A stretch of 64,000 nucleotides of DNA from Ruania suaedae (lineage in GTDB: Bacteria > Actinomycetota > Actinomycetes > Actinomycetales > Beutenbergiaceae). The first letter of the stretch is position 1. Each line of letters starts with the position of its first letter. The stretch covers positions 434,001-498,000 of the forward strand of contig NZ_CP088018.1 of NCBI RefSeq assembly GCF_021049265.1, read 5' to 3'. Shown piece by piece: positions 1 through 64,000 of this stretch. The notes below the pieces were generated by a model. That model was not told where the DNA came from, made no database searches, and saw only the letters and a list, made by a program, of their open reading frames with translations. Made by a program: the position numbers and the translations under genes.

Positions 1-1616
1 ACCTTGCCCACGTACGAGATCGGCGAGGCATCCGCGTAGGCCTGGGGGACCTCGGTGGGCGAGCCGCCGAACAGTGACCGGTCGAACGCCTGCAGCCCAT
101 CCATCTCGTCCTCGTAGGCGGCGACGTAGTCGGCCACCGGCACACCCGCCACCCCGAGCGCCCACCGCTCGGGCTGAGTGCCCAGGCCAAGCAGCGTCAG
201 GTACCCGCCCCACGAGGCGCCCGCGAGCACCGACCGCTGCGGGTCCACCACCCCGGCCTGCACCAGCGCCTCGTGCACCGCTGCGACGTCCTCGAGCTCG
301 GTGTGCCCGACGCGGCCCTCCAGCGCGTCCCGCCAGGCGTTGCCGTATCCGGTCGAGCCGCGGTAGTTCACGCTCAGCACCGCGAACCCGTGATCGATCC
401 AGGCGGCCGCGTACGGGCTGAACGAGTCGGACTCGTGCCACGTCGGCCCGCCGTGCACCTCCACCACCACCGGATAGGGCTCCTCGACGCCCTCGGGCCG
501 CCGCAGCAGGGCGTGCACGAGCCCACCCGGTCCGTCGGCCCAGACGTCCTCCACCGGTACCGACCCCGGGACGTGCTTGCCGCCCAGATCCACCAGGCTC
601 GCGCCCGTCGAGGCCGCGATCACGTCCCTGGGCTCCGCAGCCGAGGACCGGGCCAGCCACACCTCACCGTCCGGACGCGCCGTGGCGCCCGAGACCGTCC
701 CGACGGCGGCCCCCACCTGCCGTACGGTCCCGTCCACCACGTCGTAGCGGTAGGTGAGCGTCCTGGCCTCGTGGTCGACGGCCACCAGCAACCCGCGCGC
801 GTCCGGGTACCACTGCGCATCCGCCACCTCCCCGGGCAGGCCCAGGTCGATCGGGCGCACCACGGACGTGGCGACGTCCCAGACCAGCAGCTGGCCCAGG
901 TCGGTGCGCTCGTGCCGCACGAGCAGCCGCGTGTCGCCGGCCAGCGGGGCGAACCCGAGCGCGGACAGCCCGTGGCCGGGGCCGTCGTCGAGGTCGGCCA
1001 CCGCGCCGCCGGTGTCCACCCGCAGCACGCGCAGGGCCGGGTGGCGGGCGTCGCCGCGCTCGGAGTGCTCGATCGCCACCAGGTTCCCGTCCCGGCTCAG
1101 CGCCGCGGCCTCGGCGGACTCCGGATGGGCGTACAGCAACCGGGGGTCGGTGCCGGCGGCGGCCGGTCCGACGTAGAGGGTGTGGATCTGGGTGCCGAAG
1201 TCACCGCTGCGCCCGATGACGACGGTCCCGTCCTCGGCGAGCAGCAGGCCGGCGTCGTAGCCGTCCGGCAGCGGGATCGGTCGTTCGGCGTCGCGGGTGG
1301 GGGTGGTCCCGAATCGCTGCCGCCGCCACCGGCCGAACTCGTCGCCGTCGGAGTCGTCGAACCACCAGATCCACCGCCCGGCCGGATCGATGGTGGCATC
1401 GGTGGTGCCGTTGCGACGCTCGGTGGCGCGCACCAGCGAGCCGGTCGAGGGTGTCCAGGAGTGCACCTCGAGCGTGCCACCGACACTGGCGACCACCACC
1501 GCCCGATCGGGGGCGAGCATCGCCCACTCGGGCAACCCGAAGCGGCGGGACCGGAACCGGCGCTCCCAGTCCGGGCGCGGCCATTGTTCGGCCTGGCCGA
1601 TCGGGGCGGTGCGCAT
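1..1616 (-). CDS. S9-family prolyl oligopeptidase-like serine peptidase (3' end outside window)
   Basis: The N-terminal two thirds reads as a WD/beta-propeller of the S9 peptidase family, with repeated short beta-strand blocks such as VWDVATSVV and LRVLRVDTG. It is followed by an alpha/beta hydrolase domain. The nucleophile elbow GASWGG is visible near residue 468, so the Ser is present. The Asp and His of the triad would lie past the left edge. The family cleaves after proline or other residues in short peptides and is usually cytosolic; no signal peptide is seen here. The ATG at 1616 is only two bases from the stop of the upstream CopC-like gene, so the two are probably co-transcribed. Substrate is unknown. 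The family call is firm; the exact subfamily is not. Confidence 0.85.
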   Translation of the reverse strand, partial: MRTAPIGQAEQWPRPDWERRFRSRRFGLPEWAMLAPDRAVVVASVGGTLEVHSWTPSTGSLVRATERRNGTTDATIDPAGRWIWWFDDSDGDEFGRWRRQRFGTTPTRDAERPIPLPDGYDAGLLLAEDGTVVIGRSGDFGTQIHTLYVGPAAAGTDPRLLYAHPESAEAAALSRDGNLVAIEHSERGDARHPALRVLRVDTGGAVADLDDGPGHGLSALGFAPLAGDTRLLVRHERTDLGQLLVWDVATSVVRPIDLGLPGEVADAQWYPDARGLLVAVDHEARTLTYRYDVVDGTVRQVGAAVGTVSGATARPDGEVWLARSSAAEPRDVIAASTGASLVDLGGKHVPGSVPVEDVWADGPGGLVHALLRRPEGVEEPYPVVVEVHGGPTWHESDSFSPYAAAWIDHGFAVLSVNYRGSTGYGNAWRDALEGRVGHTELEDVAAVHEALVQAGVVDPQRSVLAGASWGGYLTLLGLGTQPERWALGVAGVPVADYVAAYEDEMDGLQAFDRSLFGGSPTEVPQAYADASPISYVGK

Positions 1617-1618
1617 GC

Positions 1619-2302
1619 TCAGCCCTGGCGCCGGAAGCGGATCAGCAGAATCGCGACGCCGCCGATCACGGCGAGCGCGATCACCACGAAGAGCGCGATC
1701 TGCCCGGCGCCGGGGCCCTCGTCCTGCTCACCCTCCGCGCCGTCCGCGCCCGCAACGGCCGGGTCCTCATCCGGGGCCGCGGTCGTGGTCGCCGACTCCT
1801 CACCGGAGGGGTCGCCGTCGGCGCCGGTGGGGTCCTCGGTGGGCGTGGCGGCTTCGGACGTCTGCTCGCCGTCGGCCGGTTCGGTCTCGCCGTCGCTGCC
1901 CTCGGGCGGCTCCTCGCCTGCCCCGGCGGTGGCGGTGAAGGTGAGTTCGCCGTCGATCGGGTGCCCGTCGGCGGAGACCACCCGCCAGACCACCGAGTAC
2001 TCTCCGGCCGGCAGGTCCGAGGTGAGCGGCTGGGTGACCGCGGGCCCGTCCAGCTGGGGGTCGCCGTCGGAGGCCTCCGCCCCGTCGGGACCGGTGACCT
2101 CGATGCTGGTGCCCATCTCGAGCACGTCCTCGTTGAACGTGAGCACCAGCTCGGCCGGCGGGCTCTCCAGGGTGGTGCCGTCCTCCGGGTCGGAGGAGAT
2201 CAGCGCGCTGTGCGCGGCGGCCGGAGCCGCCGGGAGGGCCAGGGCGGCGATCACGGTGACGAGAACAGCCAGGACCGGAAGACGGTCGAGCGGTGAGCGC
2301 AT
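1619..2302 (-). CDS. CopC-domain protein with C-terminal membrane anchor
   Basis: A 227-residue secreted protein. A signal peptide (residues 1-30) ends in AAA before His31, the classic first residue of mature CopC-type proteins. The CopC fold follows (about 31-125), with a second conserved His in the SADGHP segment. Next comes a long acidic Pro/Thr/Glu-rich linker (about 130-195) and a C-terminal TM helix ([20 protein letters not shown]) ending in basic residues. CopC/YobA proteins bind copper in the cell envelope. The membrane-anchored actinobacterial form is common, and its role in copper handling is inferred from the family. I chose the ATG at 2302 because it begins the signal peptide; an in-frame extension to 2431 has no such sense. 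Confidence 0.85.
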
Positions 2303-2370
2303 GCCCTCAGGGTAAGCCCGCGCAAGGGCGGGGTGGCGTCGGCGATCACCGGGCGGGCAGGCGTCCGATG

Positions 2371-2380
2371 TGGATACATT
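2371..2380 (+). promoter_or_regulatory. Possible -10 region for the prp operon
   Basis: The divergent gap 2303-2433 between the CopC-like gene and prpD contains GGATACATT, with a TACATT hexamer at about 2375-2380, some 55 bases before the prpD start. No convincing -35 is seen. Weak evidence from base composition and position only. Confidence 0.3.
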
Positions 2381-2433
2381 GCAGGGGGTGCGTGCCGCGC
2401 GCCAGGCCGAGCCCGCCGTCGGAAGGACCATCG

Positions 2434-3951
2434 ATGCCGATCACCCACGAGGTGGGGGTCCACCCCAGCAGCGAGAACCTGCCGCGACGCGAGCAGCTCG
2501 CCTGGAAGATGGCCGAGGTGGCCACCGACCCGGCCGACGTGCCCGGCGAGGTGGTGGACATGGTGATCAACCGCATCATCGACAACGCTGCCGTCGCGGC
2601 CGCCTCGCTGTTGCGTGAACCGGTGGTCGCCGCCCGCGGGCAGGCGCTCGCCCACCCCTACCACCCGGGGGCGTGCGTGTTCGGCCGCAGCTCCGAGCTG
2701 CGCGTCAGCCCGGAGTGGGCCGCGTGGGCGAACGGCGTCGCGGTGCGCGAGCTCGACTTCCACGACACCTATCTCGCGGCCGACTACTCCCACCCGGGGG
2801 ACAACATCCCTCCGATCCTCGCCGTGGCCCAGCACACCGGAGCCGACGGTGCAGCGCTGGTGCGTGGGATCGCGACCGGGTACCAGATCCAGGTCGACCT
2901 GGTCACCGGCATCAGCCTGCACCGGCACAAGATCGACCACATCGCCCATCTCGGTCCGAGCGCCGCCGCGGGGATCGGCACCCTGCTGGGCCTGGACACC
3001 ACCACGATCTTCCACGCGATCGGGCAGGCGCTGCACACCACCACCGCCACCCGGCAGTCCCGCAAGGGCGAGATCTCCACCTGGAAGGCCTACGCCCCCG
3101 CCTTCGCCGGGAAGGTCGCGGTGGAGGCCGTCGACCGGGCGATGCGCGGGCAGAGCTCGCCCGTGCCGATCTACGAGGGCGAGGACGGCGTCATCGCCTG
3201 GCTGCTGGACGGCGCCGAGGCCCGCTACCGGGTCAGCCTGCCGGCGCCGGGAGAGCCGAAGAACGGCATCCTGCGCACCTACACCAAGGAGCACTCGGCC
3301 GAGTACCAGTCGCAGGCGCTCATCGACCTCGCCCGCCGCCTGCACCGCACCCACCCCGAGCTGGCCGATCCAGCCAATGTCGAGCGGATCGTCATCCACA
3401 CCAGCCACCACACCCATCACGTGATCGGCTCGGGGGCGAACGACCCGCAGAAGTACGACCCGCATGCCTCCCGCGAGACCCTCGACCACTCGATCCCCTA
3501 CATCGTGGCCGTGGCGCTGCAGGACGGGGACTGGCACCACGAGCGCTCCTACGCCCCCGAGCGCGCCGCCCGCCCGGACACCGTGCAGCTCTGGCACCGG
3601 ATCACCACCGCCGAGGATCCGCAGTGGACCCGCCGCTACCACAGCGAGGATCCCGCCGAGAAGGCGTTCGGTGGCCGCATGGAGATCACCCTGACCGACG
3701 GGCGTCATCTCACCGAGGAGATCGCCATGGCCGACGCCCACCCCCTGGGGGCGCGGCCGTTCGCCCGCGCCCAGTACATCGAGAAGTTCCGCACGCTCTC
3801 CGACGGCGTCCTGGAGCCGGCCGAGTCCGCGCGCTTCCTCGAGCTGGTCCAGCGGTTGCCGGACCTGACCGCCGAGGAAGTCGTCGGGCTCACGGTGGCC
3901 GCGAGCCCCGGCCTGCTCGGCACCGTCCGTACCCCGAAGGGGTTGTTCTAG
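2434..3951 (+). CDS. prpD: 2-methylcitrate dehydratase, MmgE/PrpD family
   Basis: A 505-residue protein of the MmgE/PrpD family, which dehydrates 2-methylcitrate to 2-methyl-cis-aconitate in propionate catabolism. Family hallmarks are the N-terminal helical block, the segment [20 protein letters not shown] around residues 210-230, and the C-terminal swivel domain. The length matches PrpD. I chose the ATG at 2434, preceded by GGAAGGA, because a longer in-frame reading from 2293 has no family similarity and a shadow-like composition. The stop codon abuts the GTG start of prpB, giving a three-gene operon prpD-prpB-prpC. MmgE/PrpD members can also act on other citrate-like substrates, but the neighbours make the methylcitrate role very likely. 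Confidence 0.95.
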
Positions 3952-4842
3952 GTGCTGTACTCGACGCTGACCCCGACGGCGAAGCGCACCCGCCTGCGGG
4001 AGGCACTCGCCAGCGGAGAGCTGTTGCGCTTCCCGGGCGCGATGAACCCGCTCTCGGCTCGGCTGATCGCCGAGAAGGGGTTCGAGGGGGTCTACGTCTC
4101 CGGGGCGGTGATCGCCGCCGATCTCGGCCTGCCGGACATCGGCCTGACCACCCAGTCGGAGGTGGCCACGCGGGCCGGGCAGGTGGCCCGGATGACCGAT
4201 CTGCCCACCCTGGTCGATGCCGACACCGGCTTCGGGGAGGTGCTCAACCTCGCCCGCACCGTCCAGGCCCTCGAGGACGCCGGGGTGGCGGGCTGTCACA
4301 TCGAGGATCAGGTCAACCCCAAGCGTTGTGGGCACCTGGACGGCAAGTCGGTCGTCGACCTCGCCACCGCGACCCAGCGGATCACCGCCGCCGCCGACGC
4401 CCGCCGCGACCCCGCCTTCCTCGTGATGGCCCGGACGGACGTGCGGGCGCTGGAGGGGGTGGGGGCCGCCGTCGCGCGTGCGAAGGCACTGGTGGACGCG
4501 GGAGCGGACGCCATCTTCCCCGAGGCCATGCGCGACCTGGCCGAGTTCGAGACCATCGCGAGCGCCGTGGACGTGCCGGTGCTGGCCAATATGACCGAGT
4601 TCGGCAAGTCCGAGCTGTTCACCACCGGTCAGCTCGCCGACGCCGGTGTGCAGATCGTCATCTACCCCGTGACGTTGCTGCGGCTGGCGATGGGCGCGGT
4701 GGAGGACGGGCTGGACCGGATCGCGTCCGACGGCACCCAGGAGGCGCTCGTGGAACGCATGCAGACCCGCTCACGGCTGTACGAGCTGGTCGACTACGAC
4801 GGGTATGAGGAGTTCGACGCGACCGTCTACCGCGGCCGCTGA
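3952..4842 (+). CDS. prpB: Methylisocitrate lyase
   Basis: A 296-residue protein of the isocitrate lyase/PEP mutase superfamily. It cleaves 2-methylisocitrate to pyruvate and succinate. The signature KRCGH sits at residues 124-128, with Cys126 the expected catalytic cysteine. The Mg-binding region DADTGFG and the HIEDQ motif are intact. The start is GTG at 3952, directly after the prpD stop with no intergenic base, so translation is probably coupled. Length and motifs fit PrpB rather than the longer isocitrate lyase AceA. Confidence 0.95.
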   Translation: MLYSTLTPTAKRTRLREALASGELLRFPGAMNPLSARLIAEKGFEGVYVSGAVIAADLGLPDIGLTTQSEVATRAGQVARMTDLPTLVDADTGFGEVLNLARTVQALEDAGVAGCHIEDQVNPKRCGHLDGKSVVDLATATQRITAAADARRDPAFLVMARTDVRALEGVGAAVARAKALVDAGADAIFPEAMRDLAEFETIASAVDVPVLANMTEFGKSELFTTGQLADAGVQIVIYPVTLLRLAMGAVEDGLDRIASDGTQEALVERMQTRSRLYELVDYDGYEEFDATVYRGR

Positions 4843-4864
4843 GCATCGACGTCAAGGAGGACCG

Positions 4865-5989
4865 ATGAGCGACATCCACAAGGGTCTGGCCGGAGTGGTG
4901 GTCGACACCACCGCGATCTCCAAGGTCAATCCCGAGACTAACTCACTGCTCTACCGGGGCTACCCGGTGCAGGATCTTGCCGCGCGCTGCTCCTTCGAGG
5001 AGGTGGCGCACCTACTCCTTCACGGCGAGCTGCCGACGGCGGACGAGCTCGCCCAGGCGCAGCGCCTGGAGCGGTCGCTGCGGCCGCTGGACGAGCGCAC
5101 CAAGGTGCTGATCGACTCCCTGCCCGCTACGGCGCACCCGATGGACGTGGTGCGCACTGCCGTCAGTCAGCTGGGCACGTTCGACGGCACCCTGGCCGGG
5201 CCGGACGGCCTCACCGACCGCCGGCTGGAGGAGGGCCGGGCGATGTACCTGTTCGCCCAGCTGCCCGCGATCGTCGCCTACGACCAGCGGCGCCGCCGCG
5301 GCGAGGAGCTCGTCGAACCGCGCGAGGAGCTGAGCTACGCCGCGAACTTCCTGTGGATGACATTCGGGACCGAGCCCGAGGCGGTGCTCGAGCGCGCCTT
5401 CAACGTCTCGATGATCCTCTACGCCGAGCACTCCTTCAACGCCTCCACCTTCACCGCCCGGGTGATCGCCTCCACGCTCGCGGACATGTACTCGGCGGTG
5501 ACCGGGGCGATCGGTGCGCTGAAAGGGCCCCTGCACGGAGGTGCGAACGAGGCCGTGATGGCCGTCCTGGCGGAGATCGGGACCGCCGACCGCGCCGAGG
5601 CATGGCTGGAGGAGGCCCTCGGCCAGAAGCGCAAGGTCATGGGCTTCGGCCACCGGGTCTACAAGCACGGCGACTCCCGCGTGCCGACGATGAAGGCGGT
5701 GCTGGACGAGCTGGTCGAGCACTACGACCGCCGCGACCTCGGGGCGTTGTACGAGGCGCTCGAGTCCGCCATGACCGAGCGCAAGAACATCCTGCCCAAC
5801 CTCGACTACCCGGCCGGGCCCGCCTACCACCTGATGGGGTTCGACACCGAGATCTTCACACCGCTGTTCGTCGCCTCCCGGGTGACGGGCTGGGCCGCGC
5901 ACATCATGGAGCAGCGGGAGGCCAATGCGCTGATCCGGCCGCTGGGCGAGTACGTGGGCCCGGACCAGCGGGAGGTGCCGGGGGCCTGA
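4865..5989 (+). CDS. prpC: 2-methylcitrate synthase (citrate synthase family)
   Basis: A 374-residue citrate-synthase fold enzyme that condenses propionyl-CoA with oxaloacetate. The expected triad is visible: His224 in the LHGGANE motif, His263 in GFGHRVYK and Asp314 in NLDYPAGPAYH. The C-terminal GFDTEIFTPLFVASRVTGW block and the short length match PrpC/type II-like methylcitrate synthases rather than the roughly 430-residue housekeeping GltA. I chose the ATG at 4865 because AAGGAGG lies at 4854-4860 and the upstream extension overlaps prpB. As the last gene of the prp operon it supplies the first enzyme of the cycle. Some citrate synthase activity is possible. Confidence 0.93.
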   Translation: MSDIHKGLAGVVVDTTAISKVNPETNSLLYRGYPVQDLAARCSFEEVAHLLLHGELPTADELAQAQRLERSLRPLDERTKVLIDSLPATAHPMDVVRTAVSQLGTFDGTLAGPDGLTDRRLEEGRAMYLFAQLPAIVAYDQRRRRGEELVEPREELSYAANFLWMTFGTEPEAVLERAFNVSMILYAEHSFNASTFTARVIASTLADMYSAVTGAIGALKGPLHGGANEAVMAVLAEIGTADRAEAWLEEALGQKRKVMGFGHRVYKHGDSRVPTMKAVLDELVEHYDRRDLGALYEALESAMTERKNILPNLDYPAGPAYHLMGFDTEIFTPLFVASRVTGWAAHIMEQREANALIRPLGEYVGPDQREVPGA

Positions 5990-6006
5990 GCACCGGCGGT
6001 CCCTGC

Positions 6007-6012
6007 TAGTCT
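6007..6012 (+). promoter_or_regulatory. Extended -10 element for the DAHP synthase leader transcript
   Basis: TGCTAGTCT at 6004-6012 is a good extended -10 (TG-N-TANNNT). The ATG of the leader peptide begins at 6019, about where transcription should start, so the leader peptide is probably translated from a leaderless mRNA. No clear -35 is seen. Confidence 0.5.
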
Positions 6013-6018
6013 CGGATC

Positions 6019-6075
6019 ATGCACACGGTTCGTTGGTATTGGTTTGTGTCGGCTCCGGCCGCCGCATCCTGCTGA
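6019..6075 (+). CDS. Aromatic amino acid leader peptide (18 aa) upstream of DAHP synthase
   Basis: The reading frame encodes MHTVRWYWFVSAPAAASC and stops at 6073-6075. Residues 6-9 are Trp-Tyr-Trp-Phe (codons 6034-6045), four consecutive aromatic codons, placed about 120 bases before the first enzyme of aromatic amino acid synthesis. A stem arm begins three bases after the last aromatic codon (6048-6058) and its partner (6085-6095) lies just after the leader stop. This is the layout of a classic leader-peptide attenuator. A comparable leader peptide controls aroF in Corynebacterium glutamicum (established knowledge); regulation here is inferred from sequence. Confidence 0.85.
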   Translation: MHTVRWYWFVSAPAAASC

Positions 6076-6173
6076 CGCGCGCGACCGGAGCCGACCAAGG
6101 CGTGGACCACAAGGTCCGCGCCTTCGCCATATCAGGCGGGCGCTCCGGGACCAGCGGTGGGTCCGCCCCTGAT
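6048..6173 (+). promoter_or_regulatory. Attenuator: competing stem-loops between leader peptide and DAHP synthase
   Basis: Three stems can form. Stem A pairs 6048-6058 with 6085-6095 (11 bp, perfect). Stem B pairs 6097-6108 with 6113-6124 (12 bp, one G-U, ACAA loop). Stem C pairs 6131-6136 with 6168-6173, with an inner GGACC/GGTCC helix (6148-6152 with 6160-6164). The 3' arm of stem A (CCGGAGC, 6085-6091) can instead pair with GCTCCGG at 6142-6148, inside stem C. A ribosome stalled on the aromatic codons would cover the 5' arm of A and so could favour disruption of C. None of the stems has a strong U tract, so whether C ends transcription or hinders translation is open. Confidence 0.7.
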
Positions 6174-6192
6174 CACGAGGGATGAGGACCAG

Positions 6193-7275
6193 ATGACCGC
6201 TTCCGCCACCACCGCCGAACGCACCCACGACCTCCGGGTGCTGCGGATGGACCCGCTGCCCACCCCCGGCGAGGTACTCGCCGCACTGCCCCTGCCGGAC
6301 GCCTCCGCCGCGCTGGTGGCCCGGACCCGCGCCGAGACTGCGCAGGTGCTGCGCGGTGAGGACGACCGCCTGCTGGTGGTCGTCGGCCCGTGCAGCGTGC
6401 ACGACCCGGCCGCTGCGATCGAGTACGCCCACCGGCTCGCCGGCGCGGCTCAGCGGCACGCCGAGGACCTGCTGATCGTCATGCGGGTCTACTTCGAGAA
6501 GCCGCGCACCACCACTGGCTGGAAAGGTCTGATCAATGACCCGGGCCTGGACGGCAGCTACGACATCCCGCGCGGCCTGCGGCTGGCCCGGCAGGTGCTG
6601 CTGGACGTGCTCGCCGCCGGGGTGCCGGCGGGGTGTGAGTTCCTCGAGACCACCTCCCCGCAGTACATCTCCGACACCGTCAGCTACGGCGCGATCGGCG
6701 CGCGCACGGTCGAGTCCCAGGTGCACCGCCAGCTCGCCTCCGGGCTGTCGATGCCGGTGGGCTTCAAGAACTCCTCCGACGGCGACCTCCAGGTGGCCGT
6801 GGACGCATCCGTGGCCGCGGCCTCACCCCAGGCATTCCTGGGCGTGGACGCGCAGGGGCGGGCCGCCCTGGTGGAGACCGCCGGCAACCCGGAGTCGCAC
6901 GTGATCCTGCGGGGCGGGCGGCGCGGTCCGAACTACGGCGCGGAGCACGTGCGCGACGCGGCCGGCCGGTTGGGGCGCGTCGGGCGCTCGGGTGTGGTGG
7001 TCGACGCCAGCCACGGCAACTCCGGCAAGGACCACGTGCGCCAGGCGCAGGTGGCCACGGAGATCGCGGGTGCCGTCGCGGCGGGGGAGCGTGACGTGGC
7101 CGGGGTGATGCTGGAGAGCTTCCTCGTCGAAGGGCGCCAGGAGCCAGCGCCGTCGGGGCTGACCTACGGGCAGTCGGTGACCGATGCCTGCATGTCCTGG
7201 GAGGTGACCGAGGGTGTGCTGGCCGAGCTCGCGGCGGCCGCTCGGGCGCGCCGGGCGGGCTCGATCAGCGGATGA
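6193..7275 (+). CDS. aroG: 3-deoxy-7-phosphoheptulonate synthase, class I
   Basis: A 360-residue class I (AroF/G/H-type) DAHP synthase. It joins phosphoenolpyruvate and erythrose 4-phosphate as the first committed step of the shikimate pathway in the cytosol. Hallmarks are VVGPCSVHDP near residue 66, the MRVYFEKPRTTTGWKG block, GFKNSSDG, VILRGG and the metal-binding DASHGNSGKDH segment. I start it at the ATG at 6193. A GTG at 6157 is in frame but would lie inside the attenuator stem. Control is probably through the leader peptide upstream. Which of AroF, AroG or AroH it matches in feedback specificity cannot be told from sequence alone. The 3' end overlaps the convergent Nudix gene by 11 bases. 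Confidence 0.95.
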   Translation: MTASATTAERTHDLRVLRMDPLPTPGEVLAALPLPDASAALVARTRAETAQVLRGEDDRLLVVVGPCSVHDPAAAIEYAHRLAGAAQRHAEDLLIVMRVYFEKPRTTTGWKGLINDPGLDGSYDIPRGLRLARQVLLDVLAAGVPAGCEFLETTSPQYISDTVSYGAIGARTVESQVHRQLASGLSMPVGFKNSSDGDLQVAVDASVAAASPQAFLGVDAQGRAALVETAGNPESHVILRGGRRGPNYGAEHVRDAAGRLGRVGRSGVVVDASHGNSGKDHVRQAQVATEIAGAVAAGERDVAGVMLESFLVEGRQEPAPSGLTYGQSVTDACMSWEVTEGVLAELAAAARARRAGSISG

Positions 7276-7744
7276 ACCGTGGCCCGGTCGCCGGGTCGTG
7301 GGCGAGCGCGTCGGCGATGCGCTCACGGGAGGTCTGCTGCAGATCCGCGGGTAGGGCCTCCGGTGCGAACCAGCCGACCTCGAGGGACTCGTCGTCGCCC
7401 ACGTGCGCGGCGCCGTCGAGGTAGCGGCAACGGAACGTCAGGTCGAGGTAGCTCGCGCGGTCACCGTTGGGATAGGTGAGCTCCTGCCCGCTGATCACCG
7501 AGACCAGCGCCTCCACCTCGGCGCGCACGCCGGTCTCCTCGGCCACCTCGCGGATCGCGGCGACCGCGGGCTGCTCACCGGGGTCGAGGATGCCGCTGAT
7601 CACCGCCCACCGCCCGGTGTCGGCGCGCCGGCCCAGCAGGACGCGGCCGGCGGGATCGAGCACCACGGCGCTGACGCCGGAGAGCCACAGGGGTGCCGTG
7701 CCCACATGGCGCCGCAGCTCGAGCACGAAGTCGGGGACCGGCAT
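7265..7744 (-). CDS. Nudix hydrolase
   Basis: A 159-residue Nudix protein. The Nudix box covers residues 51-73 and is complete: Gly51, Glu57, then REVAEE and Gly72. The N-terminal half shows the usual beta-strand block LSGVSAVVLDPAGRVLLGRR. Nudix enzymes hydrolyse nucleoside diphosphates linked to another moiety, and many clean up damaged nucleotides; the substrate here cannot be told. I chose the ATG at 7744 because the region upstream reads as the shadow of the divergent permease gene. The gene is convergent with the DAHP synthase and overlaps its end. Confidence 0.9.
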   Translation of the reverse strand: MPVPDFVLELRRHVGTAPLWLSGVSAVVLDPAGRVLLGRRADTGRWAVISGILDPGEQPAVAAIREVAEETGVRAEVEALVSVISGQELTYPNGDRASYLDLTFRCRYLDGAAHVGDDESLEVGWFAPEALPADLQQTSRERIADALAHDPATGPRFIR

Positions 7745-7847
7745 AGAGCGATCCTCGCACGCCCGTGGCGGGATTCCAGCGTGAGGGCAGCCGGCTACTA
7801 CGCTCTGGCGTGGCCACGAGCGTGGCGCGACGACACGAGGGAGAACC

Positions 7848-9140
7848 GTGGGCAGCTGGACCCTGTACCGGGACGGAAAGACCATCGCACCGGGGGAGGT
7901 GGTGGCGCCGGGACAACGACTGAGCTGGCCGCGCACCCTCGGCATCGGTGCCCAGCACGTGGTGGCGATGTTCGGCGCCACCTTCCTGGTGCCGTTGCTC
8001 ACCGGCTTCCCCCCGGCGACCACGCTGTTCTTCTCCGCGATCGGTACGGTCGGTTTCCTGCTTATCACCCGCGGCCGGGTGCCCAGCTATCTGGGCTCCT
8101 CGTTCGCCTTCATCGCCCCGATCGGCGCGGCGACCGCCTCGCAGGGCATGGCCTCGGCCCTCGGCGGCGTGCTGGTGGTGGGTCTGCTGCTCGCCGCGGT
8201 CGGCCTGGTGGTGCACCTGGCCGGGGCGCGATGGATCGACGTGGTGATGCCGCCGATCGTCACCGGAACGATCGTGGCGCTGATCGGGCTGAACCTGGCG
8301 CCGGCGGCGTGGGACAACGTCCAGCAGGCGCCCGTGACCGCGGTGGTCACCATCGCCGCGATCGTGCTGATCACCGTGCTCTTCCGAGGGCTGCTGGGCC
8401 GGTTGGCGATCCTGCTGGGTGTGGCGGTGGGCTACGCCGTCGCCGTCCTGCGCGGGGAGGTCGTGTTCGAGCAGGTCGCCGACGCCGGCTGGCTCGGCCT
8501 GCCGCAGTTCACCGCTCCCCAGTTCGACCTCGCGGTCATGGGGTTGTTCGTTCCGGTGGTGCTGGTGCTGATCGCGGAGAACGTCGGGCATGTGAAGTCG
8601 GTGGCCGCGATGACCGGGGAGAATCTGGACGACGTCATGGGCCGCGCGCTGCTGGCCGACGGTGTCGCGACCACGCTGGCCGGCGCCGGCGGCGGATCGG
8701 GGACGACCACCTACGCCGAGAACATCGGGGTGATGGCCGCGACGAAGGTCTACTCGACGGCTGCCTACTGGGTGGCGGCCGGTTTCGCGCTGCTGCTGAG
8801 CCTGTCGCCGAAGTTCGGTGAGCTGGTGGCCACCGTGCCGGTCGGTGTGCTCGGCGGGGCCGGCACCGTGCTCTACGGCATGATCGGGATCCTGGGTGCG
8901 CGCATCTGGGTGCAGAACAAGGTGGACTTCTCCGACCCGGTGAACCTGACGACCGCGGGGATCGCGCTCGTGGTCGGTATCGCGAACTTCACCTGGGTGG
9001 CCGGGCAGATGACTTTCGAAGGCATCGCCCTGGGGACCGCCGCCGCGCTCGGGATCTACCACCTGATGCGCGTGATCTCCCGGTGGCGGGGCACCAGCGC
9101 GGAGCCGGCCAGCCCGGCCTCGGTCACGACGCAGAAGTAG
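7848..9140 (+). CDS. NCS2-family uracil/xanthine permease
   Basis: A 430-residue polytopic membrane protein of the nucleobase-cation symporter-2 family, with about 12-14 hydrophobic segments. Typical motifs are the N-terminal GAQHVVAMFGATFLVPLLTG, IGTVGFLLITRGRVPSYLGSS and the substrate-region segments VLIAENVGHVKSV and GGGSGTTTYAENIGVMAATK. These are closer to UraA/PyrP-type uracil transporters than to purine transporters. It imports a nucleobase, most likely uracil, driven by the proton gradient. The start is GTG at 7848 after GAGGGAGAA. It is divergent from the Nudix gene, with a gap of about 100 bases for both promoters. Confidence 0.88.
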   Translation: MGSWTLYRDGKTIAPGEVVAPGQRLSWPRTLGIGAQHVVAMFGATFLVPLLTGFPPATTLFFSAIGTVGFLLITRGRVPSYLGSSFAFIAPIGAATASQGMASALGGVLVVGLLLAAVGLVVHLAGARWIDVVMPPIVTGTIVALIGLNLAPAAWDNVQQAPVTAVVTIAAIVLITVLFRGLLGRLAILLGVAVGYAVAVLRGEVVFEQVADAGWLGLPQFTAPQFDLAVMGLFVPVVLVLIAENVGHVKSVAAMTGENLDDVMGRALLADGVATTLAGAGGGSGTTTYAENIGVMAATKVYSTAAYWVAAGFALLLSLSPKFGELVATVPVGVLGGAGTVLYGMIGILGARIWVQNKVDFSDPVNLTTAGIALVVGIANFTWVAGQMTFEGIALGTAAALGIYHLMRVISRWRGTSAEPASPASVTTQK

Positions 9141-9162
9141 CGACGGGTCCGCACAGACAAAG

Positions 9163-9201
9163 AACGCTGGTAGTGGCCCCAGGCGGGGCCCTACCAGCGT
9201 T
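9163..9201 (-). terminator. Strong hairpin terminator after tRNA-Pro
   Basis: An 11-bp arm (9163-9173 with 9191-9201) plus a 6-bp GC arm (9175-9180 with 9185-9190) around a four-base loop, with one bulged base. Read on the minus strand it is followed by CTTTGTCTGTG, a modest U-rich tail, so it ends tRNA-Pro transcription. It may also stop read-through from the permease on the plus strand. Confidence 0.8.
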
Positions 9202-9208
9202 CCACGTG

Positions 9209-9282
<74 letters not shown>

Positions 9283-9367
9283 TGTGCGCCCGGCAAGCAT
9301 AGCCGAGCGAGGGCGCCGGAGAGAAACTGGCGTTGTGTGCGCAGTCACACCGGCGGGCTGGGCTCGC

Positions 9368-10324
9368 TCAGTTCGCGGTGAGCGTCAGCACGGTCACGCT
9401 GGGCCGGCAGGCGAACCGCACCGGGGTGTACGGGCTGGTCCCGATGCCGTTGCTCACGTGGAGGGATGAGGACCCGACAGAGCCGGCGGCACCCGGCCAG
9501 CCACTCAGGCCGCTTGCCCTGCTCGTGTCGAGGTCGCAGTTCGTCACCAGGGCGCCGTAGCCGGGGATGCACAACTGGCCGCCGTGGGTGTGGCCGGCCA
9601 GGATCAGATCGCAGCCGTCGGCGTGCATGGCATCGAGGACGCGCCGATAGGGCGCGTGGGCGACGCCGAGTCGGAGGGTGGGGGAGCGGTCTGCGCCACC
9701 GGACGGGCCGTGTGGGTCGGGCATGCGGTCGCGGTCCAGGTGCGGGTCGTCCACGCCCACCAGCGCGATGCGGTGGCTGCCGAGGTCGATGCCGTCCCTG
9801 CGGTTGGTCAGGTCCCGCCATCCGGCCGCCGCGAAGGCGAGGCTGAGCTCGCGTGCCGGGAGATCCTCGGGCGAGGGCGCGTCGTCCTGGCGCCGCGGAT
9901 CGGGGAGCAGGTAACGAGCGGGGTTCTTGGGCGTGGGGGCGTAGTAGTCGTTGGACCCCAGCACGAACGCCCCGGGGCGTTCCAGCAGCGGCTCCAGCGC
10001 CCGCAGTACCGTCGGTAGTGCATCACGGTGGGCCATGTTGTCACCGGTGTTGATGACCAGGTCCGGCTCCCAGGCCGCCAGGCCGCGCAGCCAGCTGACC
10101 GTGCGCCGCTGCCGGGGCAGCAGGTGCAGATCGGAGATGTGCAGGATGCGCAGGTCCGGTGAGCCCGCGGCAAGGACGGGCGCGGTGACCTCACGCACGG
10201 TGTAGGCCTTGGCCTCGAGGAGAGACCAGGCGAGTGCACCGGCGCCCAGGGCGGTGAGGCCGCCCGCCCATCGCCCGACGGTCGACAGGCCCGGACGGGC
10301 GTGCCCGGAACTCAGCATCCGCAC
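9368..10324 (-). CDS. Membrane-anchored metallophosphoesterase
   Basis: A 318-residue calcineurin-like phosphoesterase with one N-terminal hydrophobic segment (about 20-40). All metal-binding blocks are visible: ISDLHLLP, VINTGDN, GSNDYY, VAHAP and LAGHTHGGQ. The family hydrolyses phosphate esters with two metal ions; the natural substrate is unknown. Start is GTG at 10324 or ATG at 10318. Both lie within a few bases of the stop of the PBP gene, so it is co-transcribed with it. A metallophosphoesterase directly downstream of a PASTA-type PBP is a conserved actinobacterial arrangement (Rv3683 next to ponA2 in Mycobacterium), which suggests an envelope role. Confidence 0.9.
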   Translation of the reverse strand: MRMLSSGHARPGLSTVGRWAGGLTALGAGALAWSLLEAKAYTVREVTAPVLAAGSPDLRILHISDLHLLPRQRRTVSWLRGLAAWEPDLVINTGDNMAHRDALPTVLRALEPLLERPGAFVLGSNDYYAPTPKNPARYLLPDPRRQDDAPSPEDLPARELSLAFAAAGWRDLTNRRDGIDLGSHRIALVGVDDPHLDRDRMPDPHGPSGGADRSPTLRLGVAHAPYRRVLDAMHADGCDLILAGHTHGGQLCIPGYGALVTNCDLDTSRASGLSGWPGAAGSVGSSSLHVSNGIGTSPYTPVRFACRPSVTVLTLTAN

Positions 10325-10327
10325 GGA

Positions 10328-12778
10328 CTAGTCGTCGTCGTCGTCGGAGTTGTCGTCCGATCCGCCGCCGTTGTCGTCATCGTCCTGGTCCGGCTCCGGC
10401 TCTGGCTCGGGTTGACGGCCCTCGCTGATCAGCAGCCCGACGGACGAACCGGGTCGCAACTGCGAACCGGCGCCGGGGCTGGTCCCGGCGACGTTGCCGG
10501 CGGGGACACTATCGCTGTAGATGGTCGCGCTGGTGCGCGCCCTGAAGCCCGCATCCTCCAGCGCGTCGGCTGCTGCGCCGGCATTCATGCCCACCACGTT
10601 CGGCACGGAACGCCGCTCGCCGAGGATCTCGCGGTCGTCGGCTTCCTCGAAGGTCTCGACGGGCATGCCGTTGACGGCCTGAGACATGTAGTCCTGCCAG
10701 ATGGGCGCCGCGATATTGCCGCCGTACCAGTACTGGCGCTGCACGCCGTTGATGGTCTCGTTGAACAGCGACTCGCTGCCCTCGGAGTGGCCGACCCAGA
10801 CGGCGGTGGCGAGCTGGGGGATGTAGCCCACGAACCAGGCGGCCGTGTCCTCATTCGCGGTCCCGGTCTTGCCCGCGATCGGTCGATCCGAGAGTCGCGC
10901 GTTCGCACCCGTCCCGCCCGGGCCGGCAACTTCCTGCAGGGCGTAGTTCATCGCGTTGGCGATCCGCGGTTCGAGCACCTGATCGCACTCGGCCTCGGGG
11001 ACCTCCAGCTCCTCACCATCGGCGTTCACGACGCTTTCGATCGCGACCGGCGTGCAGTACTCCCCGCCGGAGGCGTAGGTGGCGAACGCCGCGGCCATCG
11101 TCAGGGGGGCCACCTCGTTGACGCCGAGCGCCATCGACGGCCTGATCGCCATCGAGTAGTCGCCGAACGGCTCGCCGGTTTCGGGATCGATGTACGGCTC
11201 GCCCGGGTCGACGGTGGCGTGATGGAAGCCCATCCGCTGCACGGTGTCGGCGATGTCGCACTGGTTGAGCTGGCTCGACATGTTGACATAAGCAGTGTTG
11301 ACCGACTGCCGTGTCGCCTCCAGGACTGTCATCGGCCCGGTGCCGACGCCTTCGAGGTTCTGCGGCTCGTAGGGGTCGCTGGGTAACGGCAGGAATTGCG
11401 GCAGGCAGGAGTTCCAATCCGAGCGCGGGAAGGACTGGTTGCGGGAGCCGTCGACCCGTTCGCTGAGGGAATTCCCGTCGATCAGCCACTGCGTGAGCAC
11501 GAACGCCTTGAACGCCGACCCGGTCTGGAAGCCGTTCGAGCCACCGTGGGAGTTGTCGGCGTTGTAGTTGACCTGCGTCGCCCGTGGATTCTCGTCCGAG
11601 GGCGCTCCGTACGGGGTGTTCTGTGCCATGGCCAGGATCCGGCCGGTGCCGGGCTCCACGGTTGAGGTGGCGGTGGCCACGCCCGAGGAGTCGTCCACCG
11701 GGATGTTCGCCACGAGCGCGTCGTAGGCCTGCTGCTGCATGTCCGGGTCGAGGGTGGTGCGGATGGTGAGTCCGCCGCGCACCAGCAGCTGGTAGCGGTC
11801 GGCCTGCGTCTCGCCGAATTCGGGGCTGGAGAGGATCTCGGAGCGGACGTAGTCGCAGAAGTAGGTGCTGATACCGGCGTCGCAGCCGTTGGGCGTCGGC
11901 GTCGGGTCGAGCATCTCCTCGACCGGGACCGCGACTGCTTCGTCGTGCTCCTCCTGGGTGATCTCGCCCTGCCGCAGCATCAGGCCCAGCACCGTGTCGC
12001 GACGGTTCTGACCGTTCTCCGGGTTGACCACCGGGTTGTGCGCGGCCGGGCTCTGTGTCTGACCCGCCAGCAGCGCCGCCTCCCCGATCGTCAGCTCGGC
12101 GGCGCTGTGTCCGAAGAAGTAGCGCGAGGCCGCCTCCACCCCGTACTGCGACGGTCCGAACTGGGCGATATTGAGGTAGCCCTCGAGGATCTGATCCTTG
12201 CTGCGGTGCTGTTCCAGCGAGATCGCCAGCTTCGCCTCGCGCAGCTTGCGGCCCAGCGTCGCGGCGGTCGCCGCCGTGATGGCGTCGGCGTCCTCGGCGC
12301 GCCGTCCGGCCTCGATCAGCACGTTCTTCACGTACTGCTGCGTGAGGGTGGAGCCGCCCTGGGTGTCCGGGCTGACCAGGTTCTGCACCGCCGCGCGCAT
12401 CAGACCCTCGGGGTCGACGCCGCTGTGCTCGTAGAACCGGCGGTCCTCCACCGCGATCACGGCTGTCTGCATGTTCTCCGAGATCTGGTCCAGCGGCCGC
12501 ACGATCCGGTTCTCCAGGTAGAACCGGGCCAGCACCGAGCCGTCGCTGGCCTGGATGACCGTCTGCTCGGAGAGCTCCTCGCTGCCGAGCTCGGTGGGCA
12601 GTTCGTCGAACATCTGGGAGGCCGCATCCGTCGTCGCGCCCACGGTCGCCACCGCGGGCATGATGAAGCCGGCCGAGAGCACGCCACCGACGCCGGCCAC
12701 CATGAGGAAGGCCAGGAACATCGAGACCAGCTGCGCCACGTTGACGGTGCGGGAGGTCGACCCGGAGGGAGAAGCCAT
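10328..12778 (-). CDS. ponA2: Bifunctional class A penicillin-binding protein with PASTA domain
   Basis: An 816-residue peptidoglycan synthase. A TM anchor (about 14-36) is followed by a GT51 glycosyltransferase domain with catalytic Glu111 in EDRRFYEH and the GGSTLTQQ motif. The transpeptidase domain has Ser421 (SAFK), SVN at 492-494 and KTG at 637-639. A single PASTA domain lies around 725-790 and a very acidic Asp-rich tail ends the protein. It polymerises and cross-links peptidoglycan at the outer membrane face. Domain order and the neighbours (WhiB4-like regulator upstream, metallophosphoesterase downstream) match PonA2 rather than PonA1. The start ATG at 12778 is the only sensible one before the anchor. 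Confidence 0.93.
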   Translation of the reverse strand: MASPSGSTSRTVNVAQLVSMFLAFLMVAGVGGVLSAGFIMPAVATVGATTDAASQMFDELPTELGSEELSEQTVIQASDGSVLARFYLENRIVRPLDQISENMQTAVIAVEDRRFYEHSGVDPEGLMRAAVQNLVSPDTQGGSTLTQQYVKNVLIEAGRRAEDADAITAATAATLGRKLREAKLAISLEQHRSKDQILEGYLNIAQFGPSQYGVEAASRYFFGHSAAELTIGEAALLAGQTQSPAAHNPVVNPENGQNRRDTVLGLMLRQGEITQEEHDEAVAVPVEEMLDPTPTPNGCDAGISTYFCDYVRSEILSSPEFGETQADRYQLLVRGGLTIRTTLDPDMQQQAYDALVANIPVDDSSGVATATSTVEPGTGRILAMAQNTPYGAPSDENPRATQVNYNADNSHGGSNGFQTGSAFKAFVLTQWLIDGNSLSERVDGSRNQSFPRSDWNSCLPQFLPLPSDPYEPQNLEGVGTGPMTVLEATRQSVNTAYVNMSSQLNQCDIADTVQRMGFHHATVDPGEPYIDPETGEPFGDYSMAIRPSMALGVNEVAPLTMAAAFATYASGGEYCTPVAIESVVNADGEELEVPEAECDQVLEPRIANAMNYALQEVAGPGGTGANARLSDRPIAGKTGTANEDTAAWFVGYIPQLATAVWVGHSEGSESLFNETINGVQRQYWYGGNIAAPIWQDYMSQAVNGMPVETFEEADDREILGERRSVPNVVGMNAGAAADALEDAGFRARTSATIYSDSVPAGNVAGTSPGAGSQLRPGSSVGLLISEGRQPEPEPEPDQDDDDNGGGSDDNSDDDDD

Positions 12779-12895
12779 GGCCCAAGGGTACGATGCCGGG
12801 CTGACAGCGCCTACAGTCCACCCCCTGGAGTGGCCGGTCTCACGTGGCGTCGCCAGCGTTTCCCCGAGTGAGACACCCGAGCGGAGGGCTTCCGT

Positions 12896-12917
12896 CTATA
12901 CCACATTCGGGTGTATA
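12896..12917. promoter_or_regulatory. Imperfect palindrome in the pbp/whiB divergent region
   Basis: TATAC (12897-12901) and GTATA (12911-12915 or so) form the ends of an imperfect inverted repeat, in an AT-richer patch of an otherwise GC-rich 258-base divergent gap. It could hold a promoter (TATAAC) or an operator. Weak, positional evidence only. The rest of the gap shows nothing definite. Confidence 0.3.
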
Positions 12918-13036
12918 ACTCACAGCAGTGGCTCCGTGCCACGAGCGATGACATCAGGTAGATCTCGGGGGAGATCTCCGCGGCCCGCCCGAGGCCGTCG
13001 GTGATGGATCCGCCACTCACAGTGGAGAGGTGGGCA

Positions 13037-13378
13037 ATGAGTACCAACGTCGACGAAGACTGGACACTCCGGGCAGCGTGCGCGACCCGCTCACCGGATG
13101 AGCTGTTCGTCCAGGGCGCCGCGCAACGACAGGCGCGTGAGATCTGCTTCCGCTGTCCGGTGCGGCTGGAGTGCCTCGTGGACGCGCTGGACAACCGGAT
13201 CCAGTTCGGGGTCTGGGGTGGCATGACTGAGCGCGAGCGCCGTGCGCTGCTGCGCAACGAACCGGACGTGCAGTCCTGGTGGGCGACCCTGGGTGAGCTC
13301 GACGCCGCCGAACTCGACGAGTTCGTCGGCGTCCGCCGCATCCGCCGCAGCTCACGAGCGGTGGGTGCACGCCCCTGA
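13037..13378 (+). CDS. WhiB-family iron-sulfur regulator, WhiB4/WblA type
   Basis: A 113-residue WhiB-like protein. The four cluster-binding cysteines are Cys15, Cys37, Cys40 and Cys46, followed by the GVWGG turn and a basic C-terminal tail for DNA binding. The block PDELFVQGAAQRQAREIC and the GMTERERRALL segment closely resemble mycobacterial WhiB4 and streptomycete WblA as I remember them. Those proteins bind a 4Fe-4S cluster and regulate redox responses and development. The position, divergent from a PonA2-type PBP, is the same as for whiB4. I chose the ATG at 13037 because GGAGAGG precedes it; an ATG at 13001 is also in frame. Confidence 0.92.
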   Translation: MSTNVDEDWTLRAACATRSPDELFVQGAAQRQAREICFRCPVRLECLVDALDNRIQFGVWGGMTERERRALLRNEPDVQSWWATLGELDAAELDEFVGVRRIRRSSRAVGARP

Positions 13379-13428
13379 GCGAGTCCAGCCGGCGGCGCGA
13401 GGGAGGTCCGGATGCGTAGGATCGCCCC

Positions 13429-13581
13429 ATGACACGCTGGGAGTACGCGACCGTTCCATTGATCATCCACGCCACCAAGCAGATCCTCGACCAGTGGGGC
13501 GAGGACGGCTGGGAGCTCGTCCAGGTCATCCAGGGCCCGGACAGCGGCCTGGTGGCCTACCTCAAGCGCGAGAAGCAGTGA
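13429..13581 (+). CDS. Small DUF4177-like protein
   Basis: A 50-residue protein reading MTRWEYATVPLIIHATKQ and continuing with a WGEDGWELVQV segment, typical of the DUF4177 small proteins found just upstream of RidA next to crp in actinobacteria. Function unknown. Its stop overlaps the GTG start of the RidA gene by four bases (GTGA), so the two are translationally coupled. Confidence 0.82.
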   Translation: MTRWEYATVPLIIHATKQILDQWGEDGWELVQVIQGPDSGLVAYLKREKQ

Positions 13582-14048
13582 CGCCCTCGCAACGCCTCGC
13601 CGCGCTCGGCATCGAGCTGCCCGACGTCGTCCCGCCGGTGGCCTCCTACACCCCGGCGGTCCGCCAGGGGCAGGTCGTCTACACCGCCGGCCAGCTGCCG
13701 CTGGTGGAGGGCGAGCTACTGCACACCGGCAAGGTCGGCGAGGGTGAGGGCCTGGTCAGCGAGGCCGACGCGAAGGCCGCCGCGCGGGCGGCGGCCCTGA
13801 ACGCCGTCGCCGCCGCTGCCTCCGTGGCCGGCGGCATCGACCACATCTCCGGAGTGGTCAAGGTCGTCGGCTTCGTGGCCTCCGAGGCGACCTTCACCGG
13901 CCAGCCGCGCGTCATCAACGGCGCCTCGGACCTGCTGCAGGAGATCTTTGGCGACGCGGGCGTGCACGCACGCTCCGCCGTCGGGGTCGCCGTGCTCCCG
14001 ATGGACGCCCCGGTCGAGGTGGAACTGATCGTGGAGGTGGGTGCCTGA
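13578..14048 (+). CDS. RidA-family enamine/imine deaminase-like protein
   Basis: A 156-residue RidA/YjgF/TdcF family protein. The family forms trimers; members of the RidA subgroup hydrolyse reactive enamines such as 2-aminoacrylate. Visible features are VVYTAGQLPLVEGEL near residues 32-46 and the VVKVVGFVAS and MDAPVEVELIVEV segments. It is longer than the typical 130 residues because of an N-terminal extension, like the actinobacterial crp-linked group. The start is GTG at 13578, overlapping the upstream stop. Whether it has deaminase activity is not certain: I do not see the usual C-terminal catalytic arginine context clearly. Confidence 0.85.
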   Translation: MTPSQRLAALGIELPDVVPPVASYTPAVRQGQVVYTAGQLPLVEGELLHTGKVGEGEGLVSEADAKAAARAAALNAVAAAASVAGGIDHISGVVKVVGFVASEATFTGQPRVINGASDLLQEIFGDAGVHARSAVGVAVLPMDAPVEVELIVEVGA

Positions 14049-14057
14049 GGCTGAGCC

Positions 14058-14735
14058 TCAGCGTGCCCGGTGGGTGAGCCGGTCCAGGTCGACGAGGATC
14101 ACGGTGCGGCCCTGCAGCTGGATCCAGCCACGGTTGGAGAACTCCGCCAGTGCCTTGTTCACCGTCTCGCGGGTGGCGCCCACCAGCTGGGCGAGCTCCT
14201 CCTGGGTGAGGTCGTGGGTGACGCGCAGACCGCCGTCGATCCGTTCGCCGAAGCGGCGGCCCAGGTCCAGCAGCGCCTTGGACACCCGGCCCGGCACGTC
14301 GGAGAAGATGAGGTCGGAGACTTTGTCGTTGGTCTGGCGCAGCCGCAGCGCGAGCGAGCGCAGCAGGTGCTGGGAGACCTCGGGACGCTGATCCAGGATC
14401 TGCAGCAGCCCCTGGTGGCTCAGCTCGACCAGCTCGGTGGTGGCTAGGGCGGTCGCGGTGGCGGTGCGCTTGCCGGGGTCGTACAGCGAGACCTCACCGA
14501 GGATCTCCCCGGGGCCGAGGATGGCGAGCAGGTGCTCGCGCCCGTCGGGAGCCATGTGCCCGAGCTTGACCTTCCCCGAGCCGAGGACGAACAGCCGGTC
14601 GCCGGCGGACCCCTCATGGAAGATCTCCTCGCCGCGGCGGAACGTGAGCTCGGCGGTGCGCTCGCGGACCGCGCGGTAGCTCTCGTCGCTCAGTTCGGCG
14701 AAGAGTGGGGCGGATCGGACCACGGCCTCGTCCAT
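14058..14735 (-). CDS. crp: Crp/Fnr-family transcriptional regulator (Crp)
   Basis: A 225-residue Crp-type regulator. The N-terminal cyclic-nucleotide-binding domain contains the phosphate-binding cassette GEILGEVSLYDPGKRTATATA around residues 75-95, with Glu and Arg for cAMP present. A long dimer helix follows. The C-terminal winged helix (about 170-200) has the recognition helix in GATRETVNKALAEF. Length and motifs match the actinobacterial global regulator Crp/GlxR. It probably binds cAMP and controls carbon metabolism, perhaps including acs and prp genes nearby; that regulation is inference. It converges on the RidA gene with a 9-base gap. Confidence 0.93.
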   Translation of the reverse strand: MDEAVVRSAPLFAELSDESYRAVRERTAELTFRRGEEIFHEGSAGDRLFVLGSGKVKLGHMAPDGREHLLAILGPGEILGEVSLYDPGKRTATATALATTELVELSHQGLLQILDQRPEVSQHLLRSLALRLRQTNDKVSDLIFSDVPGRVSKALLDLGRRFGERIDGGLRVTHDLTQEELAQLVGATRETVNKALAEFSNRGWIQLQGRTVILVDLDRLTHRAR

Positions 14736-14844
14736 CAGAAGATTCCCTTCGTCTCGCTGTGAGGTCAGCCACAGTCTGCCACTGTCGTGGTCGCTGGTGC
14801 GCCACCGACCCAGCCTACGGCGGGATCGTTATCGGGTCGCGTCC

Positions 14845-15753
14845 TCACTTCAGCCGGTGCAGCCACTCGATCAGCAGCTCACCGACCTGCTCCGGTGCCT
14901 CCTCCGGCAGCCAGTGCCCGGCCCCGGTCACGCTCACCCGGGAGTATGCGCCGCGGACGTAGTCGCCGTCCCGCCGGAAGGACGACTCCGAGAACACCGG
15001 GTCGGCGGTGCCGCTCAGGGAGAGCACCGGCACGTCGATCGATGTGTTCACGGCCGAGCGGTAGCGCTGCCCGTCCATCCTCGGGGTCGAGCGCAGCGAC
15101 CAGCGCAACTGCTCCATCGCGCTGTGCGCCACGAACGGCAGCCGCATCGCCTGGGTGTACAGGTCCACGCCGTCGGGCTCCCAGCCGGGGGCGCCCCAAG
15201 CGCGCAGGAGGCGGGCGACGCCGTCGGCGTGGGTGAAGGAGCGCTCGGGGAACCAGGGCACCTGGAACTTCGCCAGCGACTTCAGCGTGGACGCCGGCGC
15301 CACCCGTGCCATCGGGGTGTGCAGGGGTACGGGATGCGGGGCTGCGAGCACCCCGACGGCGCGGGTCACGTCCGGCGCGAGTGCCGGCATCGACCAGGCC
15401 ACCTGCCCGCCCAGGCCGTGCCCGATCACGACGGCGGAGCTCGCCCCGAGCGAGCCGATCACCCCGCGTACGTCCGCCACCATCGAGGGGGTGTCGTGCC
15501 GCGAGGGCGGCTTGTCGGAGCCGCCGTAGCCTCGCAGGTCCATCGCCGCCACCCGGTAGCCGGCTTCGGCGAGCGCCGGGATCTGCGAGCGCCATGCCCA
15601 CCACAGCTGCGGGAACGCGTGCAGCAACACCACCAGCGGCGCCCGGCCGTCGTCGGCGCCGGCCTGGGCCACGTGGAAGCGGCCGCCGTTCGCGGCCACC
15701 ATCCGGTGGGTCCAGGGGCCGGGCTGCTGCACGAGGGCCGGGTCGGGTGTCAC
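14845..15753 (-). CDS. Alpha/beta hydrolase fold protein, EphE-like, lacking the nucleophile
   Basis: A 302-residue alpha/beta hydrolase of the epoxide-hydrolase/haloalkane-dehalogenase type. The oxyanion-region motif LLHAFPQLWWAWR, the cap domain, the acid residue in SGTADPV and the His in GAGHWLPEE are all present. The nucleophile elbow reads GHGLGG, so residue 113, normally Asp or Ser, is Gly. The position between crp and acs matches ephE (Rv3670) in Mycobacterium. It may be catalytically inactive or use another mechanism. The start is uncertain: I use GTG at 15753, and a TTG at 15783 is also in frame. Confidence 0.82.
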   Translation of the reverse strand: MTPDPALVQQPGPWTHRMVAANGGRFHVAQAGADDGRAPLVVLLHAFPQLWWAWRSQIPALAEAGYRVAAMDLRGYGGSDKPPSRHDTPSMVADVRGVIGSLGASSAVVIGHGLGGQVAWSMPALAPDVTRAVGVLAAPHPVPLHTPMARVAPASTLKSLAKFQVPWFPERSFTHADGVARLLRAWGAPGWEPDGVDLYTQAMRLPFVAHSAMEQLRWSLRSTPRMDGQRYRSAVNTSIDVPVLSLSGTADPVFSESSFRRDGDYVRGAYSRVSVTGAGHWLPEEAPEQVGELLIEWLHRLK

Positions 15754-15776
15754 GAGAGGCGAGGCTACCCGCCTCC

Positions 15777-15836
15777 GACACAAGTTCCAGGCACCGACCG
15801 GGGGTGCACCACGGGTCGATGCCTGGAACCTGTGTC
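15777..15836 (-). terminator. Long inverted repeat between acs and the hydrolase
   Basis: Arms 15777-15793 and 15820-15836 (17 bp, one mismatch), with an inner CGACC/GGTCG helix (about 15795-15799 with 15814-15818), form an extended hairpin 20 bases after the acs stop. No U tract follows on either strand. Probably a terminator for acs. Confidence 0.65.
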
Positions 15837-15855
15837 CGGGAGGTCTGGCGCGGGA

Positions 15856-17844
15856 TCAGTCCTGGGCGGACGAACCCTGCATGCCCCCGCTGATCTGGTC
15901 CATCACCGAGCTGTCCGCCAGCGTGGTCACGTCCCCCACCTCGCGGTGCTCGGCCACGTCGCGCAGCAGCCGGCGCATGATCTTGCCGGAGCGGGTCTTC
16001 GGCAGCTCGGCCACCACCAGGATCGAGCGCGGCTTGGCGATCGGGCCGATCTCGGAGGCCACGTGGGCCCGCAGCGCAGCCACCACGTCCGCTCCCTCGC
16101 CGGCCTCGTCGGTCTTCTCCTTGGCGTCCCCGCGCAGGATGACGAACGCGACCACGGCCTGGCCGGTGGTGTCGTCACTGGCGCCGACCACCGCCGCCTC
16201 GGCGACCCACTCGTGGGAGACCAGGGCCGACTCGATCTCGGTGGTCGAGAGCCGGTGGCCGGAGATGTTCATGACGTCATCGACCCGGCCGAGCAGCCAG
16301 ATGTCGCCGTCGGCGTCGTACTTGGCGCCGTCGCCGGCGAAGTAGGTGCCGGGGAAGCGGGACCAGTAGGTCTCGGAGAACCGCTTCTCATCACCCCAGA
16401 TGCCGCGCAGCATGGACGGCCAGGGCTCGTCGAGCACCAGGTACCCGCCGCCCCCGGGGCCGACCGCCTCCCCGGCGTCGTCCCAGATGCCCACCGAGAT
16501 CCCCGGCAGCGGCACCTGCGCGGACCCGGGCTTGGCGGCGGTGACCCCCGGCAGCGGGGAGATCATGATCGCGCCGGTCTCGGTCTGCCACCAGGTGTCC
16601 ACGATCGGGGCCTTGTCCCCGCCGATCACGCGGCGGTACCACATCCACGCCTCGGGGTTGATGGGCTCGCCGACGCTGCCCAGCACCCGGAGCGTCGACA
16701 GGTCGAACTTGCCCGGGACCTCCTCGCCCCACTTCATGCAGGTGCGGATCGCCGTCGGGGCGGTGTAGAGCAGGGTGACGCCGTACTTCTCGACGATCTC
16801 CCACCAGCGGCCCTGGTGCGGGGTGTCCGGGGTGCCCTCGTAGAGCACCTGGGTGGCGCCGTTGATGAGCGGGCCGTAGGTGACGTAGGAGTGGCCGGTG
16901 ACCCAGCCGACGTCGGCGGTGCACCAGTAGACGTCGGTCTCGGGCTTGAGGTCGAAGACGTTCCAGTGCGTGTAGGCGGTCTGGGTGAGGTAGCCGCCGG
17001 TGGTGTGCAGGATGCCCTTGGGCTTTCCGGTGGTGCCGGAGGTGTAGAGGATGAACAGCGGGTGCTCGGCCTCGACGGCGACCGGCGTGTGCTCCTCGGA
17101 GGCCTCGGCCAGCGCGTCGTGCCACCACACGTCGCGCCCCTGCGTCCAGGCCACGTCCTGCTCGGTGCGCCGCACCACGAGCACGTGCTTGACGCTGGTC
17201 TCGCCCTTGGCGAGCGCGTCGTCGACGGCGGGCTTGAGGGTGCTCGGCTTGCCCCGGCGGTAGCCACCGTCCGCGGTGATCACCGCGGTGGCATCGGCGT
17301 CGATGATGCGCGAGTACAGCGCCTCGGCGGAGAAACCGCCGAAGACGACCGAGTGCGCGGCGCCGATCCGGGCGCAGGCCAGCATCGCGATGACGGCCTC
17401 GGGGATCATCGGCAGGTAGATGGCCACCCTGTCACCCGTACGAACCCCCAGCGACTCCAGCGCGTTCGCGGCCTTGGACACCTCGCGCTTGAGGTCGGCG
17501 TAGGTGAGGGTGCGGGTGTCACCGGGCTCGCCCTCGAACAGGATGGCGGCCCGGTCCCCGTGACCGGCCTCGACGTGGCGGTCCACGGCGTTGTAGGCGG
17601 CGTTGAGGCGGCCGTCGGCGAACCAACGGGCCGTGGGGGCACCGGAGAAGTCGAGCACCTCGGTGAACGGGGTATCCCAGGTGAGGTGGTGGCGGGCCTG
17701 CTCGGCCCAGAACTCGAGCCGGTCGGCCTCGGCCTGGGCGTACAGGTCGCCCGTGGCGTTGGCGGCAGCGGCGAACTCCTCCGACGGCGCGAAGGCGCGC
17801 GTCTCGGTGAGGAGGTTCTCCAGGGCGGGATTGTGGTCGGTCAC
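15856..17844 (-). CDS. acs: Acetate--CoA ligase (AMP-forming)
   Basis: A 662-residue acyl-adenylate-forming enzyme. It activates acetate to acetyl-CoA via acetyl-AMP. Visible are the P-loop-like [11 protein letters not shown] motif, the acetate-pocket and CoA segments [20 protein letters not shown] and WWQTETG, and the catalytic Lys621 in [10 protein letters not shown], the site that is acetylated to switch the enzyme off. Length matches Acs. The start is GTG at 17844 with GGAGGA five bases upstream; an earlier in-frame TTG at 17859 lacks a ribosome site. The propionyl-CoA synthetase PrpE is related, but the length and tryptophan-containing pocket fit acetate. Confidence 0.95.
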
Positions 17845-17950
17845 GATTCCTCCGGGCAACGGCGGTGGTGCATGGCTACGCGGGCCAGCCTATGCCCAAC
17901 CGGCCCTGCCGTTGCAGGGGACCGGGCCCTACGCACAGCCCCCGACGACG

Positions 17951-17988
17951 GACGGCGGCCGGCCCGCAGGTGCAGGCCGGCCGCCGTC
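17951..17988 (-). terminator. Perfect 14-bp hairpin terminator
   Basis: GACGGCGGCCGGCC (17951-17964) pairs exactly with 17975-17988 around a 10-base loop, 17 bases after the stop of the upstream minus-strand gene. No U tract, as is common in actinobacteria. Confidence 0.7.
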
Positions 17989-18004
17989 GGCAGCGGTGGG
18001 TGGG

Positions 18005-18976
18005 TCAGACCTCGGTGGCGATCTTGCGCCGCTCCTCGCGCCGCCCCTGCCGGCGCGCCCCGTGGGAGATCACGCCGAGGAAGATCAACACCACGCCGTA
18101 GAGCAGCAGCCGGCCGGCGTGCCCCTCGGCGACCAGGTGGTCGGAGACGTTCCGCCCGAACTGGCCGAGCCGGTCGAAGTTGCCCGCCTGATCGGTGAGG
18201 AAGTCGTTGACGATCGCCGGGACGGCGAGGAAGGCGGCGCCGATGAGCGCGCCGATCGATCCGACGATGATCGATCCGACGGAGGACCAGCGTGCGGCCA
18301 GCAGCAGCACGATCACGCAGATCAGGCCCCCGGCCAGCTCCACCAGGCCGGCCACGTTCACGGCGTCGAGGTTGTTCTCCAGCGAGAAGGCGATCCGCTC
18401 ACCACCATCGGTGAGCAGGTACCAGGAGACCGGCGCGAAGATCAGGGCGATGAGGATGCCCCACCAGTGGGCCGCCGCACGGGAGCGAGGGCCGTCGTCC
18501 CAGTCGCTGAACGGATCGTCCTGAGCGGGCTCGGTCCGGACCGGCTCGGCGGCCACCGGCGCGGTGGCCGGCGCCGGGCCCGGGCCGGTGCCCGGCTCGT
18601 CCGCGGGTCGGCCGAACCGGCGCGCGCGCTCGTCCCGCAGAGCCGCATCCTCATCCTCGGTCGGAAGCTGGCGGGTGGCCGGCTGCCGGCCGGGGCCAGC
18701 GACCGGGGTGGTCGGTGGGGTGTGCGTGCTCGCCGGGGGAGTGGCAGGGGCCGGATCGGCCACGGGCTCACGATGGTCGGCGCCGGCCACGTGCTCGCCG
18801 TACGTGGTGCCGGTGCCGGCCGGCGTGCTCGTGTGGTCGGTGGTGCTGGGCTCGCTCAGGGTACCCGGTTCGCGCGGGCCGCCGGCGGTCTCGGGGGTGG
18901 TCCCGGTGGCCGTCGCCTCGTCGGGCGCGGCGGTCGGGTCGCGGTCGTCGCGGTCGTTCGGTGGGACGGTGCTCAC
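18005..18976 (-). CDS. Proline/threonine-rich membrane protein of unknown function
   Basis: A 323-residue protein with a long disordered Pro/Thr/Glu-rich N-terminal half (about 1-165), then four hydrophobic segments (about 168-188, 215-235, 242-262 and 288-308). It ends in a strongly basic cytoplasmic tail (RRQGRREERRKIATEV). The arrangement suggests a four-TM protein with a cytosolic N-terminal arm. Similar proteins lie next to acs and tad genes in other actinobacteria, but I do not recognise a function. The start is GTG at 18976 with GGAGGA seven bases upstream; longer in-frame readings enter the GC-rich intergenic region. Confidence 0.75.
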   Translation of the reverse strand: MSTVPPNDRDDRDPTAAPDEATATGTTPETAGGPREPGTLSEPSTTDHTSTPAGTGTTYGEHVAGADHREPVADPAPATPPASTHTPPTTPVAGPGRQPATRQLPTEDEDAALRDERARRFGRPADEPGTGPGPAPATAPVAAEPVRTEPAQDDPFSDWDDGPRSRAAAHWWGILIALIFAPVSWYLLTDGGERIAFSLENNLDAVNVAGLVELAGGLICVIVLLLAARWSSVGSIIVGSIGALIGAAFLAVPAIVNDFLTDQAGNFDRLGQFGRNVSDHLVAEGHAGRLLLYGVVLIFLGVISHGARRQGRREERRKIATEV

Positions 18977-19176
18977 GTGGTCCTCCAGTTGGCTGGTGCG
19001 CACACCGTATCGACGTCGCGGCCGCGCCGCGCGGTGGCACGCCGGGCGCGCCGGAGGGCTCGACGCCGGATCTGTCCACAGGGCGCTGCTCACTGCCACC
19101 CCGTCCACAGGCTGTCCTGCCCGGCGGTCGGGTGAGACGGCGTCCGGGGAGGCTGAGGTCGGCGAAGGGAGCAGCC

Positions 19177-20178
19177 ATGAGTCAGGACGCGCCGATGGTG
19201 GCGTTGCGGTCGGCACGGGCCGATGTGATCGAGGCGGTCCGCGAGATCGTCGCCCTGGCCGGCCAGCCCGTCGTGGTGCACCCGCCGGGCGCCCCGGCCC
19301 CGTCGGTCCGGCTGCTCGTGGACAGCCTCGAGGAGTGCGCTCACGAGGACCCACCCTGGAGCCGGACCGGGTCGCGGTCGGTCACGGTCAGCACCCGTGC
19401 GCCGGCGGACCCGCCCGCCGCCGGTGCGCCGGGTCCGCTGCACCTGCCGATCGACGGTCAGGGTCTGCTCTCGCTGGTCCGCTCGGCCACACGCCGGCGT
19501 CGTGCCCGCACGATCGGCGTGCTCGGCGCTCGTGGGGGTGCCGGCGCCTCCTGTCTGTCCGCGGCGCTGGCACGGGTGGCCGCCGACCGCGGCTGGGGTG
19601 TGGCACTCGCCGATGTCGACGATCCCGGCGGGATGGACCTGTTGCTGGGCATCGAGCACGCGGGCGGGCTCCGCTGGGCGGACGTCGCCACCGGGGGGTC
19701 GCTGCCGCACGAACAGCTCTCGGCCGCGCTGCCCTCCTGGGACGGCGTCCGGGTGCTCACTGCGGACTGGCGTGGGGGTCCGCCGGTCGCGGAGGGTGGC
19801 GAGGCGCTCGCGGCCCTGGCGGCGGCACACGACGTGCTGGTACTCGACCTCCCGCGTGCCGGCAGCGCCTGGGCGCAGGTGTGCGACGTCGTCTACGTGG
19901 TGACCACGTGTGACGTGAGGAGCGCCGCGGCCACCCGGTCGGTCGCCGGCGGGTGGACCGGCTCCGACCTGCGCCTGGTGGTGCGGGGGCCGGCTCCGGG
20001 CGGTCTGACCGCCCGCGAGGTCGCCGAGGCCTGCGGGTTGCCGCTGGCGGTGAGCATGCGCGAGGAGCGCAGCCTCGCGCCCGCCCTCGAACGTGGCCTG
20101 GCCCCGGGGCAGAACCGCCGCGGCCCGCTGCGCCGGGGCGCTCTCGCGGTGCTGCGCGACCTGAATCTGGCCGACTGA
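19177..20178 (+). CDS. CpaE/Ssd-like P-loop protein of the tad cluster
   Basis: A 333-residue MinD/CpaE-like protein of the actinobacterial helicase/secretion neighbourhood (family of Rv3660c/Ssd). A receiver-like N-terminal region is followed by a deviant Walker A, GARGGAGASCLSAALA, near residues 113-128, in which the signature lysine is missing. Other MinD-like segments are VALADVDDPGGMDLLLG and VLVLDLPRAG. It probably positions the tad machinery at the membrane or septum. It opens the tad operon and its stop overlaps the next start (TGATG). GAAGGGA precedes the ATG. Confidence 0.85.
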   Translation: MSQDAPMVALRSARADVIEAVREIVALAGQPVVVHPPGAPAPSVRLLVDSLEECAHEDPPWSRTGSRSVTVSTRAPADPPAAGAPGPLHLPIDGQGLLSLVRSATRRRRARTIGVLGARGGAGASCLSAALARVAADRGWGVALADVDDPGGMDLLLGIEHAGGLRWADVATGGSLPHEQLSAALPSWDGVRVLTADWRGGPPVAEGGEALAALAAAHDVLVLDLPRAGSAWAQVCDVVYVVTTCDVRSAAATRSVAGGWTGSDLRLVVRGPAPGGLTAREVAEACGLPLAVSMREERSLAPALERGLAPGQNRRGPLRRGALAVLRDLNLAD

Positions 20179-21350
20179 TGACCTCCGGTGTGTCGGCGGT
20201 CCGGCGCGCACTGCTCGACGGCGGTGCAGAGGTGGGGCCGGATCAGGTCAGCCGTGCCGTGCGCCGCTCTGCCGGGCTGCGGCCCGACGACCAGCTGCTG
20301 GCGCTGGATCGCGAGGCGCGCGCGGAGCTGCTCGGCGCCGGCCCCACCCTGCAGCCGCTGCTCGAGGACGAGGCGGTCAGCGACGTCATCGTCAACGGGG
20401 ACGGGTCGGTGTGGGTGGACCGCGGCACCGGCCTCATCCGCCAGCCTGCTTTGGTGCGCGAACCGCGGGTGCTCGCCACCCGCCTGGCAGCGGCGGCCGG
20501 GCAGCGACTCGACGACGCCGCCCCCATCGCGGAGGGGAGACTGCCGGACGGGACGCGCCTGCACGCGATGCTCCCGCCACTGTGTGCGGAGGGAGCCGCG
20601 ATCTCGTTGCGGACCATGCGCACCCGCGCCTTCGACCTGACACAGCTGCAGGCCTCCGGGATGCTGGGGCCTCGCGGCGCGCAGGTGCTGCAGCGGCTGA
20701 TCCAGGTGCGGGCGAACGTGCTCGTCAGTGGCGCCACCGGCGCGGGCAAGACCACGCTCGTGGCCAGCGCCCTGTCGCTGGTTCCCCCGGGTGAGCGGAT
20801 CGTGTGCATCGAGGAAGCCGCCGAGCTCGTCCCGGATCACCCGCACGTGATCCATCTGCAGGTGCGGCGTGCGAACGTGCAGGGTGCGGGCGAGGTGAGC
20901 CTGCCGGATCTGGTGCGCACCGCCATGCGGATGCGACCGGACCGCCTGGTGCTGGGGGAGTGCCGTGGGGCGGAGGTACGGGAGGTGCTGGGTGCGCTCA
21001 ACACCGGCCACGACGGCGGATGGGCCACCATCCATGCCAACACCGCCCGCGATGTCCCGGCCCGGTTGGCCGCCCTCGGTGCGCTCGCCGGGATGAGCCC
21101 GTCGACCGTGGCGCTGCAGTCCAGGAGCGCGATCCACGCGGTGCTGCACGTGGTGCGGCGCGAGGGCCGGCGGATGCTGGCGGAGGTGGGGGTCCTGACG
21201 TCCGGCGGGAACGACCCGAGCGGTGGGCCCTGGAACGGCGCCGGTCTCACCTGTGAGCTGGCGCTGACGCTCGCGGCCGACGGCGATCTGACGGAGGCGG
21301 CTGCCTGGCCCGGATTGGCCCGGACCCTTGATGCGGGAGAGCTGCGATGA
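20178..21350 (+). CDS. tadA: TadA/CpaF-family secretion ATPase
   Basis: A 390-residue type II/IV secretion ATPase (VirB11-like). The Walker A is GATGAGKTT with Lys191. The Asp box IVCIEEAAEL, the Walker B region RPDRLVLGECRG and the His box GGWATIHANT follow in order. It powers assembly of a Flp/Tad pilus or a pseudopilus from the cytoplasmic face. The ATG at 20178 overlaps the upstream stop and the 3' end overlaps tadB, so the operon is tightly coupled. The C-terminal part carries no extra domain. Confidence 0.93.
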   Translation: MTSGVSAVRRALLDGGAEVGPDQVSRAVRRSAGLRPDDQLLALDREARAELLGAGPTLQPLLEDEAVSDVIVNGDGSVWVDRGTGLIRQPALVREPRVLATRLAAAAGQRLDDAAPIAEGRLPDGTRLHAMLPPLCAEGAAISLRTMRTRAFDLTQLQASGMLGPRGAQVLQRLIQVRANVLVSGATGAGKTTLVASALSLVPPGERIVCIEEAAELVPDHPHVIHLQVRRANVQGAGEVSLPDLVRTAMRMRPDRLVLGECRGAEVREVLGALNTGHDGGWATIHANTARDVPARLAALGALAGMSPSTVALQSRSAIHAVLHVVRREGRRMLAEVGVLTSGGNDPSGGPWNGAGLTCELALTLAADGDLTEAAAWPGLARTLDAGELR

Positions 21351-22042
21351 TGCTCGCGGCCGGCGCCCTGATCGTGCTGGCGACGGCGGTGCTCACCGTG
21401 CCGGGGCGTCGCCTCCCACGGGAGTGTCGAGCGGCGGAGCCGGCGGCGGCTGCGGCGTCCGGGCACCGACGAGGCGCCGGTGTGCTCCGGGCCTGGCGGA
21501 GCGGGCGTCGGACGCCGACCCCGGTCGGGGCGATTCTGGTCGAGGTGGCGGCACGGCTGCGCACCGGCGCCGCCGTGCAGACCGCCTGGCAGGAGACGTC
21601 CCGTCGTCACGGTGACCTGCCCGGAGCGTTGCGGGAGCTGGCCGGGCCCTCCGGCGGTCGTCCGGAGCGCGAGCCCAGGGGTGAGGGTGGGCCGCGCGCG
21701 GACGCCGCTGCGGGTGCCCTGGCTGCCGTCCGGATGGCCGAACGCCTCGGGGCGCCACTGGCTGACGTGCTGGAGTCCTGTGCCCGCGGGGTGGCCGAGT
21801 CCGAGGAAGCGGCCGCCGGTCGCCGGACGGCCCTGGCCGCCCCGCGGGCCACGGCGCGGCTGCTGGGATGGCTCCCGCTGGCGGGGGTGCTGCTGGGCGT
21901 GGCCCTGGGTGTCGACCCGCTCCCGATCCTGCTCGACGGCGGGTGGGGGACCGCCTGCCTGCTGGGTGGCGTCGTGCTGATGGTGGTGGGCCACCGGTGG
22001 ACCAAGGCATTGGTGGGCATCGCCGAGCGGACGGGGAGCTGA
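21347..22042 (+). CDS. tadB: TadB-like inner membrane platform protein
   Basis: A 231-residue membrane protein with an N-terminal TM (about 1-20), a cytosolic T2SSF-like helical domain (about 60-165) and two C-terminal hydrophobic segments (about 172-190 and 197-218). This is the shortened TadB form seen in actinobacterial tad clusters. It forms the platform with TadC that the ATPase drives. It starts within the last codons of tadA (two consecutive ATGs, 21347 and 21350). The very high Ala/Arg content is typical of the neighbourhood. Confidence 0.85.
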   Translation: MMLAAGALIVLATAVLTVPGRRLPRECRAAEPAAAAASGHRRGAGVLRAWRSGRRTPTPVGAILVEVAARLRTGAAVQTAWQETSRRHGDLPGALRELAGPSGGRPEREPRGEGGPRADAAAGALAAVRMAERLGAPLADVLESCARGVAESEEAAAGRRTALAAPRATARLLGWLPLAGVLLGVALGVDPLPILLDGGWGTACLLGGVVLMVVGHRWTKALVGIAERTGS

Positions 22043-22046
22043 GGCC

Positions 22047-22619
22047 GTGCAGGCGGCGCTCGCGGTGGTCCTGGTGGCGCTGGCCGCTGTTCCCTGGGCA
22101 CTGGTCCGGCCACCTCCGGTGGTGGATCAGTCGGGGTCGGCCCAGCGGAGGGCCCAGCGCACGGCCCAGGTCGACCCTGCCGTGCAGCTGGATCTGCTGC
22201 AGTGCGCCCTCGCCGCCGGAGCCTCGGTCCCGGCCGCGCTCGATGCCCTCGCCGCCGCGCTCGGGACGGCCCAGGGCGAGCCGTTGCGCCGGGTGGTCAC
22301 GGCGTTGCGGCTCGGGGCGGACTGGGAGGAGGCCTGGACGCCTCGGGCCGCCGGCGTTCCCGCGTCTCAACGTCCGGGAACGGAGCAGCTCCGCGACTGC
22401 CTCGGACCGGCCTGGCAGGACGGGGTCGACCCGGAACCGCTGCTGCGGCAGGCGGCACTGACGATCCGGACCGGCCGCGCCACCCGGGCACGGGAGGCCG
22501 CCGCCCGGCTCGGTGTGCGCCTGGTCCTGCCGCTCGGTTGCTGCCTCCTCCCGGCCTTCGCGCTGCTGGGGCTGGTACCGGTGCTGCTGTCCACCGGCAC
22601 GAGTCTGCTCGGATCCTGA
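22047..22619 (+). CDS. tadC: TadC-like inner membrane platform protein
   Basis: A 190-residue protein with an N-terminal TM segment, a T2SSF-type helical core (VQLDLLQCALAAGASVPAALDALA is typical) and C-terminal hydrophobic segments. It is the partner of TadB. The start is GTG at 22047, four bases after the tadB stop. A gap of about 160 bases then separates it from the pilin-like gene. Confidence 0.82.
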   Translation: MQAALAVVLVALAAVPWALVRPPPVVDQSGSAQRRAQRTAQVDPAVQLDLLQCALAAGASVPAALDALAAALGTAQGEPLRRVVTALRLGADWEEAWTPRAAGVPASQRPGTEQLRDCLGPAWQDGVDPEPLLRQAALTIRTGRATRAREAAARLGVRLVLPLGCCLLPAFALLGLVPVLLSTGTSLLGS

Positions 22620-22745
22620 CCGAGGCCTGGAGCAGGAGCAGGACGCTCGGACGGGCCGACCCAACCGGGGGCGATGCGTGTGCGTCCACAGCCCGCCACC
22701 GGCCACCGGCAGGCGTGACCGGGATCGCAGCACCCTGATGCTCCC

Positions 22746-22761
22746 GGGGTCGATCGACCCC
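22746..22761. promoter_or_regulatory. Perfect 16-bp palindrome before the pilin-like gene
   Basis: GGGGTCGATCGACCCC is fully self-complementary and lies 19 bases before the pilin-like ATG, inside the 161-base gap 22620-22780. It may be an operator, or an RNA hairpin that sets the pilin mRNA level apart from the upstream tad genes. Confidence 0.5.
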
Positions 22762-22780
22762 CGACACGAAGGAGAGCACC

Positions 22781-23038
22781 ATGGGAGCAACCACGATTCA
22801 CCGGACCCGGCCGGGCGGGCGGCGCAGGCAGGACCGCCAGGGCGCACAGGGGCGTCTCGCCCGTCGATGGGCCCTCGTGCGCGGGCGGGCCGAGGCGGGA
22901 ATGGCGACGGCGGAGTACGCGATCGCCACCCTCGCGGCGGTAGCCTTCGCCGGTCTGCTGCTGACCATCATGGGCAGCGACCAGGTCCGCGGGATGCTGC
23001 TGGGCATCATCCAGCAGGCCCTCTCGATCGGCGGCTGA
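22781..23038 (+). CDS. DUF4244 Flp-pilin-like protein
   Basis: An 85-residue protein. A basic N-terminal arm (1-38) is followed by EAGMATAEYAIATLAAVAFAG, a class III signal-like motif with Gly-x-x-(T)AEY then a hydrophobic helix, as in Flp pilins and DUF4244 proteins. Cleavage before the hydrophobic stretch would give a small pilin. It is the likely structural subunit of the tad system. GAAGGAGAG precedes the ATG at 22781. Confidence 0.87.
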   Translation: MGATTIHRTRPGGRRRQDRQGAQGRLARRWALVRGRAEAGMATAEYAIATLAAVAFAGLLLTIMGSDQVRGMLLGIIQQALSIGG

Positions 23039-23039
23039 G

Positions 23040-23411
23040 GTGGCCGGCGTCCGTGCACCGCGCGAGCGCGGATCGGTGACGGCCGAGCTGGCCGTGCTGC
23101 TGCCGGCCGTGGTGCTCGTGCTCGTGATCGTGCTGACGGCGGCGGCCGCCGGGGCCGCCCACGTGCGGTGCGCGGACGCTGCCCGCGCCGGTGCCCGCGC
23201 CGCCGCACTCGGGGAATCCCCCGCGGAGGTGGAGGCGATTGCCGAGCGGCTCGCCGGCGGCCGGGCGCAGGTGCAGGTCTCGCACCAGGGGCAGTGGGTG
23301 CGGGTCGAGGTCCGCGCCACCCTGCCGCTGGGGCCGCTCGCCGGCTTGATCCCCATCTCCGCCCAGCTCAGCACCCCGGTCGAGCCCGGGCTGACCGGGG
23401 CGCTGCCATGA
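23040..23411 (+). CDS. TadE-like pseudopilin
   Basis: A 123-residue TadE family protein. ERGSVTAELAVLLPAVVLVLVIVL (about 9-32) is the TadE-type processing motif with Glu at the fifth position of the mature helix, followed by an extracellular beta-rich domain. It starts with a GTG one base after the upstream stop. It probably forms a minor pilin with the next gene product. Confidence 0.85.
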   Translation: MAGVRAPRERGSVTAELAVLLPAVVLVLVIVLTAAAAGAAHVRCADAARAGARAAALGESPAEVEAIAERLAGGRAQVQVSHQGQWVRVEVRATLPLGPLAGLIPISAQLSTPVEPGLTGALP

Positions 23412-23779
23412 CCTCGGTGATGGCGCCCGCCGCCCGGGACCGGGGATCGGCCACCGTGCTCGTGCTGGCGATCCTGGCGGCCGGACTCGTGCTGATGGTT
23501 CTTCTCGGCGCTCTCGTGCACGCGAGCGTGGCCCGCGGTACGGCACAGGCGGCTGCCGATCTCGCCGCGATCGCGGCCGCCGGGGAGGCCGCCTCCGGTG
23601 GGCCGGACCCGTGCGCGCTCGCCGAACGGGTCGCCGAGCGCAACGGCGGGCAGCTGAGCTCGTGCGCCGTGGGCGATGGTGCCCTGACCGACGTCGAGGT
23701 GCGGGTACCGGCCACGCCGCTGCCGGGCTGGGACCAGGTGGCGGTCGCGGCCGCCCGTGCCGGGCCCGTCGGGCTGTGA
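23408..23779 (+). CDS. Second TadE-like protein (helicase/secretion neighbourhood type)
   Basis: A 123-residue protein with the motif RDRGSATVLVLAILAAGLVLM (about 10-30) and an ARGTAQAAADLAAIAAA helix. This matches the TadE-like family found only next to the DECH-box helicase in actinobacteria (Rv3654c type). It overlaps the previous gene by four bases (ATGA). Its role is probably that of a minor pilin. In Mycobacterium tuberculosis a related protein has been reported as exported; whether this one leaves the cell is unknown. Confidence 0.82.
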   Translation: MTSVMAPAARDRGSATVLVLAILAAGLVLMVLLGALVHASVARGTAQAAADLAAIAAAGEAASGGPDPCALAERVAERNGGQLSSCAVGDGALTDVEVRVPATPLPGWDQVAVAAARAGPVGL

Positions 23780-23827
23780 CGGTGCCGGCCGTGCTCAGGG
23801 AGCACGGGTGCTTGAGAGACTGGGACC

Positions 23828-26320
23828 GTGACCGATCCGGAGGCCCAGTCGTCGATCCAGGCGGCGACCCAGGTCCCCGCCGCGCTGACCTCACTGCTCA
23901 TCGCGCGGCGCCACCGGGCCGGTCTCGTGCATGTGGAGACGGTGCCGGCGCGCGCGGCCCGTCACGCCGCGTGGCCGGCATGGGCAGACCCGGACCTGGT
24001 CGCCGGATACGCCGCCCGTGGCGTCGAAGGTCCCTGGGAGCACCAGGTGGTGGCCGCCGACGCCGCCTGGTCGGGCCGGCATCTCGTGCTCGCCACCTCG
24101 ACCGGATCGGGCAAGTCGCTCGCGGCGTGGCTGCCCGCCATCACGGCGGTCCGCCGCAGCGCCCGTGAGCAGGGCAGCAGCATCGCGGCCCTGAGCCGGC
24201 GGCCCACCACCCTCTACCTCAGCCCCACGAAGGCGCTCGCAGCTGACCAGCTGCACGGCCTGGAGACGCTGCTGCGCACCGCCGGCATCCGGGACGTGCG
24301 CGCCGCCACCTGCGACGGCGACACGGCGCTCAGCGAACGGGACTGGGTGCGCGACCACGCCGACCTGGTCCTGACCAACCCTGACTTCCTGCACTTCTCG
24401 CTGCTGCCTCGCCACCAGCGGTGGCAGCGGCTGCTGCGCGGGCTGCGCTACATCGTCGTGGACGAGTGCCATGCCTACCGCGGGGTGCTCGGCGCGCACG
24501 TCGCCCTCGTGCTGCGCCGGCTGCTGCGGCTCGCGGCGCACTACGGCGCCCGTCCGACGGCGATCCTCGCCTCCGCGACCACCGGGGACCCCGCCGCCTC
24601 GGCCGCGCGGCTGCTGGGCGCGCCCGCCGAGGAGATGACCGCGGTGGTCGAGGATGCCTCCCCGGCCGGGCGGCGCACGGTGGCCCTGTGGCAGCCACCG
24701 GAGTTGGAGGAGGGTGCGCCGCTCGAGGTGGAGGACGAGGGCGCGCAGGACCCCGGTGGGTCGCCGTGGCGGGCCAGCGGGATACCCAGCGGGACTCCGG
24801 CCGAGGCGCCTCGGAGATCCACCCTCGCCGAGACCGCCGACCTGCTCGCCGACCTGGTCCGCGACGGGCGTCGCAGCCTCGCCTTCGTTCGCTCACGTGT
24901 CGGCGCCGAGGCCATCGCCGACCAGACCCGGTCGATGCTGCGCGACCGTCCGGGGGCAGCCCTGGAGGCTGGAACTGGGTCTGCCGACCCTGCCGCACTC
25001 GTCGCGGCCTACCGCGGCGGCTACCTGCCGGAGGAGCGCCGCGAGCTGGAACGGGCGCTGCGCACCGGCGAGCTGCGGGCCCTGGCCACCACGAACGCGC
25101 TCGAGCTGGGTGTCGACATCTCCGGCCTGGACGCCGTGCTCATCGCCGGCTGGCCCGGTACCCGCGTGTCCTTCTGGCAGCAGGTCGGCCGCTCCGGGCG
25201 TGCCGGCGCGGAGGGGCTGGCCGTGCTCGTGGCCAGCGACAACCCGCTCGACACCTATCTGCTGCACCACCCCGAGGCCATCTTCGCCGCCGCCGTCGAG
25301 GCGACCGCCTTCGATCCCGGCAACCCGTACGTGCTGGCCCCGCACCTGTGTGCCGCGGCCGCCGAGACCCCGTTGACCGACGCGGACCTGGCGGTGTTCG
25401 GCCCGGCCGCGCCGGCCCTGATGGGTGAGCTGGTCGCCCGGGGGATGCTGCGCCGTCGCCGGGAGGGGTGGTACTGGAACTACTCCCGCCCCGAGGATCC
25501 GGCCACGCTGACCGACCTGCGAGGCGGTGGCGGTCCGCCGGTGCAGGTGATCGAGGCGGGCACCGGCCGGGTGCTGGGCACCGTGGACGCCGGGCGGGCC
25601 GACGCCACCGTGCACGCCGGGGCGATCTACGTCCACCAGGGCCGCACGCATCTGGTGCGCGAGTACGCCGACGACGTCGCGATCGTCACCGAGGCCGACG
25701 TCGGCTACCGCACCCGCAGCCGCAGCGAGAAGCACATCAGCGTGCTCGAGACCCGGGCCGAGCAGGACTGGGGGCCTGTGCGCTGGTGCTACGGCGCGCT
25801 CGAGGTCACCGAACAGGTGGTGGGCTACGACCGGCGCCGGCTGCCGTCCCTCGAGCTCGTCGGTTCCTACCCGCTCGACCTCCCTGAGCACACGCTGCGC
25901 ACCACCGGCTGCTGGTGGACGGCGCCGCCGGAGGTCTTCACCGACCTCGGTCTCACCCTCGCCGATCTGCCCGGGGCGCTGCACGCGGCCGAGCACGCCG
26001 CGATCGGGTTGCTCGGTCTTGTAGCGACCTGCGATCGCTGGGACATCGGCGGACTGTCGGCCGCCGTGCACGCCGACACCTACCAGCCCACGGTGTTCGT
26101 CTATGACGGCTACCCCGGCGGGGCGGGTTTTGCCGAACGTGGTTTCGCCGTGGCACGGCAATGGCTCACCGCCACCCGCGACGCGGTCGCCGGCTGCGCC
26201 TGCGAGACCGGCTGCCCGGCCTGCATCCAGTCCCCCAAGTGCGGCAACAACAACTCCCCGCTGGACAAGGCCGGTGCGCTCGCGGTGCTCGGGCTGCTGA
26301 CCGAGCTCGCGCCCGAGTGA
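23828..26320 (+). CDS. DEAD/DECH-box helicase with C-terminal cysteine cluster
   Basis: An 830-residue superfamily 2 helicase of the MrfA/Hrq1-like type. Walker A STGSGKS is at residues 91-97, DECH at 212-215 and motif III SATTGDP near 240. The helicase C domain follows (TTNALELGVDISGLD and QQVGRSGRAG). A C-terminal DUF1998-like region carries four cysteines in the segment CACETGCPACIQSPKC, a probable Zn or Fe-S site. MrfA-type helicases unwind 3' to 5' in DNA repair, for example of mitomycin damage. It is the regular neighbour of actinobacterial tad genes, for reasons that are not known. The start is GTG at 23828. Confidence 0.92.
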   Translation: MTDPEAQSSIQAATQVPAALTSLLIARRHRAGLVHVETVPARAARHAAWPAWADPDLVAGYAARGVEGPWEHQVVAADAAWSGRHLVLATSTGSGKSLAAWLPAITAVRRSAREQGSSIAALSRRPTTLYLSPTKALAADQLHGLETLLRTAGIRDVRAATCDGDTALSERDWVRDHADLVLTNPDFLHFSLLPRHQRWQRLLRGLRYIVVDECHAYRGVLGAHVALVLRRLLRLAAHYGARPTAILASATTGDPAASAARLLGAPAEEMTAVVEDASPAGRRTVALWQPPELEEGAPLEVEDEGAQDPGGSPWRASGIPSGTPAEAPRRSTLAETADLLADLVRDGRRSLAFVRSRVGAEAIADQTRSMLRDRPGAALEAGTGSADPAALVAAYRGGYLPEERRELERALRTGELRALATTNALELGVDISGLDAVLIAGWPGTRVSFWQQVGRSGRAGAEGLAVLVASDNPLDTYLLHHPEAIFAAAVEATAFDPGNPYVLAPHLCAAAAETPLTDADLAVFGPAAPALMGELVARGMLRRRREGWYWNYSRPEDPATLTDLRGGGGPPVQVIEAGTGRVLGTVDAGRADATVHAGAIYVHQGRTHLVREYADDVAIVTEADVGYRTRSRSEKHISVLETRAEQDWGPVRWCYGALEVTEQVVGYDRRRLPSLELVGSYPLDLPEHTLRTTGCWWTAPPEVFTDLGLTLADLPGALHAAEHAAIGLLGLVATCDRWDIGGLSAAVHADTYQPTVFVYDGYPGGAGFAERGFAVARQWLTATRDAVAGCACETGCPACIQSPKCGNNNSPLDKAGALAVLGLLTELAPE

Positions 26321-26433
26321 GACGGGGGCTCCGACGGCCACCGATGCGGTGAGCCACGTCATGTTTCGCGGCTACACTCACCGGACACCCGCACCAACCT
26401 GCGGGACTTCGGTTTGTTCGTCGAGGAGGACGG

Positions 26434-28743
26434 ATGCTGCAGCTCGGAACATCGAGCCTCGTGATCGTGTCGGTGATCGCTGTCGTCGCCGTGGCCGCAC
26501 TGGTGATCGCCGTGTTCCTGCGGCGGCAGGTGCTGGCCGCCGGTGAGGGCACGCCGGCGATGCAGACGATCGCCACCGCCATCCAGGAAGGCGCGCAGGC
26601 GTACCTGAACCGGCAGTTCCGGACGCTGGCGATCTTCGTCGTCGTGGTCTTCGCCCTGCTGTTCCTGTTGCCGGGGGACGGGGGCGTCAAGCTCGGCCGC
26701 TCGATCGCCTTCCTCGTGGGGGCGGCGTTCTCGGCGGCGATCGGCTACCTCGGGATGTGGCTGGCCACCCGCGCGAACCTGCGCGTGGCCGCCGCCGCGA
26801 CCGGCCCGAACGGTCGCCAGGAAGGGGCCCGGATCGCGTTCCGCACCGGCGGCGTCGTCGGCATGAGCGTGGTGGGCCTGGGCCTGCTGGGCGCGGCCGC
26901 CGTCGTGCTGGTCTACCGCGGCGACGCCCCGGCCGTGTTGGAGGGCTTCGGCTTCGGCGCCGCGCTGCTGGCGATGTTCATGCGGGTGGGTGGTGGCATC
27001 TTCACCAAGGCCGCCGACGTCGGCGCCGACCTGGTGGGCAAGGTCGAGCAGGGCATCCCCGAGGACGACCCGCGCAACGCCGCCACGATCGCCGACAACG
27101 TGGGCGACAACGTCGGTGACTGCGCCGGCATGGCGGCCGACCTGTTCGAGTCCTACGCCGTGACCCTCGTGGCCGCCCTCATCCTCGGCAAGGCCACCAT
27201 GGGTGAGGCCGGCCTGGTGTTCCCGCTCATCGTCACCGCCATCGGTGCGCTGGTCGCGGTGCTCGGCGTGGTGGTCACCAAGGTGCGCGGCAGCGAGTCC
27301 GGGTTGCGCGCCATCTACCGCGGCTTCTATGTCTCCGCGCTCATCGGCGCAGCCCTGGCGGCGGTGGCCGCGTTCGTCTACCTGCCCTCCTCCTTCGCCG
27401 ATCTCACCGGCGTCAGCGAGGCCCTCGCCGACCACACCGGTGACCCCCGCCTGGTGTCCGCGCTCGCCGTGCTGGTGGGCGTGGTGCTCGCCGGTGTCAT
27501 CCTCGCCATCACCGGCTACTTCACCGGCACGACGGCGAAGCCCACCCGCACCGTGGCCGCCGCCTCCCGTACGGGGGCAGCCACCGTGGTCCTGTCCGGT
27601 ATCGGCGTCGGCTTCGAGTCGGCCGTGTGGACCGCCGGGATCATCGCCGCCGCGCTGTGCGGGCTGTTCCTGCTCGCCGGCGGATCGATCTGGCTGGCGC
27701 TGTTCCTCATCGCCCTCGCCGGCTGCGGCCTGCTGACCACGGTCGGGGTGATCGTGGCCATGGACACCTTCGGACCGGTCAGCGACAACGCCCAGGGCAT
27801 CGCGGAGATGTCCGGCGAGGTGGACGAGGAGGGGGCTCAGATCCTCACCGACCTCGACGCCGTCGGCAACACCACCAAGGCCATCACCAAGGGCATCGCG
27901 ATCGCCACCGCCGTGCTGGCCGCCACGGCCCTGTTCGGCTCCTACGGTGACGCCGTCAACATGGCTCTCGCCGAGCTCGGCGAGGGGGCCGCGGCGGCAA
28001 CCGACGGCACGGTCGCGGCGATGCTGAGCTACGAGATCATCAACCCGATCACCCTGGTCGGGGTGATCCTCGGCGGGTCGACCGTCTTCCTGTTCTCCGG
28101 GCTGGCGATCGACGCGGTCACCAGGGCCGCCGGGGCGATCGTGTTCGAGGTGCGCCGCCAGTTCCGCGACTACCCCGGCATCATGACCCGCGAGACCCGC
28201 CCCGACTACGCCCGCGTGGTCGACATCTGCACCAAGGACTCCCTGCGCGAGCTCGCCACCCCCGGGCTGCTGGCGGCCTTTGCGCCGATCGCGGTCGGAT
28301 TCGGGCTCGGGGTCGGCCCGCTCGCCGGATTCCTCGGCGGCGCGATCGGGACCGGCGTGCTGATGGCGGTCTTCCTCGCCAACTCCGGCGGCGCGTGGGA
28401 CAACGCGAAGAAGATCGTCGAGGACGGGCAGTTCGGGGGGAAGAACTCCGAGGCGCACGCCGCCACCGTCATCGGGGACACGATCGGCGACCCGTTCAAG
28501 GACACCGCCGGCCCGGCGATCAACCCGCTGCTGAAGGTGATGAACCTGGTCTCGGTGCTGATCGCACCCGCGGTGGTGATGCTCAGCGTCCCCGAGGACG
28601 CCAACCACATGCTGCGGATCGGGATCGCGCTCGGGGCAGCACTGATCGCGCTGGGCGCGATCGTGGCCGCGAAGCTGCGGGCCGGCAAGCTCGACATCAC
28701 CGACGGGATCGACGAGAAGGAGTCCGTCCGCACCGGCTCCTGA
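26434..28743 (+). CDS. hppA: Membrane-bound proton-pumping pyrophosphatase, K+-independent type
   Basis: A 769-residue polytopic protein with about 16 TM segments. It couples hydrolysis of pyrophosphate to proton export. Catalytic loops are visible as ADVGADLVGKVEQGIPEDDPRN near 195-215 and GDTIGDPFKDTAGPAIN near 685-700. In GNTTKAITKG the Lys is residue 482; a Lys at this position (instead of Ala) marks the K+-independent class. The start ATG at 26434 follows GAGGAGG. A TACACT hexamer at about 26372-26377 is a likely -10. Confidence 0.95.
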   Translation: MLQLGTSSLVIVSVIAVVAVAALVIAVFLRRQVLAAGEGTPAMQTIATAIQEGAQAYLNRQFRTLAIFVVVVFALLFLLPGDGGVKLGRSIAFLVGAAFSAAIGYLGMWLATRANLRVAAAATGPNGRQEGARIAFRTGGVVGMSVVGLGLLGAAAVVLVYRGDAPAVLEGFGFGAALLAMFMRVGGGIFTKAADVGADLVGKVEQGIPEDDPRNAATIADNVGDNVGDCAGMAADLFESYAVTLVAALILGKATMGEAGLVFPLIVTAIGALVAVLGVVVTKVRGSESGLRAIYRGFYVSALIGAALAAVAAFVYLPSSFADLTGVSEALADHTGDPRLVSALAVLVGVVLAGVILAITGYFTGTTAKPTRTVAAASRTGAATVVLSGIGVGFESAVWTAGIIAAALCGLFLLAGGSIWLALFLIALAGCGLLTTVGVIVAMDTFGPVSDNAQGIAEMSGEVDEEGAQILTDLDAVGNTTKAITKGIAIATAVLAATALFGSYGDAVNMALAELGEGAAAATDGTVAAMLSYEIINPITLVGVILGGSTVFLFSGLAIDAVTRAAGAIVFEVRRQFRDYPGIMTRETRPDYARVVDICTKDSLRELATPGLLAAFAPIAVGFGLGVGPLAGFLGGAIGTGVLMAVFLANSGGAWDNAKKIVEDGQFGGKNSEAHAATVIGDTIGDPFKDTAGPAINPLLKVMNLVSVLIAPAVVMLSVPEDANHMLRIGIALGAALIALGAIVAAKLRAGKLDITDGIDEKESVRTGS

Positions 28744-28850
28744 CCCGCTGCGTGACGGGAGCGACACGGATGCGTAGGTCTGCGGCAGCATGGGCCCGCA
28801 GACCACGTACTCGTGTCGCCACCGTCAGGCGCTCGGCTTAGCATCGTCAG

Positions 28851-29675
28851 ATGGCTACCGCCCGCACCTACCCCGGCCCCGCCCGCACCGCACTGGTCAC
28901 CGGCGCCTCCCGCGGCATCGGCCGCCACCTGGCTGTCGGCCTGGCCGCCGCGGGCCTGGACGTGGCCCTGCTCGCCCGCGACTCCGCCCTGCTGCAGGAG
29001 GTCGCCGGGGAGGTCACCGGCCACGGCCGCCGGGCGGTCGTCCTGACGGCGGACGTCACCGACGCCGAGGCTGTCACCGAGGCGGTCGCCACGGCCGAGC
29101 GTGAGCTCGGCTCGATCGACCTGCTCGTCAACAACGCCGGCCTGGCCGACGCCGAGGTGCCGCTGTGGGAGGCCGATCCCGAGCAGGTCAAGCAGGTCAT
29201 CGACGTCAACGTCTACGGCGCGTTCCTGCTCGCCCGCGCCGTGGCCTCCGGGATGCTGGCCCGCGGCGGCGGCCGGGTCGTCGACATCAGTTCCGGGGCG
29301 GGAGTGCGCGACAAGGACGTGATGGCGGGCTACAACATCGCCAAGACGGCGCTGTTCCGCATCGGCGGCGGCCTGCACGAGGCCGGGTACGAGCGCGGAC
29401 TGCGCGCCTTCGAGGTGGCCCCCGGAGTGGTCGCCACCGATATGACCGCCGGGATGGCCGCCCACGCCGACCGCACCGACTGGACGCCCCCGGAGGCCGT
29501 GACCGAGATCGTCGCCGAGGTGGCCACCGGCGGACTCGACCCCCTCTCCGGCTGCTACCTGCGCGCCGGCACCGACACCATCGAGGACCTGCGTGCCCGC
29601 GCCGCCGCGGCCGGTGACAGTGCCTCCACCGGCCGCCGGCTCATCGTCAGCGAGTGGGAGGTTCCGGCGCGCTGA
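28851..29675 (+). CDS. Short-chain dehydrogenase/reductase
   Basis: A 274-residue classical SDR with a Rossmann fold. The cofactor motif TGASRGIGR is at residues 19-27, NNAG near 93 and the catalytic Ser-Tyr-Lys in DISSGAG, then YNIAK near 162-166. The short acidic residue pattern after strand 2 does not decide clearly between NAD and NADP. Substrate unknown. The 3' end overlaps the convergent MFS gene by 29 bases. Confidence 0.88.
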   Translation: MATARTYPGPARTALVTGASRGIGRHLAVGLAAAGLDVALLARDSALLQEVAGEVTGHGRRAVVLTADVTDAEAVTEAVATAERELGSIDLLVNNAGLADAEVPLWEADPEQVKQVIDVNVYGAFLLARAVASGMLARGGGRVVDISSGAGVRDKDVMAGYNIAKTALFRIGGGLHEAGYERGLRAFEVAPGVVATDMTAGMAAHADRTDWTPPEAVTEIVAEVATGGLDPLSGCYLRAGTDTIEDLRARAAAAGDSASTGRRLIVSEWEVPAR

Positions 29676-31032
29676 CCTGCTCCGCTGCGCCGCCGAGCAC
29701 CGAATCGGCGTGGTCGTGCGGCTTCACCCGCCACAGCAGCGCCAGCCCCACCAGCAGCACCAGCACGATGCCGAGGATGCCCCAATACTGGGCCTGCGCC
29801 GCGGTGGCCACCCCGGTGACCGCCAGCCCCAGGGAGATGGCGAGGGTCCACATGCCGGGGGCGAGGAAGCTCACGGCCCGTCCGGTCGTGGCGTAGAGGC
29901 CGAACACCTCACCCTCGCGGCCGGCCGGGATGAGCCGGGCGAGGAAGGTGCGCGAGGCCGTCTGCGCCGGTCCGACGAAAGCGGCCAGCGCCAGGCCGCA
30001 CGTCCAGAACACGGTGCGGCCGCCGTCGTGCAGGAAGAAGATGAGCAGGCCCATGATCACCATCGCGATCAGCGAGGCCATGATCACCCGCTTGGGGCCG
30101 ACGGCATCGTCGATGCGGCCGGCGATGATCGTGGCGATCCCGGCGACCACGTTGGCGACCACCCCGAAGATGATCACGTCGCCGGCGGAGAAGCCGAAGG
30201 TGCCCGCCGCGATCACGCCCCCGAAGGTGAACACCCCGGCCAGGCCGTCCCGGAACACCGCCGAGGCCAGCAGGAAGTAGACCGTGTTGTGGTCGGCGCG
30301 CCACAGGTCGCGGATCGTGCCGAGGAGGAGCCGGTAGGACTCGATGAGCCCGGCGCGTGCTCCCTTCTGCTCACGCCGGGGCCCGTCCCGGACCGTCAGC
30401 AGCAGGGGGATCGAGAACAGCAGCGTCCAGCCTGCGCACAGCAACATGCTCACCCGGACGTCCATGCCGTTCTCGCCGGTGATCCCGAACAGGCCGACAT
30501 CGGGCTGGATGAAACCGAGGTAGACCACGAGCAGCAGGACGATGCCGCCGAGGTAGCCCATGCCCCAGCCGATCCCGGAGACCCGGCCGACGGTGCGCGG
30601 CGTCGAGACGTCGGCGAGCATGGCGTTGTAGTTCACGCCGGCGAACTCGAAGGCGATGTTCCCGGCGGCGAGCAGCACCAGGCCCAGCCACAGGTACTCC
30701 GCGGAGGGCTGGACGAAGAACAGCGACGCCGAGGCGGCGATCACCAGGGCGGTGTTCACCCCGAGCCAGAGGGTGCGCCGACCGGAGCGGTCTGCGCGCT
30801 GGCCGGTCACCGGTGCCAGCACGGCGATCAGGAAGCCGGCGATCGCCAGCGCCGTGCCGAGGCTGCGGTCGGCCTCCGGCCCGAACGCGTCCGAGGTGAG
30901 ATAGACGGTGAACACGAAGGTGGTGATCACCGCGTTGAACGCCGCCGACCCCCAGTCCCACAGCGACCACGCCAGCACCGGCCAGGTGAGGGTGCGGTCC
31001 GTCGTGGCCCGCGGCGAGGGAATGTTCGTCAT
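29647..31032 (-). CDS. MFS transporter, UMF1 (Atg22-like) family
   Basis: A 461-residue protein with 12 hydrophobic segments. The N-terminal ARNASLWDWG-like block (here LAWSLWDWGSAAFNAVITTF) and the central long hydrophilic loop (about 210-245) are characteristic of the UMF1/Atg22 family. Yeast Atg22 exports amino acids from the vacuole; bacterial substrates are unknown. I chose the ATG at 31032; the ORF extends upstream but that part lies in the divergent promoter region. Confidence 0.85.
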   Translation of the reverse strand: MTNIPSPRATTDRTLTWPVLAWSLWDWGSAAFNAVITTFVFTVYLTSDAFGPEADRSLGTALAIAGFLIAVLAPVTGQRADRSGRRTLWLGVNTALVIAASASLFFVQPSAEYLWLGLVLLAAGNIAFEFAGVNYNAMLADVSTPRTVGRVSGIGWGMGYLGGIVLLLVVYLGFIQPDVGLFGITGENGMDVRVSMLLCAGWTLLFSIPLLLTVRDGPRREQKGARAGLIESYRLLLGTIRDLWRADHNTVYFLLASAVFRDGLAGVFTFGGVIAAGTFGFSAGDVIIFGVVANVVAGIATIIAGRIDDAVGPKRVIMASLIAMVIMGLLIFFLHDGGRTVFWTCGLALAAFVGPAQTASRTFLARLIPAGREGEVFGLYATTGRAVSFLAPGMWTLAISLGLAVTGVATAAQAQYWGILGIVLVLLVGLALLWRVKPHDHADSVLGGAAEQVSAPEPPTR

Positions 31033-31120
31033 GGCGGACACTCTGGCACTCCTGGGTGGCCAGTGGGTGGACAGACACTGAACCGATGATCGCGCCCGCC
31101 CACCGATAGGGTCGGCGACC

Positions 31121-32638
31121 ATGCCCGATCACGCCCTCGCCGCACCCCTGCGGTTCGACCTGGACGCCGCCGACTACTCGGTGGACAGGCTGGCCGAGCT
31201 CCTCGGGCCGGTCCCGCTGGCGGCGCTGGCCCGGGGGCAGGTGGTGCCCGCGGTCCGTGCGGCGCGCGCGGCCGGCGCCGATCCCGCCGCACTGCTCGCC
31301 CGCCTGTTCATCCTGGGCGACGCCCTCTCGCCGGCGGAGGCGGACGCGGCGCTGCCACGGGTCGGCGTCGATCGCGGGCAGCGGGCCGGTCTCCTGCACG
31401 CCGGGGCGGGCGGTGTGCGCGGTGCCCTCGACCTGCGGCCCATCGACACCGCGGCGGGCGAGTTCCACCTGGCCGCCGACCTGGGGGAGTCGACCACCGG
31501 GCAGGCGGTCGAGGCCGGGCACGTGCTCGGGCTGGGCGGTGCCTCCCGCACGCTGGCCGAGCTCACCGTGCGCCGGCCGGTCGGCCGCGCGCTCGACCTG
31601 GGGACCGGGTGCGGGATCCAGGCGCTGAACGTCGCCCCGTTCGCCGATCGCGTCGTGGCCACCGATGTCTCCGCCCGCGCGCTGCAGTTCGCGCGGTTCA
31701 ACGCGGCCCTGGGCGGCGTCGAGCTCGACCTGCGCGAGGGCTCGATGCTCGAACCGGTGGCCGGGGAGCGCTTCGACCTCGTGGTCTCCAACCCGCCGTT
31801 CGTCATCACCCCGCGCGGGGCCGGCCTGACCGAGTACACCTACCGCGACGGCGGGCGCCGCGGCGACGATCTGGTGCGCGAGCTGGTCACCGGGGTGGCA
31901 GACGTGCTGGCCCCCGGCGGGATCGCCCAGCTGCTCGGCAACTGGGAGGTCCACACCGGCGAGGAGCCGTTCGACCGGATCCAGCAGTGGCTCGCCGACT
32001 CCGGGCTGGACGGATGGGTGGTCCAGCGCGAGAGCGCCGACCCGGCCGAGTACGCCGAGACCTGGCTGCGCGACGGCGGCCTCACCCCCGACCGCGACCG
32101 TGCGGCCTGGGAGCGTGGGTACGCCGCCTGGCTGGCGGACTTCGAGGCCAGGGGGGTGGCCGCCGTCGGGTTCGGCTACCTCACCCTGCACCGCCCGCAC
32201 GAGCCGGGCGAGCGGGCCTGGCACCGGGTGGAGGAGATCACCGGCACCCTGCCCGGGGCGAGCACCGGCGGGCTGTGGCCGGCGATCGCGGCCACGCTGG
32301 CAGCCAAGGACCGGCTCGCCGCGATGCCGGACGCCGACCTCGCCCACCAGGCGCTCACCGTGGCCGCCGACGTCACCGAGGAGCGGCACTACCGCCCCGG
32401 ATCGGCCGACCCGCAGGTGATCGTGCTGCGCCAGGGCGGCGGGTTCGGACGGACCGTCCGCGCCGACACCGCGCTGGCCGCGATGGTGGGCACCAGCGAC
32501 GGCGACCTCACCGTGGCCCAGATCGCAGCGGGTGTCGCAGCACTCACCGGCACCGACCGCGATGCGGTGCTGGACTCGGTGCTGCCGGACGTGCGTGGTC
32601 TGCTCACCGACGGCCTGCTGAGCCTGCCCGGGGTCTGA
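31121..32638 (+). CDS. Class I SAM-dependent methyltransferase with DUF7059-like N-terminus
   Basis: A 505-residue protein. The N-terminal helical region (1-130) precedes a methyltransferase domain with motif I ALDLGTGCGIQAL near residue 153 and NPPF near 222. An NPPF/NPPY motif marks enzymes that methylate amide or amino nitrogens, such as PrmC or RlmG. The C-terminal region resembles a winged helix. It probably acts on rRNA or a translation factor; this is inference. It is divergent from the MFS gene and has an ATG at 31121. Confidence 0.82.
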   Translation: MPDHALAAPLRFDLDAADYSVDRLAELLGPVPLAALARGQVVPAVRAARAAGADPAALLARLFILGDALSPAEADAALPRVGVDRGQRAGLLHAGAGGVRGALDLRPIDTAAGEFHLAADLGESTTGQAVEAGHVLGLGGASRTLAELTVRRPVGRALDLGTGCGIQALNVAPFADRVVATDVSARALQFARFNAALGGVELDLREGSMLEPVAGERFDLVVSNPPFVITPRGAGLTEYTYRDGGRRGDDLVRELVTGVADVLAPGGIAQLLGNWEVHTGEEPFDRIQQWLADSGLDGWVVQRESADPAEYAETWLRDGGLTPDRDRAAWERGYAAWLADFEARGVAAVGFGYLTLHRPHEPGERAWHRVEEITGTLPGASTGGLWPAIAATLAAKDRLAAMPDADLAHQALTVAADVTEERHYRPGSADPQVIVLRQGGGFGRTVRADTALAAMVGTSDGDLTVAQIAAGVAALTGTDRDAVLDSVLPDVRGLLTDGLLSLPGV

Positions 32639-32695
32639 CCGCTCCGGCGTGGCCTGCCAGCGATCTCCCAGCATCGCGGCCTACCGTGCACCATC

Positions 32696-33616
32696 ATGAC
32701 CACGATGACTCCCGCGCACCCGCCCCGGGCGGTGCCCCCGGCGCCGCGCCCCGGTCGTGCTCGCCTGCGTGGAGCCGCGGCGCCCCTGCTGGGCGCGGCG
32801 GTCAGCGCGGCGGCCGTGATCGCGTTGTGGCGGATCTTCGTGACGACCGCGCGCGGGCAGCAGCTCGATGACGTGGCCGCCCTCGGTGCGGCATTCGGGC
32901 GGGACACCCTCGAACCGCTGCTGACTCCGGTGCTGACCATCGTCTCGGTGCCCTTCGTCGCGCTGGCGGTGCTCGCCGCCGCGACCGGCGCGGTCCTGCA
33001 GCGACGGCCGGCGATCGCCGTCGGGGCGGCGGCCGTGCTGGGCGGGTCCAACCTCACCACCCAGGTGCTCAAGGAGCTGCTCGAGCGGCCCGACCTGGGC
33101 GTGACCTACGCCCTCGGCAACTCGCTGCCCTCGGGGCACACCACGGTCGCGGCGTCCGTGGCGGCAGCAGCCCTGCTGATCGCGCCGCGCCGCTGGCGGG
33201 GGCCGGTCGCCGTCGCGGGGGTGGGCTACGCCGCGTTGACGGGCCTGGCCACCCTGGTGGGTGGGTGGCACCGCCCCTCGGACGTGGTCGCCGCCTACCT
33301 GGTCGTGGCGCTCTGGTACTTCCTGGTGGAAGCCGCACGCCAGCTGCCCGCCCGGGCGGCGCTGCCGCGCGGCTACCGCCCCGCCCCGCGGGTGAATGCC
33401 GCGACCGTCCTTCTCGCACTGGCGGCGGCCGCCACGGTGCTGGCCCTCGTGCTCGGCGCCTGGGTGGCCAGCACGCTGCCGCCCGTGGGCACCGAGGTCG
33501 CATCGACGAGCCCGACGACCACCGCGGCCTACGCCGCGGGTAGTCTCGTGGTGATCTCGACCGCCTGCTTGACCACGGCTGGCATGCTCGTGATGCGTCC
33601 CTACCGCCGCGACTGA
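32696..33616 (+). CDS. PAP2-family membrane phosphatase
   Basis: A 306-residue protein with about six TM segments. The three phosphatase motifs are visible: KELLERPDL (motif 1, Lys and Arg), PSGH near 146 (motif 2) and GGWHRPSDVVAAY (motif 3, His and Asp). Typical substrates are undecaprenyl pyrophosphate, phosphatidate or phosphatidylglycerol phosphate. The active site faces outward. The exact substrate cannot be deduced. A GCACCGCGCGGTGC palindrome at 33638-33651 follows as a possible terminator. Confidence 0.87.
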   Translation: MTTMTPAHPPRAVPPAPRPGRARLRGAAAPLLGAAVSAAAVIALWRIFVTTARGQQLDDVAALGAAFGRDTLEPLLTPVLTIVSVPFVALAVLAAATGAVLQRRPAIAVGAAAVLGGSNLTTQVLKELLERPDLGVTYALGNSLPSGHTTVAASVAAAALLIAPRRWRGPVAVAGVGYAALTGLATLVGGWHRPSDVVAAYLVVALWYFLVEAARQLPARAALPRGYRPAPRVNAATVLLALAAAATVLALVLGAWVASTLPPVGTEVASTSPTTTAAYAAGSLVVISTACLTTAGMLVMRPYRRD

Positions 33617-33637
33617 CCGCTCCGGAAGGGCGCCCGT

Positions 33638-33651
33638 GCACCGCGCGGTGC
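33638..33651. terminator. Palindromic hairpin after the PAP2 gene
   Basis: A 14-base perfect palindrome 22 bases after the PAP2 stop and about 90 bases before topA. It could form a short hairpin terminator; no U tract follows. Confidence 0.4.
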
Positions 33652-33740
33652 GGCATCACGTCGGTGCACGTTGTACCGTCGCACCTCGAGAGCACCTGTG
33701 ACCAGGGTGCGCACTCCGCCCCGAACGAAGGAAGGTCCGC

Positions 33741-36464
33741 GTGACCGCAACGGCCCGCAAGCTTGTGATCGTGGAGTCCCCGGCGAAGGCCCGCACGATC
33801 GCCGGGTACCTGGGGTCCGGCTTCGACGTCGAGGCCAGCGTGGGTCACATCCGCGATCTCGCCCAGCCCTCCGAGCTGCCGGCCGAGATGAAGAAGGGGC
33901 CGTACAAGAAGTTCGCCATCGACGTCGAGAACGGCTTCGACCCCTACTACGTGGTGGACGCGGACAAGAAGAAGAAGGTCACCGAGCTCAAGAAGCTGCT
34001 CAAGGAGGCCGACGAGCTCTATCTGGCCACCGATGAGGACCGCGAGGGCGAGGCGATCGCCTGGCACCTGCTGGAGGTCCTGCAGCCGAAGGTGCCGGTC
34101 AAGCGGATGGTCTTCCACGAGATCACGCGGGAGGCGATCCAGCGGGCGCTGGAGGCCACGCGGGATCTGGACACCCGGCTTGTCGACGCACAGGAGACGC
34201 GCCGGCTGCTGGACCGCCTCTACGGCTACGAGGTCTCGCCGGTGCTGTGGCGCAAGGTGCGCCAGGGACTGAGCGCCGGGCGCGTGCAGTCGGTGGCCAC
34301 CCGCATGGTGGTCGACCGTGAGCGCGAGCGGATGGCGTTCCGATCCGCTGAGTACTGGGACGTCAAGGGCAGCTTCACCGGCGGTCGCGGGGCCACCGAG
34401 GGCACCACCTTCGGGGCCCGGCTGGTCGCCGTGGACGGCGCCCGCGTGGCCACCGGCAAGGACTTCCGCGACGACGCCACCTTGAAGTCCGCGAAGACCC
34501 TGCACCTGGACGAGGCTGCTGCGCACGGTCTGGTCTCTGCGCTGGAGGGAGCCGACGTCACGGTCTCCTCGGTGGAGGAGAAGCCCTACACCCGCCGTCC
34601 GGCGGCCCCGTTCACCACCTCCACCCTGCAGCAGGAAGCCTCCCGCAAGCTGCGGATGAACGCCCGGGCTGCGATGCGCACGGCCCAGACGCTGTACGAG
34701 AACGGCTACATCACGTACATGCGGACCGACTCGGTCGCCCTGTCCGGCCAGGCGATCGACGCCGCCCGCCGGCAGGCCACCGAGCTGTACGGCGCCGACT
34801 TCATCCCGGCCAAGCCGCGCGTCTACGCCGGCAAGTCCAAGGGCGCGCAGGAGGCGCACGAGGCCATCCGGCCCTCCGGGGACTCCTTCCGTACCCCGGC
34901 ACAGGTCTCCGGCGCGCTCAGCGGGGACGAGTTCCGCCTGTACGAGCTGATCTGGAAGCGCACCGTCGCCTCGCAGATGGCCGATGCGAAGGGCTCGACG
35001 GCGTCCGTGCGGCTGCAGGGGACCGCCTCCGACGGCCGCGTGGCCGAGTTCGCGGCCTCCGGCACGGTGATCACCTTCCGCGGATTCCTCGCCGCGTACG
35101 AGGAGGGGCGCGACGTCGACCGGTACGGCGAGAGCGAGGGCGGCTCCGGCAAGGAGGCGCGCCTGCCGGATCTGCAGACCGGTGACGACGTGGCCACCGA
35201 GGAGCTCGTGGCCGAGGGGCACGAGACCTCCCCGCCGCCGCGGTTCACCGAGGCGAGCCTGGTCAAGGCGCTGGAGGAGCGCGGCATCGGCCGCCCCTCG
35301 ACCTACGCCGCCACGATCTCGGTGATCACCGATCGCGGGTACGTGCTGCGCCGCGGCCAGGCGCTGGTGCCCAGCTGGTTGGCGTTCTCGGTGATCCGGC
35401 TGCTGGAGGAGCACTTCCCGAAGCTGATCGACTATGACTTCACCGCCGAGATGGAGTCCGACCTGGACCGCATCGCCGCCGGGGACGCGGACCGGGTGGA
35501 CTGGCTCGCCGGGTTCTACTTCGGACGGGACGGTGCCGAAGGCCTGAAGAACCTGGTAGAGGACCTCGGCGACATCGACGCCCGGGAGATCAACTCGATC
35601 GCCATCGCCGAGGGCATCACCCTGCGGGTGGGGCGCTACGGCCCCTACCTGGAGGGAGCGCCGTCGGAGGAGGGCGGCCAGGCACGGCGGGCCTCGGTGC
35701 CCGACGACATCGCGCCCGACGAGCTGACCGCGGCGAAGGCGGAGGAGCTGTTCGCCGCGAGCGCCGAGGACGGGCGCGAGCTCGGGACCGACCCCGAGAC
35801 CGGGCACACCATCATCGTCAAGAACGGCCGCTACGGGCCGTACGTGACCGAGGTGCTGCCCGAGCCGGAGAGCTCCGAGGAGCCGGCGAAGGGCAAGAAG
35901 AAGCCCGCCAAGCCCAAGCCGCGCACGGCCTCGCTGTTCAAGGACATGGACCTGTCCACCGTCGAGCTGCAGTCCGCGCTCACGCTGCTCTCGCTGCCAC
36001 GCGTGGTGGGCACCGACCCCGAGTCCGGGGACGAGATCACCGCGCAGAACGGGCGCTACGGGCCGTACCTGAAGAAGGGCACCGACTCCCGGTCGCTGAC
36101 CACCGAGGACCAGATCTTCACCATCACCCTGGCCGAGGCGCTGGAGATCTACGCCCAGCCCAAGCGCGGCCGGGGTGCCACGGCGGCCAAGCCGCTGAAG
36201 GAGCTCGGCGAGGATCCGGCCACCAAGAAAGAGGTCGTGGTCAAGGACGGGCGGTTCGGCCCGTACGTGACCGACGGCGAGACGAACGCCACGCTGCGCG
36301 CGGCCGACTCGGTGGACACGATCACCGCTGACCGGGCCTTCGAGCTGCTGGCCGAGAAGCGGGCCAAGGGCCCGGCCAAGAAGAAGGCACCGGCACGTAA
36401 GCCGGCCGCGAAGAAGGCACCGGCCAAGAAGGCACCCGCGAAGAAGGCCGCGACCAAGAAGTAG
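33741..36464 (+). CDS. topA: DNA topoisomerase I (type IA)
   Basis: A 907-residue type IA topoisomerase, which relaxes negative supercoils. TOPRIM motifs are IVESPAKARTI near residue 9-19 and TDEDREGEAIAWHL near 97-110. The catalytic Tyr326 sits in GYITYMRTDS. The C-terminal part carries four TOPO_C repeats (each with the NGRYGPY or DGRFGPY motif) in place of zinc fingers. A Lys/Ala/Pro-rich basic tail (about 877-907) ends the protein, as in other actinobacterial TopA where it adds processivity. The start is GTG at 33741 after GAAGGAAGG. Confidence 0.97.
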   Translation: MTATARKLVIVESPAKARTIAGYLGSGFDVEASVGHIRDLAQPSELPAEMKKGPYKKFAIDVENGFDPYYVVDADKKKKVTELKKLLKEADELYLATDEDREGEAIAWHLLEVLQPKVPVKRMVFHEITREAIQRALEATRDLDTRLVDAQETRRLLDRLYGYEVSPVLWRKVRQGLSAGRVQSVATRMVVDRERERMAFRSAEYWDVKGSFTGGRGATEGTTFGARLVAVDGARVATGKDFRDDATLKSAKTLHLDEAAAHGLVSALEGADVTVSSVEEKPYTRRPAAPFTTSTLQQEASRKLRMNARAAMRTAQTLYENGYITYMRTDSVALSGQAIDAARRQATELYGADFIPAKPRVYAGKSKGAQEAHEAIRPSGDSFRTPAQVSGALSGDEFRLYELIWKRTVASQMADAKGSTASVRLQGTASDGRVAEFAASGTVITFRGFLAAYEEGRDVDRYGESEGGSGKEARLPDLQTGDDVATEELVAEGHETSPPPRFTEASLVKALEERGIGRPSTYAATISVITDRGYVLRRGQALVPSWLAFSVIRLLEEHFPKLIDYDFTAEMESDLDRIAAGDADRVDWLAGFYFGRDGAEGLKNLVEDLGDIDAREINSIAIAEGITLRVGRYGPYLEGAPSEEGGQARRASVPDDIAPDELTAAKAEELFAASAEDGRELGTDPETGHTIIVKNGRYGPYVTEVLPEPESSEEPAKGKKKPAKPKPRTASLFKDMDLSTVELQSALTLLSLPRVVGTDPESGDEITAQNGRYGPYLKKGTDSRSLTTEDQIFTITLAEALEIYAQPKRGRGATAAKPLKELGEDPATKKEVVVKDGRFGPYVTDGETNATLRAADSVDTITADRAFELLAEKRAKGPAKKKAPARKPAAKKAPAKKAPAKKAATKK

Positions 36465-36467
36465 CGC

Positions 36468-37295
36468 ATGCCCGAGCTGCCGGAGGTCGAGAGGGCCCGC
36501 GCCACCATCGCTCGGGCGGCGCTCGGGCGGCGGATCACCGCCGTCGACGACGCCGACACCTGGGTGTGCCGTCCGCACGCCCCGGGGGATCTCGCCTCTG
36601 CGCTGGTCGGGCGCGAACTGACGGTTGCCCATCGTCGCGGCAAGCTCATGTGGTGTGAGACCTCCGCCCTGCGAGGTGAGGACGACCCGGGGCCGCTGCT
36701 GGGCATCCACCTCGGGATGAGCGGCCGGGTTGTTGTCACAGCGGCTGACGGTGAGGCCGATGAGGGCGGTGACCGCGTCCGGGGGACCGGCGCCACCTCG
36801 CCCTCCCGGAAACGTGAGTGGGACCGGTTCACCCTCACGTTCGCCGACGGCGGTGAGCTGCGGCTCTTCGACAAGCGTCGCCTCGGGCGGGTCCGCCTCG
36901 ACCCCGACATGGATGCGCTCGGGCCTGATGCCGAACAGGTCGGCCTCGCCGAGTTCCGGCAGCGGGTGGGGCGCGGGCATGCGCCGGTCAAGGCCCGGTT
37001 GCTGGATCAGTCGGTGCTGGCGGGCGTCGGGAACCTGCTCGCCGACGAGACCCTGTGGCAGGCGCGCATCGACCCGGCCCGGCCGGTCGACACGCTGGAC
37101 GAGCAGGACCTCGCGGCGCTGCGCCGTGCCCTCCGGCGTGCGATCAGGTCCGCCGTCGCGAAGGGCGGAGTCCACACCGGGCGGGTGATCGAGCACCGCC
37201 GGCCCGGTGGGGTGTGCCCGCGCTGCGGGGCGACGATGACGCGCGGGACCGTGGGCTCTCGGACGACCTGGTGGTGCCCGCAGGAGCAGCGCTGA
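36468..37295 (+). CDS. Fpg/Nei-family DNA glycosylase with incomplete zinc finger
   Basis: A 275-residue base-excision glycosylase/AP lyase. Pro2 and Glu3 of MPELPEVE are catalytic and RRGKLMW carries the conserved Lys. The helix-two-turn-helix segment is LLDQSVLAGVGNLLADETLW. The C-terminal finger has Cys250, Cys253 and Cys270 at the normal spacing, but position 273, where the fourth Cys belongs, is Glu (WWCPQEQR). It removes oxidised bases such as formamidopyrimidines. The start ATG at 36468 is three bases after the topA stop, so it is probably co-transcribed with topA. Whether it is closer to MutM or Nei cannot be decided. Confidence 0.88.
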   Translation: MPELPEVERARATIARAALGRRITAVDDADTWVCRPHAPGDLASALVGRELTVAHRRGKLMWCETSALRGEDDPGPLLGIHLGMSGRVVVTAADGEADEGGDRVRGTGATSPSRKREWDRFTLTFADGGELRLFDKRRLGRVRLDPDMDALGPDAEQVGLAEFRQRVGRGHAPVKARLLDQSVLAGVGNLLADETLWQARIDPARPVDTLDEQDLAALRRALRRAIRSAVAKGGVHTGRVIEHRRPGGVCPRCGATMTRGTVGSRTTWWCPQEQR

Positions 37296-37336
37296 CGGTG
37301 GGCCCTGAGGCACGTCCCGCGGCTAGGGTGAGCGAC

Positions 37337-38359
37337 ATGACTAGCCACGATGCTGCCTACGGTCCCGATCCCGCCGACGCACCGCCGCTGCGGTGGGGAA
37401 TCCTCGCCGCCGGAGGGATCGCGGCGAAGTTCGCCACCGACATCCCCGCGCACACCGCCAGTTCGGTGGTGGCCGTGGGGTCGCGCAGCACCGAGAAGGC
37501 TCAGGCCTTCGCGGACAAGCACCGGATCCCGACGGCGTACGGCAGCTACGCCGAGCTGGTGGCCGACCCGCAGGTGGAGGCGGTCTATGTCGCCTCCCCG
37601 CACTCCGGGCACCTGGAGCACGCGCTGCTGGCGATCGAGGCCGGCAAGCCGGTGCTGATCGAGAAGTCGCTCACCCGCAACGCCGCCGAGGCGCGCGAGC
37701 TGTTCGCGGCGGCGAAGGCACGTGGCGTGTTCGTGATGGAGGCGATGTGGGCGCGGTTCCTGCCGCACATGGTGGCGATGCGACAGATCATCGCCGCCGG
37801 CGAGATCGGTGAGGTGCACATGCTCACCGCTGAGCACGGTCAGGGCCTGGATCACCTTGAGGACGAGCACCGCCTGAAGAACCCGGACCTGGCGGGCGGT
37901 GCGGTCCTCGACCTCGGCGTCTACCCCATCTCCTTCGCCCAAGCCGTGCTCGGCACCCCGGACCAGGTGAACGCCGTCGGCACGCTGACCACGACCGGGG
38001 TGGACGAGAGCGAGGCGATCACGTTGCGGTACGGCACTCGAGCGCTCGCTCTGCTGAGCGCCAGCCTCAAGGGCGCCACGCGCAATGCCGCCACGATCAC
38101 GGGCACGAAGGGGCGGATCGAGATCGAGCCGACGTTCTACGCCCCCACCACGCTCACCGTGGTCCCGCGCGAGGGCGAACCCCGCTCGATCACCCCCGCC
38201 GTCGGGGGTGGATTCGAGTACCAGGCCGCCGAGGTGGCCCGCTGCGTGGCCGAGGGCCGCATCGAGTCCGGGGTCCACTCCTGGGCCGACACCCTCGCCG
38301 TGATGGAGACCATGGACGAGGTGCGGCGCCAGCTCGGCGTGGTGCTGCCGGGGGAGTAG
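37337..38359 (+). CDS. Gfo/Idh/MocA-family oxidoreductase
   Basis: A 340-residue NAD(P)-dependent oxidoreductase. The N-terminal Rossmann motif is GILAAGGIAAKFATD (about 19-33), where a GxGxxA pattern is modified. The catalytic EK motif reads LIEKSLTRNAAEA (near 110-122). The GGAVLDLGVYPI block is typical of the dimeric-dihydrodiol-dehydrogenase-like subgroup, which acts on sugars or diols. ATG at 37337 is used, with AGGG six bases upstream; a GTG at 37328 is also in frame. Confidence 0.87.
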   Translation: MTSHDAAYGPDPADAPPLRWGILAAGGIAAKFATDIPAHTASSVVAVGSRSTEKAQAFADKHRIPTAYGSYAELVADPQVEAVYVASPHSGHLEHALLAIEAGKPVLIEKSLTRNAAEARELFAAAKARGVFVMEAMWARFLPHMVAMRQIIAAGEIGEVHMLTAEHGQGLDHLEDEHRLKNPDLAGGAVLDLGVYPISFAQAVLGTPDQVNAVGTLTTTGVDESEAITLRYGTRALALLSASLKGATRNAATITGTKGRIEIEPTFYAPTTLTVVPREGEPRSITPAVGGGFEYQAAEVARCVAEGRIESGVHSWADTLAVMETMDEVRRQLGVVLPGE

Positions 38360-38476
38360 GTGCACGCCTGGCCGCCACCGACCTACTTTCCAGGCGCTGA
38401 CCGCGGTTGCCGATGAGGTCCCTGCCGGGAGGGTGGGTCCGTCCGCGATGTCGGCCGGCGCCGATACGCTGAACGG

Positions 38477-39100
38477 GTGACATCGGGACTGTTCATCTCC
38501 TTCGAAGGTGGCGACGGCGCGGGCAAGACGACCCAGCTGAACCGGCTCGCCGACTGGATCGGGCAGGAGACCGGCCGCGAGGTGGTGCGCACCCGCGAGC
38601 CCGGCGGCACCGACGTCGGGCAGACGCTGCGGCAGGTGCTGCTGCACGGCAGCGACCTGGACCCGCGCACCGAGGCGTTGCTGTTCGCAGCCGACCGGGC
38701 CCACCACGTCGCTTCACTGATCCGGCCGGCCCTCGAACGTGGAGCCGTGGTCCTCACCGATCGCTATCTCGACTCCTCGGTCGCCTATCAGGCGGGCGGA
38801 CGCGCCCTGCCGCCGCAGGAGATCGAGCACCTCTCCCTGTGGGCGACCGAGCGCCTGCTGCCCGACCTGACCGTGCTGCTCGACCTCGACCCACGACATC
38901 TCGCCGCCCGTATCGGTGACCAACCCGACCGGCTCGAGCGGGCAGGCGGCGACTTCCACCGCCGCACCCGGCAGGCCTTCCTCGACCGCGCCGCCGCGGC
39001 ACCGCAGCGCTGGCTCGTGGTCGACGCCGCCGGCGAGCGCGACGAGATCGCCGCCGTGGTCCGCCGTCGGGCCCTGGCCCTGTTGGAGGCGAGGGCATGA
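38477..39100 (+). CDS. tmk: Thymidylate kinase
   Basis: A 207-residue dTMP kinase. The P-loop GGDGAGKTT is at residues 11-19, the DR(Y/H) motif in [13 protein letters not shown] near 93-105, and the REPGGT motif near 40-45 is intact. It phosphorylates dTMP to dTDP for DNA synthesis. The start is GTG at 38477. Its 3' end overlaps holB by four bases (ATGA), the usual tmk-holB pair. Confidence 0.96.
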
Positions 39101-40233
39101 GCGTCTGGACCGAGCTCGTCGGACAGGAGCACGCCGTCGAGGTGCTCTCCGCCGCGGCCGCCGAGGCGACGTCGATGACCCATGCCTGGCTCATCACCGG
39201 CCCGCCCGGCTCAGGCCGATCCGTCGCCGCCCGCGCCTTCGCCGCCGCACTGCAGGACCCCCACGACGGCGAGGGCACCGGCCACGAGGTCCGCACCGCC
39301 CTCGCGGGCACGCACGCCGACGTGACCGTCTTCGCCACCGAGAAGGTGCAGATCAGCATCGCCGAGGCACGCGAACTGGTCGGACTGGCCCAGCGTTCCC
39401 CCTCCCAGGGCCGCTGGCGCGTGATCATCGTCGAGGACGCCGACCGGATGATCGAGCGCACCGCCAACGTGCTGCTCAAGGCCATCGAGGAGCCACCCCC
39501 GCGCACGGTGTGGATCCTCTGCGCTCCCAGCCCGATGGACGTGCTCGTCACGATCCGTTCCCGGTGCCGCCCGGTGAACCTGCGGGTCCCGCCGGCCGAG
39601 GCGGTCGCCGAGCTGCTGACCCGGCGTGACGGCGTCGACCCGGAATTGGCGCTCACGTGTGCCCGCGCAGCCCAGAGCCACATCGGGATGGCTCGCCGCC
39701 TCGCCACCCACCCGGATGCCCGCGCCCACCGGGACAAGGTGCTCGCGGTTCCCACCGCCATCCGCGGCGTCGGCGACGCCGTCCTCGCCGCCCAGACCCT
39801 CGTCGAGGACGCCACCGAGCAGTCCAAGGCTGCCACCACCGAGCGCGACGCCGCCGAGAAGGCCGAACTGCTGCGCACCCTCGGGGCCGAGGAGGGTGCG
39901 CGGATCCCACCGGCCCTGCGTGCCCAGATCCGCCAGCTGGAGGAGGAGCAGAAGCGCCGCTCCCGGCGTTCCCTGATCGACCTGCTGGATCGCGCGATGG
40001 TGGACCTGCTCTCCTTCTACCGGGACGTGCTCGTGACCCAGCTCGCCAGCGACGTACCGCTCGTCAACCAGGCCCAGGCCGGTCAGGTGCGCACGATGGC
40101 GGAGGCCTCCACGCCGGAGCAGTCCGTGCACCGCATGCAGGCGGTCGGACTGGCCCGCACCCGGATCGCCGCCGGCGCGGCACCGCTGCTCGCCGTGGAA
40201 GCGTTGACGATCGCCCTGCGCCCGCAGGGCTGA
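39097..40233 (+). CDS. holB: DNA polymerase III subunit delta' (clamp loader), zinc cysteines lost
   Basis: A 378-residue AAA+ clamp-loader subunit. Walker A reads GPPGSGRS at residues 35-42, with Arg in place of the ATP-binding Lys, as usual for delta'. The SRC motif (sensor-like arginine region) is in [13 protein letters not shown]. The zinc module that normally follows Walker A (about 52-66) has no cysteine: the segment reads [16 protein letters not shown]. The C-terminal collar domain is complete. It works with tau/gamma and delta to load the sliding clamp. It overlaps tmk by four bases. Confidence 0.93.
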
Positions 40234-40274
40234 CGGCGACCGTGGCTGTCAGGGCGCGCCCGTAGACTTCGGCC

Positions 40275-41783
40275 GTGGTCTCCCTTGCTGCGCGTGCGCG
40301 CCTCGTTGCCTCCGCCGTCGGCGTCGCGATGCTCGCGGCATGCACGAGCGCCGCACCGATGGTGCAGCCGACCGCCGTGAGCGCCCCGGCCCCGGACGGA
40401 CTCGAGGAGTACTACACGCAGGAGATATCCTGGAGCGAGTGCGGGAACAACCTCGAGTGCGCCGAGGTGACCGTCCCCATGGACTACGACGAGCCCGACG
40501 GCGAGACCATCACGCTCGCGGTGAAGGTCTTCCGGGCCACCGGCACGGCTCAGGGGTCGCTGTTCGTCAACCCGGGCGGGCCCGGTGGGTCCGGTACCGA
40601 GATGGTCGAGAGCATCAGTTCCTACTTCGGCGCCGAGCTCCTGCGCAGTATGGATGTGGTCGGATTCGACCCCCGCGGGGTGGGGGATTCCAGCGCCGTG
40701 CGCTGCTATGACAGCGAGCAGCTGGAGGAGTACTACTCCCTGGAGTTCGACCTCGAGACCGATGACGGTTGGGAGGCCTACGTGCAGGCCCTGACCGAGT
40801 ACGGCGAGGCGTGCGCAGCGAACACCGGCGATCTGCTCGGCCACGTCGACACCGTCAGCACCGCGCGCGATCTCGACGTGCTCCGCGCCGTCATGGGGGA
40901 GTCGCAGCTGACGTACCTGGGTTACTCCTACGGCACCTTCCTCGGTGCCACCTACGCCGACCTGTTTGCCCAGAACGTGGGCCGGCTGGTGCTCGACGGC
41001 GCGATCGACCCCTCCCTGAGCTACACCGAGGTCAGCACCGGGCAGGTGCGAGGCTTCGAGCGTGCCTACCGCTCCTATCTCGAGGACTGCCTCGCCGGTG
41101 CCGACTGCCCCTTCAGCGGCACAGTCGATGAGGCGATGGCGCAGACCGTCGACATCGTCGAGCAGCTGCGCGACACCCCGGTGCCCAGCGGAGATCCGGA
41201 ACGGCCCGCCACCGACGCCGACCTGTTCAACGCGATCACGGTGACCATGTACAGCCCTGCCTCCTGGCCCTCGCTGACCAGCGCCGTCGAGACGTTGCTC
41301 GACGACGACGGGTCCCAGGTGCGCTTCCTCTCCGACTACGCACTCGAGCGTGAGGACGACGGCACCTACCCCGAGGACCAGGGCGCCTTCCGGGCGATCG
41401 ACTGCCTCGACTACCCCGTCGAGCTGGACCGGCAGGCCAGCCTCGGCCACGCCGAGGCGAACGAGGAGATCTCTGAGCTGTTCGGGCAGGCACTGAGCTA
41501 TGGCGAGGTCGGCTGCGCCACCATGCCCGTGGGCTCCGACGCCGTCCGCGAGGAGATCGCCGCCCCGGGAACGCCCCCGATCGTCGTCATCGGCACCACC
41601 GGCGACCCGGCGACGCCGTACGAGTGGGCGCAGTCGCTCGCCGACCAGCTCGAGTCCGGGGTGCTGATCAGCTACGAGGGCGACGGGCACACCGCCTACG
41701 GGATGGGCAGTGCCTGCGTCGACGACGCCGTCGAGACCTACCTGCTCGAGGGGACGCCGCCCGAGGACGGCCTGAGCTGCTGA
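40275..41783 (+). CDS. Secreted tripeptidyl aminopeptidase-like lipoprotein (alpha/beta hydrolase, TAP-like)
   Basis: A 502-residue lipoprotein. The signal peptide ends in the lipobox LAAC with Cys23 lipidated. The alpha/beta hydrolase domain has the oxyanion segment NPGGPGGSG, Ser218 in GYSYGTF, Asp444 in GTTGDPATP and His472 in GDGHTAY. The C-terminal block matches TAP-like (mycolate hydrolase/SlpD, SlpE, CaeA) proteins. It likely trims short peptides or esters at the cell surface. Being downstream of holB is a conserved actinobacterial arrangement. The start is GTG at 40275. Confidence 0.92.
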   Translation: MVSLAARARLVASAVGVAMLAACTSAAPMVQPTAVSAPAPDGLEEYYTQEISWSECGNNLECAEVTVPMDYDEPDGETITLAVKVFRATGTAQGSLFVNPGGPGGSGTEMVESISSYFGAELLRSMDVVGFDPRGVGDSSAVRCYDSEQLEEYYSLEFDLETDDGWEAYVQALTEYGEACAANTGDLLGHVDTVSTARDLDVLRAVMGESQLTYLGYSYGTFLGATYADLFAQNVGRLVLDGAIDPSLSYTEVSTGQVRGFERAYRSYLEDCLAGADCPFSGTVDEAMAQTVDIVEQLRDTPVPSGDPERPATDADLFNAITVTMYSPASWPSLTSAVETLLDDDGSQVRFLSDYALEREDDGTYPEDQGAFRAIDCLDYPVELDRQASLGHAEANEEISELFGQALSYGEVGCATMPVGSDAVREEIAAPGTPPIVVIGTTGDPATPYEWAQSLADQLESGVLISYEGDGHTAYGMGSACVDDAVETYLLEGTPPEDGLSC

Positions 41784-41812
41784 GTGAGGTCGCCCACAGG
41801 CGGGGCGCGGTT

Positions 41813-41842
41813 TTGGCGGACCCCGACGGCGGCGGGTACAGT
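41813..41842 (+). promoter_or_regulatory. Promoter of tRNA-Thr
   Basis: TTGGCG (41813-41818) and TACAGT (41837-41842) are separated by 18 bases, a good SigA-type promoter, and the tRNA begins 28 bases after the -10. Confidence 0.7.
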
Positions 41843-41870
41843 GGACGACGCCTCATCGCTGATGAAGCCC

Positions 41871-41946
41871 GCCGCCTTAGCTCAGTCGGCAGAGCGATTC
41901 ACTCGTAATGAATAGGTCATCGGTTCGATTCCGATAGGCGGCTCCA
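41871..41946 (+). tRNA. tRNA-Thr (anticodon CGT), probable prophage attachment site
   Basis: A 73-base cloverleaf plus encoded CCA (41944-41946). Acceptor GCCGCCT pairs with AGGCGGC, the anticodon loop CTCGTAA gives CGT and the T-loop is GTTCGATTC. All phage-type genes of the window lie to its right, so its 3' half is the likely attB/attL core. The second copy should be beyond the right edge. Confidence 0.95.
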
Positions 41947-41958
41947 CCAGGCGATCGG

Positions 41959-41987
41959 CCCGGTTCCAACGGAAAGTTGGGATCGGG
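41959..41987 (+). terminator. Hairpin after tRNA-Thr
   Basis: Arms 41959-41970 and 41976-41987 form a 12-bp stem with two G-U pairs and a GGAAA loop, 12 bases after the tRNA CCA. Likely tRNA terminator. No U tract. If the attachment core lies in the tRNA 3' half, this hairpin came with the phage. Confidence 0.6.
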
Positions 41988-42093
41988 TCGAAGTCGTATC
42001 CGGGCCCGATCTGCCCGAAAGTCGGCCATTGGGTCGGCCATTTGGGCTCGGTACGCAGGGCTTACGCACCGCGCACTGGATAGCACATCGGCC

Positions 42094-42507
42094 ATGATGG
42101 GGCCGATGGGTTTGCAGCGGGAGTGTGCGGTGATCGGGTGCCAGAAGCCGGTCAAGCACCGCGGCCTGTGCACCAACCACTACTCCCGCACCTGGCGCGG
42201 CCTGCCGCTCCTCGGCCCGCCGAGGATGAGGGTGCGATCATGCCCGATGTGCGGCGCCTCCTGGGGCGTCCTGCCCGGCCGGAAGGCCACGGTGTACTGC
42301 GGGCCGCGTTGCCGGCGCCTGCACCTGATCGCCACGCACCGCGCGAGCAATCGAGAGCGAGACGAGCAGATCGTCGCCGGCGTGCAGGCCGGCGAGCTGC
42401 ACAGGGTGATCGCGGAGCGGCTCGGCGTGACCACCTCGACGGTCAGCCGGGTGGCCGCCCGGTACGGGCTGCGCCGGGTTCCCTACGCACCACGTCGCCG
42501 CGCCTGA
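42094..42507 (+). CDS. Small zinc-finger/HTH phage protein
   Basis: About 137 residues. An N-terminal block resembles phage proteins with CAVIGCQKPVKHRGLCTNHY (Cys/His metal site) and is followed by a CPMCG...CGPRC zinc ribbon. The C-terminal region IAERLGVTTSTVSRVAARYG is a helix-turn-helix of the resolvase/Xre type. It may bind DNA near the attachment site. The start is uncertain: ATGs at 42094, 42097 and 42106 are in frame and none has a clear ribosome site. Function unknown. Confidence 0.7.
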   Translation: MMGPMGLQRECAVIGCQKPVKHRGLCTNHYSRTWRGLPLLGPPRMRVRSCPMCGASWGVLPGRKATVYCGPRCRRLHLIATHRASNRERDEQIVAGVQAGELHRVIAERLGVTTSTVSRVAARYGLRRVPYAPRRRA

Positions 42508-42745
42508 GCCACACGCCCAGCGTCGCCCGGCGTAGGTCGTTGATCTCCACGAGGACGTCCCCGGCCGACGTCCACCGAGTCGCCACCGTGTGCAGCTGCT
42601 CGGGCCCGTCGATCTCCCACTCGATCGTGGCCACTACCGGCACGGGCGGGGTGAGCCGGCGCTGTGCCCGCCGCGGCGGTACCCGGCGGGCGTTGAGGAT
42701 GGGCTGGGTGCGGTCCGCGAGCTGCCACCACGACTGCACGGTCAT
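42443..42745 (-). CDS. Small hypothetical phage protein
   Basis: 100 residues. The core segment VVATIEWEIDGPEQLHTVATRWTSAGDVLVEINDLR followed by a GVWLRRGDV end resembles short proteins common in actinophages whose function is unknown. ATG at 42745. Its 3' end overlaps the convergent zinc-finger gene by 65 bases, which lowers confidence slightly. No motif identifies a function. Confidence 0.6.
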   Translation of the reverse strand: MTVQSWWQLADRTQPILNARRVPPRRAQRRLTPPVPVVATIEWEIDGPEQLHTVATRWTSAGDVLVEINDLRRATLGVWLRRGDVVRREPGAARTGRPPG

Positions 42746-42806
42746 GGGACGGAGTGTCGCGCCAGGGGGTGACGCTCGCGGATGCCGACTGGCGCGCCGA
42801 TACGGG

Positions 42807-42812
42807 TAGAGT
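42807..42812 (+). promoter_or_regulatory. Possible -10 of the GAF-Panacea operon
   Basis: TAGAGT lies eight bases before the GTG at 42820, the distance expected if the mRNA is leaderless. No ribosome binding site precedes that GTG, which fits. No clear -35. Confidence 0.45.
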
Positions 42813-42819
42813 GTGACCG

Positions 42820-43743
42820 GTGCGAAGGGGGCAACGTAGTCCGAAGGTCAACCGCGACCGCGCGCCAGGGGATCGGTTTCATGCTTGGCTACTGCCCTCC
42901 GGGGCGGTCGGCTTTGCCTTTATCGCTCCACTCTTCTTGGACCTGTCGTCGGCAAGTGAGACGGCGACGACGCGAGGCACCTACTTCGCCCTCTTCTTGC
43001 TGTTCGGATTGGGAGCGCTCGCGCTAACGATCTGGCAAGGCCTGACATCTTCGAACCGGTCTAAGCGCGAACGTCAGGGCCTCGCAGACTTCAATCACAA
43101 CCTGAGCGACACTCTGCGTGCTGTCGAGAAGTTGATCGACTCAGAGAAGGGGGCCAACGACCGGGCGGACTTCTTCAACTCCGTCATCTCTCAAGCAAAG
43201 GCGCTGATGCCGCTCGCGTCGCCGAGGATCTGTGTCTACGACCTCGAAGGTGCTGACAAGGGTCAGAGCAGTGCAGTGTATCTGCGGTTGGCCGAGTACG
43301 GTGGCAGGGCGGACCCCCCGCGATCAGAGTTCACCAATGACGAAGATTGGGGACGTGCAGCCATCGCTGCCGCCCAGGGCTCTACGATCTGGTGCGTAGA
43401 CGACCCTGCCCGGGAGGGGAGGAGGGTTCAGCGTAATGACGAGGCGATGTGGAAGTCCTTCCTCGCAGTCCCGCTTCGCTTCGATGGCACGTCTCGTGGC
43501 CTCGTGACGATCGACACGGCTCGGAAAACGACGTTCACCAACGACCACAAGGCGGTGGCCAGTACGATAGCGATGTTCCTGACATTCGGGATGCGCAACG
43601 TCGCCGAGGCGGCTGCAGACGTTCGGCCCGAGATGCGCAGTCTGGAACGAGATGCGCGCCTCGCCGCCCTCGTGCGTCGATTGTCAGAGGGAAGGGCTAG
43701 CATGCCTCAGAGGGAGGGAGAGACCGATGGCAACGATCGATGA
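42820..43743 (+). CDS. Two-TM GAF-domain protein paired with a Panacea protein
   Basis: A 307-residue protein. Two TM segments (about 24-45 and 54-73) are separated by a short loop. A charged helical linker (about 78-115) leads to a C-terminal GAF-like domain (about 115-270) with the segments RICVYDLEG, TIWCVDDPAR, FLAVPLRFDGTSRGLVTID and TTFTNDHKAVASTIAMFLTFG. The last two are typical of the C-terminal GAF strand and helix. It ends in a basic tail. It overlaps the next gene by 17 bases. Two 60-base lines I counted here are 58-60 percent GC, against 77 percent in a host line. The domain order (membrane plus sensor) suggests a membrane effector; the function is unknown. Start GTG at 42820. Confidence 0.78.
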   Translation: MRRGQRSPKVNRDRAPGDRFHAWLLPSGAVGFAFIAPLFLDLSSASETATTRGTYFALFLLFGLGALALTIWQGLTSSNRSKRERQGLADFNHNLSDTLRAVEKLIDSEKGANDRADFFNSVISQAKALMPLASPRICVYDLEGADKGQSSAVYLRLAEYGGRADPPRSEFTNDEDWGRAAIAAAQGSTIWCVDDPAREGRRVQRNDEAMWKSFLAVPLRFDGTSRGLVTIDTARKTTFTNDHKAVASTIAMFLTFGMRNVAEAAADVRPEMRSLERDARLAALVRRLSEGRASMPQREGETDGNDR

Positions 43744-44182
43744 TGTCGCAGCCCACGTCCTCGACCACTTCGAGGGCTCCATCTCCACCATGAAGCTCCA
43801 GAAGCTCTGCTACATCGCGCAGGGGTGGTCTCTGGCGCTCCTCGAGGAGGCGATGTTCGACGAAGACTTCCAGGCATGGAAGAACGGTCCCGTCGCGAGG
43901 CATCTCTTCAACCACCACCGTCGCCAGTTCGGAGTCGCGTCCTGGCCATGGGGGGAGAGTGCCAACCTGACCGAGATGCAGTCGTTGGTTGTCGATGCCG
44001 TGCTGCACAACTACGGCGCACTGAGCGGCCTGCAACTGAGCGAACTGACTCACCGCCCGGGCACTCCGTGGAGCAAGACGCGATTGGTAGCCGGCGTCGC
44101 CGACGGCCAGTCGTGCGAAGAGGTGATCGACAAGCGGCAGATGGAAGGCCACTTCAAGGAGTTGCTTCGGCGCCCGAGCTGA
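43727..44182 (+). CDS. Panacea-domain (DUF4065, SocA-like) protein, candidate antitoxin
   Basis: A 151-residue Panacea/DUF4065 protein. Characteristic segments are VLDHFEGSISTMKLQKLCYIAQGWSLAL (about 9-36), DFQAWKNGPVARHLF near 48-62 and LSELTHRPGTPWSKTR near 105-120. The family supplies antitoxins to very different toxins (PanAT systems) and includes the SocA proteolysis adapter. GGGAGGGAGAG at 43712-43722 is a strong ribosome site for the ATG at 43727, while the upstream GAF gene has none, so this protein should be made in excess, as expected for an antitoxin. It lies in a lower-GC island between the attachment site and the lysis genes. Confidence 0.9.
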   Translation: MATIDDVAAHVLDHFEGSISTMKLQKLCYIAQGWSLALLEEAMFDEDFQAWKNGPVARHLFNHHRRQFGVASWPWGESANLTEMQSLVVDAVLHNYGALSGLQLSELTHRPGTPWSKTRLVAGVADGQSCEEVIDKRQMEGHFKELLRRPS

Positions 44183-44261
44183 TCCAAGCAACTCAGTACT
44201 GCATAAGGCCCCCCGACCGACCGTCCACAACGACAGTCATGTGGGGGCGGTGTGGTGTGGG

Positions 44262-44549
44262 TCAGTCGCGCGGCGGCAACTCCTCAGGATCCCCACCTGC
44301 GTCGAGGTACTCGCGGGTGAGTGTGTCGATTTGGGCGGGGATGGATTTGATGCGTGCGCGGCGCTCCTGCTCGGTGAGTACGTCGCGGCGGAGGGTGTCC
44401 AGGTCGTCGTCGGTGAGGTCGCGGAGTTCGGTGGGCGAGGGGCGCTCACCGTATACCTCACGGCGAGCGCTGAGTTGGAAGGACCGGCCCTCCTCGCTGG
44501 TGTAGTGGACCTGGATCAGGACTAGGGATCTCGGGCTCTCGGGTGCCAT
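44262..44549 (-). CDS. Hypothetical phage protein
   Basis: A 95-residue protein beginning MAPESPRSLVLIQVHYTS, with an ELRDLTDDDLDTLRRDVLTEQERRARIK helical region. It is similar in style to proteins found near lysis genes of actinophages, but I know of no function. It lies after the strong late-operon terminator (44619-44660), so it may have its own promoter or depend on read-through. ATG at 44549. Confidence 0.65.
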   Translation of the reverse strand: MAPESPRSLVLIQVHYTSEEGRSFQLSARREVYGERPSPTELRDLTDDDLDTLRRDVLTEQERRARIKSIPAQIDTLTREYLDAGGDPEELPPRD

Positions 44550-44618
44550 GCGGTGAACTTGGCATTCCGGAGCCCCTACCGTCTCGCCCTGATTTGCGCC
44601 TGCCCCGGACGCACGAAA

Positions 44619-44660
44619 ACCGCCCCGCCCAACCCCCACGCAGGGGCCGGACGGGGCGGT
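44619..44660 (-). terminator. Late-operon terminator
   Basis: ACCGCCCCG (44619-44627) pairs exactly with 44652-44660, with further GGGG/CCCC pairing inside the loop. On the minus strand it is followed by TTTTCGTG, a usable U tract. It ends the leftward late transcript after the lysis genes. Confidence 0.8.
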
Positions 44661-44673
44661 GTGGTGGTGCGTG

Positions 44674-44778
44674 TCAGTCTGAGTAGAGGTCGTCGTAGTC
44701 GGAGCAGCGCTTGGCGGCCTCGGCCGAGTCGTAACGCTCAGTGCAGTATGAGCACTCGTACCGCCCCTCGGTGGGCAT
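44674..44778 (-). CDS. 34-residue zinc-ribbon-like peptide
   Basis: The frame reads MPTEGRYECSYCTERYDSAE followed by AAKRCSDYDDLYSD. Cys9, Cys12 and Cys25 give an incomplete CxxC...C site. It starts four bases after the holin stop and is the last gene before the terminator. Small Cys-rich peptides are common in actinophages. It is too short for homology to be certain. Confidence 0.6.
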   Translation of the reverse strand: MPTEGRYECSYCTERYDSAEAAKRCSDYDDLYSD

Positions 44779-44781
44779 GGG

Positions 44782-44994
44782 TCAGACGCCAGGCTCGCGG
44801 TCGATCTTCGGCGCCGGGCTGACCTTGCCGCGAATGAGCAGACCCACGACGATGGGCCCGACAGCGGCGACGACTCCGAGGATGGCGGTCTGCTGCTCCT
44901 CGGTCACGTCGATACCGAACGCAACGAGTAGGGCGAGGATGGCACCAACTGCGGTACCGATGGCGCCGATGATGGCGGCGGGCTCGCGGGTCAT
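44782..44994 (-). CDS. Phage holin
   Basis: A 70-residue protein with two TM helices (about 6-27 and 36-56) separated by a short acidic turn and ending in a basic tail. Length, topology and its place two bases downstream of the endolysin identify a class II-like holin that permits endolysin access to the wall at lysis. Related families: phage holin of actinophages. Confidence 0.8.
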   Translation of the reverse strand: MTREPAAIIGAIGTAVGAILALLVAFGIDVTEEQQTAILGVVAAVGPIVVGLLIRGKVSPAPKIDREPGV

Positions 44995-44996
44995 GG

Positions 44997-46031
44997 TCAG
45001 TTCTCCTTCGCGGTGGTGAGGGTGATCTCGAGGTCGGCCAGCGCGGCCTTCACGGCCTTGTTGATCGCGGCGTCGATGGCGTCAGGGTCGGCGCCCTGCC
45101 CCTTGGCCAGCTCGCGCACGGTCGCCTGGAGTGCGGACACCTTCGCGAGCGCCTCGCCGGACCGGATGGCAGCGAGGCGGGAGTACTCGTGGGCCTTGGC
45201 GAGCTTGTGCTGCTGGGTGGCGGGGGAGTCGTTCACGTAGTCGATCCCGCGCTCGGCCCACACGTCTCGGCTGGCCGCCTGGTGCGCGTACTCGTGGGCC
45301 TTGGCGAGCTTGTGCTGCTGGGTGGCGGGATCCTTCTCGTTCACGTAGTCGAGGCCGCGGTAGCCCCAGACCTCCTCGCGCACGATCTCGCGCAACTGTT
45401 CGATCGTTGCCATGTCGAACTCATCTCCTGTGGTGGTGGGGTTGTCGAGGATCGCCTTGATCGCTCGGATGGATGAGGCGCGGGTGTAGCCGATGCGGTC
45501 GACCTTGCGGGTCGTCCAGGTGGCGTGCTCGAGGTTCATCTCCAGCTGGTGGGCGACGCTGCGCCCGCGACGCTGCGCCCAGTACTCGGTGATCCCCGCG
45601 TTGGCCCGGTCCATGAAGTCGCGCATCTCGGGCGTGTACTGCTCGTAGCCGCCCTCGAACTCGGTGCCCCAGATGTAGGGGCGGCCGTTGTTGTACGGCA
45701 CGGTGATGCCGCCGAGGGTGACCGGCCCGCCGGCGCCGGGGTGGTTGGCCCGCCCGAACGTGAGGATCCGGTAGATGCGGTCGTACCCGCCGTACCCGTT
45801 GGCCAACGGGCCGGGGACGTCGGAGCGGCCGCGCTTGACGATGCCGAGCGCCGGCGTGAGGCCCTGTGACGGGCGGGTGGCGGTGTGGTGGCTCATGTTG
45901 AACTGGTGCGCGGTGTGCTCGCCCCAGGAGCCGCCGGCGCCGGCCTGCAGCTCGATGGAGACGCGCACGCCGTGGCGCTCCAAGCACGCCTTCATCTTGC
46001 GGGCCTCGGCGAGGTCTGCGGCGTACCCCAT
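44997..46031 (-). CDS. Endolysin, N-acetylmuramoyl-L-alanine amidase, with C-terminal tandem repeat
   Basis: A 344-residue peptidoglycan hydrolase. The N-terminal amidase-2-like domain has FNMSHHTATR near residue 43-53 and a GTEFEGG...HQLEMNLEHATWTTRKVD segment, with the zinc-binding histidines visible. After a linker, two near-identical stretches of about 32 residues occur (around 225-256 and 259-289), each with (G)xDYVN(E)xxPATQQHKLAKAHEY. They are presumably wall-binding. A C-terminal helix ends the protein. ATG at 46031 overlaps the upstream stop by one base. Confidence 0.87.
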   Translation of the reverse strand: MGYAADLAEARKMKACLERHGVRVSIELQAGAGGSWGEHTAHQFNMSHHTATRPSQGLTPALGIVKRGRSDVPGPLANGYGGYDRIYRILTFGRANHPGAGGPVTLGGITVPYNNGRPYIWGTEFEGGYEQYTPEMRDFMDRANAGITEYWAQRRGRSVAHQLEMNLEHATWTTRKVDRIGYTRASSIRAIKAILDNPTTTGDEFDMATIEQLREIVREEVWGYRGLDYVNEKDPATQQHKLAKAHEYAHQAASRDVWAERGIDYVNDSPATQQHKLAKAHEYSRLAAIRSGEALAKVSALQATVRELAKGQGADPDAIDAAINKAVKAALADLEITLTTAKEN

Positions 46032-46192
46032 CAGGAGCCCCCGTCCTCGTCGTCGTCGGGGTCGATCGCCTCACCGAGGGCGTTGCCGGCGGCGATCTCC
46101 TCCTCGGTGAGTTCGAGCTCGAGCAGCTCGGGTGCGTAGGTGCCGTCCTTCGGCTCATCGTCGATGGGTGGCAGCACGACAGGGTCGGTCAC
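46031..46192 (-). CDS. Small acidic phage protein upstream of endolysin
   Basis: 53 residues, very acidic (ending EAIDPDDDEDGGS). I place the start at the GTG at 46192: AGGAGG precedes it by six bases, and the ATG at 46210 sits right on a hairpin's tail without a ribosome site. Function unknown. It is the first gene of the lysis operon. Confidence 0.6.
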   Translation of the reverse strand: MTDPVVLPPIDDEPKDGTYAPELLELELTEEEIAAGNALGEAIDPDDDEDGGS

Positions 46193-46215
46193 GGTGTGCC
46201 TCCTGGGCATGAGAA

Positions 46216-46237
46216 AGCCCCGCTCTCTGGCGGGGCT
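46216..46237 (-). terminator. Hairpin between the lysis operon and tail genes
   Basis: AGCCCCGC (46216-46223) pairs with 46230-46237 around a 6-base loop. On the minus strand TTTCTC follows. This partial terminator may set the level of lysis genes below that of tail genes. Confidence 0.7.
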
Positions 46238-46251
46238 CGGGGGTGGGTTGG

Positions 46252-46539
46252 TCAGGCTTCGTCGGTCATCGGATCGGGCCACGGATCGGGCACGATGCCC
46301 GCCGCGGCGAGTTGGCCACGGAGCCGGTGGGCGTAGTCGTCGAGGACTCTGACGCGGGCCTCGGCACGGATCCGGCGGGTGCGTTCGTCCGCCTCCTCCT
46401 GCTGGGCGGCCTCGCGCTCGTCGGCGGCGAGGTCAGCGTTTCTGGCCTGCCTGGTCTTGTAGTAGCCGAACGCGCCCTGGGTGAGCCACCAGCCGGCCGT
46501 GGTGATCGCGCCGCCTGCGATGAGTGCTTGCCATTCCAT
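46252..46539 (-). CDS. Single-TM phage protein
   Basis: A 95-residue protein: one N-terminal TM segment (about 5-25) then a charged coiled-coil region rich in Glu, Arg and Ala (about 30-70). The topology is that of small spanin- or holin-associated proteins in actinophages. No motif assigns a function. ATG at 46539, one base from the upstream stop. Confidence 0.65.
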   Translation of the reverse strand: MEWQALIAGGAITTAGWWLTQGAFGYYKTRQARNADLAADEREAAQQEEADERTRRIRAEARVRVLDDYAHRLRGQLAAAGIVPDPWPDPMTDEA

Positions 46540-46986
46540 TCAGTGCCCCCCGTGTGCCGCGAGCCTCCGGGCAGCGAACTTCGCGCGGATCCGCTCCTCG
46601 ACCTTCGATGCGAGCACCACCCCCCGACCGGCGAGCGAGGACAGGATGGTGACGATCAGGCCGAGGACGAGCAGGGACCAGCGTTGCGGGCCGATGTAGA
46701 CCAGCAGCACGTAGCCGTAGGCGGTCAGGCCCAGGCCAACGAGGGGGATGACGTCGAGCTCGAGCAGCCAGCGGCGCCGGATCGCAGCGACTGCGGCGAC
46801 GAGGGAAGCGGTGATGAGGAGTCCGCCGCCGATGCGGGTCACGATCAGCGCCCACTCTGCGAGCACGCCGCCGGGTGGCCAGGTCAGGCCGATGACGCCG
46901 ACGCCCGTCAATGCCAGGTAGGAGGCGACATGGAAGGCGCGGCCGAGGGTGCGTGCCCAGCGGGGGAGCGGTTCGAAGGTCGGCAT
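46540..46986 (-). CDS. Four-TM phage membrane protein
   Basis: A 148-residue protein with four hydrophobic segments (about 15-37, 45-65, 75-95 and 100-120) and a basic C-terminal tail (KVEERIRAKFAARRLAAHGGH). Possibly an additional holin or antiholin, or a late superinfection-exclusion protein. Function unknown. ATG at 46986. Confidence 0.65.
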   Translation of the reverse strand: MPTFEPLPRWARTLGRAFHVASYLALTGVGVIGLTWPPGGVLAEWALIVTRIGGGLLITASLVAAVAAIRRRWLLELDVIPLVGLGLTAYGYVLLVYIGPQRWSLLVLGLIVTILSSLAGRGVVLASKVEERIRAKFAARRLAAHGGH

Positions 46987-47020
46987 CAGATCACCAGGCC
47001 CAGGGAGTGGCGGGAGGTGG

Positions 47021-47803
47021 TCATCGGTAGCCCCACAGCCTGGCCCTCGGGCTGTTCGCGAAGAATGCCGAGCCGACGTTGGTCAGCAGCTCGAAGGTGG
47101 AGATGACCTCGTTGGTGGGGGAGTTCCAGCGCCCGCCGGTGGTGAAGGTGCGGTCGGTGGTGCCGCCGGAGTTGACGTACCCGTACCCTCGCCATGCCAT
47201 GTATCCGGTGGGGCCGATCGCGCGGGGCGTGAACGTCACTTCGAGACTGCCGGCGAATCGGCCGAGGTATGCCGTCCAGGGAGCGCTCGTGTCGGACTGG
47301 TTGGCGCCGCCGATGATGGTGCCGCCCTCGAAGAGGATCGAGTTGGTGCGGTAGTTGGCGCCGGTGTCGGCGTTTGGGCGGATGCACAGGGGGCGTGTCT
47401 CGTTGGAGAGGACTGTCGCGGCGCCGGCCTCGACCTCGACGACGTACTTGCGCAGGGTCCCGCGGAGCGACACGGGAACGGTGAGGGTGGCGTATCGGTC
47501 GTTCGTGGGCAGACTGATCTCGTCCAGGAGCAGCGACCCGAACCCGATACCGCCGGAGGTGAGGACGTACCTCTCCCACGCGCCGTTGTAGTACACCCAC
47601 TTGGTGGCGCTGGGCCCGGTGCCGGTGAAGGCCTCCATGCCCTCGGTGGGGTTCGGGAGCGCGGCGTCGCGGGCAGCTTCGGACGCGAACCGCATGTTCA
47701 GCCGGTTCGCCGCCCACGTGGTGATCGCGCCCATCTGGTTTGGCCCATCGGGGGAGTCTGTGGGGCTCGGGTACGGCCCCTGCTGAATCGGCTCGTTCGG
47801 CAT
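47021..47803 (-). CDS. Tail fibre-like / receptor-binding protein
   Basis: A 260-residue protein. The N-terminal part (TTWAANRLNMRFASEAARDAALPNP..., a form typical of the start of siphophage fibre proteins that attach to the baseplate) is followed by a Gly/Thr/Ser-rich beta region. It is the last structural gene before the lysis region, as usual for receptor-binding proteins. ATG at 47803 with AGGAGG seven bases upstream. Receptor unknown. Confidence 0.72.
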   Translation of the reverse strand: MPNEPIQQGPYPSPTDSPDGPNQMGAITTWAANRLNMRFASEAARDAALPNPTEGMEAFTGTGPSATKWVYYNGAWERYVLTSGGIGFGSLLLDEISLPTNDRYATLTVPVSLRGTLRKYVVEVEAGAATVLSNETRPLCIRPNADTGANYRTNSILFEGGTIIGGANQSDTSAPWTAYLGRFAGSLEVTFTPRAIGPTGYMAWRGYGYVNSGGTTDRTFTTGGRWNSPTNEVISTFELLTNVGSAFFANSPRARLWGYR

Positions 47804-47827
47804 GCGTTCCTCCTGGGCATGGCTGGG

Positions 47828-47853
47828 ACCCCGACTACGCGTGGCGTCGGGGT
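47828..47853 (-). terminator. Hairpin before the tail fibre-like gene
   Basis: ACCCCGAC (47828-47835) pairs with 47846-47853 around a 10-base loop, between the tail fibre-like gene and the upstream minor tail gene. Partial terminator or RNA-processing site. No U tract. Confidence 0.5.
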
Positions 47854-47867
47854 GGAGAAGGGTGGGG

Positions 47868-48719
47868 TCAGGCGTTCGGCCCGGCGGGCGGGGTGTAGGT
47901 CAGGAGTAGCTGGACCTCGAAGTTCGCCACGTCGGACTCGCTCGCGGAGTAGAAGCCCAGGCCCTTGAGTGCGCCAGACAGCAGGGCGCTCGACCAGGCG
48001 GCCGGTAGCGGTGACGTCGTGGACTCGCCGGGCGTCACAGCCACAGGTCGCCACTGGTCGTAGGTGGCACTCCATGTCGGCTCGACCTCGAACGGCGGTG
48101 CGGTCGTGTAGTTGTGGCCGCGGACGAACGGTGACACTAGGGACTGCTGCGTGCCCTCTTGCCAGTCGAACAGGGCGGGGCGGGTGGACCTGAGCAACAG
48201 GCGCGCGTTCGTGGCGCCAGCGGGGATGTTGATGGTGTAGCCCATGACGTACGCCCACGACGTCAGCTCGGGCACATACGAGGGGTCGTCCGTGTCGCCA
48301 GACTGTGGCTGCGGACCCTGGACCACCTCGAGCGGATCCGTGCCCGGGCTGGGGGAGAATCCGAAGTTTCGCCAGCCTGCGCCGGCCCCACCGCCCGGCG
48401 CGCGGGTCTCGTTGTAGCGCACCCAGCCGGACGACGGCACGACGACCGTCACATCCTGGACCTCCTTGACCAGCACGGCCGAGTTGGTGCCCGTGACCAG
48501 CAGCCCGGACGAACGATCCCAGATGACGTTCACGAGATCGCCCACGACGGGCGAGTACCCGGAAGCGTTCCAGGTGACACCTGACACCGGCTCCTCGCCT
48601 AGGAGGAGCGTGAGAGTCCCCGTGGCCGCGTCGACGGCATCAACCGTCCCTACACGCCACCCAGAGTTCGTCATCCTGGCGAGCATGTCCGCCGTCGCCC
48701 TACCCAGATCAGGGATCAT
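47868..48719 (-). CDS. Minor tail protein
   Basis: A 283-residue beta-rich protein. A short N-terminal helical part is followed by a SH3/OB-like region (GWRVGTVDAVDAATGTLTLLL) and a C-terminal beta sandwich region. Position between the DUF5047-like gene and tail fibre-like gene points to a baseplate component. Its ATG overlaps the upstream stop (ATGA). Confidence 0.72.
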   Translation of the reverse strand: MIPDLGRATADMLARMTNSGWRVGTVDAVDAATGTLTLLLGEEPVSGVTWNASGYSPVVGDLVNVIWDRSSGLLVTGTNSAVLVKEVQDVTVVVPSSGWVRYNETRAPGGGAGAGWRNFGFSPSPGTDPLEVVQGPQPQSGDTDDPSYVPELTSWAYVMGYTINIPAGATNARLLLRSTRPALFDWQEGTQQSLVSPFVRGHNYTTAPPFEVEPTWSATYDQWRPVAVTPGESTTSPLPAAWSSALLSGALKGLGFYSASESDVANFEVQLLLTYTPPAGPNA

Positions 48720-49855
48720 GCGCCCACCTGCCTGATATCACGAGTGCCCATCCCGAAATCGCCCCCCGCTGCCAGGTCGAAACTGAAACTGTCCACGACG
48801 TGCCGCCGGATCGTGTTCACGTCAGACGGGTCCGTCCACAGGTCGATCACGTCCAGTGCCTCGAGAGCGATGTTCGGGACCGCGCCAATGTCCACCGACG
48901 ACGCGGCCCCGGTGGAGCGTGCAAGCTCGGCCGCTGCAGCGCTCCTCGCCTGCAGTGATGTCGTGATCGTGGGGATGCTCATGAACTTGATCACGCGCCC
49001 GTACGCCCCTTCGCTTGGGGAGCCGTAGCGGGTCGGCGAAGTGGGGTCCGTGTCCCGCGCCTGCCCTGACACCGGCCGCGCGCCCGACGCCGGGTTCTCG
49101 CCACGGCACACGACACGGTTGTAGACGCGGTCCCTAGAGGAGGACTGGTCGGCAGAGATCAGCACGCCGCCCGAAGCAACCTTCCACACTGGCGGCGAGT
49201 CCAGGGTGGGGGCGTCACGTATCACGAACCGACCGGCGGCGTCCGCGTACACCACGGCGCCGATCGACCGCGCGATCTGCGTGATCGCATCCCACCGATC
49301 CTCGTCAAACGTCGTCCGCCGAATCCGCCTGTCCTGAGTCGCAGAAGGCACCACCACGAACGCCGGATCCGTCTCATGAATCAGGTCCGCGATCAACTGC
49401 TGCGCAGACGGGCCAGACACCGTGCGCGGGAACGGGAAGCGGTGATCGGCGATCCACGCCTCACGCGAGCGGCCAGTGATCTGCACGCCCGACTGGTCCA
49501 GCAGCGAGCCGTCCACCGCGTCAATCCGGTACACCCCGATCGGCACCCACTCAGTCACGCCGTTCGGGTACACCAGGCCATGACGGAGTGTGATCTCCTG
49601 CCCGTAATGACCCAAAGGCGCGCCCGGCGACTCAGGCAGCGACGGGCGATCCCCGTACACCCCGTCCCGCAACCGGGGCGCGACCAGCAGGTCGCACTCC
49701 CGGCGCGTGATCCGGTTCGAGTCAACCGACACCGACCCGCCCACCACAGGCAGATCCGAGTACAGCCGAACCCCGCCCTTGTCCACGTCAGCGCGGATGA
49801 CAATCTCGTGCGGAGACTGGATCGCCTCCAGGTAGGCGCCAGTGACAGGCCACAT
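48716..49855 (-). CDS. Minor tail protein, DUF5047 type (baseplate hub-like)
   Basis: A 379-residue protein. The segments GAYLEAIQSPHEIVIRADV and SGGVRLYSDLPVVGGSV (N-terminal) and the middle DAITQIARSIGAVVYADAAGRFVIRD block resemble DUF5047-type actinophage tail proteins, which probably form the baseplate hub. Start ATG at 49855 overlaps the upstream stop. Confidence 0.8.
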   Translation of the reverse strand: MWPVTGAYLEAIQSPHEIVIRADVDKGGVRLYSDLPVVGGSVSVDSNRITRRECDLLVAPRLRDGVYGDRPSLPESPGAPLGHYGQEITLRHGLVYPNGVTEWVPIGVYRIDAVDGSLLDQSGVQITGRSREAWIADHRFPFPRTVSGPSAQQLIADLIHETDPAFVVVPSATQDRRIRRTTFDEDRWDAITQIARSIGAVVYADAAGRFVIRDAPTLDSPPVWKVASGGVLISADQSSSRDRVYNRVVCRGENPASGARPVSGQARDTDPTSPTRYGSPSEGAYGRVIKFMSIPTITTSLQARSAAAAELARSTGAASSVDIGAVPNIALEALDVIDLWTDPSDVNTIRRHVVDSFSFDLAAGGDFGMGTRDIRQVGA

Positions 49856-50646
49856 CACGCCCCCTGCAGCAGGTCGAACCAGGTCGAGTTCCCGTCGATG
49901 ACGTCCTGCCACGTGTCGCACTCAGCCAGCACGCCGCCCCACGTCGTGCCGGTGGACTGCACGCCGTAGCCGGCGGGCATGTCGGTTCCCGAGAGGGTCA
50001 GCTGATGCCACACCGGCACGCCATCCTGGAAGCCCGCCATGCCCGGCTGACCGAACTCGACGTTCACGAAATACCAGCCCGCGCGCAGCGAGGACGGCAC
50101 GTCCGCCTCGCCCTGCACGAGGATCACTCCCGCGGCCATCGCCGAATACAGCGCACCCCAGGCGCCCTCAGTCAGCGTGCCCACGGTCACCGTCAGCGAG
50201 TCGGTGTTGCGGCCGGCAGTCTGCGCCACCGCTCGACCACCGTGCACCTGATACAGGCCACCGCGAGTCGTCGGAGTGACGTTGCCGACCGCCCGCAGCA
50301 ACACGCGCTGCGAGAAGTCGGGCTGGCCGGCAACCTTCAACCACACCCGACGCCCCGGCGCCGCGGTGGAGACGTTCGCCGACTCCTGCGCCACGGGCTC
50401 GCCGTACTCGTTGAAGCCGAACACGGTGTACTGCACGGACGTGTTCAGCGGCATCTCGTGATCAGTGCCGACCCAGAAGCCGCCAACGCGCCACAGATCC
50501 TCAGCGCCACGCACAGGGATCGTCGCCGCCCCCGGTGCCGATCGCTCGATCCGTAGCTGCGCCACCGGAGACGGCCACATGCCCCCATCCACCACCAGCC
50601 GCACCGCAGCCCACGACGGGTCGTACGTAGCCTCGAGAATCGGCAT
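49855..50646 (-). CDS. Distal tail / minor tail protein
   Basis: A 263-residue beta-rich protein located directly after the tape measure gene, where the distal tail protein (Dit-like) is normally encoded. It carries alternating Thr/Val/Gly strands and a C-terminal WF-containing end. Both ends overlap neighbours by ATGA-type junctions. Exact fold not certain. Confidence 0.7.
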   Translation of the reverse strand: MPILEATYDPSWAAVRLVVDGGMWPSPVAQLRIERSAPGAATIPVRGAEDLWRVGGFWVGTDHEMPLNTSVQYTVFGFNEYGEPVAQESANVSTAAPGRRVWLKVAGQPDFSQRVLLRAVGNVTPTTRGGLYQVHGGRAVAQTAGRNTDSLTVTVGTLTEGAWGALYSAMAAGVILVQGEADVPSSLRAGWYFVNVEFGQPGMAGFQDGVPVWHQLTLSGTDMPAGYGVQSTGTTWGGVLAECDTWQDVIDGNSTWFDLLQGA

Positions 50647-53504
50647 CAGACGCTCCTCGCCGCGTAGAGGGTCGATGAGTTCTGCTGAGCGATCCGGCGG
50701 GTCGTCACCCGATCCGCACCAGCCAAGATCTCCCCGGCCAGCTCACGAATGCTCCGCGTCGAAAGGTCCACCGGGCCGCGGGGTACGTTGACGATGGGGG
50801 CGGGCCCGCGATCCACTACTCCGCCGTCTGCCATGGGCAGCACGCCGAATCGACGCATCGTCTCCAGCAGGATCGACATCGAACGCGCCGATCCGTCGTG
50901 CGGGATGTAGGACTCGGCCACGTCGGACCGGTCGCCCACAACGCGCCAGGTGTTCGGTGGCACGGTCTGCGCGACGGGCGCCATCGGGCGCAGGCCACCG
51001 GCTGCCATGAACTCCAGCACGCCACCTGCGTGCATGCCGACCATGTTCCCGCGGCCGGTGCTGAAGCTCTGCCCGCCCTGGGAGTCGACGTAGATGGTCA
51101 TGCGGCGACCGTTGTTGTTGACGATGAAGCGGTCGACCGCGTTCTGCGCATCACGAGTGCTGGCCACGATCTGCGTCGACCCATCCGGCAGTGTGCGAAT
51201 CGAGTAGGCGAGATCGTCGACGTTCTCCGTCTGCTCAGGTGCGTTCGAGTCGATCACCGTGTCGACGCGACCAGGGACCGCGCCATACTGGTCGGCCAGG
51301 TCAGATGCCTGACGCTCCGTGAGGCCCATCGCCTGCAACTGCTCGATCAGCGCAGCACGACCCTGCCGGTAGCGGTCAGAGAGCTGCGCCTGCCCCTCGC
51401 CAGCGTTCGCCGCCGCGGCGGTCTCGCTGTCGAGCGCGGAAACCGCAGCGAGCACCTGGCCCTCGAGCTCGGAGCTCGCCTGAATGGACCCGTCCTGCGA
51501 CTCGGTCCACGCATCCACCAGCCGGGTGGTCCCGTCTGCCGCGTACCCGACCTGGTCGACGGCGCCGGCCAGGCGAAGTGTCGCGTCGCTGAGGAAGCCG
51601 GCGTCGATCTGCGGATCCATGAACTCGTTGAAGCGGTTGCGTGCATCGTCGAGCCCAGGCGACAGATCGCGGATCGAGTCGGCCGCCTCGTCGGTGGTCT
51701 CCGAGAATCCGCGCATATCGTCCGCGAGCGCCTGCAGGTCGGTGTCGCCGACCTCGATGCCGACTGCACCAAGCAGGGCGCGGAGCGGATCCAGGCCCTC
51801 GAGGAGGTTGGCGATGCCGTCGACCGCCTCCGCCAGCGGGCCTGAGACGAACTCCCCGAACCCCTCCGTCGCGACAGCGGTGCCTTCGATGGCCGCCTCG
51901 CCGAAGTCCAGCGCGCCGTTGACCAGACCGGAGAAGAACTCCAGCATCGGCCCACGGTTGCGCGAGACCCAGTCAGCAGCCTCCGACAGCGGATCGGCGA
52001 ACGCCGCAGCCAGGGCACCCTTGATGCCATCCGCAGCGACTTCGATGTTGCGTCCGGCCTCCTCGATCGCCGTGGCGTCGTTGTCGGCCAGGGTGTCGAA
52101 CATCCGCTGCGCAGCACCCTCGACCTCGCCAAGCGAATCCGCTGCAGTGTCGAGGTTGAGCGCGAACAGGGCGGCACCAAGGTCCTCACCTGGTCCGCCG
52201 AACAGGTCTGCGATGACCTGCTGGACGTTGCCACCCTCGTCCTTGACTGTGCCCAGCGCCTCGAAGACAGTCTGCATCGCCTCGCGCGCAGCCGGTCCGC
52301 CCTCGTTGAACCCGTCGCGCACCGCGGCGATGTCCACTCCGAGGATCTCCATGGCCTCGATCGCGGGGTCTGTGCCCTCGCGGATCCGCAGGCCCATCTC
52401 CTTGACGGCGTCGGCGACCTTGTCCGAGTCTCGTGCGCCGGCGTCGAGCCCCTGGCGCATCAGCCCCAGTGCATCTTCGGCCGAGAGTCCCGCCTGCTGG
52501 AACAGGGCCGGGTACTCAGTGAGGGTGTCGAGCAGGTCCTCCTGCGCGTTCACGCCCTCACGTGCGCCGACCGCGAGGATGTCGAACGCCTCGTCCGCAG
52601 ACTTCACCAGGCCCGTCTGCAGCAGCCGTGTCACGGCGAAGGCGATCGGCTGCACTTCCTCGCCCAGGACGTCGGAGATCCCGGCCAGAGACTGGATCAC
52701 CGACTGCGACTCACGAGCCGTCGCGTCCTCATCGAGGAGGTCGAACTGCAGCGCGAGGCGAGCGGTGTCCATGTTCGACTCGATCGACTCGCCGAAGACG
52801 TTGGCATACGCCTCGCCGGCCGCCGAAGCGAAACGGCGCGCGTCGTCCTCCGTGATCCCGGTGAGGGCCTGGAGTCGGTCCTGGCGGACCTCCACCTGCA
52901 GGCCCTCGTTGATGCCGTCGAGGACGCTCTTGCCGATCGCGACACCGGCGAGGAGGATGCCGCCGGCCACCGGGATGGCCTTCAGTGCGTCGACGATCCC
53001 ATCGCCGAGACCTTCGCCTGCCGCGGCGCCGCCCTCGTCGCCAGCCTCGTCAGCCTTGTCGGCGACGTCGTCCAGCGCGGCCTCTGCTGGCGCGGTGTCG
53101 GCGTCGATGACCATGGACTCGCGTGCCGACGTCAGAGCGTCGCGGCGGCGGGTGATCTGCTTGATCGCCGCCTCGGCCTTCTTGATGTCGGCCGTGACCT
53201 CCATCGTCGACTCGACCGAGCGCAGGTAGTCCAGTCGCTCTTGAACCTTGCCGAGGCTCGTCTCGGCGCGCTCGATGTTCGCGTCGACCGTGGCCATCGT
53301 CTTGGCCGAGACGATCTTCTTCGCCTCTTCCTCGACGCGGTCCATGCCGTCGAGTGCGCCCTTGACGTCCCCATCGACCTTCTGCTCGACGGGGTTCTTC
53401 TCGATCTTCTGCGCCCGGTCCTGAACGTCCTTCGCCGCCTTCTCCACCGGCTGGGTGTTGGCAGTGAAGAGGACCTCGAGTTCGGTCACGGTCGCAGTCG
53501 TCAC
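50646..53504 (-). CDS. Tail tape measure protein
   Basis: A 952-residue protein with the composition of a tape measure: a long N-terminal helical region rich in Ala, Asp, Glu and Lys (about 1-190), hydrophobic segments (about 175-215), many Ala-rich helices and a C-terminal part with Gly/Met-rich loops (about 820-870). It sets tail length; at about 0.15 nm per residue this gives a tail near 140 nm. I place the start at the GTG at 53504, six bases after GGGAGGA; the GTG at 53510 is in frame but has no spacing to that ribosome site. No peptidase motif seen. Confidence 0.87.
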   Translation of the reverse strand: MTTATVTELEVLFTANTQPVEKAAKDVQDRAQKIEKNPVEQKVDGDVKGALDGMDRVEEEAKKIVSAKTMATVDANIERAETSLGKVQERLDYLRSVESTMEVTADIKKAEAAIKQITRRRDALTSARESMVIDADTAPAEAALDDVADKADEAGDEGGAAAGEGLGDGIVDALKAIPVAGGILLAGVAIGKSVLDGINEGLQVEVRQDRLQALTGITEDDARRFASAAGEAYANVFGESIESNMDTARLALQFDLLDEDATARESQSVIQSLAGISDVLGEEVQPIAFAVTRLLQTGLVKSADEAFDILAVGAREGVNAQEDLLDTLTEYPALFQQAGLSAEDALGLMRQGLDAGARDSDKVADAVKEMGLRIREGTDPAIEAMEILGVDIAAVRDGFNEGGPAAREAMQTVFEALGTVKDEGGNVQQVIADLFGGPGEDLGAALFALNLDTAADSLGEVEGAAQRMFDTLADNDATAIEEAGRNIEVAADGIKGALAAAFADPLSEAADWVSRNRGPMLEFFSGLVNGALDFGEAAIEGTAVATEGFGEFVSGPLAEAVDGIANLLEGLDPLRALLGAVGIEVGDTDLQALADDMRGFSETTDEAADSIRDLSPGLDDARNRFNEFMDPQIDAGFLSDATLRLAGAVDQVGYAADGTTRLVDAWTESQDGSIQASSELEGQVLAAVSALDSETAAAANAGEGQAQLSDRYRQGRAALIEQLQAMGLTERQASDLADQYGAVPGRVDTVIDSNAPEQTENVDDLAYSIRTLPDGSTQIVASTRDAQNAVDRFIVNNNGRRMTIYVDSQGGQSFSTGRGNMVGMHAGGVLEFMAAGGLRPMAPVAQTVPPNTWRVVGDRSDVAESYIPHDGSARSMSILLETMRRFGVLPMADGGVVDRGPAPIVNVPRGPVDLSTRSIRELAGEILAGADRVTTRRIAQQNSSTLYAARSV

Positions 53505-53506
53505 GG

Positions 53507-54234
53507 TCACTCCTCCCGGATGGTGAGCACCCGCCGCAGTCGCGACTCGGGCTTGTCGAAGAGGGCGAAGAGCATCGTGCGAACCCCTGGCCAGGGGCGG
53601 TCGAGTACGGCCGGGTCGTACAGGTCGACGCCGAAGAACTCGGCCAGGTCTGCGACCACGCACCGCCAGTTGCTGACGATAGCCAGCAGTGACCCATCCA
53701 CCTCAGGCGCCTTGCTCGCCGCCGCGGTCGGGGCCTCTGGTCGCAGCTCCTCGGGCACGGGGCGGTAGTCGGGATACCAGCCATCTGCGTCAGGTTCACC
53801 GATGCCGTAGGGCGCCCAGTCCTCGGCGGTGACTAGCCTTTTCCCGGCGCCTCACCATCGCTCTCGGAGGCCTCGGTCGGCGTCCATATCACTCGGGCAA
53901 GCGAGTCGGCGTAGGCCTTGCCCCGGGCCCAGTAGAAGACCGCGTAGTAGCCCATGCGATCCACCACGGGTTGCGGCACATCGTCCTTGACCAGCCGGTC
54001 GTAGGCGGGGCCGAGGGCGGGGTGCTCGTCGGGACCGATGGTGTCGAGCACCTTCTGTACCTCGTCAGGGACTGGCCCCTTGACGAAGCCGAGATTGACC
54101 TCGCCGCGCACGGCGGCCGCCAGCACCTTCCGCATCGCCCGAACGCTCGGGGGAGGCGCCGTGTAGGTGCGTCCCCCGAGCGTCAGGGTCAGGCCGTCGA
54201 CGTCTGCCCACTCGCTGAAATCGACAGCGGGCAT
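53507..54234 (-). CDS. Tail assembly chaperone GT fusion, made by -1 frameshift
   Basis: The product joins the 53833-54234 frame with the -1 frame that ends at 53507. The slippery heptamer GGGAAAA lies at 53845-53839 (minus strand) with zero-frame codons CCG-GGA-AAA, four codons before the frame 0 stop TAG at 53833-53835. After slipping, translation reads AGG, CTA, GTC and on to the stop at 53507, giving about 242 residues. The second part ends with FALFDKPESRLRRVLTIREE. The fusion helps load the tape measure during tail assembly, as G and GT do in lambda. No separate ribosome site is seen for the second part. Confidence 0.85.
53833..54234 (-). CDS. Tail assembly chaperone G
   Basis: A 133-residue protein with the family segments LTLTLGGRTYTAPPPSVRAMRKVLAA (about 15-40) and DRMGYYAVFYWARGKAYADSL (about 90-110). 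It is placed between the major tail protein and the tape measure, as expected for the shorter tail chaperone. It ends at TAG just after the slippery heptamer. ATG at 54234. Confidence 0.85.
   Translation of the reverse strand: MPAVDFSEWADVDGLTLTLGGRTYTAPPPSVRAMRKVLAAAVRGEVNLGFVKGPVPDEVQKVLDTIGPDEHPALGPAYDRLVKDDVPQPVVDRMGYYAVFYWARGKAYADSLARVIWTPTEASESDGEAPGKG
53839..53845 (-). other. Programmed -1 frameshift site (GGGAAAA)
   Basis: A canonical X XXY YYZ heptamer in the correct phase (G-GGA-AAA), 12 bases before the zero-frame stop codon. The -1 frame is open for 111 further codons. Confidence 0.88.
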
Positions 54235-54237
54235 CGA

Positions 54238-54990
54238 TCAGCCTCGGGTGTAGGTGAGGATGTTGGACGTGCCGCCGGGGGTGGTGACGGTGACGTCCAC
54301 CGAACCGGCGGTGCCGGTGGGCAGAGAGGCGATGATCGTGGCCGCGTTGGCCACCACGAACTCATCCGCCGGGGTGCCGCCGAAGTCGACGTCGGTCGCC
54401 CCCAGGAAGCCGGTGCCGGTCAGGGTCACCAGCTCACCCTCGACAGCCTCGTCCGGGCTCACGGCGGCCAGTACCGGCTCGGTCACGTCCCACCCGGCGA
54501 ACGGGTTGGTGATCGACTCGAACGGACCCTGCCCGGTGAGGGTCACGTTGAAGACCTCGATCTCGGAGTTGCCCGAGTTCTGCCGGGTGACCTCCACGCG
54601 GCAGGAGGCCCGGCCAGCGTCGTTCGGGTTCGGGGTCCCGAACTCCGGCTTGTGGTACCAGCGGATGTCCACGGTGGCGCCATCCAGCGTGGCCTTGGCG
54701 GCCGCGAGCAGCGCCTCCACCTCGGGCAGGAACAGGCCCGTGGTCACCGACCGGTTGCCCTGCACGGTGAACGACGTCGCGAACGAGCGCGCCGTCACGG
54801 CCTCGTTGGCCGCACCCAGGTCGTCGTAGGTCGCCTGGTCCTGCGTGGTGGGCGGGTAGGTCGGAGTCCACGCGCTGATGCGGCGGACGGGCTGCCAGGA
54901 CTCCGAGGCAGTGCTGCCCAGGTTGATGTCCAGCCCATACTCGAAGGACTTGCCGAGCGTAGTGCCGGCGGGAAGGGGAACGACACTCAT
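54238..54990 (-). CDS. Major tail protein with C-terminal IPT/TIG domain
   Basis: A 250-residue tube protein. The N-terminal 165 residues carry the beta-rich tube fold (start SVVPLPAGTTLGKSFEYGLD). The C-terminal 85 residues (PVLAAVSPDEAVEGELVTLTGTGFLGATDVDFGGTPADEF...) form an IPT/TIG Ig-like domain with the GTGF signature. Such a surface domain decorates the tail tube and may bind carbohydrate on the host cell. ATG at 54990 overlaps the upstream stop. Confidence 0.87.
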   Translation of the reverse strand: MSVVPLPAGTTLGKSFEYGLDINLGSTASESWQPVRRISAWTPTYPPTTQDQATYDDLGAANEAVTARSFATSFTVQGNRSVTTGLFLPEVEALLAAAKATLDGATVDIRWYHKPEFGTPNPNDAGRASCRVEVTRQNSGNSEIEVFNVTLTGQGPFESITNPFAGWDVTEPVLAAVSPDEAVEGELVTLTGTGFLGATDVDFGGTPADEFVVANAATIIASLPTGTAGSVDVTVTTPGGTSNILTYTRG

Positions 54991-55241
54991 GAGATCTCCT
55001 CGGTTTGGTTGGCGTCTGGAAGCGGCACCGAATCCGGGCCGTAGGTCGCCGGGTCGATCTCCGGCAGTACCGGCCCATCGGCGGCCGGGTCATGCACCCG
55101 CTCAACGAGCGGGGACTCCTGAGCCACGGCTGCGCGCGAACGCGCTCGTCGCAGCAGGTGGCGGGCGTCAGGCGCGGGCGCCTCGCCCTTCGGCGTGGGC
55201 ATCCCTGCCTCGCGGTAGCGGTCAGTGGTGCTCTTGCTCAT
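54987..55241 (-). CDS. Small phage protein between tail terminator and major tail protein
   Basis: 84 residues, charged, Pro-rich, no TM or clear fold. Both ends overlap neighbours by ATGA. Probably a late structural or assembly protein; function unknown. Confidence 0.65.
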   Translation of the reverse strand: MSKSTTDRYREAGMPTPKGEAPAPDARHLLRRARSRAAVAQESPLVERVHDPAADGPVLPEIDPATYGPDSVPLPDANQTEEIS

Positions 55242-55651
55242 GTGCCTACTCCCGGGTTGTCGACGTACACCAGGTAGTTCTCTGAGCGCTCCTCGCGCCC
55301 ATTCGCGTCCGCGCCGAGGGGCCCGAACGACGTCCGCTCGATCTGCGACAGACCCTTCGTTCGGGAGCGGCCCTGCAGCACGAGGAAGGCGAACCCGGCG
55401 ATCTGGTCGGCGTCGTCGACGTCCCCGCGTGCGCCACGAATGAGCAGCTGCACTCGGCGCCGCGGGGAGTAGACGTGCGGGTCGCTGCCGCCGTACACGC
55501 GCGCACCGATCGCCCGGTCAGGCTCGTCCGGTATTGCGCCGTAGAAGATGCCCACCTCGCCGGCGGGAGGCGGCGTCGTCGTGGACCAGTGCCAGCCCGG
55601 AACCCCGCCCAGCAGCTCGCAGATGGCGAGCGTGACTTCGGCGTCATCCAC
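55238..55651 (-). CDS. Tail terminator-like protein
   Basis: A 137-residue protein in the tail terminator/completion position, with the usual pattern (VTLAICELL, RVYGGSDPHVYSPRRRVQLLIRG and a terminal VDNPG). The start is GTG at 55651; a longer frame overlaps the connector gene. Confidence 0.75.
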   Translation of the reverse strand: MDDAEVTLAICELLGGVPGWHWSTTTPPPAGEVGIFYGAIPDEPDRAIGARVYGGSDPHVYSPRRRVQLLIRGARGDVDDADQIAGFAFLVLQGRSRTKGLSQIERTSFGPLGADANGREERSENYLVYVDNPGVGT

Positions 55652-55967
55652 CGCGCAGCCTCGCTCCCACGTTATGGACGATCTCGGCCTCGAAGTTCGA
55701 CTCATCCACCGCGCGTTCGAGGTACTTCGCCTCGCCCACGTCGTGCTTGTAGTCGAGGTTCTCGTGCTGGATCCAGGCGTGGGGTGCTCGGAATCGGACG
55801 GTGACGTTCACGTCGTTGACGAGGACGCGGCCCGATCGCCGCAGCACGCCGTCGTCCTTCGGTGCGAGCTCTTTCGCGCGCTTCAGGATCTTCTTCGCCT
55901 CGTCCTGCAGGGCGTCGCGGCCGGCCTTCTCGATCTCGGTCAGCTTGGCGTTGTTCTGCTTGACCAT
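55644..55967 (-). CDS. Head-tail connector protein, HK97 gp10-like
   Basis: 107 residues. The N-terminal helix (NAKLTEIEKAGRDALQDEAKKILKRAKELAP) and the C-terminal beta part with AKYLERAVDE are typical of gp10-like proteins. I chose ATG at 55967: GGAGG precedes by five bases. It is the last gene of the connector set before the plus-strand lipoprotein gene, so the leftward late transcript must pass through that gene. Confidence 0.78.
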   Translation of the reverse strand: MVKQNNAKLTEIEKAGRDALQDEAKKILKRAKELAPKDDGVLRRSGRVLVNDVNVTVRFRAPHAWIQHENLDYKHDVGEAKYLERAVDESNFEAEIVHNVGARLRGG

Positions 55968-55991
55968 GGCCACCTCCGGTACGTTGTGCCG

Positions 55992-56621
55992 ATGCGAATG
56001 CGTCTTGCCGCGGTCGTCGCTGCCGTCGCCCTGCTGGCCGGTTGCTCCGGACCTTCGGACGGGGCCGAATCGCCTCAGCCCGTAGCCACCACTCAGGAGC
56101 CGTCGCCGACACCGAGTGAGGATCCGACGACCGTCGAGCCTGTCGATCAGGTCGAAGTTCCCGACGTAGTCGGCATGGACGGGCTCGCAGCGCAGCGCGA
56201 GATTGAAGGCGCAGGGTTGGCCCTCGACGGGAGCGCCGAGGGCGAGCCGACCGATGTCGCCTCGCAGGATCCGGAGGCCGGGACCATGGTTGACGACGGC
56301 TCAGAGGTGAGCCTCGAACTCGTCCCGCCAGCGGTCATCGATCACGAGATCGAAATCGAGGACGAGAACATCTACGTCTGGGTCGAGTCGACCATGAGCA
56401 GCCGCGACGCCTGGCTCATCACCCGAGACCTGGCCATGAACGAAGATCTCGACGAGGGCGGGTACTTCGTGCAGTTCAACTGCACCGAGGGCGGAACTGC
56501 CGGCGCCTGGAACAGGCAGGCCAACGGAAAGATCGCGATCGGCAATCGCGGAGCGGCCTTGACCGGGCTGAACGACGGTGCGTTCCAGAGCGAGTTGCTC
56601 GACGGGGCGACATGCCCTTGA
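55992..56621 (+). CDS. PASTA-domain lipoprotein, plus strand within phage connector genes
   Basis: A 209-residue lipoprotein: signal peptide (1-17), lipobox LLAGC with Cys18, a Pro/Thr/Glu-rich linker (about 20-53), one PASTA-like domain (about 54-110, VPDVVGMDGLAAQREIEGAGL...) and a C-terminal unknown domain with two cysteines. It is transcribed against all flanking late genes. A 60-base line I counted here is 52 percent GC, against 82 percent in a nearby connector line. The start codon is preceded by TACGTT six bases upstream, suggesting a leaderless mRNA with its own promoter. Its placement is that of a lysogenic-conversion (moron) gene. Function unknown. Confidence 0.82.
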   Translation: MRMRLAAVVAAVALLAGCSGPSDGAESPQPVATTQEPSPTPSEDPTTVEPVDQVEVPDVVGMDGLAAQREIEGAGLALDGSAEGEPTDVASQDPEAGTMVDDGSEVSLELVPPAVIDHEIEIEDENIYVWVESTMSSRDAWLITRDLAMNEDLDEGGYFVQFNCTEGGTAGAWNRQANGKIAIGNRGAALTGLNDGAFQSELLDGATCP

Positions 56622-56622
56622 C

Positions 56623-56946
56623 CTACTCCAGCCGCAGCAGCAAGTAGGCATCCAGCGGCGGGTCGTTGCGGTTCATCGCCGCCGTGAGCACCTTCGCCTC
56701 TCGCTCGTAAGGCTCGCCCGGCCACACGGTGATCAGCGACCCGACCGGTACGTGCTCCGGCAGCGGGAGTGTGACGCGAGTCGACGAGATGACCTCATTG
56801 CCGGCCACGTCGCGCACCAGCTGTTGCTCATCCAGGACCTCGGCGGACAGAGTGCGAGCGGGCCCGTAGGTGGCGCCCATGCCGCCGGCGCCGGTCTTGT
56901 TCCGGACGCTGACGCTGTGCGGGTACCAGAACGCGCCCCAGCTCAC
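56623..56946 (-). CDS. Head closure / connector protein
   Basis: A 107-residue protein (WGAFWYPHSVSVRNKTG..., then a beta-rich body) in the position of a head-closure protein. GTG start at 56946 overlaps the upstream stop (GTGA). Its 3' end is one base from the end of the convergent lipoprotein gene. Confidence 0.7.
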   Translation of the reverse strand: MSWGAFWYPHSVSVRNKTGAGGMGATYGPARTLSAEVLDEQQLVRDVAGNEVISSTRVTLPLPEHVPVGSLITVWPGEPYEREAKVLTAAMNRNDPPLDAYLLLRLE

Positions 56947-57299
56947 GCCGTCGCCTCCGGCGGCCAGATGCTGCGCGTCATGGTGGATGGCGGGAACGAG
57001 CCCACCGGCCCGCCGCCGGCGCGCGCGCCACAGAGCGCCAGGAGGCCAGTCCGGTCGTCAGGGCCGAACGCGGAACGGTAGTCGGCCCAGGAGACGGAGG
57101 TGCCGTTGCGGGACTGCTGGCGCATGCGCCCAGTGCCCGGTGCGGGCAGTTCGGCCGCGACGCCCTGCAGGATCGCGATCGCGTCCAGTCTGGCCTCGCC
57201 CTCCAGGGTGTCGAGACAGGGGGCGATGGAGCGCGCTACGACGATCAGGCGCCGCGCCACAGCGTCATCTACGCCCGACAGATCGGCCGGAACGATCAT
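56943..57299 (-). CDS. Head-tail connector/adaptor protein
   Basis: 118 residues, mostly helical (DAVARRLIVVARSIAPCLDTLEGEARLDAIAILQGVAAEL), in the place of the gp6-like adaptor that sits beneath the portal. ATG at 57299 with AGGGGG eight bases upstream; a GTG at 57305 is in frame but too close to the ribosome site. Confidence 0.7.
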   Translation of the reverse strand: MIVPADLSGVDDAVARRLIVVARSIAPCLDTLEGEARLDAIAILQGVAAELPAPGTGRMRQQSRNGTSVSWADYRSAFGPDDRTGLLALCGARAGGGPVGSFPPSTMTRSIWPPEATA

Positions 57300-57321
57300 C
57301 TCCACCGCCCCCTCTCGACTA

Positions 57322-57669
57322 CTACTGCTCGTCGTCCGCGATCAGCGCGGCGACGATCTGCGGACGGTTGCCGGGCTCGGCAGGGACGACCTTCATCTCG
57401 TCCTCGCGGCCATCGTTCCGCTTCTCGATCTCGGCCTTGAGGTGAGCGACGCTGACGCCCTTGTAGGCACCCTCGTCGACGGCCTCGGCCTTCGGCTCGG
57501 CCGCCTTGACGGCCTCGATCAGGCCGCGCTTGACGAGACCGTCCAGCGCACCCTGCTCGACACCCTCGGGGATGACGCCGCCGGCGCGCACGATGTGCGC
57601 CACTCGGTGGCCTCTGGACGAGCCGACGGCCACCTTCACGGCCTTCGCCTTCGCGATGTACTGGCTCAC
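57322..57669 (-). CDS. Phage head protein with SAP/HeH-like C-terminus
   Basis: A 115-residue protein. The C-terminal part (YKGVSVAHLKAEIEKRNDGREDE...NRPQIVAALIADDEQ) resembles a SAP/HeH-type helix-extended-loop-helix found in phage head proteins beside the capsid gene. The N-terminal part is basic. Function unknown. Confidence 0.65.
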   Translation of the reverse strand: MSQYIAKAKAVKVAVGSSRGHRVAHIVRAGGVIPEGVEQGALDGLVKRGLIEAVKAAEPKAEAVDEGAYKGVSVAHLKAEIEKRNDGREDEMKVVPAEPGNRPQIVAALIADDEQ

Positions 57670-57671
57670 GA

Positions 57672-58583
57672 TCAGGCCCCCGTTCCGGTGACGGTCACGC
57701 CCGCGAGCGGGTTGGTCACGACCGGCACGTGCGGGTTGCGCGCCTGCAGGCGGGTCTTGTCCGCCTTCGGCTCACGGATCGGAGCGATCTGCACGCCCGT
57801 GTCGGTGCCGACGTCGCGGTACTCGGGTGAGGGGATCGACTCGCGGGCGATGCCACCGAGGCGCCGACGGTCCACGAACATCGGGTCGGTGAACCCGTCG
57901 TCGTCGGCCGAGATCCAGGTGATGCCGCCGATCGTGGGGAACGAGTCCCCCAGCGCCATGCGGTCGTCCTTGGGCAGGACGTCGAGCAGCTCGGGCATCA
58001 CCTCGGCGTACAGCTCACCGTTCAGCACGGCGGTGTCGATCGAGTAGCCGAGCTTGAGCTTGCGCACCGCGGCCTGCACTCGATAGGCGTCCCGGAGCAC
58101 GTCCTTGCCGGTGGTCCAGGCGGCGCTGGCCGCGATCGACTGCGTGATCGAGGAGTTGATGACCCCGAGTGCGATGTCGTTCGCGTCGAACACCAGCTCC
58201 GTCTGCAGCAGCAGGAAGGCGTCGTCGATCGGCTGGCGCAGGCTGCGCCCGATCTCCTCGTCCGTCACCTCGGTGGCGATGCCCTGCTTCTGCGAGGTGT
58301 ACAGCTCGTACTCCTCGGCGCTCAGCGGGGTGAGCTTGTACTCGGCGCCGGCGTTGACTGTCTCGGCCGTCCGATCCGTGCGGATCTTCTCGTTGGCCGG
58401 GACGGCGATCGCGCCGCCCTGGACGCGGTAGCGCCCCTGGAGCAGGAAGTTCCCGAGGAACTGCTGCGCGTTGAGGATCTCACCGAAGCGCCGAGCAACC
58501 AGCGCCGGCGACTTGATGAAGGCCAGCAGTTCGTCGACGGATGCCGAGGCGAGCTGGCTCGGGGTGAAGGGGTATGTCTGCAC
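57672..58583 (-). CDS. Major capsid protein (HK97 fold)
   Basis: A 303-residue capsid protein. The order of segments (N-arm, FGEILNAQQFLGNFLLQGRY, the E-loop-like area KLTPLSAEEYELYTSQKQGIATEV, DDAFLLLQTELVFDANDIAL and a C-terminal P-domain) fits the HK97-type family in DUF935-portal phages. There is no long N-terminal scaffold, which agrees with a separate scaffold encoded in the protease gene. Confidence 0.82.
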   Translation of the reverse strand: MQTYPFTPSQLASASVDELLAFIKSPALVARRFGEILNAQQFLGNFLLQGRYRVQGGAIAVPANEKIRTDRTAETVNAGAEYKLTPLSAEEYELYTSQKQGIATEVTDEEIGRSLRQPIDDAFLLLQTELVFDANDIALGVINSSITQSIAASAAWTTGKDVLRDAYRVQAAVRKLKLGYSIDTAVLNGELYAEVMPELLDVLPKDDRMALGDSFPTIGGITWISADDDGFTDPMFVDRRRLGGIARESIPSPEYRDVGTDTGVQIAPIREPKADKTRLQARNPHVPVVTNPLAGVTVTGTGA

Positions 58584-58596
58584 GATGCTCCCTTTC

Positions 58597-58956
58597 TCAG
58601 AGCTGGAGCGCCTCGACGGCTTCGCCGTCGGCCGCGGAGGTGAGTGCGAGGTATACGGCCTCGCCTGCCGAGAGGGTGCTCACGGCACCGGAGTCGGCGA
58701 TCTCGAGGCGGTCGCCCCGGGTGACCGCGCCAGAGGCGGTGAGCAGGTGGATCGGCTTGCCGACCTCCACGGTCACCTTCTCGCCGACGGCGGCGTCGTG
58801 ACCGGGCACGCCGACCACCTTCGCCGACGCGGCGGCCGCAGGGGCGACGGAGCGGTCGATGGTGCCGACCTCGACGGGCTGGCCACCAACGACGGCGGTC
58901 GTGACGGAGAACGTCACGGTGTCGCCGGGCCGGAAGAGGGGAAGGTACTGAGCCAT
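58597..58956 (-). CDS. Head decoration (cement) protein
   Basis: A 119-residue beta-rich protein (YLPLFRPGDTVTFSVTTAVVGGQPVEV... and GEKVTVEVGKPIHLLTASGAVTRGD) of the DUF2190-like capsid-cement group. It stabilises the expanded capsid. ATG at 58956, with the protease/scaffold stop codon two bases away. Confidence 0.8.
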   Translation of the reverse strand: MAQYLPLFRPGDTVTFSVTTAVVGGQPVEVGTIDRSVAPAAAASAKVVGVPGHDAAVGEKVTVEVGKPIHLLTASGAVTRGDRLEIADSGAVSTLSAGEAVYLALTSAADGEAVEALQL

Positions 58957-58958
58957 GA

Positions 58959-59420
58959 TCAGGACTCCTTCGCGGTCGGGAAGACGTTGGCGTAGGTCGA
59001 GTCCTCGACCGACTGGTCCTCGGCGTGCCCGATCTCGTTGACCGGGACGGTGTTCTTCGGCATGGACTCGATCAGCGCCTTGGTGCCGTCCTCGTCCCTG
59101 TCGAGCTGTGCGCGCCACGCCTCGCGGGAGGCGGGGGCGATGCGGCCGTCGTTGACGGCGGCGGAGATGATGCCGTCGCGCCGCTGGGCGTCGATCGTCT
59201 CCATCGCCTTGCGGCCCTTCGCAGCGTCCGCGATGAGCTGCTCGTGCACGCCCTTGTCGAGCACGATCGCGCCCTCGGGCAGGGTGGCGGCCGGAGCCGC
59301 CTCGTCGTCGGCCTGCTCCGCGAGAGTCTCGTCGAGCGCCGCGAGCAGCGCCTCGTCCGAGGCGTCGGCATCGGTCACGCCGAGCCGCTCACGAAGGCCA
59401 GCCTTGAAGTCGCCACTCAT
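58959..59420 (-). CDS. Nested scaffold protein (internal start in protease gene)
   Basis: ATG at 59420 opens 153 residues in the same frame as the protease gene (MSGDFKAGLRERLG...). GAAAGGGG lies six to seven bases upstream, a good ribosome site inside a coding region. This copies lambda's C/Nu3 arrangement. Confidence rests on the ribosome site and domain boundary; expression is inferred. Confidence 0.6.
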   Translation of the reverse strand: MSGDFKAGLRERLGVTDADASDEALLAALDETLAEQADDEAAPAATLPEGAIVLDKGVHEQLIADAAKGRKAMETIDAQRRDGIISAAVNDGRIAPASREAWRAQLDRDEDGTKALIESMPKNTVPVNEIGHAEDQSVEDSTYANVFPTAKES

Positions 59421-60203
59421 GGCAGACCCCTTTCGGTTGGGTTCACCCGGCTCGGACGAGCTCGGGGGATTGGGGTCGCGGCCGAACGCCGCGATCTGGG
59501 TGATGAAGGCGGAATCCTCGTCGTCATCGGCGAGCGGGACCACGACGATCTCCGGCTCCTCCTCGCCGACCGTCTCGGCTTCGCCGACGTCGGGGATCAC
59601 GGCCACCCGGTCAGCGAGACCGGCCGCGACCGTCTCGGCCGCGTTGAACCACGTCTCCTCGGCGAGCATCGCCGCCCAGTCGGCGTCGCCAGCCTTGCCC
59701 TGGTAGATCTCCACCAGCGAGGACTCGATGCCGTCCAGGCGGTCGGCGTCCTTGCGCAGTTCGGCCGCGTTCCCGAGGGTGAACGTCCACGGCGAGTGGA
59801 TCATCATCTGGGTGCCGGGCGACATCACGGTCTCGTCGCAGCCTGCGGCGATGACCGACGCAGCCGATGCGGCCAGGCCGTCGACCACGGCAGTCACGCT
59901 CGCCTTGTGGGCCCGCAGCATGTTCAGGATCGAGACGCCCTCGAACACCTCGCCGCCGGGGGAGTTGATGCGCAGGATCACCTGCGACACCGAATCGGGT
60001 AGCGCGTCGAGGACCTGGCCCACATCCTTGGTGGAGATCCCCCAGAAGCCGCCGTAGGAGTCGATCGGGCCGTACATCCGGATCGTTGCCACCGTCCCCT
60101 CGCCAGAGGGCGCCGGGGTGGTGATCGCGTCGAAGAACTCTCGCTTCGACTTCGGGAGAGGCCTCTCGCCCCAGAAGCGGTTCACCTTCTTGGCCTGCTT
60201 CAT
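58959..60203 (-). CDS. Prohead protease (ClpP-like, S14/S49) fused to scaffold region
   Basis: A 414-residue protein. The N-terminal half is ClpP-like: LRINSPGGEVFEG near residue 77-89, the nucleophile Ser in GLAASAASVIAAG near 109-121 and the His in MMIHSPWTFTLGNA near 133. The C-terminal 153 residues are acidic and helical, as in a scaffolding protein. An internal ATG at 59420, with AAAGGGG upstream, can give the scaffold alone. ATG at 60203 follows AAGGAGG and overlaps the upstream stop (ATGA). Confidence 0.88.
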   Translation of the reverse strand: MKQAKKVNRFWGERPLPKSKREFFDAITTPAPSGEGTVATIRMYGPIDSYGGFWGISTKDVGQVLDALPDSVSQVILRINSPGGEVFEGVSILNMLRAHKASVTAVVDGLAASAASVIAAGCDETVMSPGTQMMIHSPWTFTLGNAAELRKDADRLDGIESSLVEIYQGKAGDADWAAMLAEETWFNAAETVAAGLADRVAVIPDVGEAETVGEEEPEIVVVPLADDDEDSAFITQIAAFGRDPNPPSSSEPGEPNRKGSAMSGDFKAGLRERLGVTDADASDEALLAALDETLAEQADDEAAPAATLPEGAIVLDKGVHEQLIADAAKGRKAMETIDAQRRDGIISAAVNDGRIAPASREAWRAQLDRDEDGTKALIESMPKNTVPVNEIGHAEDQSVEDSTYANVFPTAKES

Positions 60204-60709
60204 TTCGCCACCCTCCTTGGGCGCCGGTTCAGCGCCTGCTCGGACGGCGTGGCCCAGCGGCAATTGCCCGGCTCGTAGTTGCCGTCGTTGTCGATCCGGT
60301 CGATGGTTCGTCCCTCTGGACGCTCACCCATATCGGCGAGGAAGTTCTCGAACCGTCGCCACCGGTCACAGACCGCGATGCCGCGCCCGCCGTAGTCGTC
60401 CCATCTGGAGGCATTGGGGTTCGTCGTGCGCTTGATCATGTCCGCCCACGTGCCGTAGGTCGGCGTCACGCCGACTGTCGTCGCCCGAGCATGTCCGTGC
60501 GTCGCGTTCCTGACCTTGGTCCGGTCGACCTTGAGGCATCCGCAACTCGCTGTCGCCCCAGACCGCAGATGGTCCTGCCGCACCGTGACGCGCGCGCCGC
60601 AGTCGCAGACGCAGTTCCACGTCGGCCGGCGCCGGCCCCCCTGAGGTGCGCCCGGCGCCAAGACCGTCAGCCGTCCGAACCGAACCGCGAAGCCGATGAC
60701 GCCCTTCAT
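60200..60709 (-). CDS. Free-standing homing endonuclease (HNH/AP2-like), between portal and protease
   Basis: A 169-residue protein. Segment one (FGRLTVL, then WNCVCDCGARVTVRQDHLRSGATASCGC) is the usual N-terminal zinc/DNA-binding block. Segment two (TYGTWADMIKRTTNPN..., YGGRGIAVCDRWRRFENFLADMG, TIDRIDNDGNYEPGNCRWAT) is the catalytic HNH-like block of this phage family. Both ends overlap neighbours by four bases. It likely cuts cognate phage DNA at this site in rivals lacking it. Confidence 0.9.
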   Translation of the reverse strand: MKGVIGFAVRFGRLTVLAPGAPQGGRRRPTWNCVCDCGARVTVRQDHLRSGATASCGCLKVDRTKVRNATHGHARATTVGVTPTYGTWADMIKRTTNPNASRWDDYGGRGIAVCDRWRRFENFLADMGERPEGRTIDRIDNDGNYEPGNCRWATPSEQALNRRPRRVAK

Positions 60710-62166
60710 GCAGCCTCCTCAGGCTCGTCGGACCCGAGGTCCGCACCGGAGCGGCGCACGATGTCGCGCGCCTCGTCCTTGTCGATCACGGTCCCGACCC
60801 CGAGGTAGACCTTCTGCACCACCTCTGCGGCGAACCGGGCGCGCTCGGCGTCGGTCATGTCGACGGCAACGCCCTCGGTGGCACGACGGGCCGCCTCGGC
60901 CGCCGCGCCCTCGAGCGCCCCGCGCCGGGTGCCGACGTCCTTGACGGGCAGCTTGTAGCGCTGCCGCACGTACGCCTCGAGCTCGTCGTCAGGCTCGATC
61001 GCGCCGGAGTCGATGAGCGACTTGATCGCCTCGGCCGTGGCCGGCTGCTCCTCGCCGATGGTCGCCGGCACCAGTCGCGGCGCCGGCTCGTCCGGCCCGA
61101 AGTTGAGGTCCACGAGGTCCTCGACAACGTGAGCCTGGCAGGTGTTCGCGATGTGCAGCGCGACGGCGTTCAGCGAGCCGACGAAGAACTCCGCGAACGT
61201 GGACCCCAGTGCCCAGGAGCCGGTCTCGGTGCCGAGGTTCAGGAAGTGCGCGAGCACCGCCCGGGCGATCTGCTCGTCGTGGTAGCGGATCGGCTTGTCG
61301 GTGTCGGCCCGGTTGCCCGTCACGCCGGTGAGGGTGAACTTGGCCCCGTTCGGGATCGAGGCACCCGCCTCCTGGCCCGCGCGAGCGGACTTCGCCAGGG
61401 TCAGGCCGTCGTCCTTCTGCGACTGGACCCAGGCCTGGAACTGCTCCTCGGTCATCTCGACGCCCTCGGGAATCGGCGCACCCTCGTAGACCGGGATGCC
61501 GAGACTGTTGCGCTCGACGCCGACCGCCTGGGCCCGCAGGGTGCGGTCCTTCAGGAGCCAGTTCTTGTAGGCCGTGCGCAGCAGCGAGGTGCCTACCCAG
61601 TTCGCACCCTCGCGCTCGTTGACGTACACCACGAGCTTGTCGACCGGGATGCGCGGGTTCTTCACCGTGCCGACGCCGTACTGCTCCACGGCGACCAGGC
61701 CGCCGTCGCTCGCGATGTCCCACTTCGCGATCGTGCGCGGCGGTCGCCATGCGAGCTTGCGCAGACGCACCATGCCCGACTCGTCCACGCGGTAGACCTG
61801 CTCGAACACGCTGTGGCCGAACACCAGCTCCAGCAGCGCCAGGCGCAGGTGCTCGTCGAAGTCGAACCGGTCACGGGTGCGGATCGGCGCCTTGCGCTGC
61901 TTGCCCTTCACCGGCAGCCCGAACGAGTCCGCGACCAGGTTCACCACGCTCGGGCGAGCGTCGGCCGGGTCGATCATCCAGGTGGTTCGACGGATCGGGA
62001 ACGTCACCGCGCGTAGCACGGACCCGACCTGCGCATCCTCGCGACGCATCTTGTCGAACACGTCGATCGAGGCCGGCCAGAGCAGCGCCGGGTTCGTCTC
62101 GTGCGAGTCTTCGGCCAGCGATCCCCAGCCTGGCAGCGACTCCCTCTGGTAGCCCATCTCGGACAT
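60706..62166 (-). CDS. Portal protein, DUF935 (Mu gp29-like) family
   Basis: A 486-residue portal. N-terminal segments VLRAVTFPIRRTTWMIDPAD and DFDEHLRLALLELVFGHSVFEQVY, the stem/crown GVERNSLGIPVYEG region and C-terminal YKLPVKDVGTR fit the Mu-type portal family. It forms the dodecamer at the unique capsid vertex. It is flanked by homing endonuclease genes on both sides. Confidence 0.88.
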   Translation of the reverse strand: MSEMGYQRESLPGWGSLAEDSHETNPALLWPASIDVFDKMRREDAQVGSVLRAVTFPIRRTTWMIDPADARPSVVNLVADSFGLPVKGKQRKAPIRTRDRFDFDEHLRLALLELVFGHSVFEQVYRVDESGMVRLRKLAWRPPRTIAKWDIASDGGLVAVEQYGVGTVKNPRIPVDKLVVYVNEREGANWVGTSLLRTAYKNWLLKDRTLRAQAVGVERNSLGIPVYEGAPIPEGVEMTEEQFQAWVQSQKDDGLTLAKSARAGQEAGASIPNGAKFTLTGVTGNRADTDKPIRYHDEQIARAVLAHFLNLGTETGSWALGSTFAEFFVGSLNAVALHIANTCQAHVVEDLVDLNFGPDEPAPRLVPATIGEEQPATAEAIKSLIDSGAIEPDDELEAYVRQRYKLPVKDVGTRRGALEGAAAEAARRATEGVAVDMTDAERARFAAEVVQKVYLGVGTVIDKDEARDIVRRSGADLGSDEPEEAA

Positions 62167-62177
62167 GCGGGCTCCCT

Positions 62178-62732
62178 TCAGAACGACGCGGCGATCGCCC
62201 GTAGGCGCTCATCCGCCCTAGCGGGGTCGAACGGTCGGTTCTGCACTCGGGCGAGCGCATATTCGCGGGCGCACGCCAGACACGAGCGCCCGCCCTTGGC
62301 CGCCTGGGCGGGCTTGAGATTCGGCGCCTGGAGCGGGTGGCCCAGCTTGCAGTGCGTCTTGCCGGAGTTCCGGTTGGTGCCATGGCGCTTCATGTCACGC
62401 ATGTTCGACAGGTGGGTATCCCATCGAAGGTTGGTGACGCGGTTGTTGCTGGGGTCTCCATCGCCATGACAGCACTCAGTGCCCTCAGGTCGAGGGCCTA
62501 CGAACGCCTCCAGAACGAGGCCGTGAACCTGCCTGACCGAAGCGTTGCCATCCCGACTCAAGCTCACGACGAATCTGCCATACCGGTTCTCGGTCGCAGT
62601 GAGAACCTGGCCGCGAATCCAGCGACTGCCGTATCGGTGGTCCACCTCTCGAGGAAGAGATCGGACGCGCCCTCGGTCACTGACCTCGTACAGGCCCTCG
62701 TAACCGACAACATCCCGCCACTCTTCGGTCAC
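62178..62732 (-). CDS. Homing endonuclease with NUMOD4 and HNH motifs, between terminase and portal
   Basis: A 184-residue protein. The NUMOD4 block EEWRDVVGYEGLYEVSDRGRVRSL is at residues 4-26, and the HNH block HGLVLEAFVGPRPEGTECCHGDGDPSNNRVTNLRWDTHLSNM is near 85-125. A C-terminal Cys-containing region follows. The start is GTG at 62732 with GGGGAG six bases upstream; its ribosome site overlaps the terminase stop region. An intron- or site-type homing function is likely. Confidence 0.88.
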   Translation of the reverse strand: MTEEWRDVVGYEGLYEVSDRGRVRSLPREVDHRYGSRWIRGQVLTATENRYGRFVVSLSRDGNASVRQVHGLVLEAFVGPRPEGTECCHGDGDPSNNRVTNLRWDTHLSNMRDMKRHGTNRNSGKTHCKLGHPLQAPNLKPAQAAKGGRSCLACAREYALARVQNRPFDPARADERLRAIAASF

Positions 62733-62743
62733 GATGCACTCCC

Positions 62744-64000
62744 CTAGAACGCGGTCGAAAGCAGCGACTCTTCGGATGGCCCGTCGTGGGCACTGGACTG
62801 CAGGACGGCCGCGCGCGGCGGTGGCGGCGGATCTGCTTTCGCTTCGGGCTCGAGGTTCACCAGCGCGTACAGCGCCCACGTCTCAGCGCACACCCCGGCG
62901 ATGTCCACGGGCTTGGACTTCTCGCGCGACCACAGGCGGTTCTCGGCGTACTGCGTCGCCAGGCCGCCCTCGATCGCGAGGTCTACATCCGGCTGCTCGG
63001 TCAGCACCAGGGCTCGGTCGCGCATGACCCGGTCATGCAGCTGGCCCGTAGCGATGGCGCAGGTCGGACGATCCATCTCGTGCACCGTCAGGCCCGCATC
63101 CTTCAGCAGCGGGATCAGCTCGATCACCGGGCAGCCCTGAGCCTGCAGCGCCACCTCACGATGTCCAGACTCCTCAGCCAGGGCCTTGAGGTACTCGACT
63201 GCCCACACGATCCCAGCGCGCTTCGTGCGCACCGTCACCAGCGGCTTGCCATCCTCGGTCTCCACCGCCGCGGCCACCCACGTCGTCGACCGATCGGCGG
63301 AGGTGTCCACCGCCCACACTGTGCGAGCACCCTTCGGAACCTTCACCTTGGACGGCGCGACCTGCAGGTCCTTCCAGTCCACCGGCTCGATGTAGGGCTC
63401 GACGTTCTGCGTCACCCACTGGCACAAGACCTCGATGCGCTCAAGGCTCTTGTTCTTCGCGTTGCGAGCCGTCCGCATCAGGCCCTCGATCGTCATGCCC
63501 GGCAGGTAGCCGGCGGACGGGTTCGCCTGCGCGAACGCTCGCGGATCATCCAGGGGCGCATCAGGCTCCGCCGACCACTCGGCCAGGAACCACTCGGCGT
63601 CCGGATCCTCGACCGACTCGTGCGCGATCTCGCGAACGTCCTTGAGCACCACCGAGCGGTACGTGCCAGCGTTGGAGAAGGCCAGCAGCATCGAGTCGAA
63701 CATCGCCGTCGCCGACTTCTCGATCGCCGACCAGCCCTCGTAGTCGTACTGCTGCCGGAGCTCATCCAGGATCAGCCGCGCCGATGAGTACCCGCGCGCG
63801 CCCTCGAACGTCCGCGGCCGGTAGACCGAGCCCTCGAGCGTGACCAACTCCGTCTCGCCGTTGACCATGCGCGGCATCCGCGTGCCGGCCTGCAGCAGCG
63901 CCACACGGTCGTAGGCGATCCCGACCTTCAGATCGTCCGGGCCGCCCCACTGGCGCACCTGCGTCCACGGCTTCATCGCGATGTCGAGCTTCTGAGCCGC
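62744..64000 (-). CDS. Terminase large subunit (5' end outside window)
   Basis: At least 418 residues, entering from the right edge (frame open through AAQKLDIAMKPW). The Walker B-like RLILDELRQQ and the C-terminal RNase H-type nuclease domain are visible: AVDTSADRSTTWVAAAV (metal Asp) and later acid residues. Walker A should lie past the edge. It packages DNA through the portal. The HNH gene follows its stop by a few bases. Confidence 0.88.
   Translation of the reverse strand, partial: AAQKLDIAMKPWTQVRQWGGPDDLKVGIAYDRVALLQAGTRMPRMVNGETELVTLEGSVYRPRTFEGARGYSSARLILDELRQQYDYEGWSAIEKSATAMFDSMLLAFSNAGTYRSVVLKDVREIAHESVEDPDAEWFLAEWSAEPDAPLDDPRAFAQANPSAGYLPGMTIEGLMRTARNAKNKSLERIEVLCQWVTQNVEPYIEPVDWKDLQVAPSKVKVPKGARTVWAVDTSADRSTTWVAAAVETEDGKPLVTVRTKRAGIVWAVEYLKALAEESGHREVALQAQGCPVIELIPLLKDAGLTVHEMDRPTCAIATGQLHDRVMRDRALVLTEQPDVDLAIEGGLATQYAENRLWSREKSKPVDIAGVCAETWALYALVNLEPEAKADPPPPPRAAVLQSSAHDGPSEESLLSTAF

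What the first reader, a model, noticed from the sequence alone, without database searches (positions are those of the whole stretch)
42820..44182. Candidate new toxin-antitoxin or anti-phage pair: two-TM GAF protein with Panacea partner in a prophage
The Panacea domain (DUF4065) is an antitoxin module that pairs with many unrelated toxins. Here it overlaps a protein with two TM helices and a GAF-like domain, a partner type I do not recognise as a described Panacea toxin. The pair sits between the attachment site and the lysis genes, runs against the late genes and has lower GC. The Panacea gene has a strong ribosome site while its partner has none (leaderless), as expected if antitoxin must exceed toxin. 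The membrane and sensor architecture suggests membrane damage triggered by a ligand, such as a signal of infection.
Basis: partly seen in the sequence, partly recalled or inferred. Interest (0 to 1): 0.78.

Follow-up and report, generated by a model that had tools for sequence, protein, structure and literature searches.

The report
Prophage membrane-GAF toxin with Panacea antitoxin
A prophage in an actinobacterium carries a two-gene unit, a membrane-anchored sensor-like protein followed by a Panacea-type antitoxin, that looks like a rare relative of a toxin-antitoxin type published in 2023, and its toxin half has relatives in other bacterial genomes that seem to sit beside a different small partner.

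Summary
The pair is real. A 307-aa protein (two TM stretches, GAF_2 domain over the Pfam cut-off) overlaps by 17 nt a stand-alone Panacea protein (over its cut-off). It lies between the attachment core in tRNA-Thr and the lysis-end genes of a ~41-kb prophage, against the late genes, with low GC. The claim that such a partner is undescribed is wrong: PMC10440598 validated toxFtsL-D9, a TM + GAF toxin neutralised by stand-alone Panacea, causing filamentation and lysis, not depolarisation. Homology to it is untested. New here: (1) two more such pairs, 3 of 290 distinct Panacea sequences, both near integrase genes; one fills a repressor-peptidase slot that our prophage fills with a HipA-like + DUF3037-like pair. 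(2) Thirteen related membrane-GAF genes without Panacea; ten have a small ORF directly downstream, four of these clearly related. Likeliest reading: toxin/effector with exchangeable antitoxin, carried for defence or maintenance; I favour envelope or division interference over membrane damage. No bench data. New variant of a known kind; interest 0.45.

The parts
42820..43743 (+). Candidate toxin: 307-aa protein with two TM stretches (aa 22-40, 53-71), GAF_2 domain (aa 114-255) and a ~43-aa C-terminal tail
   Evidence: ORF; Pfam; hydropathy; tail
43727..44182 (+). Candidate antitoxin: stand-alone Panacea (SocA/DUF4065) protein, 151 aa, ATG start inside the GAF gene's end
   Evidence: Pfam; PHROG 1281 2.5e-33; conserved Panacea residues in the alignment
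43710..43722 (+). Purine-rich ribosome-binding site of the Panacea gene
   Evidence: sequence
42807..42812 (+). TAGAGT, possible -10 hexamer 7 nt before GTG 42820 (leaderless start, weak evidence)
   Evidence: sequence; 7 of 55 genes pass the same test
41871..41946 (+). tRNA-Thr(CGT) holding the attachment core (from 41902); the repeat recurs at window coordinate 82859, in L477
44782..46031 (-). Neighbouring lysis-end genes of the prophage (70-aa protein with two TM stretches; 344-aa endolysin candidate), convergent with the pair
   Evidence: ORFs; partial tblastn similarity of the 344-aa protein to phage endolysins; no Pfam hit to it at E<=0.1

Best explanation
A Panacea-type toxin-antitoxin pair carried as accessory cargo at the end of an actinobacterial prophage. 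The GAF gene encodes the toxin/effector: anchored by an N-terminal TM hairpin with the GAF domain on the cytosolic side (positive-inside reading, inferred). The Panacea protein, translated from a strong ribosome site inside the toxin gene's end, binds and silences it in the lysogen. When Panacea is lost or diverted (infection by another phage, or loss of the prophage) or the GAF domain binds a ligand, the toxin stops growth by acting at the envelope, most likely on division or envelope synthesis as toxFtsL-D9 does, less likely by opening the membrane. Shown: the genes, domains, prophage site, recurrence, and a wider family with other neighbours. Inferred: toxicity, neutralisation, trigger, target, benefit.
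For: Domains over curated cut-offs. Same toxin-first pair in two other viral contigs: phmmer with the window protein alone finds the L141 protein at 9.8e-12; pairwise BLASTP 8e-7 to L140 and 4e-13 to L141; Panacea partner 40% identical to L140's. All three lie near an att core or an integrase gene: window ~0.9 kb from the att core, L140 and L141 within ~1.4 kb of an integrase. The three toxins fall on one side of a branch (88/96, under the 95 bar; 85% of bootstrap trees). In L140 the pair sits between repressor and M78 peptidase + integrase; the related integrase (45% identity) and peptidase (42%) of the window prophage stand beside a HipA_2 + DUF3037-like pair instead, and a HipA-kinase + DUF3037/DUF1829 pair is a validated anti-phage system (DS-6/HipAD, PMC13092281, passages). 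A TM + GAF toxin neutralised by stand-alone Panacea is validated (PMC10440598 section 11). Panacea in some members and small ORFs in others of one GAF family fits partner exchange.
Against: No toxicity or rescue data. Panacea with this partner is rare: 3 of 290 distinct Panacea sequences (many loci have only ~1.5 kb of flank or end at a contig end, so neighbours can be missed). Homology to toxFtsL-D9 untested: its sequence was not obtained, and 90 Panacea-bearing loci of 98 fetched from the Rhodothermaceae/Chlorobium phylum showed no such neighbour. In the 2023 work 16 pairs were validated and ten additional systems showed no toxicity in E. coli, so a Panacea neighbour does not guarantee a toxin. 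The structure model is poor (mean pLDDT 51). Homology within the wider family is shown for the GAF domain only (profile-profile); the TM part rests on architecture, and 5 of the 16 proteins, L140 among them, show only one TM stretch over the threshold.
Confidence: 0.55

Rival explanations
1. Ligand-gated membrane-damage defence: the GAF domain binds a nucleotide-like signal of infection and the TM hairpins open or disrupt the membrane, with Panacea as keeper.
For: TM hairpin plus a domain class known (general knowledge) to bind cyclic nucleotides in some proteins; some other Panacea-paired TM toxins depolarise membranes (PMC8832971 passages).
Against: Many predicted TM toxins of that study are described as small peptides, unlike this 307-aa protein; the validated TM + GAF toxin did not act by depolarisation. 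I recognised no signal synthase among the ORFs of 41000-50000 (by eye; these ORFs were not all domain-scanned). Nothing in the sequence names a ligand.
Confidence: 0.2
2. Not a toxin: a membrane GAF sensor (signalling or stress) whose activity is modulated by a small partner; Panacea is just one regulator.
For: Some relatives lie beside ordinary-looking genes (for example L230 near genes resembling NAD synthetase, a transporter and panB, names by eye); no other effector domain is found in the window protein.
Against: Sporadic: 7 of 297 genomes of the order, none of the seven other genus members searched; Panacea's described role is neutralising toxins.
Confidence: 0.18
3. Chance neighbours: an isolated GAF gene and an unrelated Panacea gene left together in a prophage cargo region.
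For: Pair rare; the window GAF protein has no match at E<=0.01 in the phage and plasmid collections.
Against: Same order, orientation and close spacing in two independent contigs with diverged sequences; 17-nt overlap in the window.
Confidence: 0.04

Closest known systems
toxFtsL-D9 : PanA of Gelidibacter mesophilus (NetFlax node D9), PMC10440598
   Same: Toxin of similar size (281 vs 307 aa) with TM helices, an alpha-helical stretch and a GAF domain; partner a stand-alone Panacea protein (section 11 read)
   Different: Host (Gelidibacter vs an actinobacterium's prophage); sequence homology not tested; no FtsL family among Pfam matches of ours at E<=1; number of TM helices in D9 not stated in the text read
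Panacea (DUF4065/SocA) toxin-antitoxin systems, PanAT, PMC8832971 and PMC10440598
   Same: Panacea domain over cut-off, two-gene unit; members occur in phages too
   Different: Toxin type rare; no experimental validation here
HipAD / DS-6 anti-phage pair (HipA-family kinase + DUF3037/DUF1829 protein), PMC13092281 passages
   Same: A HipA_2 + DUF3037-like pair fills, in the window's prophage, the slot that holds GAF-Panacea in contig L140
   Different: No homology to the GAF-Panacea pair is claimed; only a positional analogy; the DUF3037 match is just under its cut-off (20.4 vs 22.6 bits)
Actinobacterial TM-GAF proteins with a small downstream ORF (no name found by me)
   Same: N-terminal TM stretch(es) and a GAF domain of the same subfamily
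   Different: No Panacea neighbour; a 50-69-aa, mostly basic product instead

Membership tests
Panacea toxin-antitoxin (PanAT) | Panacea domain in the antitoxin over the curated cut-off | tested here: met
   60.5 bits vs 25.7
Panacea toxin-antitoxin (PanAT) | Adjacent or overlapping two-gene unit | tested here: met
   17-nt overlap
Panacea toxin-antitoxin (PanAT) | Pair conserved in at least 2 (mininode) or 8 (main node) representative genomes, the NetFlax criteria | tested here: inconclusive
   Three distinct pairs found, two of them on viral contigs: the lower bar is reached if viral contigs are counted, the higher is not
Panacea toxin-antitoxin (PanAT) | Toxicity relieved by the Panacea protein; direct complex | not testable with these tools
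   Bench work needed; no complex was modelled
toxFtsL-D9 | TM helices + alpha-helical region + GAF, with stand-alone Panacea | tested here: met
   helix 49-111 only in a low-confidence model
toxFtsL-D9 | Sequence homology to the D9 cluster | not tested
   D9 sequences not obtained; 90 Panacea-bearing loci of the Rhodothermaceae/Chlorobium phylum gave no A3-type neighbour
toxFtsL-D9 | Partial FtsL homology | tested here: inconclusive
   No FtsL family among Pfam matches at E<=1; the published FtsL similarity is itself called partial
toxFtsL-D9 | Slow toxicity, filamentation, no depolarisation | not testable with these tools
   Bench work needed
Known anti-phage systems in PADLOC-DB 2.0.0 | Match to any model | tested here: not met
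   0 families for both proteins at E<=1

The most novel reading that the evidence does not exclude
TM-GAF proteins form an unnamed actinobacterial family of ligand-sensing membrane effectors with interchangeable keepers: a 50-69-aa mostly basic protein in bacterial genomes, Panacea in prophages. Phages have re-armed (or hosts have tamed) one effector with a different antitoxin, and the GAF pocket is where an infection or stress signal would be read.
Probability: 0.3. Interest if true: 0.68.

Novelty: new variant of a known kind. Interest (0 to 1): 0.45.

Why it matters
If the pair is active, it brings the TM-GAF + Panacea toxin type, described from one Gelidibacter system, into actinobacterial prophages. 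It would also give a family in which one toxin scaffold is kept by Panacea in phages and apparently by a small unrelated protein elsewhere: a direct test bed for how antitoxins are exchanged and for whether Panacea or the toxin's own GAF domain senses the trigger.

Tried and rejected
Led nowhere: tblastn of the GAF protein against phages (no match even at E 10) and plasmids (none at E 0.01; five unconvincing records at E 10); scans of viral and genome contigs with it and of viral contigs with alignment A2: candidates, none confirmed. Phylum sample with the single protein: 11 of 396 genomes including the own one; the other ten are weak (E 0.001-0.009). PADLOC and NCBIfam at E<=1: nothing for the GAF protein. 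Search for a D9 relative in the Rhodothermaceae/Chlorobium phylum (Bacteroidota by my inference): nothing; I fetched 98 loci, a part of the places listed. Solved structures: only generic GAF matches (best 4.8e-4) and nothing for the Panacea protein (best E 0.89). The AlphaFold model from 3 sequences is too poor to search folds with, so no fold search was run; the deeper alignment A3 holds genome loci that the tool's description excludes, so it was not sent.

Considered and dropped: that a C-terminal tail marks Panacea-partnered toxins. Tails are 20-43 aa in the three Panacea types, but 42 aa in L234/L235 and 15-30 aa in L473-L475. That the small downstream ORF is a VbhA-type antitoxin: one of eight products hits VbhA at 0.0024, under the cut-off.

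Weak points of the small-ORF claim: a crude gate (start -30..+60 nt, 45-110 aa, coding-like GC) is passed by 12 of 13 non-Panacea genes and by 11 of 90 other genes of the same loci. The control first printed (20 of 99) wrongly held nine of the GAF genes themselves; one search takes them out. Two of the twelve (L235, L476) I do not believe, giving ten. Only L229-L232 are clearly related (E 1e-11 to 1e-23), L233-L474 weakly (5e-5); the others show nothing better than about 7e-4 (L237 with L230), in a set of eleven sequences. 'Basic' holds for most: net charge +3 to +10 for nine of the ten, +1 for L473. L476 has a convergent ORF with a weakly similar motif.

The A3 profile was built from 11 of the 16 proteins it then recognises, so its high scores for them are circular. 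The non-circular support is A2 (the three Panacea types): its six best matches besides the own one all have N-terminal TM stretch(es) and a GAF domain; of its 19 matching genomes ten (own included) are of this kind and nine are generic or unresolved. 'Two TM' holds by threshold for 11 of the 16 proteins, one stretch for 5.

Full report
WHAT IS THERE. The window holds, on the + strand, a 307-aa ORF from GTG 42820 to 43743 and a Panacea ORF ending at 44182. The first has two TM stretches (aa 22-40 and 53-71) and a GAF_2 domain over the Pfam cut-off; the second is a Panacea (SocA/DUF4065) protein over its cut-off. A purine-rich ribosome site stands before ATG 43727, which I take as the Panacea start; the genes then overlap by 17 nt. 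The Panacea match covers residues 24-115 of the 151 and no other Pfam family is matched at E<=1, so I call it stand-alone. The GAF gene has no Shine-Dalgarno-like word and a TAGAGT 7 nt upstream of its GTG; a leaderless start is possible, but the same hexamer test is passed by 7 of 55 predicted genes of the window.

SETTING. The window ends inside a prophage. In the next 20 kb of the contig the tRNA-Thr arm from 41902 recurs at window coordinate 82859 (18 bases exact, ~44 imperfect), next to a tyrosine integrase. The prophage is thus about 41 kb; the pair lies at the end opposite the integrase, between the att core and the lysis-end genes, running against the late genes. GC is 0.618/0.625 for the pair, 0.683 for the prophage, 0.724 for the host part. 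Over 3-7% of a 19.8-kb stretch, in head genes, the best listed DNA matches are Arthrobacter and Microbacterium phages (72-78% identity), so the host is an actinobacterium (inference). Arthrobacter phage Elesar, one of these, has a counter-transcribed 'membrane protein' gene between late genes and integrase.

RELATIVES OF THE PAIR. The GAF protein alone finds nothing convincing in phages, plasmids, viral or genome contigs, 98 other near genomes or a phylum sample. I therefore went through Panacea: 412 of the 507 loci held contain a Panacea ORF, 290 distinct Panacea sequences in all. Three have a GAF protein of this kind next to them: the window's, L141 and L140, the last two from IMG/VR contigs. 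Many loci have only ~1.5 kb of flank or end at a contig end, so neighbours can be missed. Order (toxin first), orientation and close spacing agree in the three, while the GAF proteins are only about a quarter identical over the aligned part (BLASTP 8e-7 and 4e-13). In L140 the pair lies between an HTH repressor, whose stop overlaps the GAF start, and an M78 peptidase followed by an integrase; in L141 an integrase lies ~1.4 kb past the Panacea gene. The integrase and peptidase of L140 are 45% and 42% identical to those of the window's prophage, which has a HipA_2 kinase + DUF3037-like pair in that slot (the DUF3037 match is just under its cut-off). A HipA-kinase + DUF3037/DUF1829 pair, DS-6 or HipAD, is reported as a validated anti-phage system (PMC13092281, passages seen). 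The slot thus looks like a place for exchangeable toxin-type cargo; this rests on two prophages.

RELATIVES OF THE GAF PROTEIN. A profile of the three Panacea-partnered proteins (A2) was searched in 394 genomes of the class; 19 had a match at E<=0.001, ten of them (own included) TM-GAF proteins of this kind and nine generic or unresolved; the six best besides the own one were TM-GAF proteins. With the wider profile A3, 7 of 297 genomes of the order (own included) match at E<=1e-10, and 2 of 5 of one family. In all 16 distinct proteins of this kind are held: three with Panacea, thirteen without; 11 of 16 show two N-terminal hydrophobic stretches over the threshold and 5 show one. Ten of the thirteen have a believable small ORF (50-69 aa from the likeliest start, net charge +1 to +10) that starts close to the GAF stop (28 nt before to about 50 nt after it, or at a later in-frame start). 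By a crude gate 12 of 13 pass against 11 of 90 other genes of the same loci. Four of the small products (L229-L232) are clearly related, L233 and L474 weakly. Whether the thirteen genes are chromosomal was not established; L476 lies among genes that look like plasmid mobilisation genes (by eye). The Panacea-partnered proteins fall on one side of a branch (88/96, under the 95 bar, long branches). Profile-profile comparison of A2 with nine of the others (A6) gives 98.8% probability, over the GAF domain only.

HOW IT LIKELY WORKS. I read the GAF protein as toxin/effector and Panacea as its keeper. The N-terminus and the stretch after TM2 are rich in arginine and lysine, which puts the GAF domain in the cytosol (inference). 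A model from three sequences (mean pLDDT 51) shows one helix from residue 49 to 111 and a GAF-like sheet; too poor to build on. The tested toxin of this architecture, toxFtsL-D9 of Gelidibacter mesophilus, is neutralised by stand-alone Panacea, acts slowly, causes filamentation, FtsZ delocalisation and suspected lysis, and its effect was reported not to come from partial depolarisation (PMC10440598, section 11 read). Some other TM toxins paired with Panacea do depolarise (PMC8832971, passages). So envelope or division interference and membrane damage are both open; I favour the first. The authors of PMC10440598 suggest that Panacea may act as the sensor (abstract passage); the GAF pocket is the other candidate.

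WHAT IS KNOWN AND WHAT IS NEW. A TM + GAF toxin kept by Panacea is in print; the word toxFtsL occurs in one paper of the library, and searches with GAF and Panacea terms list the same paper first. I could not obtain a D9 sequence: of 98 loci fetched from the phylum of a Rhodothermaceae and a Chlorobium genome, 90 hold a Panacea hit and none an A3-type neighbour, so membership in D9 is untested and I do not claim it. What I did not find described, within the searches only, is the actinobacterial TM-GAF family with small downstream partners and its Panacea-partnered branch in prophages. I made no literature search for the small proteins themselves.

LIMITS. I have no toxicity, rescue or phage data. 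The profile A3 is circular for the proteins in it. Gene calls in fetched loci are simple ORF and GC3 calls.

Noticed in passing
L477 15496-17000 (window coordinates 79496-81000): HipA_2 kinase-like gene overlapping a DUF3037-like gene in the immunity region of the same prophage, resembling the DS-6/HipAD anti-phage pair.
   Followed up: partly
L229-L233, L236, L237, L473-L475: Small, mostly basic 50-69-aa ORF directly downstream of TM-GAF genes without Panacea; one of eight products scanned has a sub-threshold VbhA match.
   Followed up: partly
L019 2077-3983: The phage record listed first for the window's Panacea protein (47% identity) has no GAF-type neighbour; a 238-aa one-TM gene lies upstream and a 178-aa ORF downstream.
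   Followed up: no
41977-42507 (+): 176-aa ORF just inside the att core with cysteine pairs and a helix-turn-helix-like end, possible small phage regulator (by eye).
   Followed up: no
L507 7954-9468 (Arthrobacter phage Elesar): A 505-aa-sized counter-transcribed 'membrane protein' gene sits between late genes and integrase, a place like that of the window's pair.
   Followed up: no
L476 4095-8631: A TM-GAF gene lies among ORFs that look (by eye) like plasmid mobilisation and replication genes, so at least one Panacea-free relative may be plasmid-borne.
   Followed up: no
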